Source: Diphasiastrum complanatum (lineage: Eukaryota > Streptophyta > Lycopodiopsida > Lycopodiales > Lycopodiaceae). Taken from it: a stretch of 64,000 bases of DNA. Below are positions 1 through 64,000 of this stretch, one piece after another. The translations under genes were made by a program, and so were the position numbers. Location: assembly GCA_029204225.1 (NCBI GenBank), contig CM055107.1:21750000-21813999 (forward strand). Reading direction: 5' to 3'. Position 1 is the stretch's first letter; each line of letters opens with the position of its first letter. Under the pieces are notes generated by a model that was not told the origin of the DNA, ran no database searches, and saw only the letters and a program-made list of their open reading frames with translations.

Positions 1-441
1 TATATTAGAGACATTTATTAGTGTTGTCTTGACTGTTGGGTTCCAAGCCCCAGGCGTCGGTGAATGAAGAAACAAGTCTTCTATATTGTTGATTAGGTGC
101 ACAGAGACTAGTTCTTAAATCAAAGAATAATTTGCAACATTTGGCTACTTCAAAATTACTCCGAAATCCTCATTCAGTTCCATTCGATTGAGGTAGTTCT
201 CTAGAAAAGTTGTGGCATATTCTGTCCAGATAAATTAGAATATCAAGTGTACCATATTTTGTCCAGATAAAACAGAACATCAAGCTGAAATCCTCTATTT
301 CAAGTTGAAACTTTACAAACTCAACCTCAAAACTTTGTGGGTTGTCAGAACTGAGTCCCAAACATGTACATGAATCAGTGATTCTACTAAAGTGGTATAG
401 TCATGTGGTTGCGAAAAAAAAGAAAATTGGCGACTGCAACA
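1..441. other. Flanking intronic sequence, no gene seen
   Basis: I see no coding exon on either strand. Because the Copia element to the right is bounded by a duplicated 5-bp target, this stretch was once contiguous with position 5306. It is therefore probably more of the intron of the RING-FYVE-SYLF gene that ends at the left edge of the window. Confidence 0.4.
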
Positions 442-446
442 ATTGC

Positions 447-744
447 TGTTGGAATGTAAATGGAATTGCTTACATTACCATAGGTTACTTTGACCCAAAA
501 GGTCGAGAGTTGTGTAACCATGGTCATTTATTATATTAGGCCTACTAAACTTAGAGTTAGCTAAGTTAGTATGAAATTAACTTGGTAGGGACTCATGGGT
601 CCACTAGGCCTAATTGTGACATTAAGTACCCCAACTTGACATATTGGAGGTACCTTATTCTTTCTATGTAACTTATAGAAAGTTGGATAGTCAATAGTCA
701 AGTAGTTGGACAGCCAATAGTCAAGTAGTTGGAAAGCCAATAGT
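447..744 (+). repeat. Copia-1 5' LTR, truncated
   Basis: This stretch is a near-identical direct copy of 4799-5094, with only a few changes and a 2-bp length difference near 508. After 744 the two copies stop matching, so about 200 bp of LTR end are missing or replaced. Confidence 0.9.
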
Positions 745-1187
745 TGCAGGGCACCTTCACCTATTTGAGAGCTAGCAGTAGGGCGCCCATGCTCAAACCA
801 AATGCATGTGATCTTGACTCAATTACATGCTGGAAATTTCAGATTTACTTCTTAAATGAAGATACATGTGTTTTACACACATTTCTTGCTAAAATTTCCC
901 TGTTGGTGAGCTTGGAGTAGGGCACTAGCATCAGCTCTATATGCACATAGTGTGCACTCTTTTCAGCCACAGATTTCTGGTTTTGGTTTTGGCTTCATTC
1001 GAAGTTTACCTATTTGTGAGCATTTTGTTTTTTGTGCAGAAATCAGCCACCTATTTCATTACTTGTTGAGCAAATTGCATGTGGAGTATTGCAATCTATT
1101 GTGCTTGTAATTTCAGGTTGCTGCCCTTTGAGTAGATTTTGTCTTTGAAAGTCAATTTCCTATCTACTACGAGCTGATTTTTCTGTT
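745..1187 (+). other. Copia-1 leader, no gene
   Basis: This lies between the truncated 5' LTR and the gag start. No initiator tRNA primer-binding match is visible and no ORF of note is present. Confidence 0.5.
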
Positions 1188-3265
1188 ATGGCTAAAGAAT
1201 CGGGGTCTATTGGTTCTTTAAATAATGAAGATAGGCTGGATGGCACAAACTATGCATTGTGGTGCTATATGATAAAGAACCTTCTAATTGCTAAAGGTTT
1301 GTGGGAAGTAGTTAATGGTGACGAAGAGAGGCCGCCTACCTTGGCACCTATTACACCATCTAGAACCACTACTTCTTCATCTATGGAGGTGTCTTCCGAT
1401 GAGCAAAAGAAGTGGGATCGACGAGATGCACAAGCACATTCCGTCATTGCATTATCAGTGAAGAGATCTATCCTTCCTCATATTAGATCATGCAAGACTT
1501 CCAAAAGTGCTTGGGAGACTCTTGCCAAGATGTTTCAAGTAAAGAATGCGGCAAAAGTGGTATATCTTCGAAATCAACTTTCTATCTTGAAGATGCAAGA
1601 AGGTGATTTGCTTACAAACAAAACTTCCAAAGATAATAAAAAATCTAAGGAAGCTCAAGATCAAGACTCCAAGAAGAAGGGTAAGTGCCACTATTGCAAG
1701 AAATTTGGGCATCACATCAAAGAATGTAAGAAGAGGCTTGCAAAGGAAAAAGAGAAAGGTAACGATACAAGTACCGCAATTATTACTTTGGAACAACAAT
1801 TTGGAAAGGAGGATAATCTTTTCAATAATGATTATGCTTTTGTCACTAATAATCTCATCTCTCCTAAAGTCGAGATTTCTGCCACTTCAAATCTTGTTGG
1901 TTTGTCAGCAGAAAAAAGCTCATCTTCAGCTTTACAAGTTGCTGTTTTTTCATCTATTGATTGGGTGATTGATAGCGATGCCACATGCCATATGACTTAT
2001 CACAAAGAGGTCTTCACAAAGCTTGTGAAAGTGCATGATGGAAGCAAAGTTCAAGGTGTTAATAATAGCTCTTATCCTATCAAAGGTATTAGAGTGATCC
2101 CCATTATCTTACCCAATGGTGAGAAGAAGTACATTCGTAATGTACTTTATGTTCCAAAACTAGAAAAGAATCTCATTTCGGTCTCTACAATTATGAACCA
2201 AGGATTGGTTGTGGAATTCAAAGAAGACAAATGTCTTATCAAAGACCCAAAGAGATCTCTTATGATCATTGCTTCAAGAACATTACGTGGTGGATTGCTC
2301 CTTATGGATACCTATGAGCAAAGAGCTTCATCATCTTTTTGTCTTGTTGCATCAAGTTCACATTCTTTGGAGTTGGCTGAATTATGGCATGCTAGGTTTG
2401 GACATCTCAACTTTGCTAGCTTGAAGATGTTGAAGAGATTCAATATGGTTGAAGACATTCCTAATATTGAGCATCCCGAAGGACATGTATGCGAAGGATG
2501 CATACTTGGAAAATTTCAAAGACAAGCTTTTCCAATTGATGGAACTATTAGAGTTGATGGCAAATTTGATTTGGTTCATAGTGATGTATGTGGTCCAATG
2601 AGGACCGAATCCATTGGAAGGTGTAAGTACTTTGTTACTTTTATTGATGACCTTTCAAGATTTACATGGATTTATCCTATGAAGACAAAATCTGAAGTTT
2701 TTCAACGCTTTAAGGATTTTCTACCAATGATAGAAAACCAGTTTGGGCACTCTTTGAAGATCTTACGTACCGACCGAGGAGGTGAATATATAAAGAATAC
2801 GTTCGGTACTTATCTTCAAAGCAAAGGTATCCATCATCAAATGACAACCCCTTACAGACCTCAACAAAATGGTGTTGCCGAAAGAAAGAATCGCACTATT
2901 ATGGAGATGGCTCGATGCATGCTCAAGGCAAAGGGCCTACCTCACAAGTATTGGGCTGAAGCGGTTATAACGGCGACTTACATTAGTAATCAATGTCCTA
3001 CTAAAGCCTTGAAGCTATGAACTCCTTATGAAGTTTGGTATGGTAAGAAGCCTACTGTTTCTCACTTACGCATCCTTGGTTGCACGGCTTATGCTTTCAT
3101 TCCCGATAAGCTAAGAACCAAGCTTGATGATAAAGGAGTTAAATGCATATTTGTTGGCTATAGTAGTGAAAGCAAGGGCTATAGGTTGTTCAATATGGAT
3201 ACTAATAGAATCATAGTAAGTCGTGATGTTCATTTTGATGGGATGTTGCGCCCACTCATGTCATG
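1188..3265 (+). pseudogene. Copia-1 gag, protease and integrase, broken
   Basis: The ORF starts with a Copia-type Gag (DGTNYALWCYMIKNLL, as in the DUF4219/UBN2 Gag families) and has a zinc knuckle CHYCKKFGHHIKEC near residue 165. The aspartic protease site reads DSDATCHM where DSGA is expected, so the active-site glycine is replaced by aspartate. A GAG-pre-integrase zinc site follows (HARFGHLN and CEGC). The integrase core has HSDVCGP, RTDRGGEY and GVAERKN, so all three DDE residues are present. A TGA at 3018-3020 interrupts the frame. The same frame then continues with TPYEVWYGKKP, typical of the integrase end, to a TGA at 3263. The stop fits a CGA to TGA change. Copia-type Gag-Pol is normally about 1300 residues or more, so this one is cut short. 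Confidence 0.9.
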
Positions 3266-3864
3266 AAAGGGGACTTCCCCCATGATGCATATCTTGAAAT
3301 ATTTCCAGATTTGGTTTTGCCATCTAATCATGAAGAGAAGGGACTGCCATCTACTTCTAGTGGACAGCCCACTACTCCAATTTTGCAGCCCATAGTTCAT
3401 CAAGAAGAACCTATTTATGGTAAAGAGCAGCCTGTTGAAGACATTGGACAGCAAGGTCCAACTTCGGAAAACATTGGATAGCAAGGTCCAAGTTCGAAAC
3501 ACTTTGGACAGCAAAGTGTTGACAAAGGTAAGGCTGTTGGACAGCCCAAACCAGTCCCTAAATGGTTTTTGCAGACTTTGCAAGACAGCAAAGAGGATCA
3601 TTTCTATGAAGGGAAGACTCGTGCCTCTACTAAATCAGTAGAATTTGCTGAGTTTTTTGATTTTGCTCTAAATTCTATTGAGGATGGTGCAGTAGAACCT
3701 GTTTTTTATGAGCAGGCCAGCGGAGTAAAATGTTGGGAGGATGCGATGCAAGAGGAGTACAACTCACTCATGAAGAACCACACTTGGGTTCTTGTTGATC
3801 TTCCACATGGGGCTGGAATCTTCATCTCTCAACAACAAAGGTCGGAAAGGCCAGCAGCAGGAAG
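3263..3864 (+). pseudogene. Copia-1 pol linker and stub of reverse transcriptase
   Basis: A Gln/Pro-rich linker with a TAG at about 3479 (in place of CAG) leads into the first residues of the Copia reverse transcriptase domain (CWEDAMQEEYNSLMKNHTW at about 3733-3789). There the RVT_2 homology stops. No YVDD or RNase H segment follows, so the catalytic half of pol has been lost. Confidence 0.75.
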
Positions 3865-4680
3865 ATGTTAAAGCAATCTTCTTTTTTTAAGTCACCACAA
3901 GTTGATGCATGCGATGGATGCATTAGTGAAAAGTTTCATGCGAAACCTTTTCAGTTTGATGTTTTAGCAAAGGCTAAAATATTCAAGCACTCTTTGGAAC
4001 TATTTTGTACTAATCGAGGAGGGAGTAAACATGTGTCAATTAGTACTTTTGTTCAAAGTGTTAAGAGTGAGCATTTGTCTGAAGAGAATTTTTCATTATT
4101 TGAAAAATCTTCTATGTCATCCCATGCCTCTTCGAGGGACAGCTTTGATGACGCCATCGTTGATGCATGTCTTGATAATTTGCTAAATTTTTATGATGAA
4201 GATGTTAGACAGCAAGTTCATTCATCTTCTTTTGGTCATTTACAACCCATTTTACATCATGAGCAGTCCATTATGCTTCAGGAACAGCCTGCGGAAGATT
4301 ATGGACAACATGATCCATGCTGGGAACACTTTCGGCAGCAAAGTGTTGAACAACCCATAACAGTTCCTTGTCGGCTATTGGAGACTTTGCAGGACAGCAA
4401 AGAAATATCTTACTACGAAAGGAAGGCACATGCCTCTTTAAAATCAGTACCTCTTGCTGATTTTTTTGGTTCTACACTTACTCTTTATTGTCCTTATGGT
4501 AAGAAGTATTTTCGAATGATGTGGGAGCCTATGATGGATTACAAGTCCATGTTTCGACTTACTGCCGAGTTTATGTTGGTTCCCTACTTCAAAAGGAGCA
4601 TGCAAATCCTCACCCTTCGACTTGATGCTTCATTATTACGCATTCTTTTCCTTTTATATGTTGGACATAATTGGGGATGA
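3865..4680 (+). pseudogene. Second, internally deleted copy of integrase and linker inside Copia-1
   Basis: This 271-residue open frame resembles an abridged copy of the sequence upstream. It has a CDGC zinc-site remnant, then HSLELFCTNRGG, which parallels HSLKILRTDRGG of the integrase. Next comes a second copy of the Gln-rich linker (HHEQSI, EQPAED, LLETLQDSKE) that parallels the linker at 3370-3640. The first DDE aspartate region and the ERKN segment are absent. It ends just before the purine tract of the 3' LTR. I read it as a recombination or template-switch product that replaced reverse transcriptase and RNase H. Confidence 0.65.
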
Positions 4681-4798
4681 GATTTCGACTACTTTGGTGC
4701 GAAGTTTATTTGGCGACATGAAGTTCGGACAGCAAGTTGCATTTTTCTCTTTCAAGAAGTTACTTCATGTTATGTTATGCATTTCCATTTAAGGAGGG

Positions 4799-5300
4799 TG
4801 TTGGAATGTAAATGGAATTGCTTACATTACCATAGGTTACTTTGACCCAAAAGGTCGAGTTGTGTAACCATGGTCATTTATTATATTAGGCCTACTAAAC
4901 TTAGAGTTAGCTAAGTTAGTATGAAATTAACTTGGTAAGGACTCATGGGTCCACTAGGCCTAATTGTGACATTAAGTACCCCAACTTGACATATTGGAGG
5001 TACCTTATTCTTTCTATGTAACTTATAGAAAGTTGGATAGTCAATAGTCAAGTAGTTGGACAGCCAATAGTCAAGTAGTTGGAAAGCCAATAGTCGTTGG
5101 ATAGCCAATAGTCATCTTGGACTATATACATGTGTGCATCCCATTTGTATAAGACACATTTGTAAGCAATAATGACTATTCTCCTTGGCTGTCCACAAGT
5201 TTCTACAAGAGGGTTTCTAGCCATCTCTCTCTTTCTTTTGAGAATGCTTTGTGTGATTGGATAGTTAAGATCCTGGATCCTTAGGTTTCTATTTCTTACA
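4799..5300 (+). repeat. Copia-1 3' LTR (502 bp)
   Basis: It begins with TG directly after the purine tract and ends with CA directly before the target duplication ATTGC. It contains short internal repeats of the type CAATAGTCAAGTAGTTGGA. Confidence 0.92.
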
Positions 5301-5305
5301 ATTGC

Positions 5306-5713
5306 ACTACTTTCTATAGCTACTTGCAAATAATCAGTTCAAAGAGAACTTAATCACTTATTCATTAGGCTATAAAGTATATCCAGAACACAAGAGAATA
5401 AATTCCATACACAGTGCTTAATGCAGAACAAAGCATAAATGCAACATAAGATCCATATCCATATCAAACTGCCAACATAAATCAGTATCCGAGGATGGTT
5501 TTGCCAACTAGGTTTCAAGAGAATCTCAAATGCTGTTGGGCACACTAAAATATGAAATAAATGATAACCAGCAATAACAAATCAAGACTTGACAGTTTTA
5601 TACTACCTATAGGCTATGAGAAAGACCAAACATTCTCATGATTCACAAACATCTAATCTGCAATCATTTTCATCATGAATATGAGTTTCAAAATTCATAA
5701 TGCAAATAGATAC
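5306..5713 (-). other. Intron of the RING-FYVE-SYLF gene
   Basis: It follows the GT donor of exon 4 at 5713-5712. I searched the minus strand for the conserved C-terminal SYLF segment and saw none, so the last exon or exons lie beyond the left edge of the window. Confidence 0.55.
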
Positions 5714-7948
5714 CTTTGCTGCAACTGTAAGTGTAACATGCAGCAGCCCCTCCATCACCTGCACGAATGTCTGCTTCAGCTGCTCTACCAACCGGTCCAG
5801 CTGCAGCACTCAGACCAGCTCCAACTGAAAGGTGGACTCTTCCACTAAAGGCTTTTACTGCTTTTGTGGTGCGAAGCATAATAATAAAATCTGTGAGCTC
5901 CCCGCCAGCCTGAAAATTTTTGCCATACAGAGAAATGTTAACATTGAGTATAGAGAACTACAGGTCTTGAGTTTAAGGTAGAGTGGACCAAGTTTTAACT
6001 ATACACACCATACTACTCAAACAATGAAAATATCTACTGGCAAGCACAATCTTCTATCACTGAACTTTTTGCAAAGATACTCACTTGAGCACCCCAACCT
6101 ATACCAAAAGATGTGATTGCGGAAGGTGCAGACCATGTGCCATCAGACCTTCGAGCTACAACCAACCCAGTCCCTACTTTATATGTGAACATCATGCCTG
6201 CCTTAAGCACCGTGATGATGGCGAGTCCTTTAGCTCCCCTCAAAACAGCATCTGGAATTGATCGTTCTGACTTTAACTTTCCGACCTGGAAAAGGAACAA
6301 GAATCACCAAAAGAAGGTTGAAAACCAGGTGCACAAAAGCACAGGTTGAGATTTCAAACTATTTGAAAGATAAAGATCAGCTGATGTGCACCTGTAAATA
6401 GCTTCTTAGGCTATTTGTGGCTTTGTAAATCTCTTGTTCCATTGAAACACCTAGAGGACTGTTCAGCCAACCTCTCATGCAGCTTAGATCAGTAACATCA
6501 TGAGTTGCAATTTGTGCCGCATTACTTACTCGTTCAGCCAAAATCCTTTGAATAGGGTCCAGTCTTTCATAACATGTATCGCATACCCTTTGAGGGTCTC
6601 TTTCATGAAATTTTGAAGGTAAAAGGCATTTCCCTTTGGAGCATGCCCTACAAAACAAGCCACCACAAAAGCGGCAGTGATGTCTACCACAGGTAATAGG
6701 CCGAAAGCTTGTTGCACATTGCATGCAAGAAAAAGAAGCACTATCTGGCATCCATTGAGGAGGCTCTGCTTCCAAAACTGCTAATATTGATTGAACATCA
6801 TCCCTTGCACCCGAGAGAAGAGGAGCACTAGGAATAAGGTTTGGGTCCCACAAATTATCTAGCACTGTGTGACTGTAGACATCCATTCCTTCAACATGGT
6901 GGGCAGATATATGAGTCCAATTCTGATTTGTTTCCTCATGAACATGCACCGGCTGTCCCCTTCCAGTGAGAATGGTAAATAACCCACCGAGAACATTCCA
7001 TGCATTCACTTCTGGACCTTGGCTTCTTTGCGATAATACTCCATTCTGCCTCGCTTGTGTCATGCCATCATCTATAGGAAATACCCTTTTAGCATTTCTA
7101 GGAGGTACAGAGACTGGTGCCCACACATCTTCCTTAATTCGAGGACTCTGATCACTCACAAATAAATTGTCTGCATCCTTTCCAGCCAATGGAACCCTGC
7201 TCTTGTAAGAACAAGACAAGCTTTGCACTACAGGATAGGTATCGGCCTCCAGAAAGCTTTCCACGTGAGTAGACATCTGAACACGCTCTAGTGCCCCTTT
7301 CAGCTCCAGATTGAGGCCAAGCACGAGTTCTGAATCAAATTGTGTTCGACACAGTGGACACATCGGTTGCTTTGAATGCTTCAACACCTGAAATTCCCAA
7401 AACCAGCTTCTTCAGAAATTCACGAACCTGCTTTATAATGGAAGTGAACACTTAGGCCAAATTGACTCACATCAAAAGGATCCAACATTATTGAGAGAAG
7501 TTTCAACCAACTTATCTATTCCCGGCCAAATTGGCTCACATCAAAAGGATCCAACATTATCAAGAAAAGTCTCAACCTTCAACTTATCTATTCCCATATC
7601 TGAATCAAACTAAGTAAGTGCTTCTTGGTGATATCAACTAGTGAAGGAACTTGAAAATCATTGACTTTTACATTTATAGGTTAAAACGAACCACCCACAA
7701 TACAGCATGAATAAGCATCTCCATACAGACTCCTAGACTTTTATTATAAGCAATTTACCTTATAGAAAGTCTCAAAGAAGACATACCGTTTGCAGGCATT
7801 TCAAACAGCCATTATGCCCACAAGGGAATGAAGCAGGCCCGCCATTTGTGCCAAGCCAGTCCATGCAAACGACACAAGTTGGCAAATCATCGTCTTCTGG
7901 TTTTGTTCTGGTTTCTCTTGCCATATCCAAATGTGCACCACCCGTCAT
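5714..7948 (-). CDS. RING, FYVE and SYLF (Ysc84-like) domain protein, 3' partial
   Basis: Four exons join in frame with GT-AG borders: 7948-7787, 7387-6392, 6285-6085 and 5909-5714. The ATG at 7948 gives MTGGAHLDMA. A RING finger is split by intron 1: CVVCMDWLG and CGHNGCLKC lie in exon 1, and CPLCRTQF in exon 2. A FYVE zinc finger follows at about residues 235-300 (WMPD, GRHHCRFCGG, RVCDTC), then a SYLF/DUF500 domain (RGAKGLAIITVLKAGMM, GWGAQAGGELTDFI). Plants have proteins combining FYVE and Ysc84-like domains. FYVE fingers bind PI3P on endosomes, and SYLF domains bind phosphoinositides and, in yeast, actin, so a role at endosomal membranes is likely. The final phase needs two more bases from a downstream exon that is outside the window. 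A 4.85-kb Copia lies in that intron. Confidence 0.9.
7455..7596 (-). repeat. Tandem duplication in intron 1 of the RING-FYVE-SYLF gene
   Basis: Two units of about 70 bp begin with GGCCAAATTG and end with CTTATCTATTCCC. They differ at several positions. The splice sites of the intron are not affected. Confidence 0.85.
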
Positions 7949-8829
7949 ATTTACAGCTTTTGAAATTGTGCAATTACAGATGTGGAAGCCTGTAGTCCAC
8001 CCTGAGTTTAAATGGTTTAGAACAATCAGTGTCTGATACAAGGACTAATAATTAGGACATATTTCAGCAAGATTAGCTCGAAGCTGTGAAAATATGCTAG
8101 AACAATTAGCTTCGCTAAAATTCAAGAAGCTGAAATAACTTTAAAAAAAAAATTACAAAACACAAATAAAGACAATATTCAAACGTATACAATCCACATA
8201 AATTAATAGGTGCCGATCATCACAAAAAATCTAAAGCGAATGGGAGCTAGCTGTTTTTGTGCTTTCTGTCAGTAATATAGACAAATTTTGTTATGAGGAG
8301 CAACATTTTAACATATCCTAAGTTCAGAAATGAGAATATAGTTTCCATGAACCACGATTCGTTGGCAAACGAATCTCAATTGCCAATACATCGTCTGGGT
8401 CTGATTTGAATTGGAAAGAATCGGACCCAAAAAATAAATGCTAACAGAAAGTTGGAACGTGGAATCTAGTTTGTAAAGTTTGAATTGTGTCCATTCAACA
8501 TTGTCATATGCACTTGTGAACAGGGAACTTTGAAATGTATGTATTCATTAGCAATCTAACATCTGTAAGATTCTAGGAACAATATAGACATCATAGTAGT
8601 AGAATCATACATAGTACATTAGATATTTTTTAGCATTGAATCTAAAAATATCTTCAAAAGTTTACTTGCTGATTCTTTCCAAATGGGCCCAGTTCTACAC
8701 CACAATTTATGCCGATTCATCCGATTCTGAACCAGGTGGAGATATTTGATCAAAACATATTCCATGTGAAGCCCGCCAAAGCATCCACTAGATTGCACTA
8801 GGGTTAACAGCCCATAGAGTACTAGACAT
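7949..8829 (-). other. 5' untranslated or upstream region, no further gene
   Basis: The stretch just before the ATG carries possible AG acceptors on the minus strand (near 7956 and 8000), so an upstream 5' UTR intron is possible. I see nothing coding beyond that. Confidence 0.35.
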
Positions 8830-9300
8830 AAGCACTCACCAACCAACCGTAGATGGACTTTATTTCACACTTGTCACGTAAGCAACAACATTATGTCATC
8901 TTAGTTGTGGTTGATGAACTCACAAAAATGGCTCATTTATTCCAAGTCATAAAGATGACCTATTACGCCTGATTTGTTCCTTTAGCATGCATTCATGCTA
9001 GATGGGTTGCCTTCATGCATAGTGTTCCACAAAAATTCACATTTTATTGGTGGCTTTTAGCTTGCCGTGTTTGATAAGCTAAAGGTAAAAGTGGATATGA
9101 ATAATACAGATCATCCTAAGACATGGACAAACTGAGAGAGTTAACCAAACTTTGGAAGACATCTAACATGCTTGGTGTATATGAGGGTTAAGCAAACACA
9201 ATGTAAAAGATACTTGCCACTGTTGGAGTTTGCTCATAATAATAAAAAGAATGTACATACAACATGATTCCTTTTGAGTTTTTGGTTTAAGTTGTTAGTG
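8830..9300 (+). pseudogene. Ty3/Gypsy integrase fragment
   Basis: Starting near 8853 the frame reads MDFISHLSRKQ and VILVVVDELTKMAHL, which matches the core of Gypsy integrases. Later frames give VWKTSNMLGVY-like and NMIPFEFLV remnants of the segment after the catalytic glutamate. There are several stops and shifts. No LTR is seen around it, so it is a scrap. Confidence 0.7.
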
Positions 9301-9604
9301 CTCCTGAATTCAAATCGAATCTCCTAGGAACTATGTTTTGCAGATTTGCATGTTGACAATTCATTGTCGACAATTGATGCACTCAAGGCATGTCCAGATT
9401 TTTGGACCAGGACTATTGACTGCGCCTCCCCGAAAATTTCTGAGGACTGTATGACAATTGGATAATGGCAAGATGAAGCTTTGATGTTTGCAAGGGCAAG
9501 AACTTGCTTCCCTGTCTCCTTGCTTGGCTGCAGACAGATAACGTCCAGATAACATTTGTTATTAGAACTGATTCACCACAGTTAATGCCAATGCTCACAG
9601 GCCT

Positions 9605-9825
9605 GCTGCAATGGCGCATAATGCTGCAATATCTATTATGGCTGCCCACTTGGATGTGCCACATGCCAGAATTGATGCTTAATGCTGCAATCTTTTACAA
9701 CTGCCCATTTGGACGTGCCACATGCCAGAATTGCTGCTTAATGCTGCAATGGTGTTTAATGCTGCAATATCTTTTACAGCTGCTCATTTGGACGTGCCAC
9801 ATGCCAGAATTGCCACTTGGAAACT
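9605..9825 (+). repeat. Minisatellite with three units
   Basis: Units contain TGGACGTGCCACATGCCAG (first copy TGGATGTGCC) and GCTTAATGCTGCAAT. Spacing between units varies from about 60 to 90 bp. There is no coding signal. Confidence 0.8.
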
Positions 9826-10639
9826 TCTAGGTTGTTAATCATTGACGCATGGCAAAATCTGAATGCTCTTCTCGAAAATGAGGTTCATGTGGTTACACCA
9901 TTATTAAGCCGTATAACTTTGTGGAGTGGCAGGTAAGGTGGGGAATTCCAACAGAACCCTCTTCAATCAAGCTAATGAGCCGTCTATCGAGGTCATGGTA
10001 CTCTACATAATATCAACTTTCCGTCTTATATTACAGCAATAAGCACAGAAAAAACAACAGTGCTATGAGATTTACAAAATGAAACTAGTAATGGAATTTA
10101 TTATATAACATCTATCAATTTTCCTTCTTAAAAAAAGAACGGAAAAAACAACCTTGCAAGGAAACTTACAGACCTAAAACTAGTCTTGAAAATTGATTGA
10201 TCATATATATAGCATAATATGTCAGTCCAAAACACTGTTAACAGAGCAAACCGTACGTTACAGAGCAAGCTATAAACAAATGAATCAATCAGGTACTAGG
10301 GCAAAAAATACAATACGTTCCTTGACGGCAGACCTAATACATTTAGGCATATGTATCCGAGTATTGCAAAAGGGAAATTTTGCCATGTAAAGCGGCAGCA
10401 TACCAAAGGAAGTGTAACAAGGCCGCAGTGTATCAAAACGGATTGCAAAGCGGCATGAGACACACATGCCGGCTAAGAAAAAGAAACAAGATTATCAAGC
10501 ACTACCTGTTTTGCCTTCAAATTTCAGGGCTACGGCGGTAGAAATAAGGCATCCGCAGCTAAACAATTTAGCAAAGCACGATAATGGAGTAAGGGATGGA
10601 TGATGTCTGTCAAACCTTTTGGATCGTTTGTTCCTGGTG
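9826..10639. other. No gene recognised
   Basis: Only short, unsupported open frames occur. The composition is that of ordinary intergenic or intronic plant DNA. Confidence 0.4.
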
Positions 10640-10814
10640 TCAGATCAAACCCTGAGACGAAGGTAGCAAGAGAGAAAAGCTGGTTGCTATAAGCTTTAGA
10701 ACCTTGCCTTTTCTGGGCTTCGTGCTGCCCTCTTTCGATGCGCTGCGTGCATCCCCAAATTACTGCTCCCCCTCACCGGAAGGTAAAGAAGGAATGGTAG
10801 ATTGATACGACGAG
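10640..10814 (-). promoter_or_regulatory. Possible first non-coding exon of the RING-FYVE-SYLF gene
   Basis: On the minus strand a CT-rich tract is followed by a stretch of balanced composition and a possible donor CCG|GTGAGG near 10770. CT-rich tracts are common in plant 5' UTRs. This is inference only, and there is no direct link to the coding exons. Confidence 0.2.
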
Positions 10815-10870
10815 CGAGAGAGAGAGAGAGAGAGAGAAGGAAGGGGGGGGGGGGGGGGGGGGGGGGGGGG
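10815..10870. repeat. (GA)n followed by a 28-base G tract
   Basis: Alternating GA occupies 10815-10837 and an unbroken run of 28 G occupies 10843-10870. Confidence 0.95.
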
Positions 10871-12667
<1,797 letters not shown>

Positions 12668-12707
12668 GTTTAGTTTTTCATGATAACCGGAACTTTACAA
12701 GCACTTC

Positions 12708-12977
12708 TTATATAAATTTCACAAAACTTAATGTCTTCTTTAGCTTGCATACTTTGTGCTGTTGGTATTTAACCACAAAACCATGGGGTTTGAAGATGTA
12801 GACCTCCTCACTTAAATCACTACTGGGAAATACAGATTTGACATTCAATTGATGGATCTTCCAACCAAAATGAGCTGCAAGAGCAATAACTAGACATAAT
12901 GTAGAACACTTTTCTATAGGTGCAAAGGCTTTCTCATGATTAATGTCTTTGTTTTGCCAAATATAAAAATGTAGCAA
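12708..12977 (-). pseudogene. Copia reverse transcriptase fragment
   Basis: The minus frame reads HEKAFAPIEKCSTLCLVIAL, then IHQLNVKSVFPS and SEEVYIFKPHGFVVKYQQHK. This is the N-terminal half of the Copia RVT_2 domain. It stops before the LYGLKQAP and YVDD regions, next to the long microsatellite. Confidence 0.85.
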
Positions 12978-13130
12978 ATATGACTAAACCATATAAAGGA
13001 GTTCCAAAATTAAAAAAAAGACCCTTTAAAGAACGCCATGTAGGATAAAGAAAAATATAAAAATAAAAAAAACAATATTGTTTATTTGCTTGCCCCCACC
13101 ACTCTCGAGGCCTCTCCAACTCCCAATGAT
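12978..13130. other. Spacer between Copia fragments
   Basis: A-rich sequence without a recognisable domain. Protease and integrase would be expected here in an intact element and are missing. Confidence 0.4.
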
Positions 13131-14175
13131 CTAACCATAGTGTCTATAGTCACAGTTAAGAACTCTAAACTGTTCACAATCTAACTTGTCTAAATTTGAA
13201 AATATGTTTTTTCCATTGGTTACGAAGAGAGCAATCTTCTCATTGGATCTAGAATATGACCGCCATCTCCAAATTCGAATCAGGGAAAAAAGAAAAATGT
13301 ATGAATATGCATTCCCTCCACTAGAATGAAAATATGAGTGCCATCTCCAAATATGAACGTCATTCTCAGCCTTGTTCTTTCTTTTTGGGTTGAATCTGCA
13401 ATCGTATGCAGTCTGCCCCTTCTTCTTGTAGTGCATGCAAGGTATTGTTGGATTGAACTAGCATTTGTTGGCTGTATGGCCTGGTTTGTGACAGTGATCA
13501 CAAGAAGAAGATTGTTGATTCGAGGACTTTGTCTTGTCGAATCTGAATTTGTTCTTGTTTTTCTTCCTTCCATTTGTGAAGAGGGCCTTCTCTTGATCAC
13601 TGCTTCCTTCTCCTTCATCCCTCATCGGTCTCTTGTCAACAACAAGATTGATTGTCTTGTCGAATGTGACTCAGTATGAGCATTCTCAACGGCTGATAGG
13701 ACGTAGGTAGAGACTTCATGAAGTACATCAGTTGTTGTGGTGCTGGGACCTGGTGCTCCTGTCCTGATGAAACGATTTGAGCGAAGATCGTTCTGATCTT
13801 CTCAACATGCTGGTCTAACTGGTTGCCATTCCATCGTATGGATTGTAGCTAATTGTGAGGATGCATCACTGAAGCTGCAGTCCTCACTTCAGACTTCTGT
13901 TTTAATCTTTCTCATGTTGCATGGCTACTTTTGCAGTCTTCAATCTGCATGAGTAGATCTTCGTTAATGGACGAAACGATGATCGCCATTGCACGCTCAT
14001 CCTTTCTGATCCATTCAACTTTCCTCGAGTCTCCCTCTGGAGGCTGCACCTCTGAGAATTCGGTCACCGACCAGATGCCTTCGCCCTTCAGAAGTGTCTT
14101 GATTTTGAATTTCCATATCATGTAGTTTGCGCCATCAAGACAAATTGCTACTCTTGTCTGGATCGCTGTAGCCAT
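13131..14175 (-). pseudogene. Copia gag, frameshifted
   Basis: The start at 14175 gives a Copia Gag N terminus (LDGANYMIWKFKIKTLLKGE). Downstream frames carry a degenerate zinc knuckle (MHYKKKGQTAYDC, first cysteine lost), with at least two frameshifts between. The expected downstream protease and integrase are missing. It lies 64 bp beyond a primer-binding site, as a true gag should. Confidence 0.8.
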
Positions 14176-14226
14176 ATTGTGTTGTCTAGAAAATCACTGC
14201 TCAGATATCAATAGTGATAACCTGTA

Positions 14227-14239
14227 GGCTCTGATACCA
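14227..14239 (-). other. Primer-binding site for initiator tRNA-Met
   Basis: On the minus strand it reads TGGTATCAGAGCC and directly follows the LTR end (ACA). Confidence 0.85.
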
Positions 14240-14870
14240 TGTTACGAACGGGTTTGGATTGTATCGCGAACGTATTCGTTTCTTCGTATTTTCTTGTGCG
14301 GAAGCTTATAGGATCCTAGACACGCAACTACAGATCACAGAACAAATTTCATTCTAGCAATCAAGACAGCGGAAGACAAGGAGATGCACGAGATGGAGCA
14401 ACTATATTATCAGTTTAATTTTTAGAGCGAGATGGTCAGTGTCTCACTCGTTGGCAGACTTTCATGCACAGTTATTTTGTTTCTATTCTTTTTCTTTTTT
14501 GCTCTACTCACACACATTCTCTGTATGTATTTTGATCCAAAAAAAATAGTATATATCTCCATTGTGTGGAATTAACAAGATAGCTAAGCAAAGAATCACA
14601 AGACGCTAATCAACTAATTAGTTACTCTCCGTTATTGCTAGTCGTTTCAGCTGGGCGTGAAGTTTAAGACTCCACGCCCGTTGAGCTGCCAACTAGCAGC
14701 GTGAAAGATTTTCTTTCGTTTCATGTCGTGTCGTGTCTTTCTAGTCTTGGAGGCATGTTTGACTTTTGCGAATCATTCGACCTTCGAGTTTCGCTTCGCT
14801 TCGTGTCTTAGGATTTTCGAGATATGTTGACTTTCGTGTATTGTTCGCCATTCGACCTTCGCTTCGTTTC
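14240..14870 (-). repeat. Copia LTR shared between a pol end and a gag start
   Basis: On the minus strand the LTR ends in CA at 14240, next to the primer-binding site. Its other end is not clear and lies between about 14700 and 14870, after the RNase H end of a second copy. It contains an imperfect hairpin at 14653-14679 (GGGCGTGAAGT and ACTCCACGCCC). Confidence 0.6.
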
Positions 14871-15915
14871 ATGTCATGGCAAAGTTGCAGGAGTTCACCA
14901 TATCTAACACATGATAGCTTGACGGCTCCAAGACTACTCCTCTGTTTCTCCAACAGACTTTTGTCTAAGGCCTTTGTGAAAATGTCAGCAACCATGTCTT
15001 TCGTTCCAATGAAAGTAGTCTGCAACATTTTCTTCCCGATCAAATCCCTTATCAAGTGGTACTTGATTGCAATGTGTTTCGTCCTTGAGTGAAACACAAG
15101 ATCTTTGGTCAGATGTATTGCAGATGTGTTGTCCATCTGCAAAACCAGAGGTTCATTTCGCCCAGTTCATCAAGAAACTATTTGAGCCAAATTATTTTAT
15201 TGGCCATCTTTGCTACTACAACGTACTCTACTTCATAGGATGACTGAGCTACAATGGTCTGCTTCTTGTTGACCCAGAGAATTGCTGCACCTGACGTGAT
15301 GGTGCATCCTCCTGAGACACTTTTACAGTCGTCCTTGAGAGATGCCCAGCTAGCAACACTGTAGGAAAGCATCTAGAACCCTGCATCACGAGAATAACAC
15401 AAACCAAAATCTTTTGTTAATTGAAGATATTGCAAAATTCGTTTCACAATCTTCCAATGAGTCGAGCCTGGATTCGAGCCTGGATTCATGCAGAATTGGC
15501 TCATCCGGAACACGGCATAAGCAACGTCAGGACGTGTGTTATCTCTGCAAGGTACATCAACAATCCTATCAGTTTTTTGTATGGTGTAAACTGCATCAAT
15601 TCTCTCTCTTCTTCAGTCCTCGAACAATTTTTGTTCATCAGTACTGTTCCTGCAAGCATTGGAATATTCGCTCATTTGCAATTCAGCATCCCGAAATCTT
15701 CTAGAATTTTTTGGGTATATCTAGACTGATGAAGGTACAATTTACCTCCCTCATAGTCCCTGTCAATCTGTAAGCCAAGGTAACACCTGGGCTGCTCCCA
15801 GATCTGCAATCTCGAAATGTTTCGAGATGTCATTCTTCACTTCAGCAATAAGCTTCTCACTCTTGTAGAGTATCAGAGTGTCGTCCACATACACAGCCAC
15901 AATTTTGTCAAGCTA
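14871..15915 (-). pseudogene. Copia reverse transcriptase C-terminal half and RNase H
   Basis: From 15915 the minus strand reads IVAVYVDDTLIL (catalytic YVDD), ADLGAAQ, RYTQKILEDFGM, then RPDVAYAVFRMSQ. RNase H remnants are QSSYEVEYVVV, DNTSAIHLTKD and HSRTKHIAIKYHLI, with an end MVADIFTKALDK. There are several stops and shifts and a 12-bp tandem duplication near 15465. The upstream half of reverse transcriptase is cut off where the Gypsy sequence begins. Confidence 0.85.
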
Positions 15916-15924
15916 AGTAGCATC

Positions 15925-16920
15925 AAAATGACAAAAGACGAAAAAGTCTGTGACTACATTGAACGATTTAAAAGATTAAAAAGTCAGGTACAAGAACAAC
16001 CCACAGAGTCCATGCTCATAATTTGGTTCCTCGTTGGACTCCCACGATGGATACGACGTGAACTTCGTTCCAATGATGAATATACATCATTGAAACAAGC
16101 CATGTCTGATGCCATTCGGGAGGAAGACGAGGGCTCAGATGTCGATGAACCACATGAACGGCAAGCACATCGTGTTGTCCAAGAAGCTCGACCAAACGAC
16201 GAAACTCAAGAACAGTTGTGAAAAACACAAATGGAGTTGCTTAACCAGCAACACCAACAACAGATTGAGAAACTCACGAAAGAGTTTCAAAACACTCTTA
16301 AATCTATCCAAAGTTTGATGCCAGGTCAGTTACCCACTGGCCAAATCCACCATCGACGAGAGCACACGTGGTGCCCTCATTGTCGAGGTGCACACACTGG
16401 CAATGAGTGCCCTTCATACCAACCGGTCCCAGATACTTCCTAGATCAAATGTGAGATCTGCAACTTTATGGGACATACATCTCTTTATTGCTATTATAAC
16501 CCGAGGAACCAACCTCAAAATCAGTCAAGGGAACATTATCGACCTCCTCGACAACCGTTTGTTTCACAGAACCACCACACGCACTACCCACCACGCAACA
16601 ACCAAGTCCATATACAAGAGTTGCCCAGACAACCTAGACATGAACCTCAACCACAACTAGCGCTCTTAGGACCACCTCCAAGAGGACAACCTGATCTCAG
16701 AACACAAAAACATAGGCACCCTCGAGAGTCTGCACAAGCACATCTGGTAGAAAACTCCTACGATCACTCATATCATCCTGATGCAACACTTCCATCTGTT
16801 AGTCCTCACCATTATCAAACCGACAACTCATGCTCGTGCAACCGAGATGAGTATTCCACACCACCAGAAAACCCAGCACAGCTAGCCATCCAAGATGGTT
16901 ATGCTAGCTCAAATCCCTGA
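15925..16920 (+). pseudogene. Gypsy gag, C-terminal part
   Basis: One frame runs through TKDEKVCDYIERFKRLKSQV, the retrotransposon Gag domain end, and then two zinc knuckles, CPHCRGAHTGNEC and CEICNFMGHTSLYC. It is interrupted by TGA at 16219 and TAG at 16441, which fit CGA and CAG originals. The Gag N terminus is missing at the junction with Copia at about 15916. Confidence 0.8.
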
Positions 16921-17470
16921 AAAGGAGCAGTCCCTACAGGGACTTGAAGTATTATTTGACTTCCTACAAGCTCAACTCACCATGTCGTTCCATAGCGCAA
17001 TAAAATCCTTCACTGGGCTTCAACGTTATATCCATCGAAGTTTTCAATTGCCTACTATTCCTGATGACCAGTGGAAAATAGAAGAGATTCCTATGAATCT
17101 ACTGCACATAGGTGTTGCTAAGGGGACTAGCATCACCCTACCTTTGTCCTATAAACATTATCCCGCAGTATCCACTATTTTAGATAGCGGATCAGGCATT
17201 AATATAATGGCTTTGTCCTTGGCAAAGTCATGGGGCTTCCATACCCTCGATCAACCACGATATAAACTTCGCATGGCTGATCAACGAGTTACCGACCGTG
17301 CTGATCATTTGTCAAATATAAAAGTTTGAATAGCAGGTGTCAAATTTGTGATAGATTGTGTCATCTTAGATTTACCAGAAGATGCCAATACATGTAAACT
17401 CCTTCTTGATACACCTTGGCTCTAGAAGGCAGGTGTTGTCCAAGATTGGAAGCATAGCAAAATTACCTTT
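16895..17470 (+). pseudogene. Gypsy aspartic protease
   Basis: The site ILDSGSGINIMALS is a retroviral-type protease with DSG intact. After a TGA at 17327 the frame resumes with IAGVKFVIDCVILDLP, then LLLDTPWL, a TAG, KAGVVQDW. Such segments normally close the protease. A frameshift near 17470 leads into the next segment. Confidence 0.8.
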
Positions 17471-19814
17471 GGTAGTCATGGTTGACTCAACAGGCCATGT
17501 CAAGCCCGCCAAGGTATACGATGATTGGTCATCCACAACATATGACGAATCAGATAGCGTCCCGATTCAACCAAAAGGCCACTATACAAGATCCACGGAC
17601 ATAATCGATTGGGGTCATGCACTAGCCACTGTGGACTGTGCTGATTCCAATCGATGTCGTATCGAAACTGCTATAGAAGATGTGGATATTCTCTCATCTT
17701 CTACGGACATTGACACACCCATCATCCCCTTTATGATGATTGACCCGATTCCTATAGCATGGTGTCTAGGAGAATCTAGTGTCTCTACCGCCCATGTTTC
17801 GGAAGAAGGTATTCTTTCCATGCATGATGTAGAAATGATGGATGAACATGTACTCCTATATCTAGATGCACAACCTCATCCACCAAAATCAATTCCTCAA
17901 GAGATCAAGACCCCAGGACCGTTGGCTCACGTCCAACTGACATCCAAGATACCCAACACACAAGCATACAGGCCCAAACCCAAAGAATATACATAGGATG
18001 TGTATTCCGACGAAGTCTGGGATACAATCGACGACGATATGATAAGTGAGGCACCAACACTGCCCACCCAAAAACCACAAAACCCTTGGTTACAAAAAAC
18101 TCAAATTATTGATACAAAATTAACTGAACGTCAAAAACAAATGCGTGAGAAGCTTAAACAGCCGATCAAGCCCTTGTCTAAAGGGACAAAAACCAAACAA
18201 TCAGACCAAGCTTCCACCTCCAGCAGTGCCTCACCTCACATTATTCCCAAAGTCCCAGAAAACTTTGTGGAACCGCCTTTTGATCTTCCACAGAAGTTCA
18301 AAAAATTTGCACTGGATGACGTTATTATCCAGTTACCACAGCCACATCGGGAACCTACACCAAGTTCCAACTCCTTTGAAGGACCTGCTAAAACAATTCC
18401 ACTAAACCTTAAAGATCTTGACGAGGAGATAGATCGAATAGTTCATGTTGGTGCACATCTGTCATCAACCCAACTTTCTGATCTAGAAACATTACTTCGC
18501 AAATACAGGGATGTATTTGCATGGAATTATACATATATGAAAGGGATACCACCTGAGATAGTGGTCCATAGGATTCCTTTAGAAGACAAGGCTAAGCCTG
18601 TTAGGGCTAAACCTTATCGAAGTAACCTTGTCTATCGTGAGCAGATCGACAAAGATATTAAGAAATTGCTGGATGTTGGCTTCATTTATGAAGTTCAACA
18701 TATTGATTGGGTATCACCCATTGTGGTTGTACCCAAGAAAAATGGCAAGTTTCGTATCTGTGTCGATCTCAAGAACCTTAATGCGATTACAAAGAAAGAC
18801 CATTTTCCCTTGTCTTTAACGACCCAGATCTTAGATGAAATGGCAGGAGCTGAAACTTTCAGCTTCTTGGATGGATTCAATGGGTATTTCCTTGTTCAAA
18901 TAGCCCCTGAGGATAAACATAAAACGACCTTTGCCACAGAAAACAACGTTTATGCTTATAATGTTATGTCTTTTGGCTTATGCAATGCCCCTTCAACTTT
19001 CCAAAGAGTCATGCAACTAGCTTTCCAAGATCTGTTACACCGGATTGTGGAGATTTATCTCGATGATCTGGGTGTACATTCCTCAGCAGCTACGCACCTT
19101 GATGCACTGGAGAAAATCTTCACTCACTGTCGTAGATTTGGAATCTCACTAAACCCTAATAAATGCCAAATATGGGTCACCCATGGGGTCGTACTCGGTC
19201 ATATAATTTCAAAGGACGGTATTTCTACCGACCCGTCAAAAATCAAGGTTATAGTTGAAATGCCCTTACCTACAACAGTGAAGGAAGTATATGTCTTCCT
19301 CAGTCATACCAATTATTATCGCACCTTTATAATCGACTATGCCAGCAAGGCACATCTCGTTTATTTAGTTGTGGTAGATCCTCGCTGGACCGAAGAACGA
19401 ATTAAAGCCTTTGAGGAATTGAAAACAACCCTTACCACGGCTCCCATACTCCGCTCGTCAGATTACACGAAAGAATTCCATGTGCATACTGACGCAAGTA
19501 AGTATGCCATTGGAGGTCTTCTTGCACAATCGGACAAGTATGGGAAAGACTTCCCAATACGTTTCTTGAGTAGGCAACTGGTGCCTGCTAAAGTAAACTA
19601 TACAATCACCGAGAGAGAAGCATTGGCAATGGTCTATGCTGTGCAACAACTAGGACATTATTTACTAGGCCCGACCTTTGCATTCTACACTGACCATCAT
19701 GCCCTATTATATATAGTTAATAAGTCCTGTAAAACGGGACGTATCGCTCGATGGCTATTGATTTTAGAGGAATTTAATTTCCGCATAGTCGTTTGAAAAG
19801 GGACCCAACATTTT
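17471..19814 (+). pseudogene. Gypsy reverse transcriptase and RNase H
   Basis: After an acidic linker and a TAG at 17994, the frame is open to 19796. It carries the reverse transcriptase motifs WVSPIVVVPKKNGKFRICVD, FLDGFNGY, MSFGLCNAPSTFQ and YLDD (about 19057). Then comes RNase H (FHVHTDASKYAIGG, ITEREALAMVYA, FYTDHHALLYI). A single TGA at 19794-19796 stops it before GTQHFMANHLSR in the same frame. The large open stretch shows that decay here is mainly by point mutation. Confidence 0.9.
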
Positions 19815-21054
19815 ATGGCGAATCACCTTTCCCGACTACCAAATGCTGAAAAAGCAACTGCACCAGTCAACGATGATCTCCCTGATGCATGCCTTTTTCA
19901 GATTGATGCTACACCCTTATGGGCTGAGGAGATCACTCAGTTCCTAACAACAAGCAGACTCAAAGAAGGCCTGAGTACGGCGGCAAAAAGAAATTTTTTG
20001 CTAAAAGTAGCGCCCTTTCAGTTAATAGCGGGACAACTTTACAAAAGGGACATTGACGGTATAATTTGACGATGTGCTTACGAATCTGAGATACGGCCTA
20101 TCATATCTCAGGCTCATGAGGGTATTGGCAAGGCCACTTTCTGCTGAAGCCACAGCTAAGATTATCCTTCGAGCAGGATTATGGTGGCCATCTTTGTTTA
20201 AAGACACGTTTGCTATCATTAAAGCGTGTGATGTCTGTCAACGAGCCAAGAAAAATACCAAAGAAGACTTCAAGCCACTGACTCCCATTATAGAAGGCGA
20301 AGCCTTCCAGAAGTGGGAAATTGACTTTGTTGGACCAATCAGTCCAGCCGCAAAACATACCGAAGCTCATTACATCCTCATAGCCACAGATTACGCCACT
20401 AAGTGGGTTGAGGCTCGAGCAACGAAGGACACCAACGCCAAAACCGTCGCGCGTTTTCTTTACGAAAACATTATTACACATTTTGGCTATCCTATAGAGC
20501 TAGTTAGTGATCGCGACATGCATTTTTTAAATGTTGTCATTGATACCCTCCTACGCCATTACCTTGTCGTTCACAGAAAAAGTACACCGTACTATCCTAG
20601 ATGTAATGGCCAGGCAGAATCAACTAACAAGATGATCTGCAAAATCTTGACAAATATAGTTGAAACCAGTCGTTCAGATTGGGAAACAAAACTTTTTTCA
20701 GCTATCTAGGCTTACCGCACCACCCCGAAGAAAGCCACTAGGTGGGTTACCCCTTTCCACTTAGTATATGGTCAAGAGGCGGTAATGCCTGTCGAATTCT
20801 TAGTACCGTCACTAAGAGTCATGGAAGCGTTTTCAACAGATCTATGTGAAAAAGCTGCAATCAAACAAGAAGTCAAAACCAGCTTATTTATACATCAAAG
20901 AAGCACCCCGGCAAATTGAAATTCAGAAGTGAGGGACTGTATATTATTAATATAATTTTTTCTAATGGTGCAGTCCAGTTACAAACACTTGTCGTCAACG
21001 GTGGTCGTCTATAGCGGTATTACAAAGTGTTGTTTTTTGTTGACCCAATTTAAC
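19815..21054 (+). pseudogene. Gypsy integrase with C-terminal domain
   Basis: The zinc-binding part has AHEGIG and CDVCQRAK. The DDE core has EIDFVGPI, VSDRD and GQAESTNK. The C-terminal part continues with [24 protein letters not shown] and, after a shift, FRSEGLYIINIIFSNGAVQ to about 21050. Breaks are TGA at 20067, a one-base loss near 20140, TAG at 20706 (in place of TGG) and a further shift near 20890. Confidence 0.85.
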
Positions 21055-21433
21055 ATCTTTTTCCTAGTATCTATTTTACATTTTTTTTTCTCTTTTTATT
21101 TCCTTGCTTGTAATTCTCGTTTTGCATGTCTATTTTTAACCACGTTCCTTGTTTATACTTCAAACCATTAATCATGTACTTTCTATGCATTTTCTTTTTC
21201 CTAAAAATACTCATGGGTCATGGATGTTCTAGGTCCACAAAGGATAGGCTACACCATATGAAATGATTCTCACACTTTTAGCCACCTCACGTCTATCTAA
21301 CTGGTATCTCAAGCATACACACATTCCTGGAGATACACCTTTTTCATAAGAACTTCTACTCTGAGCCACAGTCATATTTTTCCCCTTGAAGTTCTTCACT
21401 TGCATCAAACAGGACCATTCATTCCTTATGGGA
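21055..21433. other. Non-coding spacer after integrase
   Basis: T-rich sequence without an ORF. I considered an LTR start at 20938 but the integrase reading continues through it. Confidence 0.45.
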
Positions 21434-21790
21434 TTTGTCAAATCTCAACTGACGGGATTCGCTCAAATCTCAACCAACGGGTTTTGTCAAATCTCAACCG
21501 ACTGGATTTGCTCAAATCTCAACCGACGGGATTCGCTCAAATCTCAACTGACGGGATTCGCCCAAATCTCAACCAACGGGATTTGCTCAAATCTCAACCG
21601 ACGGGTTTTGTCGAATGTCAACCGACGGGTTTTGTCAAATCTCAACCGACGATTTTTGTCAGATCTCAACCGACGACTTCTGTCAAATCTCAGCCAATGG
21701 ATTTCTATCAGATCTCAGCCAATGGATTTCTATCAGATCTCAACTGACGCAACTCCATCACATCTCAACCGACGCTTCAAATTCAAAATT
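21434..21790 (+). repeat. Minisatellite, core ATCTCAACCGAC
   Basis: About 13 units of 23-27 bp repeat the pattern AAATCTCAACCGACGGG followed by ATTCGCTC or TTTTGTC. Because the period varies, several frames stay open through it. These are not genes. Confidence 0.93.
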
Positions 21791-22469
21791 CAACGAGCAG
21801 ATACGTCCCATCACGTCCAAACCCAGCCGACGACGTCCATAAATGCCATCACCTCGATGCCATTCACACCTCAGTGAAGTGTGAATTCTAGAGTTCTCTA
21901 CCGACAATCTACTGGCGATTTTCTTGCTCATGTACACGATCCTGGCGCTCTCTCGTTCTGTGCATCTGTCATTGCTTCCACACCATCTCCACTGACTATC
22001 AGCCATCCTAGTGTGTTTCCCATTGAGAGCGCCATCACAAACCATCTCCAAACCTAACATCGCCCATGGAAGACAAACCATTTGAAACTTTCGCATGCTG
22101 AGGGGTAATGTCGCGCAAGCATTCAACACGCTTCCGTTACACTATTGAATATCACATTATAATCATAAACACTTTTCTTTCATCATCTCCATACATCCGT
22201 TCCCACTGAAAGCTATTTTCCTTACATCTCCCAATATCTTCATCCCTTCCACTTCTTCACGAACATATACCGACATCTTCTTTTTCCGAACTTCTACCTT
22301 CCATCGTTCTTATCCCACCTCATTCTATTCCCCCCCTTTTAGTTCACACCATACTTCGTTTTCCACACATCCTCCACACCGTTCTATCCACACACCTGTC
22401 TTCCCAACCTCAGTTCTTCAAAGTCCTTTCCTTTCGCACCATAACTCCCTTCACACAGATTCTCCATCC
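21791..22469. other. Spacer between minisatellite blocks
   Basis: C/T-rich sequence with no recognised gene. Confidence 0.4.
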
Positions 22470-22745
22470 CATCTCAACCGACGCCCTCCGCTCACATCTC
22501 AACCGACACCTTCCTCTCCCATCTCAACCGACACCTTCCGCTCACATCTCAACCAACACCTTCCTCTCCCATCTCAACCGACGCCTTCCCCTCACATCTC
22601 AACCGACACCTTCCTCTCCCATCTCAATCGACGCCCTCCGCTCACATCTCAACTGACACCTTCCTCTCCCATCTCAACCGACGCCCTCCGCTCACATCTC
22701 AACTGACACTCTCCGATCAAATCTCAACCGATGCCTGTTAACCCT
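22470..22745 (+). repeat. Second minisatellite block, same core
   Basis: About 11 units of 23-24 bp alternate between CTCACATCTCAACCGACGCC and TCCCATCTCAACCGACACC types, so a higher-order two-unit arrangement is present. The ATCTCAACCGAC core is shared with the first block. Confidence 0.92.
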
Positions 22746-22802
22746 ATCTAAAATCTCGACCAACACCTTTTTTCCAGAACCCTGTTTCCCAGTTTTTTCA
22801 TC

Positions 22803-25800
22803 ATGTCTACCAACCCTGCCTCCAGTTCTGATGACCCTGATGCCAATAAGCTCAACATCCAATTGTCCAAATTGGATATTACTGAAATGCAACACTGGTA
22901 CCAACAGGCAACATCCTTCTTTAAAGCCATTGAGTTCCAGATGTCTATCGTGACGGGATATCGAAGCCCGTACCTCGTGCATATGATATATGCCAACTAC
23001 AATGCTACAACAAGGTTGTGCCAGCTAATAGTTCCTCCTGTGAGGAACTATGTTTATAACATATCATTTGCACCGGCCGACTTGCAACCTTTTGGGTTCC
23101 CACGAGGACCAAATGCTGTCACCAGGACACTTCAAAAAATCGAACAGACAACATATTTTAAATTTATTGATCCCTCTGTGGACAAGTGGAAAAACAAGGA
23201 CGGGTACAGAGTTGAAGCAATCAATGACCCACAACTACAAGTGGCATGTGCGTACTTGACAAAGTGCACACAACGACCAAGAACCAAGTTGTAGAGAGTA
23301 CCCATGTCCCTGTTTCACATGATGGCAGATTCACGACTGCATGCCCAGAACCTCTAAGATTGGGCATAGTTTGTTTTGAACTGCCTTCATGAGTGCCTTA
23401 AGAACAAGCAGCCGATAACAGTACTAGGATATCTTATGACAGATATCACTATTCACCAAGTACAGAAAAAGGCCAAAGCTTCAACAACACCTACAGCTTG
23501 CGGACAAGACATGGGACATTCCCATTGAGTCAAAAAAGTCCAAGCGTGCACGATCATGGGCTACTTCACCATTGGGTTCTCAGCCTAAAAGAGTCAACAC
23601 CAGCATTCTCCCTTTGGTACAGAAGCAAAGAAGCCCACAACCGGACCCACAAGCAACCGCCGAAGCTCAAGAGGCCGATACCTTTAAGGCCCAGTTGCCA
23701 GACACAAGGCAACAAAGGATGCAAAGAAAGCTTCAGACTAGGAGCACATCACCAGCAGGATCAGTCTCAGATGATTCCACTTCTGATGATGGAAGCCCAT
23801 CCACAGCCTCACAACAACACTCGTCACCCTCACATGTCATCGATGGGGGTGATGGGGCAATGACATCTACAACAGCCCCAGATATGACAACATCACAACT
23901 TGCTGCTCAACCAGACAAAGTCACCACCCCACCCACACTAATTACCACGCCAACGCCCCCGACGTCACCACATGCACAAGTTTTGGGGGGGGGGGGGGGG
24001 GGGGAGGAGGAGGGAGTTCCAGTCCCCAAGACACGGAAGCGGCTCAGCAACCACAAGATCAACAACCACAGGCCCAACAAGTCCACACATTGGACACATC
24101 ACAATATTTTAATGATGCGGACCTGATGGAGATAAGCAACGACGAGCCAGAGAAGGTGGAGCAGTCAGGAAGAAGTCTGACCCCTCTACTAACCACCACC
24201 ACCACCACCACAACAACAATTACTAACATCATCCCTCCACTACCTCCACCTCCATCTTCAACTCTAACACAACATCTATTTTATGGTTTAGCATCACCAT
24301 CCCACACTCTTGATCAGTACCCAACCCTCGCTAACCCTGAGAAGCTCACCGAAGCAGCCAAATGCTCAATGATCGGCCTATCCGAAATAAGCTACCATAT
24401 GCATTGGTTGATAAAACCATATCAAATGTTCGAGAACAAGGTCTAGCACCAAGACCAAGAAATTACACATCATCAGAGGCTGGCCAAAGAAAAAGAAAGA
24501 GAGATAGTGGAAATCAAATCCGTGATGGCCGGACAGAAGACCACTCTGGAAGAGGTCCAACAGCAACTGAAGCACCAGATGGTCCAAATCGACCAAGTAC
24601 AAGACGGATCATCGGGGGCAATGACAGTCGATGCTCCTCTAGTCAAGCTTGAGGATATACAATTCTAGGCCCCACAGGTCTCAACCATCCGGATGGAAAA
24701 GTACGTATGTCTGATCCAAAAACGAGAGGCCGAGAAGAAAGTTTTTTGAAAATATTGTGGCCAAGCAAGAGAAGATCATCCTGGAGTCCCAGAGGCAGCG
24801 GAAGACACAACGAAGGCCCTGCAGCAAGTCTTGGACAAGGTGAACCAATTGTGGGACACGGCGTGCAAGGACCAAGCAGGTGCTCATTCAAAGAAGCCAC
24901 GAGACGATGATGAGAATGATGGAGCAGGGAATCAGGACGGACAAACCTAACCATCAGACGGTAGCTCGGGATCAGGTGGCCAGAGAACTGATGCTGCTTC
25001 CAGGACTTTTCTCCATCTCCCTCCCACTTTTAATCCCTCATCCTACTCCGCTTTTAACTTTTATGAGACATTTACTCCCACTTACCCTACTTTTTCATCT
25101 TCCCTCTCTCCACCACCTCCTAGCAAAATAATGGGCCCATCAAAAGGTCCAGTTGACACATACAAAGTCCGACGGGACGAGTTCCTTCAACAACTCCACT
25201 CCCCCGATGCGGCATATAACTTGTTGAACCCACCGCCTCCTAAACCTATTGTTCCCGCACCTCTCTCTCCAGATCACTCCCTCCCTGACCTTCCAGAAAC
25301 TAACACCGACATTGGGGGTGATGATGACTTCCTGGTTGATCAACGAAAAACAAAAGGTTTTCATCCAAGCAAGACACGGACGCAGCTGAGCCATCAACAA
25401 GTGAGAGAGCCAAAGAAAAGGATACGGGCAGCAAGGCCCTAGATGATTACCTGGCGAGGCCACCGCAACCGCGTAGGACAAATTTCCCTACCAGGCCTAG
25501 AGGCAAAATGGCGAACACCAAAGAGTCAGAGAAGTTCGAGAGAAAATATCCTCCCAACATGAGGGGAGGCAAAGAGGACATAGATCAAAGCCAATACTCC
25601 ACCAGGGCCGAGATCATTGCAGCATTACAACCGCAACCGAAGTGGCAAAATAAAGTCCTGAAGGATAACAGGCGGCTCCAAGAATACCTGAAGGCACCGA
25701 CATGGAAGCGAGTGGATCCCTTCTACATGCCACTCAAACGTAGAAATCCATGCCCGACGGAAAAGCCACGGGTGGAGTTGGTAAACTGGCCAGTCATTCC

Positions 25801-26113
25801 GGGAATTTCAGAGAGAATCTCCCCGGATGATCTGAGGTTGCAGTTACTCAACTTCGGGCACAAGTACAAAACGAGTGCCGATCTTTGTGAACAAGAAAGT
25901 GCTGAATACTGCAGATCTATGGCCTTTTTGATGCAGCAAGATTGTTTCTGGGATCGAGGCTTAAATCCCATTAAGATCAACCCCAATGTAGCCCTCCAAT
26001 CAGAAGAAGACCATGAGATGATGGCTTGGCTATACTATAGAGCGGCCTTCATGTCGTCACGATACATGACCATGGTGGAAGACTGGCAGGAAATGGGCTT
26101 TGTTGAAAGGTAA
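22803..26113 (+). pseudogene. Long broken ORF of unknown function next to Gypsy element
   Basis: The ATG at 22803 opens a helical, uncharged-to-mixed domain of about 165 residues (ITEMQHWYQQATSFFKAIEF, VRNYVYNISFAPADLQPFGF). A Pro/Ser/Thr/Gln-rich segment follows, then a probable coiled coil (KEKEREIVEIKSVMAGQKTT and on), another Pro-rich stretch and a C-terminal block of about 200 residues (RVDPFYMPLKRRNPC, LQLLNFGHKYKTSADLCEQE). I follow one reading with shifts near 23495, in the G tract at 23985 and near 25370, plus about eight stops, most fitting C-to-T changes. I do not recognise the family. It may be an additional ORF of a Tat/Athila-like element, or the first ORF of a separate element. 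Confidence 0.6.
23985..24004. repeat. 20-base G tract inside the long ORF
   Basis: An unbroken run of 20 G. The reading of the long ORF changes frame across it, which fits slippage. Confidence 0.95.
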
Positions 26114-26628
26114 GAGAATACCTGGGGCCACTCAACTTTGGAAGTAAGCTCCGCTTCCAAGTATTTGAAGCCCTGGGGTGAAAGATGAGCGAGAGAAAAC
26201 AAACGGCACGACGGCAAGACGAGCAGGACTCGCAAGAGGTTCTCAAGAGGGCTGGAATGTAGCGGCCATTGAGAGACTTCCATTTTTGAGAAACAAGTTT
26301 TGCAGTTAATAAGCACCTGGGTTCTACGGAAGCAAACGAAGATCCACGCTTTTTCAGATGCTGAGCAGAACGACATCACCCGTGTTGCAGTGGGTCTTGC
26401 AACAGATTAGGGGTGGATAATGTTGGCAGATTCCAGAGAATCCCTAGATGTCGAGTCAAGCTGAAGACACAGAATATCTCTCACCCATGACCGAGGAGGT
26501 CTCAGAAGGAGGAGAGCAGAAGAAGCTGAGAGCCGAGAAATTACTAGCTAGGACAACATTGGATTATCTATGTGAGCCTACATGGTGTATCCCAAAGAAG
26601 GAACGACCATGTAGGATCTAGTAATACT
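26114..26628. other. 3' region before LTR, no gene
   Basis: No ORF is supported. A purine-rich patch occurs near 26505-26535, but it does not touch the LTR start. Confidence 0.4.
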
Positions 26629-27529
26629 TCCTAGGCATTGTAAATAAATGTAGACCCCCTTTAAATTAGTAGAGTGAGCCACCTTTTGATGGTGACTTTT
26701 AGTGGAGGGGCAAATTCCACATGTAATTTCTAATTTGGTGGAATTGCCACTTGGGCTCCACATGGGCAGCCTTCTTGCTTATTTAAGGGCCCCCCTCTCT
26801 TGTGAGGGAGCTTTTTGAATGTATTGTCAACTTCTCTTGAGCAAATAAAGAAGATCCTCCACGAGTTCTTGATGAATGCTAAGCTCCTTGTTCATGGCAA
26901 TGTTCTTGAGTGAAGTTTTTATGAGCGTGCTTGTTTTCCTTTGTGTTGTGGAATAACTAGGTTCTTGTTTTCTCTCTTGCTTAGTTGTGGATTAGAATTT
27001 TATTTCTTGTTTGTGGAATAAGGTAGGAATCAACATTCAAGTAAACTAAATAGGTTGAAATTGTGGTGTTGATCTTGCATATTTTCTTACATTCCAGTTC
27101 TTGATTGTTCTTGGGCATTCTAAGCATCAAGAAATGGGTATTTCTTGATTCTTGGACTCTTAGAATGCTGTTAGGAATTTGGTATTCTTGTTTCTTGTTT
27201 CTTGGTTGAGTAATTTAATCTTGTTCTTGTTTGTTTCTGATTTAGTAGATAGTTTGTAGAACCGATTCCTGACCCAGAACGCTGATCCTCTTGAGCTAGG
27301 ACTAGTTGCATGGCTTGTTTATGCATGTAGCTGAGTATCGAATTTGACTCTCTCCTCTGACGGGTTGGGGAATACTCACTATGATTAGAGATGACACTTA
27401 TGCTAGAAATCGTTCTAATAAGAAGTTCAGAACTGTAAGAACCGTCCGTAACTAACAGAAGAACGAAGAAAGAACAAAAAAGAAGAAAACAAAAAGTCGT
27501 GTTCACAGATTCAGTGGAATCTGTGAACA
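26629..27529 (+). repeat. Gypsy-type LTR (901 bp), plus orientation
   Basis: It matches the reverse complement of 29468-30361 along its length. It contains a TATA-like TTATTTAAGG near 26780 and AATAAA near 26845, and ends in CA at 27529. Its start reads TCCTAGG where the other copy has TGTTAGG. Its last 30 bases are a perfect 13-bp inverted repeat with a 4-base loop (TGTTCACAGATTC / GAATCTGTGAACA). Confidence 0.85.
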
Positions 27530-27956
27530 TGGGTATACAAACTAAAGTATGGACCAGATTGAGATGTCTCAAAGTATAAGGCAAGACTTGTAGTGAAGGG
27601 ATTCTCTCAGAGATATGGTATTGACTATTCTGAGACCTTCTCTCCTCTCGTGAAACATTCGTCCCTACGTTTACTATTTGCATGTGCAGCTGCTTATGAT
27701 CTCAAGATTCAAATTGTGGACAAAAAGATAGCCTTCTTGCATGGTGAGTTAGACGAAGAGGTCTACATGGATCAACCCCCAGGCTATATCTCGAATTCAC
27801 TTCCTACTTATGCATGCAGAATGCATAGGAATATCTACGGTCTGAAGCAGTCGGCTGAACAATGGTACAAGAAGAAAGATCAAGTCCTGAAATCCTTAGG
27901 ATTTCAGCCACTAATGGCTGATTCCAATGTCTATGTAAGAATTACAGATATCAAGC
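27530..27956 (+). pseudogene. Copia reverse transcriptase fragment
   Basis: Directly after the LTR the sequence reads as the VYK segment of a Copia reverse transcriptase. It continues with KGFSQRYGIDYSETFSPLV, VDKKIAFLHGELDEEVYMDQ and NIYGLKQSAEQWYKK. It ends before YVDD, where minus-strand Gypsy gag begins. Confidence 0.85.
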
Positions 27957-28482
27957 GAAATGGCTTGAAGCATTTGATAAAGGCCTCCTTCAAGAGGGAC
28001 CAGTCACGTTTATCTTCACGATCAAGGTTAAAAAACCATTCCCGTGCTCGATCGATCATGGTCATCGAGAAGAGTTGTACCATGGCGTCTGGTAATGTCT
28101 CGTCATAGACATCACATGCATGTGATGTCTTGCCATAGACATCACATGCATTCTCAAAGACTTGAAGAAATCTTTGAGGATTAGTGTTACCATCGTACTT
28201 AGGTAAATCCTTCGATGTACGTTTTTCAGTACGTGGAACATTATTTGCAAAAGCACCATTTAAGTGAGCTTGTGCATGTGAAGATTCAACAACATGAAAA
28301 TGTGGTCATTCATATGGAGCTTCATAGCGCATGGGTTCCCATTGGTCGAATGGGTTGGTGGATGGATCTTGGACTTGGGATTTCATCTTGGAATATCTAT
28401 TAAATCTAGCCTGTTCGGTGGATGGGGAGACCATCTCCGGTGGATAGTCCTCCATGGAATTCAGTTCATAGGGACGATCCAT
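27957..28482 (-). pseudogene. Gypsy gag, N-terminal part (element B)
   Basis: The minus frame from the ATG at 28482 includes LPKYDGNTNPQRFLQVFENA and MVQLFSMTMIDRAREWFFNL, then WSLLKEAFIKCF, which is the classic retrotransposon Gag core. One TGA interrupts it. A 30-bp tandem duplication at 28106-28155 repeats the ACDVY segment. The fragment stops about where the plus-strand gag at 15925 begins, so the two are complementary parts of one family. Confidence 0.75.
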
Positions 28483-29450
28483 AACACATTAGAGTACCTT
28501 GAAAATGTGGAAATAGGCCTCGTGGACTGCGATGGCTATGATTCTAGTGTGCGGTTGAGACGGCTGAATGTGGCGGAACGGTTGATTGCAGTTTGTGTGA
28601 TGTGGGTTACGAGTCAGGTGGAGTGTAGGTGTTTACAGGTGAAGGTGATGGGGATGCAGTGTGTGGTGTTGGGAGGGTGACTGCGGTTGGTGGGTGGCTA
28701 CGATTTGCGGGTGGCTACGGTGTAAGTGCCGTCCCTACAAATGTAATGTGATCGCTAAGGTTGTAATGCGGTCATTACGACCCAAAGCAGATGGAGGCTC
28801 GTGTAGTTGCTGTCGGTTACGGCAGTGCAGCTTGTGGATCGTGTGGATTGTCAGATAGATAGTCGATTCAAGATTTGGATCGGATGTATGTCATGCTCGT
28901 TAGTTCTGATCGTTGTTGGAAAATTTTGTAGTCTATCGTGGATCTGGTCCGGTTGAAATTGTGAGTAAACCCTTCTGTCGAGATTGGACGCAGATCCTTT
29001 GGTCAAGAGATGAGCAAATCTCATCGGTCGAGATTTAACGGAGGCCGTCAGTCGAGATTCAACTGAAAGCTGTCGGTCGAGATTCGAAAAAAAATGCATC
29101 GGTTGAGATGTGAGCAGTGGGCTCCAGTTGAGATGTTGAGTAAGTGTTTCGATTGAGAGCTGAAAAATAGCTTCAGTTGAGATGCGAGCAAATGCATTGG
29201 TTGAGGTGTAACTCAAGGCATGGTAGGATTTTTGTGTAGTGGCTCGGTCGAGAGTTTGTGTGTAGCGATCTGGTCCAGACGAGGGTCATGGCTTGGCTTG
29301 GTAAGGAGTGTGAAGCGTCGGTCGAGAACTGAGCTGCACATTGGTCAGGACCAAAGTGGTGAGCGCTGTAATGAATGTGTGGGAGTCCTCAAAGCGATGG
29401 TTTTGCCGCACAGATCGGAATGGTGTGGCTCAGTTTAGTGTCTGTGTAGC
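28483..29450 (-). repeat. Element B leader with degenerate ATCTCAACCGAC-type repeats
   Basis: On the minus strand, between primer-binding site and gag, about nine degenerate copies of ATCTCGACCGA or ATCTCAACCGA occur, mainly at 28975-29330. This is the same core and the same orientation relative to the element as in the minisatellites at 21434-22745. Confidence 0.75.
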
Positions 29451-29465
29451 TATGGAATGGCGCCA
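29450..29465 (-). other. Probable primer-binding site of element B
   Basis: Two bases beyond the LTR end the minus strand reads TGGCGCCATTCCA. Many Gypsy elements have a TGGCGCC-type site. I do not assign the tRNA. Confidence 0.6.
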
Positions 29466-29467
29466 AA

Positions 29468-30361
29468 TGTTCACAGATTCCACTGAATCTGTGAACACGA
29501 CTTTTTCTTTTCTTCTTTTCCGTTCTTTCTTCGTTCTTCTGTTAGTTACGGTTCTTACGATTTTGAACTTCTTATTAGAACGGTTTCTAGCAAAAGTGTC
29601 TTCTCAGATCATAGTGAGTGTTCCCAGCCTGTCAGAGGGGAGAGTCAGATTCGATACTCAGCTACATGCATAAACAAGCCATGCAACCAATCCTAGCTCA
29701 AAAGGATCAGCGTTCTGGATCAGGGAGCGGTTCTACAAACTATCTACCAATCAGAAACAAACAAGAACAAGATTAAACTACTCAATCAAGAAAAAAGAAA
29801 CAAGATACTAAATTTCTAACAGCATTCTAACAGTCCAAGAATCAAGAAATACCCATTTTTTGATGCTTAGAATGCCCAAGAACAATCAAGAATTGGAATG
29901 TAAGAAAATATGCAAGATCTACACCACAATTCCAACCTATTTAGTTTACTTGAATGCTGATTCCTACCTTCTTCCACAAACAAGAAATAAATTCTAATCC
30001 ACAACTAAGCAAGAGGGAAAACAAGGACCTAGCTATTCCACAACACAAAGGAAAACATGCATGCTCATAGAAACTTCACTCAAGAACATTGCCATGAACA
30101 AGGAGCTTAGCATTCATCAAGAACTCATGGAGGATCTTCTTTATTTGCTCAAGAGAAGTTGACAATACATTCAAAAAGCTCCCTCACAAGAGAGGGGGGC
30201 CCTTAAATAAGCAAGAAGGCTGCCCATGTGGAGCCCAAGTGGCAATTCCACCAAATTAGAAATTACATGTGGAATTTGTCCTTCCACTAAAGGTCACCAT
30301 CAAAAGGTGGCTCACTCTAACTAATCTAAGGGGGGTCTACATTTATTTACAATGCCTAACA
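29468..30361 (-). repeat. Gypsy-type 5' LTR of element B (894 bp)
   Basis: On the minus strand it starts TGTTAGGCATTG at 30361 and ends TGTGAACA at 29468. It is followed by a primer-binding site, so it is a 5' LTR. It is the inverted partner of 26629-27529, with scattered substitutions and small indels. Confidence 0.88.
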
Positions 30362-30498
30362 TTTTCTATCATTCTGAGTTATGAGCTAGTAGAAAAAAGA
30401 GGCTTCGCAGCTTTTGGCTCTAGTACTGGAGCCTGACCTTCACAATTCAAATAGCTATTGGACAGGTTAGGGTCCTAGAATCCAGACTCAAGTGAGCT

Positions 30499-31206
30499 CT
30501 ATTCGATGGCCAAAATAGAACTAGAGAGAGTAGGCAGGTCCGCAATCTCTATCTCCAAACTATTTAGTTTGTGCTCCATTGTTCTCTCTTCTATAGGGAC
30601 CACTATCTTTGAGGGTTGATGCAAGTCTTCTTTTTTAAATATCAAGGTAGCAAGATTAGCCTCAAGAGTCACTGTAGGAAACCCCACGTTTTTGTCTTCC
30701 TGTGCTTTTGAAGACAAAAGTTCAATTTCTTTTAGAATTGCTAAATTGATTTGGATAATGGGGGAGTGAGAAGCCCGATTCTTAGTTGGAAAATCACTTG
30801 CAGCACTCAGAGGACTGTTTGAGTCATCTGACGATATGATAGGAGCCGCTTCCAAAGCCAATGTCAAGGGAGGTTGGTTATGGCTGCAGCTGGAAGTGCC
30901 ATCCGATGGAGACAAGTTACTCTCACAATCTACAGAGTTTGGAGCAGAAGGAAAATCTGAATTGGAAGAGGCATAAAGTTTGAAACATTTAAGTTGCATC
31001 AAAGAAGGGCTGTTTAAATATGAGGAGAGCGCAATGTTCTTGATTTTCTTGCTATGGTCGACTTGAAGTTCATTGCTAATGATAGCCCCATAGAGAGAGC
31101 TGGGAGGAGAAGGAGCATCATAGGAAGAGCTCTCCATCCAACTAGTGCTGCGAGTAGTGCCTAAGAAAGGGAGACCAAAGCTCACAGAGGATTTAGTCAA
31201 GGCCAC
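30499..31206 (-). CDS. Unrecognised 235-codon ORF
   Basis: The frame is open for 235 codons and rich in serine and proline (SSYDAPSPPSSLYGAII, SNSDFPSAPNSVDC), with a more helical C-terminal third (INLAILKEIELLSSKAQ). I see no known motif. It lies directly outside the 5' LTR of element B in the same orientation and may be the tail of an older element. It could also be chance. There is no clear promoter or intron. Confidence 0.3.
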   Translation of the reverse strand: MALTKSSVSFGLPFLGTTRSTSWMESSSYDAPSPPSSLYGAIISNELQVDHSKKIKNIALSSYLNSPSLMQLKCFKLYASSNSDFPSAPNSVDCESNLSPSDGTSSCSHNQPPLTLALEAAPIISSDDSNSPLSAASDFPTKNRASHSPIIQINLAILKEIELLSSKAQEDKNVGFPTVTLEANLATLIFKKEDLHQPSKIVVPIEERTMEHKLNSLEIEIADLPTLSSSILAIE

Positions 31207-31432
31207 ATGGGCTAAGCGAAGAGATTTTTTCTTGTGGACTACCTATTGAAAAGGTGGAGAGCCAGAAAGTACACTTCAATTAATGATTGTTCTTGTTAGG
31301 ATTTTTTTGTCTAGAATTGATCTAGATTGAGCTTAATCTCAAGTAGATTGATAGATCAAGTAATCTGACAACCAATCCCTCTTGAGGATCAGATTAGGAT
31401 CCACTCTTGGTCCTTTTTGTACTTTTTGCACA

Positions 31433-31445
31433 TGGCATCAGAGCC
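31433..31445 (+). other. Primer-binding site of Copia-3
   Basis: TGGCATCAGAGCC, one change from the initiator tRNA-Met type site TGGTATCAGAGCC. Confidence 0.75.
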
Positions 31446-32034
31446 TAGTACAAGAGGTTTTGTTGAAATTGATAGGGTTAATCCAAATCAAAGCCAAAAT
31501 TAGCAGTTTTTTGGAAACTAGTCAAATTTTGTGTAGCGAGTTGAATTTGATAGCTATCCTCAAAGTTTTTGGTCCAGATCTTGTTGTGGGCTGTAGGAAC
31601 CCTTTTCACACGTGTGAGGCCATACTGCTCCGGTTTTGACTGAGAAATTTTAAAAATTTGTAGAATTTGACTCACATACCCAATTTGAGTTATTTTTGGT
31701 GCAAAATCAAGCATTTTCTATAGTGAATCTGATCTCTTGATTAGTTCTTGGATTAGATCAGCCAAAAAATTAAAATTTAAGCTTGAATTAGGTGCACTAA
31801 TTGATCTTCTCTGATTTTTTGAGTGTATGTTGAGGTTGAAGAGAGAAATTGCTAAAAATCATAGATTAAGGAGTGATTTTGCAAGTTTGAGACTAGAATC
31901 TAAATTTCCATCATTCTAGATTGGTTCATGAGTGATAGGATTGAGTCTATAAACTTTCTAATTTGCTAGAAGACTTTAGGTTCAGATCTCTTAGAGAAAC
32001 CATAAGAGTTTCTAGTGCTTTTTCACATTCAAAA

Positions 32035-32940
32035 ATGGCATCAATGGGTGGGTCTAGTGAAAGACTTACATCCACTAATTATGCTACTTGGATAGTTCGA
32101 ATGGAGTCTTTGCTTGTACTTCATGATCTTTATGACATAGTACTTGAGGTGGCAGTAGAACCTCAAGGAGGAGTTGAATTGGCTAAGTACAAAAAGAGAT
32201 GTAGAGTTGCATTACACTGCATAAAAATGAATGTAAGTAATGAACTTTTGAAAGAAATATCATCTTGTACCACATCCAAAGAGGCATGGGACTCATTAAA
32301 AGCCATTTATGGATCCAAGAACACTTCAAGGATACTCATGCTTAGGAATCAAATCCTTCAAAGCATGAAATGAAGTAGTGAAAGTGCCCAAAATTATGTC
32401 TTTAGGATCAAATCTTTGAATAAGGAGTTGTCTTCTATAGATGATAAAATCAAAGATGATAAATTAGTTCAAATCATTTTGAATGGATTAGGAGATGATT
32501 ATTCCAATCTTGTTCAAACCTTTGCTATTCAAGATTCACTTCCTAGTATTGAAAAACTTCAAAGTGTGCTTGTTAGTGAGGAGAGTAGAATGCTTCATAT
32601 CAAAAGTAAGATTAGTTCCTTATTTTTGAATGATGGTGATGAAAGGCTAACTTTTCTTTGAAAGGCAAGAAGAAAAAGTTTCCATCCAAGAAGACTCAAG
32701 ACATGGAGATGGAGAACAAAGATGGAGCATCAAGTTCAAAGGCAAGAGCAAGAAGGACAAGAAGAAGCTAAAATGTTTCTTTTGTGGGAAAAAAGGGACA
32801 GTTTGAATTCGAGTGCTACAAGAAGAAGAATGCCCAAGAGAAGGAAAATCAAGAGAATCTTGTGCTTGAGGAGGAGGAAGAAGGCAATCTATCTTTGATG
32901 GTATCCTCACCACAAACATCTAATCAAGACACTTGGTGGA
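32035..32940 (+). pseudogene. Copia-3 gag with degenerate zinc knuckle
   Basis: ATG at 32035 gives SSERLTSTNYATWIVRMESL, a Copia Gag. A TGA at 32371 and a frameshift near 32655 break it. The knuckle reads CFFCGKKGQFEFEC in another frame, with histidine replaced by glutamine. The protease begins WWID and then jumps to DYFSNLLSYN, so the active-site segment itself is deleted. Confidence 0.85.
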
Positions 32941-35905
32941 TTGATAGACTACTTTTCTAATCTACTTTCTTACAATAGTTCTAAGAGATTTATCTTCACT
33001 GCAAGTGATCAAGAATGTGAGATTGTAGGTGTTGGATCCATTCCTTTATGTCTAGGATCATCTAAAAAAGTAGATCTAGACAATGTTCTTTATGTACCTT
33101 CAATTACAAAGAACTTGTTGAGTGTAGGACAACTTATGGATAGTGGATTAGATGTACATTTCAATCATGGAGCATGTTCTATCTTGAAAGATGAAAAATG
33201 TATTGCTAGTGGTTTCAAGCAAGGGAGGTTATTCAAATTGGATGCTAATGTGATGGTTGGAAGTGTGAACATGGCAAGGGAGGAGCTCACTCAAGTGGAA
33301 TTATGGCACAAAAGGTTAGGCCATCCTAACTACAAAGCTATGGAGACCATGGTGACAAAGGAGCTAGCAAGAGGACTTCCCAAAACCATATCCAAGTCGG
33401 GCAAGCTTTGTGAAGCTTGTGGACTCTCCAAATCTCATAAGCTTCCTTTCAAGAGATCTTTGATAAGATCTAACTCTCCTCTTGACCTTATACACTCGGA
33501 TTTTCATTCATTTTCACATGAATCAAATGGTGGAGCTCTTATGTATGTCACTTTTATTGATGATAAATCAAAATACTCTCGGGTTTATCTCTTGTCTAAG
33601 AAAAGTGAAGTTTTTGAGTCCTTTGTAAAGTTCAAAACTCTTGTGGAAAAGCAACTTAATACTAGCTTGAAAGTATTAAGAAGTGATAATGGAGGGGAGT
33701 ACATCTCCAATAGGATGAAAGAATTTTGTAAAACTAATGCTTAAAGAGAGAGTTTACTTGTACATATACTCCACAACAAAATGGAGTAGCTGAGAGAAAG
33801 AATAGGACACTATGTGAGTGTGCTAAAGCTATGAGATTAGATGCATCTCTTTCTATTTCATTTTGGGAAAAAGCTATTTTATGTGCAAACTTACTTTGTA
33901 ATAGAATGACTAATAGTGCCATTAAAGGACTTACACCTTATGAAGTATTGTTTGGCAAAAAGCCAAATCTTAGTGATTTGAAAGTTTTTGGATGTACTTG
34001 TTATGTACATATTCCTTTAGAAACAAGGAAAAAGGAAGATGCCACTTCTTTCAAAGGCATCTTTGTTGGTTATAGTGAAAGTAAGAAAGCTTATAGGATA
34101 TTTGATCCTATTACAAAAAAATTTGTTGCTAGTAGAGATGTACTTTTTGATGAATCTCTCCAAGCCAAAGGAAAGGTGACTTCCAACAACACTCAACCTG
34201 TCAAAGATCATGCTATGGCCGAGGAGGAACTTCATGAAGATGAAGACCAAGTGGAACCTATTCCAAGTCCAAGGGTGCCAAGAAGATCAACAAGGACAAG
34301 GATTGAGCCATCAAGGCTCACTTATAGTGACAAAGGGGAGCAAAGGAAAGATTGTAACTACTCAACTCTTATACTTTCTTGACTACTATGCTTGAAGAAC
34401 CAACTAGTTTTGAAGAAGCAAATAAGTCTCAATATTGGAGGAAAGCTATGCAAGTAGATTTTGATGCATTAATGGAAAATCAAACTTGGAAACTTGTTGA
34501 TTTAACTTATGGCAAGAAGCCTCTTACTTGTAAATGGATATATAGATTGAAATATAATCAAGATGGTTCCATTCATAAGTACAAAGCTAGACTTGTAGCA
34601 AAAGGTTTTTTGCAAGTCAAAGGCATAGATTATGATGAAACCTTTGCACCTTTTGCAAAGCTTGTGACCATTAGATTAATCATATGTCTTGCAATTTCTT
34701 TCAAATGGGAGCTCTTCCAACTTGATGTGACAAATGCTTTCTTGAATGGATTCTTGGAAGAGGAAATCTACATGTGCCAACCCGAGGGCTTCATCAAAGA
34801 TAGAGAAGAAGACAAGGTGTGTCTCTTGAAAAAGAGTCTTTATGGACTCAAGCAAGCACCAAGAGCATGGTACTCTAGGTTGCATACCTATCTTATTTCC
34901 ATTGGATTTGTTGTAAGTTCTTATGAACCATCATTGTACTACAAATGTAATGATGGAAAGATCATTATCTTAGTTTTATATGTTGATGACATTATACTCA
35001 CTGGAAATGATCTAGATGGCATCAAGAATGTAAAATTTTCCTTGTCTAGTGAATTTAAGATGGTAGATCTAGGACTTCTTAAAGTTATACTTGGAATAGA
35101 AGTCACTAGAAGTAATGATTTTACCTTCATATGTCAATCTAAATATGCTAGATCAATCTTAGCAAGATTTGGCATGATTGATTGTAAAGGAGTTGAAACT
35201 TCTAAGGAACTAAGTGTAAACGTTTCTAAGGAAAGTGATGAAGCAACCTTTGAGGACATCACTACCTATAGAATGCTTATTGGTTCCTTGATATACTTAA
35301 CCATCACTAGACCAGATCTTAGTTTTTGTGTTGGCAAGTTGAGTCAATACATGCAAAGTCCATTAATATGTCATTGGAAAGGAGCAAAAAGGGTGTTAAG
35401 GTACATCTTGGCTACAAAAGACTTTGGCATAGTTTAAGAAAGGACTAATATTGGTTTGAGAGCATATTCGGACTCAAGTTTTGCAAGTGACAAGATGGAT
35501 AGAAGATCCATAAGTGTATTTGCTACATTCTTACGTGGAGGAGCTATATTTTGGCTTTCCAAAAAGCAAGATACCATCTCTCTTTCATCAACATAATCTG
35601 AATATAAAGCTATGACAACAACAAAAAAGGAGGTTCTTTGGTTTAAAAGGCTTTTGAAAGAGCTACATGTGATCAAGGATGAAGACATTCCATGCATATA
35701 TTGTGATAATTAAGCAACTCAACAACTTGCAAACAATCCAGTCTTCCATGCTCAAACAAAGCACATCGAGATTGCACATCATTTCATGAGGGAGAAAGTG
35801 CAAGCAAAGGAGATCAAGCTTATTCATGTTTCATCGTCAGATTGCATTGCTGATATACTCACCAAGGCATTGCCTAAAGATCCATTTATAAAACTAAGAA
35901 ACTGA
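32941..35905 (+). pseudogene. Copia-3 integrase, reverse transcriptase and RNase H
   Basis: Pre-integrase zinc site (WHKRLGHPN, CEAC), integrase (LIHSDFHS, RSDNGGEY, GVAERKNRT), reverse transcriptase (LFQLDVTNAFLNGFLEEEIY, LYGLKQAPRAWY, YVDDIILTG) and RNase H (AYSDSSFASDKMDRRS, HIEIAHHFMREKV, ADILTKALPKD) follow in order. Breaks are a shift at 33742, a shift near 34378 and stops at 35436, 35596 and 35711. All catalytic motifs of reverse transcriptase survive. Confidence 0.9.
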
Positions 35906-36008
35906 AAAAACAAAAACACAATTAAATGTTATTAATCAAAGATTAGTTATTAGAAATTTGATTATGAAAAAAAACAAAAACACAATTAAATGTTATTAAT
36001 CGAAGATT
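35903..36008. repeat. Direct repeat of about 42 bp
   Basis: Two copies of AAAAACACAATTAAATGTTA with flanking bases, about 62 bp apart. They lie in the intron after exon 3 of the minus-strand histone-like gene, at the border with Copia-3. A TTTTTTCAG acceptor-like end occurs on the minus strand. Confidence 0.85.
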
Positions 36009-36951
36009 ACCTCTTCCAGATTGGGAAGTTCATCTTGTAGTGCAAGCTAATTGAAAAAGTATTTGGCATTGTATACCGTATACCAACCACAGCTCACAAA
36101 ATCAACCTGCTGGGAGGACTGCAGTATTCAATATAAACGAAAATCAGAAACAAGATTTGAACATTATGTAATATCGGATCAATGCACAGGATGTTATAAT
36201 AAGATCTACAATGGAAACAAGCGCACGTCGAATTGATATCCAAAAAATATTGTCTGAATATCGGATTAGCGTGCATGATATGAAAAGAAACCAAGCAATA
36301 ACTGCAAGGGCGCGTCGAACCAATATTGAAAATTTTTTACCTTTGCATCAACCATTTTCAACTTCAAATATGCTATTGCATGTGGTACTATAAAGAGTTC
36401 CAGTATTTTCTGTATATGGCTCCTGGCAATTTTGTGTGTGTCTGTAATAGAGTTCATTTTTAAACAAACTAGATTACACACACCCTCATCATTGACATAT
36501 AAGAACAGCACGTATAGGCTCCAATGATCACTGCAATCATAAAAAAATAAATTTATGAGAATGAATGTTCATATAAAAAATTCAACTTAATAAAATCTGA
36601 TAGAAATACACTTACTTTGTTATGTATGGGAACACAAGAATTGGAGTCCCCAGTCTGACGTATTGGAGCATATCATCGTACAGACTTTTGAAATCAGGAA
36701 AATAAAAAATAGCCATGAATTGAAGAGAAAACAATGCTACATCTATAAACAATGGGGTCTGGAAAAACTCCATCCAGTATTGAATTGCCCCCCCTCCTAC
36801 ATTGTCCCCTAGCATTTTATCCCTACTTTCTAATTCACCTGTATCTAATTTAGAAAGGGGAAGACCAACATTGGTCTTTGGCATCCTAAAATTGTATAGA
36901 GGACCTAAAGCTTGAAGATAATGTTATAAATCCATAAATCATAATATGGAT

Positions 36952-37023
36952 GGATAGACTAGGATTCGAACCCAGGACCTCCCTCATATCGGATGGGATG
37001 CTCTACCACTGAGCTATCCGCCC
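36952..37023 (-). other. tRNA-like domain in TRIM 3' LTR
   Basis: On the minus strand a D-arm GCTCAGTGGTAGAGC and a T-arm CTGGGTTCGAATCCTAG can be folded. The acceptor ends GGGCGGA and TCTATCC pair at six of seven positions, counting wobble. The A box TAGCTCAGTGG and B box GGTTCGAATCC match Pol III consensus. The anticodon arm is about two bases too long. It is therefore tRNA-derived rather than a working tRNA gene. Confidence 0.85.
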
Positions 37024-37211
37024 TATTTGATAGTTCTCTCTAGAGTGTGGATTGATATTCCAACACCCCCCCTCAAGCCACACTTGGTTGAAGTCCTAGT
37101 TGTCACCTGCCCCACAACTTGGGCCACCTAACCATGGCTTTGACACCATGAACTGTTAGGTCTAACTTGGCTCTGATACCATGTTAGAAATCCATAAATC
37201 ATAATATGGAT

Positions 37212-37283
37212 GGATAGACTAGGATTCGAACCCAGGACCTCCCTCATACCGGATGGGATGCTCTACCACTGAGCTATCCGCCC
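37212..37283 (-). other. tRNA-like domain in TRIM 5' LTR
   Basis: This is a second copy of the tRNA-like domain with identical A and B boxes. It differs from the other at few positions, one of them in the anticodon loop (CATACCGG versus CATATCGG on the plus strand). Confidence 0.85.
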
Positions 37284-37802
37284 TGTTTGATAGTTCTCTC
37301 TAGAGTGTGGATTGATATTCCACCAGATAAGTGTTTAACAATTGGTCATACTCTACATATTGAGGAGTATTTACAAAGGCACTTAAGTGCAGAGGGTGAA
37401 GGAAGTAACACTGATAAACCACTAAAAGAATTGTCATTCAAAATTGACTCGACCATTAAATTTACAAAATCATCTAAATCTGTTTTTGAAACAGGAGGGG
37501 GGAACTAATATTTGTGAGGATAGGAGGAGACCTAGATTTTGAAAGAGGAGGAGATTTATTAGGAGATGAAGATTTAGGAGGAGGAGATGGAGATTGAGTT
37601 CTAGGAGGAGAAGAAAGAGATTTAGGAGGAGATTTGGATGCAATTAGAATATCATGTAGGAGAGAAGGCTTGGCAAAATCCCTCGCTTTCTTAGGAGGGC
37701 CATGAGACCTCCTCTTTTTTGATACACTCCTGCTCTGTACTCGAAAAATAAGTCAGGAAGATTGAGATTGCTTTCATTTTCTTTTCTCTACATCTTGTTA
37801 TG

Positions 37803-38204
37803 TTATGTGTCCCTTAGCCTGAACACAATGTTAAAATCCTTGGGCATGATGGTCACCCTCTTGGCATGGACAGCTACAACAATAGTATCTGAAACAAAAT
37901 TTGCTTGGAAATCCTCATATATAGTGTGCAGCGTCTCAATTGCCGTTACAATCCATCTCACATATACAAAAAGACTTCTTGTAACTTGTCTAATGGATCT
38001 CTGTATGTGAGCTTTTGGAATCAGAAGATTATTGGTCTTCTGTAGCTTCCGAATATCCTTCAACCAAGCATGGCCTCTTGGTCTGCCCCTAGGCCTAGGA
38101 GGAGGTGGTGGTGGATGAGGCGGTGGTGGTCGATTTCCCTTACCTCCTCTTGTAATTGGGATTCCACCAGGGTGGATTCATGTTGTTTGCTTTGTCCGCA
38201 CCAT
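37803..38204 (-). pseudogene. Histone H3-like domain of copy 1
   Basis: The segment is 133 codons, close to the 135-136 of canonical H3. Tail residues RTKQT, including the Lys4 position, are kept. The middle of the tail is replaced by a Pro-rich run (PPPPHPPPPPPRPRGRPRG). The alphaN helix, alpha1, alpha2 and alpha3 can be followed, ending with HAKRVTIMPKDF. KDF rather than KDI is seen in plant CENH3, whereas the tail start is canonical, so I would not assign it to CENH3. A TGA at codon 9 fits a CGA original. Confidence 0.82.
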
Positions 38205-38927
38205 TACTATCCAATATCGGATCAGCACATGAACAAGGAGAACTCAAGAGTAGAAGTCAAGTCGAGCACGTCGAACCGATACCTGAACTTGAACCAAACT
38301 GATACCTGAGAGCCGATGGGCGCGCGCGAGTAAAAGCGAAATGTAGGTAGGTAGCTTCGGATGTGGTGAATCGATACCGCATGGAAGTAGAGAATGATAA
38401 GAACTTTACGAAAAAAAATTTAAGCGTCGTCCATCTGTATATATAGTGAAAATCCAAAATGATTGCTTACGTGGTGGTTTGGAATTATGAGGCTATGATT
38501 ACGGTGATGATTCCCTCGAGATATTCATAGGCTTGTCAATCAAATTCATCGGTCATCAAAATGATTAGTATATATGGCTAATGACGACCACAATTAATTT
38601 TTACAAAAGTATCGTCACATCTACAATTAATTCTACAAAAAGTATGGTCACATCTACAATTAACTTCTAAAATTGACAAGATTATGCTATAAATTCAATC
38701 ATTATAATTTTCAAAAAATCCAAATGCCTTTTTTGATATCCAATCATTATTATTTTGAACAATTCCAACTGCCATTATTTCATCCAATAGCAAATCGACA
38801 CTCATATACTACATATGTAAACCAGAGAGGCTATTCTCGCGTGCTGAACCGATATTAAAAGATAATATGAATGATCAAAGCTTGACTAGCAGAGTGTTGG
38901 CTACGAAACGATGAAGAGAAAGAAGCT
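38205..38927 (-). promoter_or_regulatory. Upstream region of histone-like gene copy 1 with repeated motif
   Basis: Three clear copies of a motif of the form AATATCGGTTCGACGTGC occur in both orientations (38213-38229, 38265-38283, 38838-38856), plus weaker ones. The same motif recurs in the protease intron at 36171-36327. There is no other gene in this stretch. Confidence 0.55.
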
Positions 38928-39104
38928 ATGCTACAAAAGCCTTATAGAAGGCTTATAGGTTCATTACTGTATTTAGTAGACAACACACGGCCAGATATCG
39001 ATTACGAAGTATTCAGAATGAGCCAGTTCAACATTAACCCAGGACCCACACACTGGAAGATTGCAAAAAGGATTTTGCAATACCTGAAACAAACAAAAGA
39101 CTAT
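38928..39104 (+). pseudogene. Copia reverse transcriptase end (fragment)
   Basis: It reads YRRLIGSLLYLVDNTRPDID and HWKIAKRILQYLKQTKDY, the segment between YVDD and RNase H of Copia pol. RNase H itself resumes at 42614, so an LTR element has been placed between the two parts. Confidence 0.85.
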
Positions 39105-39861
39105 GACTAGAGTCAGTCTCAAACTTGAAATGTAACCTTCTCAGATTTATTAATAAAGTGGAATTTTTCTCAAACTGACTCTGATTACCTTTTGGGTTTC
39201 AGTGTTTGATAAAATCACCAGTTGTAAGGCCGCTTCAAACTTTTTTATCAAGCACACAGTTGAGGGTCGTATCCCGGGACGCCAGCGGTATGCCATCGGG
39301 ACCATTCGGTCTGAGGCGCCAGCGATATGTTGTCGAGACCATTTGGTCCAGGAACTAGTTGTCTCCATATCTGTCACGGCTTGTGGTTCTGAGTGTTCCT
39401 TGCATGAATGTGAATGGGTTAAGCTATTGAAGAACGGGCTCTAACTTGTCGGCTGAGTTGGATGGCTTGCTTGGGTGGAAGTTACCTGTTTATGGTTGTC
39501 CAATTTGGCGTGGCACCAGGTTGGCTTCCAATGCTCGTGATGAAGCTTTGAGTTGGTTAAGTCTGATGTAAGTCAAATGACTTGCTTGGAATGGATGTTA
39601 CTCATTTGTCACGAAGCTTCGAGTTAATTAAGTTTGATGTATATCGGGCGGCTTGCTTGGAGGGAAGTCACCCACATCGGGCCCGATCTGGCATGGCGCT
39701 AGGTTGGATCTCAATGTTGGTTTCGGAACTTCAAGGTTGGTTAGGTCTGATCGTTGTTGGCAAGTTGGCTGCTTGTATGTCAAGTGGGTTCGGACGACAA
39801 GAGTTGAAGGCCGAGAAGCTAAGTCGTGGTTTCCGGCTCCCTTTGGGATGCCTACGCTACA
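39105..39861 (+). repeat. 5' LTR of the non-autonomous element
   Basis: Shares GTTCCTTGCATGAA, AACTAGTTGTCTCCATATCT and many other stretches with 41893-42613. Confidence 0.82.
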
Positions 39862-41892
39862 TGTGGTATCAGAGTAGACTGGCCGGCCAGCTATGCAGAT
39901 CTCATGGAAATGGCCATTGTGTGGGGTTCATCAGGACAACTATTGTGCAAAGTGCTGCCCACTATGTAAGCACGGGTGCATCCACGGTCGGGGTGGTCAG
40001 CAGAACGTGGGACTTGATGAGTCAAGGTGCTGCCCTTGAGGTGTAAGCACGGTCAGTTCTCATGGTTCGGGCTTGGCACCGTCTGCACGTAGGACAGATG
40101 AAGCACAGTGCTGCCTAGGTAGGTGAAAGCACGGTCTGTCCCTTGTGGGGTGCGAGGTGACATATTCAAACTATACGAGTTAACCATTGATACAGAGATG
40201 CTGTTCGAATTTGGGTGTAAAGCGCTGGTTAGCTGCCGGTGCGGGATAGCTGCCGATCGTTTAGCTATAAGGGCTATCGACCAGATTTGGTGGGGCATGA
40301 TTGAGGCAATGTGCTGCTTAATGTTGAAAGCACGGATAGTTAGAGGAATGTCCTTTGTGGGCTGATTCTGTGATCGATTTGTATGGGTGCGGTCAGGCAA
40401 ATGTCCTTTGGAAGGGCTATCTCAAAGGGGGACCTTGTCTTTGTTACCTGTTAGTAAACTTGCATGAGTGTCTTGCTTGTATGTATTCCTGGTGAGTCTT
40501 AGTACTCATGCTTTGTCTGGTTTGCATGATTGCTTGTGATACAAAGAGCTGATGGCTCGAGGAGGAACCTTTCTTTTGAAGGCTGATATCATCAAACAAA
40601 GAGGACTACAGAATCTGTGGGGAGGATTCGCAGTTCAAGTACTTGCACGTGAACGGAACAAAACGACTCGATGTTTGCAAAGGATGGATGGCTAGCATGT
40701 TACTTGGGTTAGTTTCATTTGCGACAACGCCCACCAGACACAAGCAGGAAGTCAAAAGTTGGAAAGGACAATATCAAGGGAGATCTTCTATGAAGCAGTT
40801 GGTCTTCATTTGGGACGGCTACCTTCGAAATTGAAACTCACTGAGCATGGGTGATATCCAGTATCAATTGTGTTTTTTCTCAAAGGTGAAAGACTAGGAC
40901 TCTCTTCAGAGATTGGCAACAAGTTAGATCAAGCCATAATCCTAGCAGATGGAAAGCCAGGCTAGGACAAGGAGAGAAGTCAAGTGCAAAAGCAACAAGG
41001 CACGGAGTGGACCATAAAGTGGGCAATCAACGATAAATCCTTTGGCTCAGGGAGCCCTGATACCTGTGTGGAACTGATCAAATCTAGAGCTCAGGGAGCT
41101 TAACACAAAGTGCATCAAGGAAAAATCAGGAGCTCAAAGGAGTTCCAAAGTCAAAAAGCCAGAAGCAACAGGGGCGAACATTTCTCAAGAAAAGCCTATG
41201 TCACCAGTTAATAAGGTTCTTGGGTTTTACGTAAGCGATATAAAATCTATGCTTTTTCCAGACAAAGTGATATTTTCAAGTTATGTAATTTTTTCAAAGA
41301 AAGAGCTGAGCCTCCGACTTGTGGTGTGCCAGCTACAATGCTAATAAAAAGTGGCCAATAAATTGAGTACTGTGCCAAGTAGCTTAAATATATACTTAAT
41401 TTTATTTGGGAGACATCTTTACTTTAATCTGACATCTGATGAGGACATTAGATTTTATAAAGGTGGGGTGGATGTTGTAAAACTACCTTTACAAGCTTTA
41501 CTTTCGGCGCCAGCATTGTCTCCGGCGCCAGCAGCGTCACTGCTGCTCCCGGCGCCACTATGATGGCTGAAAATCTTTGATCGGTTCTTGCGAAGTCCAG
41601 AGAGCTCAGATCGATGTGCATTCACCTCACACGATTTAGGCATGATTAAAGGAAGCCTACGGATAAAAAGATTTAGAGAGAGAAAATGACTTTCTAGAGA
41701 GATTGAAAATCCTAGAGAGAGAAAACATGCTTTACCAGCCTGGGTAGAGTATTTGGTGTGAGGGGAGGTGGCGAATCCCACCAATACTATAGGGGAATGC
41801 GGGCTGCAACTCAGGGCGAGCTCCAACCAAGTCTCAGCTTTCCTTGCTGGAATGTTGTCCTGGCGCCTACCTTGGCATGCCAATTCCCCGGA
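39862..41892 (+). other. Internal region of the non-autonomous element
   Basis: Only short frames are open. A cluster of GGCGCCAGC-type words occurs at 41507-41560. No Gag, zinc knuckle or polymerase motif is seen on either strand. Confidence 0.5.
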
Positions 41893-42613
41893 GACTAAGG
41901 TCAGTCACACACTTGAAATGCAACCTTCTCAGATTTATTAACAAAGTGGGATTTTCCTCATATTAACTCTGATTACCATCTAGATTTCAGTGTTCGGTAA
42001 AAGCGCCAGCTGTAAGGCCGGTTCAAACTTTTTGATCAGGCACACAGCTGAGGGTCGTATCCTGGGATGCCAGCCATATGCCGTTGGGACCGTTCGGTCT
42101 AAGCCGCCAGCGGTATGTTGTCGGGACCATTCGGTCCAAGAACTAGTTGTCTCCATATCTATCACGGCTTGTGGTTCTGAGTGTTCCTTGCATGAACGTG
42201 AATGGGTTAAGCTCTTGGAGAACGAGCTCTAACCTATCGACTGAGTTGGATGGCATGCTTGTGTGGAGTTACCTGTTTATGGTTGTCCAGTTTGGCGTGG
42301 TTGCAGGTCGGCTTCCAACACTTGTAACGAAGCTTTGAGTTGGTTAAGTCTGATGTAAGTCAAACTACTTGCTTGGAATGGATGTTACTCGTTTGTAACG
42401 AAGCTTCGAGTTAGTTAAGTTCGGGTGGCTTTCTTGGAGGGAAGTCATGGCACCAGGTTGGATCTCAATGTTGGTTTTGGGACTTCAAGTTTGTTCAGTC
42501 TGATCGTTGTTGGCGAGTTGGCTGCTTGTATGTTAAGTGGGTTTGGACGGCAAGACTTGAGGGCCGGGAAGCTAACTCGTGGTTCTCGGCTCCCTTTGGG
42601 ATGCTGCGCTACA
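41893..42613 (+). repeat. 3' LTR of the non-autonomous element
   Basis: Ends in GCTACA immediately before Copia RNase H sequence. The corresponding end of the first LTR is followed by a primer-binding site. Confidence 0.82.
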
Positions 42614-42865
42614 CTCAAGCAGTTCCTCGATGGACTAGGAGAGAAAAGTGACGAACCATTGACTCTGCATATGGACAACACGTCCGCGATACATCTAACA
42701 AAGGATCCCATGTTTCATTCTAGAACGAAACACATTGCTATCAAGTGTTATTTGATAAGGGATCTAGTTGAGAAAGGAAGGTTAAAAATAGAGTTCGTTC
42801 CAACCGAACAGTTGGTGGCTAATATTCTAACAAAGCTTCTTGACAAGGCAATGTTTGAAAAATAG
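42614..42865 (+). pseudogene. Copia RNase H end (fragment)
   Basis: Reads KQFLDGLGEKSDEPLTLHMD, NTSAIHLTKDPMFHSRTKHI and LVANILTKLLDKAMFEK, then a TAG. This is the C-terminal end of Copia pol, probably of the element whose earlier part ends at 39104. Confidence 0.85.
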
Positions 42866-43317
42866 CATACAAGCCTAGGAGTCATAAAGCTACCATGCTT
42901 TGAGAGGGAGCTGAAGAAACTTAGTTTTCACCTGCAAAGCATCGTTAGCTTACAAATCGCAAATTGCAATCCATCGCAACGGCAACCGCATCGTGAAATA
43001 TACGAGCGATGACGACGAAGTCTCACAGATCGCATATCGCAATAAACCACAAGTCGCAACTTCGAAAAAATAAACAAAGGAGATCGTAGGGAACTGCAAG
43101 TCAACTCCTAGGGTCCACGAACGACAACCAAGGGCCAACTGCAATGATCTCAGCTATGGTTGTAAAAGCACGGCCCTGGAGTTGGTGCACTTTACGACCC
43201 ACGATCAACTAAATACCAAGGCAACGAACTGACACCACGGACGAAGCTTACAGCAAACTAAATGCCACGGCGTGGTAGGTTTAGTAGTTCTTGTAATCAT
43301 TCACTTACATTAAAGAC
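42866..43317. other. No gene recognised
   Basis: Contains scattered words of the form ATCGCAA and TCGCAAC. No ORF is supported. Confidence 0.4.
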
Positions 43318-44026
43318 CATATGGATGGAGGACTTTCCAATGTTCCAGGAGTAGGAGACTTCAATGTTGAATGGCACTTAGTAGATGATTTGAAAACATT
43401 GAAATGTATGTATAATGTCTCTCAAGGTGCTACATCAAAACACCCTTGTTTGTACTGCATGAAAATGGCAAAAGATGTTACTAGGAGTACATGAATTACT
43501 AGAGAATATGTAGATCCAAACTGGAAGCCTGTGCTGCCTATCCCCTTGAAAAATGTGCATATTTGCACTCTTCATGCAGAAGTTAGATTAATAGAAAAGA
43601 TCATTTATCTTCATATAGTTTCTGTTTGGAATACTAAGCCAGCATCCTCAGCAAAGGAAGCTATCTCTCGATTAGAAGATGTTTTATCAAAAGCAGGACT
43701 TCATAAGGGACATGTCAAAATTCAAAAAGATGAAAAGCTTTCAAGAAAGAATGGGAATATGCCAACTAAGCCAAGCATAGGAGGAGAAAAAGCACGTCGA
43801 TTCCTATGAAATCGTATCGGTAAGGCTTCTAATATTCAACACTCAATCTGGACAGATATTATTGCTGCCACTCAGGACTTCGAGAAAGATGGCAAAACTA
43901 GAGTACTAAAAGTTGATGTATGGAAGAAGCTTGATAGTATGATTGCTATTTTAAGAAAAGAAAAATATTTTGATATTGATATATGTCCTCTTAGATAAAA
44001 TGATAAAGCTTTAACTGCCATTATCA
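43318..44026 (+). pseudogene. Transposase-like remnant
   Basis: One frame, broken by TGA at 43492, 43807 and later stops, reads GVGDFNVEWHLVDDLKTLKC, then ATSKHPCLYCMKMAKD, LPIPLKNVHICTLHAEVRLI and KPSIGGEKARRFL. The pattern of a DLK block, a CLYC pair and a downstream LHAEVRLIEK block resembles unclassified transposon-encoded proteins that I have seen in animals and fungi. I cannot name the family. It ends where a minus-strand gene begins. It could supply or have supplied the transposase for the neighbouring histone-like unit. Confidence 0.45.
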
Positions 44027-44029
44027 GAC

Positions 44030-45302
44030 TCTCCCCAACTGGGCTCAGCTTCGAACGAGCAATACAGATCTCATTCTTCAGAAAATTCCTAAGATAGTGG
44101 CCAAGTCCACTATCCCTCTGGAACGAGGATGCATGTTGTCTGTAACCACCTCGTCTCGCAGCAAAGTCATCAATTATGAGAGCATCCTGCAATAAGAAAT
44201 ATGTTAAAAAAAAATACATTCAACAGCTAAGAACATTCTAATGCAAGGAAGTTTAAACACTTACACATTCTTCATCATCAGCAACAACCAGATCAGGATG
44301 ATCAATATTATGACCACCTACTGAAGTAGAATCATCTGTGAAATGCATTAATGATGGACGAGGGAAGCCCATTTGGGATTGAAATGCCGTGAATTCTTCA
44401 TTGGATGGTCTGCCTCGTCCATCGGATGGTCTGTCTCATCCATCGGATGGTCTGCCTTGTCCATCCTCAACAATATTTGATAAAGTCTTAGTCAAACACT
44501 CTTCACCGGTCATAAGTCCCTCCTCATCATCATAATCAATTCTAGAAACAAGGTCATCCATTTCAAAATCTACAAAGTCGGAGAATTCAAAAATTGCGTC
44601 GGATAATAAACATAGCACCTCATCTTCACGATAGTCCAAAAACTGACATAAATCAACTGTAGTAAAATATACATCATCATTTATATAATATAGTGACAAT
44701 TTGAAAAGACATTTAGACTCATCTATAGGGATCGATTCATCAGCAGATGTATTTTGGCCAATAAAAGAATCCCGGAGCACATCAGTATTTACGTCAATAA
44801 AGTCACTATCCTTATTAGGGGTGTCGATTAGAAAGTGACTGATATCCTTAATAGATGACTGAACAGAGGATGATGCAATATGAGGGTCAACAGCAGAAAC
44901 TTCCTCATCATCCGAGATCTGAACTAATAGAAAAAGTACGAAACCACTCTAGTATTCAACCAATTGACATTTTTTGTTGTAGTAAGGACACATTGAACTG
45001 CTTTTAAAAAGATCAAACAGTTTGGTGAACATTCTATCTAATCTCTGTCTGAAAGCTGGGAAGAAATGAACAAGATCAATATAATGCATGTATGAGAGTG
45101 AACCTATGGAGATAACAAGCTTACTGAGTATATCCTTGGATCTATGTTCATAAAATACGTCAGAATTGGGTTGTGCAGTCTTAAAAACATGTAAATATGG
45201 CCCAAATAGGCTGTGGAAGTAGTCTAGATTTTCAGTAATCCCAAATTCAGTAAAAAATGAACTTAGGCCCGAATCTTGTGTAGATCCTAAGGAAGAGGCC
45301 AT
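44030..45302 (-). pseudogene. Unknown spliced gene X, divergent from histone-like copy 2
   Basis: ATG at 45302 opens MASSLGSTQDSGLSSFFTEF, with FGPYLHVFKTAQPNSD and FPAFRQRLDRMFTKLFDLF. Likely exons are 45302 to about 44960, 44923-44275 and 44186 to about 44030, with GT-AG borders (GTAAGT at 44274). The second exon is acidic (DYREDEVLCLLSDAIFEFSD, DFEMDDLVSRIDYDDEEG) and carries a small Arg-Pro-Ser-Asp repeat with one TGA. The last exon reads IDDFAARRGGYRQHASSFQR. I recognise no domain. It starts 838 bp from the start of the H3-like gene on the other strand, so the two share an upstream region. Confidence 0.5.
44403..44465 (-). repeat. Three-unit minisatellite inside gene X
   Basis: Units of 21-24 bp encode GRPSDG-type repeats. 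At the same position of successive units the codons are CAA, TGA and CGA. Confidence 0.85.
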
Positions 45303-46139
45303 GGCACTACTGTAGATATCACACCTATGCACGAGGGAGACAAAATGAAACAAAACTAATTGTAAAGATCATGCACAAGAGAGATATGTACGGCAGGTAG
45401 CACCTGGATATTGCACTTGTGCGCAAGTAGGGATCGAGGAATAAAATGTACAACAAAGCGCGCACACAAGAGCGATATTCTGTGAAATTTGAGAAAGAAT
45501 AAAGCAAAAAATTAATCGGATTTTGTGCCTTTTATAGTGAATTTTTACACGTGTGGCCAACGGTCTAAGGACACGTGTTCGTTCCCGATTGGTTTGCAGG
45601 CACTAGCACATGTGAGGTGACACCTGGACACGTGTGAAATGACACAAGGACACATGTCTCGTGTTCATTAGTCGGATGGACAACACGTGTCATTTTCTCA
45701 TTACGCCGTACAATCCCACACGTGTGAAATGACAACCTGACATGTGTCGAATGATCATTTGCTGACTTGTCACCACGTGTCACTTTTTGATGACTTGACA
45801 GTTTGCATGTGCGACAAGACGTTCTTTTGCACGTGCGAACCGCGATATAAAATCACAAACTCCGATGAATTTTTTTCACCTTTTTTTTCCCTCTGCATAT
45901 CGCACTTGTGCGCCGCCTTCCTGATCGATATTCTGCCTACTGCATTTCATGCGCACAAGTCCGATATTTATGCTTACGTGTCTTCTCATATCGAACTTGT
46001 GCGTCTTTCTTCTATATTCAAGGATCTCTCTGATATTTGGCTCGCACAGGTCCGATATACTGTACTTTCTTTTCGTACATAATATCGCTCCTCTGCGAAC
46101 GCTTCAAAATCCTCCCCTTCTTATCCTTAGTATACTTCT
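45303..46139. promoter_or_regulatory. Divergent promoter with two families of repeated motifs
   Basis: Between the starts of gene X (minus) and the H3-like gene (plus) are about ten copies of a motif close to ATATCGCACTTGTGCGC in alternating orientation. They lie in two outer clusters (45316-45479 and 45828-46098). Between them nine copies of the palindrome ACACGTGT or close variants occupy 45547-45780. ACACGTGT contains the G-box core CACGTG bound by plant bZIP and bHLH factors. The outer motif is unknown to me and resembles the motif around copy 1. Confidence 0.7.
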
Positions 46140-46505
46140 ATGGATAGGAGAAAGTAGACGAGGAGGGATTTCTTCTCTGCTGGCTCATCTTCAACCCCTA
46201 CGGTTGCCATTACACCTCCGGCTAGATCTAGAAGGCACAACTGTAGCAGGTGATTCTCTGATATTCGTAAGTATCAGAGATCAACCCCTCTGTTGATTCC
46301 CAGAGCTCCATTCTACCGTGTTGTAGAAATGATCTCGGTCAGCTTGTTACATTCACACCCTCTGCTCTCCAGTGCCTTCAGGACGTTGTTGAGGACTATA
46401 TGAGCCTTTTTTTTGAAGATTCATTTTGGCTTGTTATTCATTCTAAGAGAGTCACCATTATGTCTAAGGACTTTCAGTTACTGATGAGAATGAGGGAGAG
46501 ATTTT
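46140..46505 (+). pseudogene. Histone H3-like domain of copy 2
   Basis: The H3 elements in order are a short Arg/Lys tail, alphaN with RKYQRST, alpha1 FYRVV, alpha2 TPSALQCLQDVVEDYM, loop 2 with HSKRVTIM and alpha3 SKDFQLLMRMR. TAG at codon 6 replaces the Gln of the RTKQT position, and a TGA precedes FSDIRKYQ. One base is lost near 46323. Confidence 0.8.
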
Positions 46506-47883
46506 GCAAGTTACACATGTCTCAGCCTGCTGCTCCCAGACCTGTTCCTCTAGATAGGATTGATCTTCCTACCAAGCACCCTAGGAAGCAGGCAGCCCCC
46601 AAGAGAGCCCCAAAGAAAGTAAGGAGGGTAAATACCACCAATTCTGTGAAGCCTAACCCGGATGCAAATGTAGATAATGCTGCCCTAGATAAGGTTGTAA
46701 ATATAGTACATCGATTTTGGATACTCTTGTAATTCCTGTAGATACTACTCATCCACCTCCTCCTCCTCCTTCAAATCTTTATACATATATAGATTCCGAT
46801 GATTATCTTAAATTTGAGAAGGACATAGCCAATGTTGTAGATAGAATTGGTATTCCATTTTGTTTTAGAATAGAGGAATTTGACTTTAGTATAAATTATA
46901 GAGTTGTTGATTGTTTGGATCCCAAAAATAGACGGGCTTCTATCAGTGATCCTATGATAGAGTCTGGGATTACACTCTTGCAATATGACACTGCAAGAGA
47001 TTCATCCAATGAATTGCTGGTGCTCAGTAACTTTTTGTTTCAGGCCTTCAAGGAGAATAACGACACGTCACAGTGCTGACTAGTGGATTCACACCAGCAA
47101 CAAAATATCTGATCGTGCCTTATCATGCCAAGTAATTGTTAAATGCTTCCTGTTGTTTAATGCTTTATCATTGGCATTATCAATGGAAATAGTTCTCAAA
47201 GTTACAGCTAATGGACTTTCTATCTTATTTTGCAGTGACCACTGGAGTTTAAACCTGATCTCTATTAAGAGATCTGTAGATGATACTGTTAAAGGATTTT
47301 GTGTCAAGATGAACTCGGCTAGCAATACACATAAGGATGTAGATATATACTTGCCATATTTAAGTAAATATATTTCAACAGATGTTCCCCATTCAGTGGA
47401 CTGGAAATCGTTAGTTTGGAGGTAAATTCTGTCTTTCTTAACAACATTTTGAAATCAGTATTCTAATGTATTTGTTTCATTTTAATTCATTCTGTTTCTT
47501 AATTGATTTCTTGTGTGCTAAATGTTTTTGCAGTCACCCCAGCAAAATGATTCATTCAACTGTGGGTGGTACACATTATATCATGCAAAGTTATTTTTTG
47601 AGTGGTTCATCCTTCAGGAAGATGTTGATATTTCTAAGGTAATTAATTTTGTTTATTCTTATTTTTAGAATCGTGATTAGTTCTCTGTTTTGTTAATTTT
47701 TTTTAGCCATTACTAATACATGAATGTTCTATCTTGCAGTTTACACTTCCTGTGTACACATCAAGCTAGGCGGATAGATTTAGACAAAAAATTATCCTAC
47801 GCATATTGGCCAGAGCAAGGCTTCAGCCTCCCGTTGTTGATGATGGTGCAAAGGATGATGTAATTATACTAAATAAAGATTAG
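46140..47883 (+). pseudogene. Histone H3-like plus ULP1-type protease gene, copy 2
   Basis: ATG at 46140 gives MDRRK, a TAG, TRRD, matching the H3 tail start. RKYQRSTPLLIPRAPFYRVV follows, then in another frame LVTFTPSALQCLQDVVEDY and SKRVTIMSKDFQLL, the H3 fold to about 46500. The reading then continues without a stop through a basic linker (KHPRKQAAPKRAPKKVRR) and a segment to TKYLIVPYHAK at 47131. Later exons are 47236-47421 (DHWSLNLISIKR), 47534-47638 (QQNDSFNCGWYTLYHAKLFF) and 47740-47883. His and Cys with nearby Gln fit C48 (Ulp1) proteases, which remove SUMO-like modifiers. Breaks are two stops, three or four shifts and a one-base phase mismatch after exon 2. The fusion of H3 and protease is best seen here. 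Confidence 0.78.
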
Positions 47884-48061
47884 AACAATACAGATAGCAT
47901 AGAACAGAAATAGATTGCACATGTATAGAATTCATAGAGAAATATACATTGGTATATCATATGCTGCTCCATTTTATGAATTTGGGAGCACAAAATACAT
48001 GTATTGATGCCCAACTTGGGCTTTCATTTATTGAATGAAAAAGTCTATACACAGATTTTTA
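47884..48061. other. Short intergenic gap between convergent genes
   Basis: AT-rich. It separates the ends of the plus-strand copy 2 gene and minus-strand gene Y. An AATAAA occurs at its left end. Confidence 0.5.
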
Positions 48062-49416
48062 CTAAACTTTATTTGAAGCTATTGTTCTTCCACAATGGTG
48101 ATTGTTGTAGGTAGATCTTTGCAGCACGTTATCAACTCCTATCTTTTTCGCATCTGAAATGACAAATATTAGTGAATGTGCAATTGTAAATTATGTCATT
48201 TTCAATGATTTTGTACTATTTTGAAATGGCAATAAACATAAAGTACTTACGAGTCTTCCGTTTATGATAAATCTGAAATATGTTGGTAGATTGGTTTGTA
48301 ATAGCATGAGCTCTGTTATGATAAAATCAAGCTTCCAATGCTCTTCCACCTCAACCACAGTCAAATATTCCTCATTGTAGATAATGCTTATCTCCATTCG
48401 GTTTGTGTGACCATTTAGTTCAAAGTCTTGATCCAGTGCTAGCCATGTACCTTCAATTTTCTTGTATCTTTGATAGCTAAATGTGAGACTGAGCATTTGC
48501 TTTTCGATATGATAACGAAAGATCATTGAAGACTTTTTAATCATGCATTCTATGTCATTATTTGTTTTACTATCCCAGCCTTGATCTGATAAATCCTTGC
48601 AAACAAATAAAGTTGGTGTCCTACAAACACTAGCACTCGAGAAAAAATCAACAAATATATGTAATGAGATAAACCATCTTAGGTGAACAACTTTCTAGCT
48701 TGTCATAGCATTTCTAATATCAATGAGTAGCTTGCATCTCAAGGATTCAGAAACAATACTGTTAGGAGTAGGCCACTCATGACTTTGAAAATTAGGCAAT
48801 GGAATTGCTTCGAGCTTGCCAAAACCTCCATCCGTTTGTGGCGTATATAAAGATTCATAAAAATAGATACCACAATCTGCAAGTTCCTTCAGACTTCTTC
48901 CTCTATATTGCAGCTTTCGACCATCAGAGTGAATCACGTCCAATATTCCTACAAGTGATTGTGCTGGCTCCCATTCACTTATGCATGATGGATATAAATC
49001 TGAAAGAAAAAAACAATGTTGAAGCATTTACATCATAATCTGAAGAGCATCAATAAAGAAAATCACCTACGATTGTTGTAGAGTGCATATGTTTTAATAT
49101 ACTTACAATTACATTTTTGATGATCATGAGGATTGATATCATGTACTTTGATTTCTGAATGCATATATACATGTTGTACTAAAACTTCTGATATCAATTG
49201 ACCTCCCGAGATAGTCTTAAACACCAGAATTTTTGCTTTCCAATAAGATTTGTATGTCATTTTTGCTCTTTTCTTTTGTTGAAAATTGCCCTTTGATGAT
49301 GGATGCAGCAACACCCATGAATTCTTCGTATATTTTGTTGGCTTCCAGTTATCAGCTTCATCTTTCTCATTGTAAAGAATCACAGACTCGATTGTAGATC
49401 TGGGTCTCCTTGCCAT
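48062..49416 (-). pseudogene. Unknown spliced gene Y, convergent to histone-like copy 2
   Basis: Likely exons are 49416-49107, 48998-48695, 48635-48251 and 48153-48062. The first junction keeps frame across GT-AG (NYLYPSCISEWEP). Exon 1 has RRPRSTIESVILYNEKDEAD and SYWKAKILVFKTISGGQLI, loosely like a chromatin-reader (BAH-type) pattern, but I cannot confirm it. Exon 2 has GILDVIHSDGRKLQYRGRSL and ends with a TAG without an evident donor. Exons 3 and 4 join in frame (FRFIINGR to AKKIGVDNV). It lies between the H3-like gene and the end of the recognisable unit and may belong to the same mobile element. Confidence 0.5.
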
Positions 49417-50584
<1,168 letters not shown>

Positions 50585-50806
50585 TTAAAGGTAACCAACA
50601 TTCTTAATTCTAGGAAGGTGTGTAGCCCTTGATTTTCTTCCGTTAAAGGCGTGGTTCAAATGTTTTTTGTTGGAAGAACGATTCCACAAGAAAGCCCAAA
50701 CGCCGCAAGGAGGGAGCATGTGGTGACATGCTAAATAGGATACAATGGTACGGTTCAAGAATTTTGATTAGCACTCTATAATGGTCTCTATCTTTTTTTT
50801 TTCTCT

Positions 50807-50808
<2 letters not shown>

Positions 50809-50847
<39 letters not shown>
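50809..50847. repeat. (GT)n microsatellite
   Basis: About 38 bp of GT alternation. Confidence 0.95.
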
Positions 50848-50848
<1 letters not shown>

Positions 50849-51199
50849 ATGTGTGGTTCATGTATCATAGTCTGAGCTTTTATAGGTATTGAGTCAAAGC
50901 TACGAGGGCAATACCAGTATATAAATCAATTTTCCATCTATAATTAACAATAAACCATAATTCACGATGACACGAATCCATTGAGGATGCAAAAGGAGCT
51001 AACTGGCTATGGAATCAAGTTGTCCGTGTCGATTGGGTATTTTGCCTAGATATGATGCCACCAAAGAGGCCGATGGTGTGTAGGCCTTTGGCGTTCTTGA
51101 AGCTGATGGTTCACCACATCAAAGAGAGAAAAATGTGGCAGCTACTTCAAACTCAATAACTCTAAAAGGTTGCATGAGGTTCATTTGGATTCAAACAAG

Positions 51200-52390
51200 A
51201 CAATCTTTTGTGTAGAATGCTCATATTTTGTTATTTTTGGTTCCACATGTGTGAATTACAGTAGGGTAATGTAATTGTACAAACAACAACTATATTTTAT
51301 GTTTTGGTTCATGTTTGATCAGTATCTCTTAGAGTTTGCATCTCATTTTGTATGTAGATACTGATTTTTCTACATTGGCAAGATTGTTGGTTTGCTCCTT
51401 TTGTAACCAAAGATCAGGTACATGGATTGGATCTTGAATGATCTAAAATCCTTCACATGGTATCGGAGCTATTGTGTTTCAGGTTATGAAAGGATCAACT
51501 ACAATTATCAAGGATTTGGAGGAGTTACCAATGCTAGAGCATGCTAGATTGATTCTACTCAAAAGTCAACATTTTTGCATGTGTAGAATTGATCTTTTGT
51601 AGGTCAAAACTCAATATAGGTTTATATATTTGATCAATTCTGATTTCACACTTGGTTTACTGGAATTAGCCAAATTTTGGTGCATTAGGAAGGTCTCATT
51701 GGAGGCTACAAGATGATATATCAAGTTTTTAGAAATTGTATGTAGAATTTGAGATATTCAATTTTTTGTGATTTTGTCAAAACCCTAATTTTGATTGGAT
51801 CTCTAATTTGTGAGGTTACTGAACTTCCTTTGAGTGTGTTTCAATCTTAGGAAGTGGCAAGAATCATTAGATTGAGGATAGTTCATAGGTTGATCAAGAT
51901 TTCATTATTCTATTTGTTGATTTTCTAGTTAGAAGTGCTAGAAGAGATTTGAGAGGTTCCATATCTTTGTGATATCTTCTTGAGTTCATTTGTTGACATT
52001 CAAGAGAGTGTCTTGTGCATTGGAACAGGTTGAAAGAAGAAGATCAGGTCATTGCAACATAACTACAAGTGGTGGATCCATGTCGGAAGGCAATAATAGG
52101 CTTACTTCAATCAACTATTCTACTTAGAAGGTGAGGATGGAGTCCTTATTGGAGATGAATGAGTTGATGGAGATTGTTGCAAGTGTGGAGAAGAGGCCTC
52201 AAGCACCTCAAGATCAAGTGAGGTATGTCAAGAGAGCAAAGAAAGCTCTAAACATGATTAAGATGAATGTTTGGATATTGTTGTAGGTTTGGAGGAGAGA
52301 CCAGCAACTCAACAAGATCAAATGAGGTATGATAAGAGGGCCAAAAGGGCTCTACACATGATAAAGATGAATGTTACCAACAATATAAGC
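51200..52390 (+). mobile_element. Copia fragment: LTR end, primer-binding site, leader and part of gag
   Basis: An LTR ends with CTTCACA at 51457 and is followed by TGGTATCGGAGC at 51458-51469, one change from the usual site. After a leader of about 600 bp, Gag sequence begins near 52079 (ITFTSINYST-like, then KVRMESLLEMNELMEIVA). It is close to the Gag of the young Copia at 55409. The start of the LTR is uncertain. Gag breaks off after a local tandem duplication, at about 52385. Confidence 0.75.
52160..52383 (+). repeat. Tandem duplication inside Copia gag
   Basis: Two successive segments of about 112 bp encode EIVASVEKRPQAPQDQVRYV and DIVVGLEERPATQQDQMRYD, each followed by an IKMNV segment. 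Intact Copia Gag has only one. Confidence 0.85.
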
Positions 52391-52469
52391 TTTGAGAGTT
52401 TAAATGTTAAACAACTTTATTCTGAGACATTACTTCATATATTTGGTCATATTGATAAAGTCTTTGCGC

Positions 52470-52719
52470 ATATTGTATTTGGCTGGATTTATTTCTCGCA
52501 TTTAAAGCAATAAAAACTAAGGAAAGAGCTAACTTCATCAATGGACGTGAAGGTTCTTCCTTGGAAAATATTGTTGCTAATGATTTCTTTGATCATATGA
52601 AAAAAGATGTGGCTAGGTGCATGCATGAAGGAGATGGTTCTTCTACATTCTTTTGTGATGAGTCCAAGAAAGTCATTTTTGCAGCAAGTGGAGTCACATG
52701 TCAGTTAGAATTAAAGTAG
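52470..52719 (+). other. Open segment of unknown origin
   Basis: About 80 codons read WLDLFLAFKAIKTKERANFI, SLENIVANDFFDHMKKDVAR and FFCDESKKVIFAASG to a TAG at 52717. There is no start codon context. Its composition looks like coding sequence, but I recognise no family. Confidence 0.25.
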
Positions 52720-52976
52720 AATCATTGTGTTACTGTATTGTGGGTCCTATCAATGGATAAGGATCAGTTGGCCTCGCCACGAGGCAAGTCGACGGGACAC
52801 GCGTCCCGTCAATGGCAACTTGGGTCATGCATGGGTTGCCTGAGTGAACAACTATATGTACAGTGTACTTTCATTTTGAGAAATACAATTGCTATGTGAG
52901 CTTGTTGTGGAGAGTGTTTTCTGTCTGTGTTACTGTGTAGCATGATCTGTGTTCCTGTGCAAAGCAAATTCTAAGT

Positions 52977-52989
52977 TGGTATCAGCACC
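52977..52989 (+). other. Primer-binding site of outer Copia
   Basis: TGGTATCAGCACC, resembling the initiator tRNA-Met type site with changes at its end. Confidence 0.6.
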
Positions 52990-53581
52990 GTACAGGGAAT
53001 GTACACAATACAACATCGTCGTTGAAGAGAGCTTCGGGAGAACTGTCTTCTGAGAGTTCGAGGTTTACGGCGGGTTGAAGACGGAAAGAGAAGCACTGGT
53101 GCACAGTTTCTAGTTTATAGAGGCTTGCTAAGCTCACTAGAGGGATTATTAGCCTGTGCATAGCATCAGACAGGGAAAAATTTGGTGAAAAATTGACAAT
53201 TTTGAAGCCAGCTGAAAATTGAAACCGGGTTTGGGGTTACAGTTTTTATACATAACTGGTGATTTCTTCGCTGTTTGTGCACCGTTTTGGATGTTGTAAG
53301 GAGAGGAAGGAAGCTAATCACATTTTCAACTAGCCACGGAGAGATTCTGATGTTTATGTCAGAGATTTGTCTCTAGACAGTTACCCTAGCAGATTTGCGA
53401 TAAAAAGGTGAAAAAAGCCACTTTGTCAAGTTGAGCTAAAATCACTGTTTCTCCACGTAATTTCTTGAGTGAACACTCTACAGTCTTGGAATCAGTAGGG
53501 CGACCCTGCTCCAGGCCTCAAATCATGCTCAAATCGATCCATAGGTGAATTAGATCAAAAACATTTGTGTGTGGGGAGGCG

Positions 53582-54236
53582 TGTGAAAATTGTCAACATT
53601 TCCTAGCTAGTTTGAGGCCTAAATTGGCTAAAATTGTAAATAGTTTTGGTTCTGGAGTTTTGCACGTGTGAACCAGGCCACAATGTTTTTATTTACTGTA
53701 TTTTTTCAGTATGATGAAGTGTCAAACTTCATACCCTTCAAAATGAGACCATTTTGAGGTATTTTGGTCATATAAGCCATTTTTAGCTATTTTTCCTATA
53801 TAGGGAATATCTAGGGTCAAGTACCTTCTAGAGAGAGGAGAGAGAGTCATCTTCCTCATCCATAAATAGTAGGGAAGTCGTGGAGAACAGGTTGGAGAAA
53901 CCTTTTGTATGCTTCATTGAGATCAATAGATCATTGTCATTGTTTCTTCCTCCATTGAGAGCATTGTTGTGTGTATTGTCTTCAAGCTATTGTGTATGAT
54001 CTTAGGTGCTTTCCAAAAGTGGTAGGCTGATGTATTATGGACTGTATAATGCTATTTTGGGCCGCACTTGATGTTTATGGAAGTTTCCATTTGTGATAAA
54101 TGCTTTTTGATCAAGTTCTTTGCATTCTAGGTAGCATAGAATGTGTTGCCAATTCCTAGCTTATGTAGTTTGGAGTGCAAGCATTCAAGCCAATGATCTT
54201 GGAGTTTAGATCCACTTAGGATCTGTATTTTTCACA
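53582..54236 (+). repeat. Young Copia 5' LTR
   Basis: 655 bp, TG to CA. It contains a TATA-like CTATATAGGG near 53800. Downstream R/U5-like sequence was not mapped in detail. Confidence 0.97.
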
Positions 54237-54248
54237 TGGTATCAGAGC
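54237..54248 (+). other. Primer-binding site of young Copia
   Basis: TGGTATCAGAGC directly follows the LTR, complementary to the 3' end of initiator tRNA-Met. Confidence 0.92.
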
Positions 54249-55408
54249 TGGTTGGCTTCTATTTACAGTAAGTATTCCATTTCTGGTGATATTTGGATGT
54301 TTGATCAAGTTCTAGCATGATTTTGCATTGTTTTGTTGATCAAATCTTACTAACCTTTGTTTTGTGAGTTGAACTTGTGGATCAAAAGCATATTTCAGGT
54401 CTATTGAAGATCAGAGGCTGAAAAGAAACTATTTTGGATCAGATCATAACACCTAATCATTTGTGATTGTGAGGCTTGTGCATATTCAATACTAACAATG
54501 TTCTTTTCAATCCTATTGTTGACAATCTCCATTCTTGGATGAACACTCTCCTTAAGTGGATGAAACTTCTCCTTAAGTGGATGACAAATGCTCTTTTGAG
54601 TGAGTTGTAATTCTCCTAAAGGCTGAGCAAAGCTCCCATTTGGATGAAAGATCCCCTTTTTTGGGTGAACATATTGTAAGCTCCATTGTGAAGAGCATAT
54701 TGTAAAGATTGTCATCAATTTTGGCATAAATTTTGGTGTACTTTGTTGAGCATGTAAGTAACTCTCCTTATGTAATTTGATTGGAGCATTTGCTGGAAGG
54801 TGTTAACCATTATGCAAGTGTGTTTTCAGGTTCTTAACAGGTTGAGGAACATTCTCATGTGAAGTGATCTTAGATCTACATCTAAACACCAAGATTTGAC
54901 AAGATAGTGAAGCTAGTCTTGTGATTCACTAAGTGTGCTCATTCATTCACCTCTAAATCTTGTATTTATCACTTGCTGGAGTTTATAAACTTTTAGAAGT
55001 GTGGTTTACATGTGGTTTTACAGGTTGAATCAATATCTTAGTGTGTTGATCATATGTTGATCAAGTTTGTTCATTACTAGGTAATCTTGGCATCCTAGTT
55101 TTGGGTATTTTCTAAGAATGCAAGTAACTCTTCACACCATAACTTGATTTGGTCACTTGCTGGAAAGTTTGAGAGCTTAAGCAAGAGTGTGTTCAGGTTG
55201 GTTTGATTTTGTAATCCATTCTTAGTGTGTGCAAAGTGTTGCATGTGTTTCAATCTTCCTTTCTATGCTTGGAAACCATCTAGGTTCAAGATAGAAGTGT
55301 TTTAGGGTCCTAAATCTTCATAGATCTCTTTATCTATCATTTGTTGAGAGAAAAGTGAGTGCTAAGTGCTTTAGGACAGAACCTAAAAGTTGAAGAAACA
55401 TTAGAATC
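54249..55408 (+). other. Young Copia leader
   Basis: About 1.16 kb without an ORF. It contains loosely repeated words such as TCACTTGCTGGA at intervals (about 54966 and 55150), so some internal repetition exists. Confidence 0.7.
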
Positions 55409-58400
55409 ATGGCTTCCAATGGTGGGATCATGCTAGAGTCTAGTGAAAGGTTGAGTTCATCAAACTACTCTACTTGGAAAGTGAGGATGGAGTCCTTACT
55501 TGAGTTGAATGAACTCATGGACATAGTTGCAGAAATTGAAGAGAGACCTCTCACACTTCAAGAGCAACAAAGGTTTGATAAGAAGGCCAAAAGGGCTCTT
55601 CATATCATTAAAATGAATGTTACAAATGAACTTCTCAAGGAAGTTGGAAAGTGTCAAAGTGCAAGTGAGGCATGGAATGCCTTAAAGAAGCTCTTTGAAT
55701 CAAAGTCCACATCTAGGGTATTGACCCTAAGGAGACAAATATTTTCTAGTAGGCAAAGAGAGGGTGAAAGTGCTCATGCATTTATCTTGAGAGTTAAGTC
55801 CCTAAGTGATGATTTAGCATGCATTGATGAGAACATAAAAGATGGTGAAATAGTCCAAGTTATGTTGAATGGTTTGCTAAATGAACATGCTAACCTTGTG
55901 CAAAGTTTTGCCATTCAAAGAGTCTTGCCAAGTGTGGTTGACTTGCAAGAAATCTTATTGGCTGAAGAACATAGGTTGCAATCAAAGCTTGATGGTGCAT
56001 CCTTGCAAGGTGGAGGTGAAGAGGCTTTCTTCACAAAAGGCAAATTCAAGGGCAAAGGTAAAGGCAAAGGGAAATGGTCCAAAGGTGGTAACTTTGATCA
56101 TGATGATCACTCTTCCTCTTCCTCTTCTACTAAGAACAATAAGTCAAAGTTCAAGTGCTTTTATTGTGGGATAAAAGGTCATTTTGCAAATGAATGTTAT
56201 AAGAAGAAAAGAGAGCAAGGAGAGAGGCAAGGAAATCTTACAATAGATGAGGAAGAACATAACACATGTGAATCACTTGTTATGACTTCAAGTTTGTTAG
56301 CCAACATAGATGATAATGATCCTTGGTGGATTGATAGTGGAGCCTCATCTCACATGACAAGACATAAGGAATACTTTACATCCTTATTGTCTTATGAGGG
56401 AGAAGGTAACATCATCTACACTGCAAATGATGGTCAATGTGACATCAAAGGCATAGGCACTATTCCTATTTCCCTTTCAACAAATAGGAAAGCAAATCTT
56501 GAAAATGTTTTGTACATTCCTTCAATCACTAAGAATTTGCTTAGTGTAAGTCAAATGATTGACAAAGGACTTGATGTGGAGTTCATTGGAGATGCATGTT
56601 TGATAAGTAAATGTGGATCCTTGATTGCTCAAGGTAGGAGGCATGGTAAACTTTTCAAGCTTGATGCATGTGTGATCTCTAATCATGAAGGATGTATGGC
56701 TAGGGAGCAATTGACAAACCAAGAAGTTTGGCACAAGAGGTTGGGCCATCCCAACTTCAAATCTTTGGAGGTAATGGCAAAGAAAGAGCTTGTTCTTGGT
56801 CTCCCTAAAAGTCTTGTTGCAAACAATAGTGTTTGTGAACATTGTGCCTTGTCCAAATCTCATAGACTTGCTTATTCTAGATCTACTTCTAGATCTAAAG
56901 AAGCTTTTCAACTTGTGCATTCTGATATTCATTCTTCTAGTACAACTAGCAATGGTGGGGCAAAGATGTATGCAACTTTCATTGATGACTTTAGTAGGTA
57001 TACTTGGATCTATCTTCTTAAAAGTAAGGATGAAGTGTTTGCTGCATTTGTCAAGTTCAAGAATGAAATGGAAAACCAATTCAATACAAAGATCAAATGC
57101 TTAAGATCTGATAATGGAGGGGAATACACCTCAAATAGGTTCAAAGACTTTTGTATAGCACATGGGATTAAGAGGGAGATGTCTAGTCCTAGGACTCCAC
57201 AACAGAATGGAGTGGCCGAGAGGAAGAATAGAACCCTTTGTGAATGTGCCAAGGCAATGAGACTACATGCTAATCTTGCTAAGTCTTTTTGGGGGGAATC
57301 TTTAGCATGTGCTAACTATCTATGTAATAGATGGACAAGTGCTTCCTTGGATGGTAAAACTCCTCATGAGGTTCTTTATGGTAGAAGGCCGAGTGTCAAG
57401 CATTGTAGGATCTTTGGATGTACATGTTTTGTCAATATCACACTTGATGATAGAACTAAAGAAGATCCTTCATCAAAGAAGGGTGTGTTTGTTGGCTATA
57501 GTGAAGTAAGCAAGGCTTACAAAGTGTACATTCCTTCTACAAAGAAAGTTGTCATAAGTAGGGATGTCATCTTTCATGAAGAGAATGTTTCCAATGTTGT
57601 TGATGTTGATGTTGATGTGCCTACTAATCATCATGATGTGCAAGATGTCTTGGATGAAGATGGAGATGCCACTCCAAAGCAAACTTCAAGGAAGACTCAA
57701 AGGCAAAGGGCTAAGCCATCAAGGCTAACCTATGATGAAAAAGGAAAGCAAGTGGTGGACAACTCTAACTTTGCTTTTCTTACCTCTTTTGATGAACCAA
57801 CTTGTGTAGGTGAAGCAATTCAAAAGAAGGAATGGATCCAAGCCATGGATCATGAGCATCAAGCACTCATCAAAAGCAACACATGGAGGTTGGTAAAGCT
57901 TCCAAAGGACAAGAAGGCAATTGGTTGTAAGTGGATCTTCAAGATCAAGACAAATCAAGATGGATCAATCAACAAGTACAAGGCAAGGTTGGTGGCAAAG
58001 GGGTATGCTCAAGAATATGGTATTGACTATGATGAGACCTTTGCACCCGTGGCAAAGATGGTAACTATTCGAATCCTAATCTCTCTTGCAACTCTTTATG
58101 ATTGGGATATGTGGCAAATGGATGTTACTAATGCCTTCTTGAATGGTGATCTTGAAGAAGATATTTACATGGAGCAACCCAAGGGCTATGTTTCACATGA
58201 TGAGCCTAATCATGTGTGCTATCTCCAAAAGAGTTTGTATGGGCTAAAGCAAGCACCAAGGAGTTGGTATGCTAAGCTCAATTCCTTCTTACTTTCTCAA
58301 AACTTTGTTATGAGTGAGTATGATCATTCTCTCTACTTTAGATTGAATGAAAATGATATCACTTTACTTTTGATCTATGTTGATGACATTATCTTAAGTG

Positions 58401-59362
58401 GTGGTAACAATCTAGATATAGATGAAATCAAGATGGCACTCAAAAGAGAGTTTGAAATTCAAGATCTTGGTAAACTTCAGTATATCTTAGGAATAGAGAT
58501 TATTAGAACTTCTAAATCTACATTCATATGTCAAGAAAAGTATGTTAACTCTATTCTAAAAAGGTTTCATATGGAAGATTGTAAAGTTGTTTCTACTCCT
58601 ATGGAATCAAATGTAAAGCTAACTACAAGAAGTAATGAAAGATCCTTCAAGGACATTACTCTCTATAGAAAGCTAATAGGATCTCTTATATGGTTAACCA
58701 TCACAAGACCTGATCTAAGCTTTGTGGTTGGTAAACTAAGTCAATTTATGCAAGATCCTAGTGAGACTCATTGGAAGCTAGGAAAGAGAGTACTTAGATA
58801 CATCTCGGGATCTAGAGATTTTGGCATCTTGTATGGAGGTACTACACCTAACCTTTGTGGATTTTCAGATTCAGATTTTGCAGGTGATCAAATGGATAGG
58901 AAGTCAACAAGTGCCTTTGCAATCTATCTTGGAGATGGAATGGTCTCATGGCTATCAAAGAAGCAACCAACTATCTCTCTATCTTCCACCGAAGCCGAGT
59001 ACAAGGCATTAACAACATGCACCAAGGAGATTCTTTGGATCAAGAGGATGTTATTGGATCTTCACTTGCTGGAACCAGAGAAGACTCCAATCATACTTTG
59101 TGATAACCTTTCAGCCCAAAGCTTGGCAAGCAATCCTGTTTTTCATGCAAGGAGCAAGCACATTGAGATTGCTCACCATTTTGTGAGAGATCAAGTCATT
59201 GCCAAAGAGGTGGAGCTTCAACATGTCTCTTCAAAGGAGTGTGTGGCTGATATCTTCACCAAACCATTGGGAAAGGACCTATATTTAATGCATAGATCTA
59301 ATCTTGGAATGTGCTCAAAGACTATGTTGAAACTAGCATCCAATGTTGAAGAGGGAGTGTGA
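55409..59362 (+). CDS. Intact Copia Gag-Pol polyprotein
   Basis: The frame of 1317 codons has no stop or shift. In order it contains Gag (SSERLSSSNYSTWKVRMESL from about residue 10), a zinc knuckle CFYCGIKGHFANEC near 250, aspartic protease WWIDSGASSHM near 308 and a pre-integrase zinc site (WHKRLGHPN, CEHC). Integrase follows (LVHSDIHSS, RSDNGGEY, PQQNGVAERKN, near 505-605). Reverse transcriptase has QMDVTNAFLNGDLEEDIYME near 905 and YVDDIILSG near 990. RNase H has FSDSDFAGDQMDRKS near 1150 and ends ADIFTKPLGKD. These supply packaging, processing, cDNA synthesis and integration. The first ATG fits the Gag start of relatives. It is likely capable of movement if expressed, and the host would be expected to silence it. 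Confidence 0.97.
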   Translation: MASNGGIMLESSERLSSSNYSTWKVRMESLLELNELMDIVAEIEERPLTLQEQQRFDKKAKRALHIIKMNVTNELLKEVGKCQSASEAWNALKKLFESKSTSRVLTLRRQIFSSRQREGESAHAFILRVKSLSDDLACIDENIKDGEIVQVMLNGLLNEHANLVQSFAIQRVLPSVVDLQEILLAEEHRLQSKLDGASLQGGGEEAFFTKGKFKGKGKGKGKWSKGGNFDHDDHSSSSSSTKNNKSKFKCFYCGIKGHFANECYKKKREQGERQGNLTIDEEEHNTCESLVMTSSLLANIDDNDPWWIDSGASSHMTRHKEYFTSLLSYEGEGNIIYTANDGQCDIKGIGTIPISLSTNRKANLENVLYIPSITKNLLSVSQMIDKGLDVEFIGDACLISKCGSLIAQGRRHGKLFKLDACVISNHEGCMAREQLTNQEVWHKRLGHPNFKSLEVMAKKELVLGLPKSLVANNSVCEHCALSKSHRLAYSRSTSRSKEAFQLVHSDIHSSSTTSNGGAKMYATFIDDFSRYTWIYLLKSKDEVFAAFVKFKNEMENQFNTKIKCLRSDNGGEYTSNRFKDFCIAHGIKREMSSPRTPQQNGVAERKNRTLCECAKAMRLHANLAKSFWGESLACANYLCNRWTSASLDGKTPHEVLYGRRPSVKHCRIFGCTCFVNITLDDRTKEDPSSKKGVFVGYSEVSKAYKVYIPSTKKVVISRDVIFHEENVSNVVDVDVDVPTNHHDVQDVLDEDGDATPKQTSRKTQRQRAKPSRLTYDEKGKQVVDNSNFAFLTSFDEPTCVGEAIQKKEWIQAMDHEHQALIKSNTWRLVKLPKDKKAIGCKWIFKIKTNQDGSINKYKARLVAKGYAQEYGIDYDETFAPVAKMVTIRILISLATLYDWDMWQMDVTNAFLNGDLEEDIYMEQPKGYVSHDEPNHVCYLQKSLYGLKQAPRSWYAKLNSFLLSQNFVMSEYDHSLYFRLNENDITLLLIYVDDIILSGGNNLDIDEIKMALKREFEIQDLGKLQYILGIEIIRTSKSTFICQEKYVNSILKRFHMEDCKVVSTPMESNVKLTTRSNERSFKDITLYRKLIGSLIWLTITRPDLSFVVGKLSQFMQDPSETHWKLGKRVLRYISGSRDFGILYGGTTPNLCGFSDSDFAGDQMDRKSTSAFAIYLGDGMVSWLSKKQPTISLSSTEAEYKALTTCTKEILWIKRMLLDLHLLEPEKTPIILCDNLSAQSLASNPVFHARSKHIEIAHHFVRDQVIAKEVELQHVSSKECVADIFTKPLGKDLYLMHRSNLGMCSKTMLKLASNVEEGV

Positions 59363-60012
59363 AAATTGTCAACATTTCCTAGCTAGTTTGAGGCCTAAAT
59401 TGGCTAAAATTGTAAATAGTTTTGGTTCTGGAGTTTCACACGTGTGAACCAGGCCACAATGTTTTTATTTACTGTATTTTTTCAGTATGATGAAGTGTCA
59501 AACTTCATACCCTTCAAAATGAGACCATTTTGATGTATTTTGGTCATATAAGCCATTTTTAGCTATTTTTCCTATATAGGGAATATCTAGGGTCAAGTAC
59601 CTTCTAGAGAGAGGAGAGAGAGTCATCTTCCTCATCCATAAATAGTAGGGAAGTCGTGGAGAACAGGTTGGAGAAACCTTTTGTATGCTTCATTGAGATC
59701 AATAGATCATTGTCATTGTTTCTTCCTCCATTGAGAGCATTGTTGTGTGTATTGTCTTCAAGCTATTGTGCATGATCTTAGGTGCTTTCCAAAAGTGGTA
59801 GGCTGATGTATTATGGACTGTATAATGCTATTTTGGGCCTCACTTGATGTTTATGGAAGTTTCCATTTGTGATAAATGCTTTTTGATCAAGTTCTTTGCA
59901 TTCTAGGTAGCATAGAATGTGTTGCCAATTCCTAGCTTATGTAGTTTGGAGTGCAAGCATTCAAGCCAATGATCTTGGAGTTTAGATCCACTTAGGATCT
60001 GTATTTTTCACA
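59358..60012 (+). repeat. Young Copia 3' LTR
   Basis: 655 bp. The gag-pol stop overlaps its first bases. Differences from the 5' LTR include TTTCACAC for TTTTGCAC and single changes near 59535, 59771 and 59840. Confidence 0.97.
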
Positions 60013-60017
60013 AGGCG

Positions 60018-60718
60018 CGGCCGCAGACAGGGAGGTCGCGAGCTGTTCGCGCGTGGAACTAGCGTGAGAGCGTAGCATCTAGAAGGCCATAGCGACTGTC
60101 GGAGCGCGGTTCAATGCCCAGATGCAGTTTGGATGAGCTGTCAGATGCATCGACGGTCCAGAACTTGTGATGGGAGAGAAACGTGGACCACAAGATTTGG
60201 TTCAGCCATTGGATGGGCTTTGAACAGTGCCTTGAAGAAGTGAAGTGCATTCTGGCCTTCAACTTCATTAAAAATTTTCATATTGAAAGTTGAGTGGGTC
60301 CCTTCACAAGTGAAGAGTGAAGTTTCTTGAAGGTGAAAAAATAGGTCAAAAACTAGAAAAGTCCCTATTTTTGGGTCCTTTGCCCGTTTTGACCCAAACG
60401 AAAGGCTATAATAACCTCCAAACGAAGGGCACCCGGACTGTACCTGCAAGTACGGTACAACAAAACAGAGTGATTGCAGTGGAGAAAGTGTTCGGAGTAT
60501 GCCAAAAGTGATTTCACCATTCCACTAGGCACATTGTTGGGAGTTGACGACTGAGTGCATTTCGGAAGGCGACGCCGATTTGGCTTTCAATCTGGTGGAA
60601 AAGCGGCGAGTGGCCTGGTAAGGGAAAAGTGCAAGTCATTATTTTCAACTTCTGACATCACTGTTGGCCTCGTCATACTGTTCTTAGCCTAAGGCAGAAG
60701 TTTCAAGCAGTTTTGCGA
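60018..60718 (+). other. Outer Copia leader, right part
   Basis: Continues the leader from 53581 once the young Copia and one target copy are removed. No ORF of note. Confidence 0.6.
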
Positions 60719-61260
60719 TGGCAAACATGGGAGAGTCCATTTTGAGTGAAAGTAGCAAATTGGACGAGATTTCTAACTATGCAGTGTGGAAATTCAAAAG
60801 ACATGCTGATGGAGAAAGACGTGTGGGAAGTCGTCACTGGTGATGAGAGAAGGTCGCCAAATGAAGCAGATATCAAAGTGTTCGACAAAAAGATGAGGAA
60901 AGCTTTGACCTTCATTAACTTGTCAGTGAAGGATCACATCATTACCCACATTTGTGATGCTGTTACACCCAGACAAGCATGGGATGTGCTAAAGGAGCAG
61001 TTCGAGACATCAAATCCATCAAGAATCATGTTTTTGAAGTCAAAGTTGAATAGTGTCTGCATGGAGCAAGGAGAGCACATTCAGACGTACATGACCAGAA
61101 TCAAGACAATGAGAGATGAACTGCATTCTATTGGTGAGCGCATACGTGATGTGGAGCTGGTGCACAATGCATTGTGTGGCATTGCAGAACCCTATCAGAT
61201 GTTTGTGAGTGGAATAGCATCAAGAGAAAGATTGCCAACCTTTGACGAGCTCACATGAAT
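60719..61260 (+). pseudogene. Outer Copia gag, frameshifted near its start
   Basis: ATG at 60719 gives a Gag N terminus (ILSESSKLDEISNYAVWKFK). After a shift near 60800 the frame reads KDVWEVVTGDERRSPNEADI, FINLSVKDHIITHICDAVTP and MTRIKTMRDELHSIGERIRD. A TGA at 61256-61258 stops it just before the next segment. Confidence 0.85.
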
Positions 61261-62155
61261 CTTGATGCAGGAAGAGCAATGGCGAGAAATGGTGAAACCT
61301 AGACATCAAAATACTGACGATCAGGCACTTGCGACACGCCAAAAACAAGGCAAGGGCAAGGGCAAGAAGAAGTCTAAGCAGCAATTTGCCAAGTCTCAGG
61401 AGGATGAGAGATCTTCCAGTAAAACTAAGAAGAAAGACAAGTGCTTCCATTGTGGTAAAAAGGGCCATTGGAAGAGTGAATGTCACAAATTCCTGGCGGA
61501 ACAAGGCAAGGGGAAACCAAAACAACTAGGTAACCTTGTCGATGAGGGTGAGATTGAAGACTCTAGCATCTTCATATCTGCATTGTCATCTAATCAAGAT
61601 GATCAAGCATGGTATAGTGACTCGGGAGCCACAAGACACATGACAGGTAACAAGAATTGGTTCAGTAGTTTGAAGGTGTTGGATAATGAAACATCTGTTT
61701 CACAAGCAAATGGTGAGGTGTTCAAGATCAAGGGGATAGGCACCGTTTCAATCCAACTACCTGATGGCAAAAGCAGGATGATTAGGGAGGTACTTTACGT
61801 ACCAGGTTTGAAGAAAAATCTACCTGTTGGAGTCATTACTGATCAAAAGTTGAAAGTAGAATTCGCCCATGATCGTTGCTTTGTGAAGGATGTGAACCAA
61901 AAGTTCAAAGTTATTGCGGATGGAGTAAGAGAGCCCAATACAAAATTGTATAGGTTGAATGCTACAATTAAGGGGCAACATGGACTTGTATCATCCATTC
62001 CATTGCAAACTGAGTTGTGGCATAAGAGGCTTGGTCACTTGAACTTGGGAAGCCTCAGTTTGATGAGAAAATTGGAGATGGTAATAGGATTGCCTAACAC
62101 AGATTTATGCGGGCCTATGAGGACCATGTCCTTAGGTAAGCCTTCTATTTCATGA
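61261..62155 (+). pseudogene. Outer Copia Gag end, protease and truncated integrase zinc domain
   Basis: A zinc knuckle CFHCGKKGHWKSEC, a complete protease site WYSDSGATRHMTG and the pre-integrase WHKRLGHLN are present. The sequence then jumps from GLPNT to DLCGPMRT, so the CxxC half of the zinc site is deleted. A one-base change shifts the frame at about 62150. Confidence 0.85.
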
Positions 62156-64000
62156 CCTTTATTGATGATATGTCACGTAAGACGTGGATCTACTTCTTGA
62201 AGAAGAAATCAGATGCATTTGATAACTTCAAGAGCTTCAAAGCATTGATCGAAAATCAAACAGGTAGGAAGATCAAAGTCTTAAGATCAGATAGTGGAGG
62301 TGAGTACAAGTCTAATGACTTCATTGATCTTTGTGATCAATGCGGGATTAAAAGACAAGAGAGACGTAAACTTGATGTAAAAGCTATCAAGTGCATATTC
62401 CTAGGATATGATGATCGTGTGAAGGGCTATAGATGTTTTGATCCAGTCAAAAACAAAATCCATATAAGCCGTGATGTTATCTTTGATGAATCCAAGATGT
62501 ATGAAGACAAGGATGCTAAGAAGATAGACACATCCAGTGGGAAAGATGGTATAGTGAGGATACCACCTGATGATAATCCATTCATTGACCTTCCGAGTGA
62601 TGAACATGAGGATACATCTCAAGATACTACTACTCAACCTCAAGAAACAGATTGGAAAGGTAGGGACAAACCTTTTGGTGCAAGAAGGATTGAAGTTGCA
62701 GGTGACAAACGCAAGGAGAAGGATGTACCGTGGGATACATTTTTACCAGGAACCCGATCACCTGACAGGAAGCTCCCTAAGTGGTCTGAGAGATTGTTGG
62801 AGATCCGCGACATAGATGACTTTCCAGGATCATCTAACCAGGGAGAGCTACGAAGATCAACAAGACAGAAGACACTACCTGAAAGGTATGAAGCAAATTA
62901 TGCTCTCTTATCTAGCATTATTCAAAGCAAAGAACCTTCAACTTATGGTGAAGCGAAGGATGATGACATTTGGGTCAAGGCCATGGGAGAGGAGATGGAG
63001 TCAATTGCTAAGCATAGCACATGGGACTTAGTAGAACCACCAGTTGGCAAGAAACTCATTGGTTGTAAATGGGTATACGGGACTAAATACCATGCAGATG
63101 GAAGTATAGCAAAGCACAAAGCAAGATTGGTGATCAAAGAGTACGCACAAAATAAAGGCATCGACTATGAGAAGACCTTTGCGTCGGTTTGTAAGTGGAA
63201 TACTCTACGTCTACTTATTGCTTTAGCTTGACATTTTGGTTGGCCTTTGCATCACGTGGATGTGAAATCTGCTTTTCTAAATGGTGAGTTAGAAGAAGAA
63301 GTGTTCATGGATCAACCTGAAGGCTTTGTAACGAAGGGACAGGAAAATAAAGTATGTTGCTTGAAGAAAGCGCTTTATGGTCTTAAACAAGCACCACGTG
63401 CGTGGTATAGCAGGATTGATGCCTACTTTCGTTCAAAGGGGATGGTGAGAACACATTCTGATCCAAATCTATATGTCTTATGCTTTGATGGTATGGTTGC
63501 TTTGATTGCTCTTTATGTTGATGACTTGATTATTACAGAAAATAATCAAGAGATGATAGACATGATCAAGAAAGACCTCATGGAACAATTCGAGATGACA
63601 GATCTCAGCTTGATGCATTACTGCCTTGGAGTAGAAGTGTGGCAAAAAGGACATGAAGTGGGTTTAACACAGGTGAAGTATGTCAAAGAGTTGTTGCACA
63701 GGTTTAGGTTGCAGGATTTCAAATCAGTAAACACTCCTTTTGAACCAGGTAAAAAGCTTTCTAAGCTTGATGAGTCACAATCATTTGATGCTACGCTGTA
63801 TAGACAGTTAGTAGGGAGCTTGATTTACCTTACCACGACTAGACCATATATATGCTATGTTGTTGGCATTGTAAGTCAGGTTATGGCAGCACCTACGGAA
63901 ATGCATTGGAAGGTAGCTAAACGCATTTCACGTTATGTGAAAGGCACTTCAGAGTATGGCTTGATTTACAGGAAGCATGATGGTTTACCTGAGTTGTGTG
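62152..64000 (+). pseudogene. Outer Copia integrase core, reverse transcriptase and start of RNase H
   Basis: The integrase reads MTFIDDMSRKTWIYFLKKKS and RSDSGGEYKSNDF, but passes from CGIKRQ straight to the C-terminal KAIKCIFLGYD. The segment with the catalytic glutamate (usually NGVAERKN) is therefore deleted. Reverse transcriptase follows with VKSAFLNGELEEEVFMDQ, ALYGLKQAPRAWYS and YVDDLIITE, with one TGA at 63229-63231 where an Arg codon fits. RNase H begins at the window end. Confidence 0.88.

Follow-up and report, generated by a model that had tools for sequence, protein, structure and literature searches.

On the plus strand, positions 46140–47883 of the window, by which we mean the whole 64,000-nucleotide stretch of Diphasiastrum complanatum DNA analyzed here, contain a broken copy (copy 1) of a four-exon gene that encodes, in this order, an H3-type tail, an H3 fold, a basic linker, a middle region and a C48 (Ulp1-like) protease. 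Exon 1 (46140–47131) carries the H3-like tail (approximately 46140–46226), the H3 histone fold (approximately 46227–46500), the basic linker (approximately 46501–46704) and the middle region (approximately 46705–47131). Exon 2 (47236–47421) codes for the DHWSL motif with the catalytic His of C48 proteases and for KMNS where the catalytic Asp would be expected, exon 3 (47534–47638) for SPQQNDSFNCGWYT with the C48 Gln and Cys, and exon 4 (47740–47883) for the C-terminus. This last exon contains one internal stop here and is open in one spliced copy from elsewhere in the genome. Copy 1 begins in frame 1 with MDRRK and a stop at the sixth codon, followed by TRRDFFSAGSSS, a second stop and FSDIRKYQRSTPLLIPRAPFYRVV; the frame then switches and continues with SKRVTIMSKDFQLL and the open basic linker, and the middle region lies in a frame other than that of the linker. 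The H3 fold is split over two frames, the second part of which matches Pfam Histone (3.1e-10). Exons 1 and 4 of this copy are interrupted by stops, and its reading frame changes at least three times. The first-pass annotation of this locus had described an H3 tail start, an H3 fold, a basic linker without a stop and exons with DHWSL and QQND-NCGWYT patterns. All of these are present, though the tail is interrupted by the early stop, and the protease exons are flanked by GT and AG. The Cys exon of copy 1 by itself scores 16.4 bits for Peptidase_C48, below the cut-off of 20.7.

A second copy of the same layout, which the first-pass annotation had missed, lies on the minus strand at 36011–38204 (copy 2). 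It is also broken and belongs to a second subfamily, with the tail at 38178–38204, the H3 fold at 37806–38177, the linker at 37474–37752, the middle region at 36612–36916, the His exon at approximately 36338–36530 and the Cys exon at 36011–36118. The tail reads MVRTKQTT followed by a stop and has no Lys at the Lys9 place. The fold lies in a single frame (Pfam Histone, 1.8e-16), after which come two stops and a frame change, the basic linker, the middle region, a DHWSL exon and an exon with SSQQVDFVSCGWYT. Aligned end to end, the read-throughs of copies 1 and 2 (with X at the breaks) are 30% identical, and by BLAST pieces the identity reaches 37% for H3, 32% for the His exon and 52% for the Cys exon. 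The middle regions of copies 1 and 2 do not match each other by BLAST and are linked solely by position and by a MAFFT alignment. As judged by eye, the intron places are alike in both copies. Both read-throughs match Histone (best 1.9e-18), and the best E-value for Peptidase_C48 is 8.7e-9; the read-through of copy 2 alone stays below the Pfam cut-off for this family (10.5 bits, E 0.53).

Copy 2 is interrupted by a short LTR-type insertion on the minus strand (36922–37325, 404 bp) with a TTATC target duplication. When the empty site is restored, the frame of copy 2 reads on. The insert has putative TG...CA ends and a putative tRNA-Met-type primer site. Its two repeats each hold tRNA-like sequence, and the two ARAGORN tRNA calls of the window (Ile, Thr) fall inside these repeats. 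Elsewhere in the window, positions 55394–59362 hold an open frame of 1,322 codons that looks by eye like a Copia-type polyprotein.

We searched the host genome assembly (1.74 Gb, 5,176 contigs) for further copies; the first-look candidate numbers of these searches are not copy counts. The best 150 of 6,325 candidates from a Histone search included 13 canonical H3 at 163.7–165 bits, with the next best at 109.5 bits. A 266-residue query consisting of H3, linker and middle region gave at least 144 matches (the best 144 of 8,195 candidates), each with E<1e-120. The listed matches occur on each of C1–C24, and 37 of the 144 are without an internal stop as counted by hand. Many of the copies seen bear defects. 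From the 37 stop-free matches we fetched eight subfamily-1 copies, which are a chosen sample and not a random one. All eight start M-D-R-(R/K)-K-(Q/H)-T-R-R, and in seven of them exon 1 is a single open frame that starts at the ATG, spans H3, linker and middle region and reaches the first splice donor, where the stop-to-stop frame of 331–340 codons ends. The exception, L054, has a stop shortly ahead of the donor. The His exon follows exon 1 in all eight copies, which also share the second-intron donor GAGGTAA. The catalytic Cys is retained in five of the eight: the Cys exon gives no match in L050, the region is missing in L051 and the Cys is altered in L052. Some of the fetched copies contain further stops in exons 2–4.

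Splicing one copy with matching phases yields a protein of 491 residues that passes the Pfam cut-offs of both Histone (87 bits, 1.5e-24; cut-off 26.4) and Peptidase_C48 (36.1 bits, 7.9e-9; cut-off 20.7), the latter being a threshold that the Cys exon of copy 1 alone and copy 2 do not reach. The first-pass annotation had proposed a check against these two profiles, and the outcome in which either fails to match did not occur. Immediately after its donor, the first intron has an in-frame stop, so that unspliced RNA would yield a product with the histone part and no protease. With the His exon as query, 38 of the best 150 of 4,151 candidates sit 227–314 bp, mostly 309 bp, downstream of a match to the 266-residue query on the same strand. 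Among the matches listed, no His exon lies near such a match in any other arrangement, and 112 of the 150 have no listed partner.

Subfamily 2 was searched with the H3 part of copy 2 as query, and the best 150 of 9,854 candidates were scored. One copy, L068, was picked for its long frame and fetched. It contains a single frame of 417 codons that comprises MVQTKQTARG, the H3 fold (Pfam Histone, 2.8e-20), the linker, the middle region and LPYIKK. Downstream of this frame follow an NDHWSL exon, the frame of which is shifted by a dinucleotide repeat, and an exon with SSQQVDSVSCGWYT. By itself, the frame with the Cys exon of L068 gave no match to the C48 profile. A query with the subfamily-2 middle region (best 150 of 1,611 candidates) returned four rows, L068 included, with stop-free frames of 417–427 codons, which is long enough for the H3-protease layout. 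We considered that the stop right after the fold of copy 2 might be a native H3 end, and rejected this possibility because the L068 frame continues. Since this relative has no stop at that place, the stop in copy 2 is most likely a product of decay. Separate genes lying side by side can be rejected as well, given the one open frame in seven of the eight fetched subfamily-1 copies and in the subfamily-2 copy. The proposal that H3 and protease form one gene of a mobile element is supported, and the observation made from the sequence alone is confirmed as real and as larger than described. We regard it as virtually certain that one transposon gene encodes an H3-variant histone, a linker, a middle region and a C48/Ulp1-like protease.

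The element that carries this gene is approximately 8 kb long and is bounded by 32-bp inverted repeats. Besides the H3-protease gene it contains three further genes and a motif array. Gene T (43297–44000, plus strand) is 5'-truncated in the window and has no Pfam match; we take it to be a putative transposase, solely by a D/CxxC/H pattern. Gene A (44253–45302, minus strand) is divergent from the H3-protease gene and contains one stop here, and gene D (48191–49418) lies on the minus strand; neither has a Pfam family over the cut-off. The interval that separates gene A from the H3-protease gene contains an array (45372–46097) of ATATCGNACTTGTGCG-like motifs that alternate in orientation; there are eight of them, against 0.79 expected by shuffling. 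Most spacings are approximately 55 or 36 bp, and a larger gap lies at the center of the array. The right terminal inverted repeat (49850–49881) is decayed, with 26 of 32 bases retained as counted by eye, and gave no match at up to three mismatches. The left end of the window element is missing.

Four further copies of the element (E19, E9b, E9a and E23) were read over 30 kb each. E19 and E9b have the gene order T(+), A(-), H3-protease(+), D(-). E9a is without gene A, and E23 has T, A and H3 and is without protease or D. The array contains ten motifs in E19, nine in E23 and eight in E9b, where two more hits lie outside; E9a lacks the array region and has one motif. In the second intron of window copy 2 (36150–36340), inspection by eye shows motifs similar to those in the promoter array of copy 1, with one match at up to four mismatches. 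Three of the four element copies cease to align to the window at 49881–49882, and E19 has a perfect 32-bp inverted repeat with ends approximately 8.2 kb apart. With up to three mismatches, the pattern of this repeat occurs at 1,177 + 1,240 = 2,417 places in the genome, and the reversed control at 0 + 0. The repeat begins CATTAGAGGAG, not CACTA. One of five end pairs has a target duplication of 3 bp (TCA) and four have none; two of these pairs share an end and some are perhaps mispaired. E19, with both ends present, has no target duplication. No Pfam family for a MULE/mudrA or Tnp2-type transposase was found in the pieces of gene T, from which a distant relative could escape, and known transposase families were set aside as no Pfam match exceeded the cut-off in pieces of genes T, A and D. 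A viral origin was also rejected: a scan of viral contigs matched 52 stretches by pattern, none of them a relative. The host of the H3-protease gene is a multi-gene DNA transposon with terminal inverted repeats that is abundant in this plant genome.

To describe selection on the gene we calculated pairwise dN/dS by the Nei-Gojobori method for 12 copies, as a ratio of sums over pairs that are not independent. E23 was excluded, since its middle region does not align. Filters dropped one of 66 pairs for the tail and one for the linker, leaving 65 pairs each for these and 66 each for the fold and the middle region. The ratio is 0.21 for the H3 fold, 0.25 for the tail, 0.42 for the middle region and 0.52 for the linker. 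For the fold, the values of single pairs span 0.10–0.88, and the initial set of five copies yielded 0.10–0.25; for the tail, single pairs go as high as 2.06. The His exon has values of 0.28–0.81 (six pairs, with 0.81 in one), the Cys exon 0.15–0.20 (three pairs) and gene A 0.21–0.46 (six pairs). An open frame by chance is rejected by these ratios. Because the histone fold is constrained at least as much as the other regions of exon 1, it does not behave like a passenger. Both halves, H3 and protease, are maintained by selection, and the mobile element therefore appears to make its own chromatin protein.

Which kind of histone this is can be judged from its residues (numbers follow the usual numbering of H3 and Ulp1). 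Both subfamilies exceed the curated cut-off of Pfam PF00125 (87 and 73.2 bits against 26.4). The fold of three subfamily-1 copies is 53–55% identical to a host H3, and that of copy 2 is 38% identical. In these four aligned sequences H113, K115, R116, T118, K122 and D123 of H3 are kept, so the H3-H3' interface residues H113, R116 and D123 are present; Cys110 and Arg49 are changed. Among the 12 subfamily-1 copies, E9a has His at D123 and E9b has Gly at V117. The protein thus resembles canonical H3 in its fold, in its dimer-interface residues and in the R-x-K-Q-T start of the subfamily-1 tail. It differs in a tail that lacks Lys9 and the majority of the other lysines, and in that the protein runs on into a linker and a protease. 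Lys4 is kept in all 12 subfamily-1 copies, and the Lys9 place is occupied by Asp or Asn in all 12 and by Gly in L068; Lys9 is absent in every fused copy examined, and no Lys27 aligns in subfamily 1. As a divergent H3 with an altered tail, the protein also resembles CENH3/CENP-A. When aligned to host H3, loop 1 is one residue longer in subfamily 1, but not in copy 2. Sequence searches do not favor CENH3 over H3: with a typed hybrid of two subfamily-1 copies as query, the best relatives among solved structures are H3 chains, and none of the best 60 of 175 chains is named centromeric. For copy 2, H3 and fission-yeast Cnp1 are intermixed in the ranking.

The catalytic His, Gln and Cys of the protease part align with those of yeast Ulp1 (1euv). 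At the place of the catalytic Asp both subfamilies have Asn (KMN), a placement that was read from a gapped alignment; with Asn for this Asp, protease activity is not certain. Solved-structure matches to the protease are weak (best E 0.0025). Of the five, yeast Ulp1 and a Ulp1-like SUMO protease rank best, and SENP8 is also included. The C48 family includes specificities other than SUMO.

Further H3-like genes occur in related elements. A family of proline-rich open frames (L019–L022 and L043–L046) has an H3-like domain at the C-terminus (for example, positions 847–1839 of L020); the frames end in RRERN or RSERH and, in L019–L022, encode 208–394 residues. Gene T of this family is 39% identical to that of the window over 225 residues, and gene D is 27–31% identical by pieces. 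Two 20-kb stretches of this family, searched with the exons of the H3-protease family, yielded no protease, which suggests that not all of these elements need the fusion. Within 4 kb, L047 contains two different H3-like genes (6018–6410 and 8298–8914) together with two kinds of gene A; this may reflect two nested elements or a single element with two histones.

In the protein database, a length-limited search that scored 7,999 candidates with the alignment of two copies as query matched at least five proteins. With the read-through of copy 1 as query, just two H3 proteins were matched, and the middle and protease part of this copy alone found no match. P0003 (653 residues) is the only one of the five hits with both PF02902 and PF00125; there, the protease is N-terminal, with the Cys motif ahead of the His motif, and H3 forms the C-terminus. 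P0001 from Diploscapter pachys (442 residues) combines an H3 domain with a downstream hydrolase domain, which may result from a fusion of gene models. P0005 (735 residues) and P0006 (371 residues) have a divergent C-terminal H3 domain with IRKLQK-TNLLIPKAPFYRLV and are perhaps further mobile or viral histones.

We know of no other mobile element with its own histone under selection, and a search of the open-access full-text literature found neither a transposon-encoded histone H3 nor an H3-Ulp1 fusion. ULP1 (C48) regions are known from plant DNA transposons of the MULE and CACTA types, according to the excerpted text of PMC2528002. KI-MULEs, MULE-ULP and CACTA-ULP are like the element described here in that a DNA transposon carries a C48/ULP1 region; this excerpt mentions no histone domain, whereas here the protease is fused to H3 and the pieces of gene T contain no Pfam transposase. 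VANC of the Arabidopsis VANDAL elements is a transposon-encoded anti-silencing protein, the targets of which are often tandem repeats (PMC5735166). By analogy to these repeated targets, the motif array between the two divergent genes may be a binding site. Compared by description, VANC differs from the H3-protease protein, as the abstract of PMC5735166 mentions neither a histone nor a protease domain.

Transposon silencing works via histone marks. SUMO promotes silent chromatin in yeast, plants and animals, as stated in the excerpt of PMC8131101. Our best explanation for the fused gene, to which we assign a probability of roughly one half, is that the transposon H3-protease serves as a chromatin-tethered deSUMOylase opposing silencing. 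Through its histone part, the protein would be lodged in chromatin or bound to its surface in the form of an H3-H4-like unit, with the protease stripping SUMO, or a similar tag, off silencing proteins at that site. Removal of the tag would keep the promoter region of the element open, and a histone part without Lys9 could, as a second layer, additionally dilute the repressive mark at the site. We infer nucleosome entry, SUMO as the substrate and anti-silencing from the domains and their residues; the anti-silencing mechanism itself is put forward tentatively, at slightly less than even odds. An extended version, which we consider rather unlikely, would have the element lay an H3 variant that cannot be methylated at Lys9 near the motif array, with the fused protease deSUMOylating silencing factors there, such that the copies would become self-protecting, silencing-proof islands. 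In this extension, the H3-like genes of related elements with no protease found nearby would make transposon-encoded histones a class of their own.

It is unlikely that the histone part is the main effector, namely as a Lys9-less variant that replaces host H3, with a protease that merely processes its own linker or removes competitors. Such a role would agree with the tail (Asp or Asn at the Lys9 place and Lys4 kept in 12 of 12 subfamily-1 copies, MVQTKQTARG in L068), with dN/dS being lowest in fold and tail among the four regions of exon 1, with a related subfamily that has an H3-like protein and no protease found nearby, and with the histone-only product expected from unspliced RNA. Yet the protease exons likewise have low dN/dS and are fused to H3 in two distant subfamilies. 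That the C48 domain acts on a target other than SUMO, either another ubiquitin-like tag or proteins of the element itself, seems improbable to us: the Asn in place of Asp, the CGWYT motif, SENP8 among the five structural matches and the other specificities known for C48 point in this direction, but yeast Ulp1 and a SUMO protease of the Ulp1 type rank ahead of the other matches.

We consider it quite improbable that the H3 fold is a CENH3-like tether that directs the machinery of the element, or its insertion, to a particular kind of chromatin, for example that of centromeres. The sequence LLIPRAPF and the extra residue in loop 1 of subfamily 1 are reminiscent of centromeric H3, and the structural ranking for copy 2 mixes H3 with Cnp1; however, the hybrid subfamily-1 query found no chain named centromeric among the best 60 of 175, and the listed genomic matches spread over each of C1–C24. 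A functionless origin, in which the two parts became neighbors by chance or were passively captured as host fragments, would be in line with the habit of transposons to pick up pieces of host genes and with the many broken copies seen here, but it is already contradicted by the results on selection and co-occurrence, and we consider it extremely improbable. Order and open frame are common to two subfamilies that are approximately 30% identical, the dN/dS of the H3 fold is 0.21, and all 38 of the 38 co-located listed matches are found in a single arrangement.

If the H3-protease is indeed a chromatin-tethered deSUMOylase, a transposon would combine a histone with a SUMO-protease-like domain to attack the histone-mark and the SUMO layers of silencing at one place, and anti-silencing by histone replacement would become directly testable. 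The abundance of the family within a single genome would allow the evolution of a histone in an arms race to be followed across many copies.
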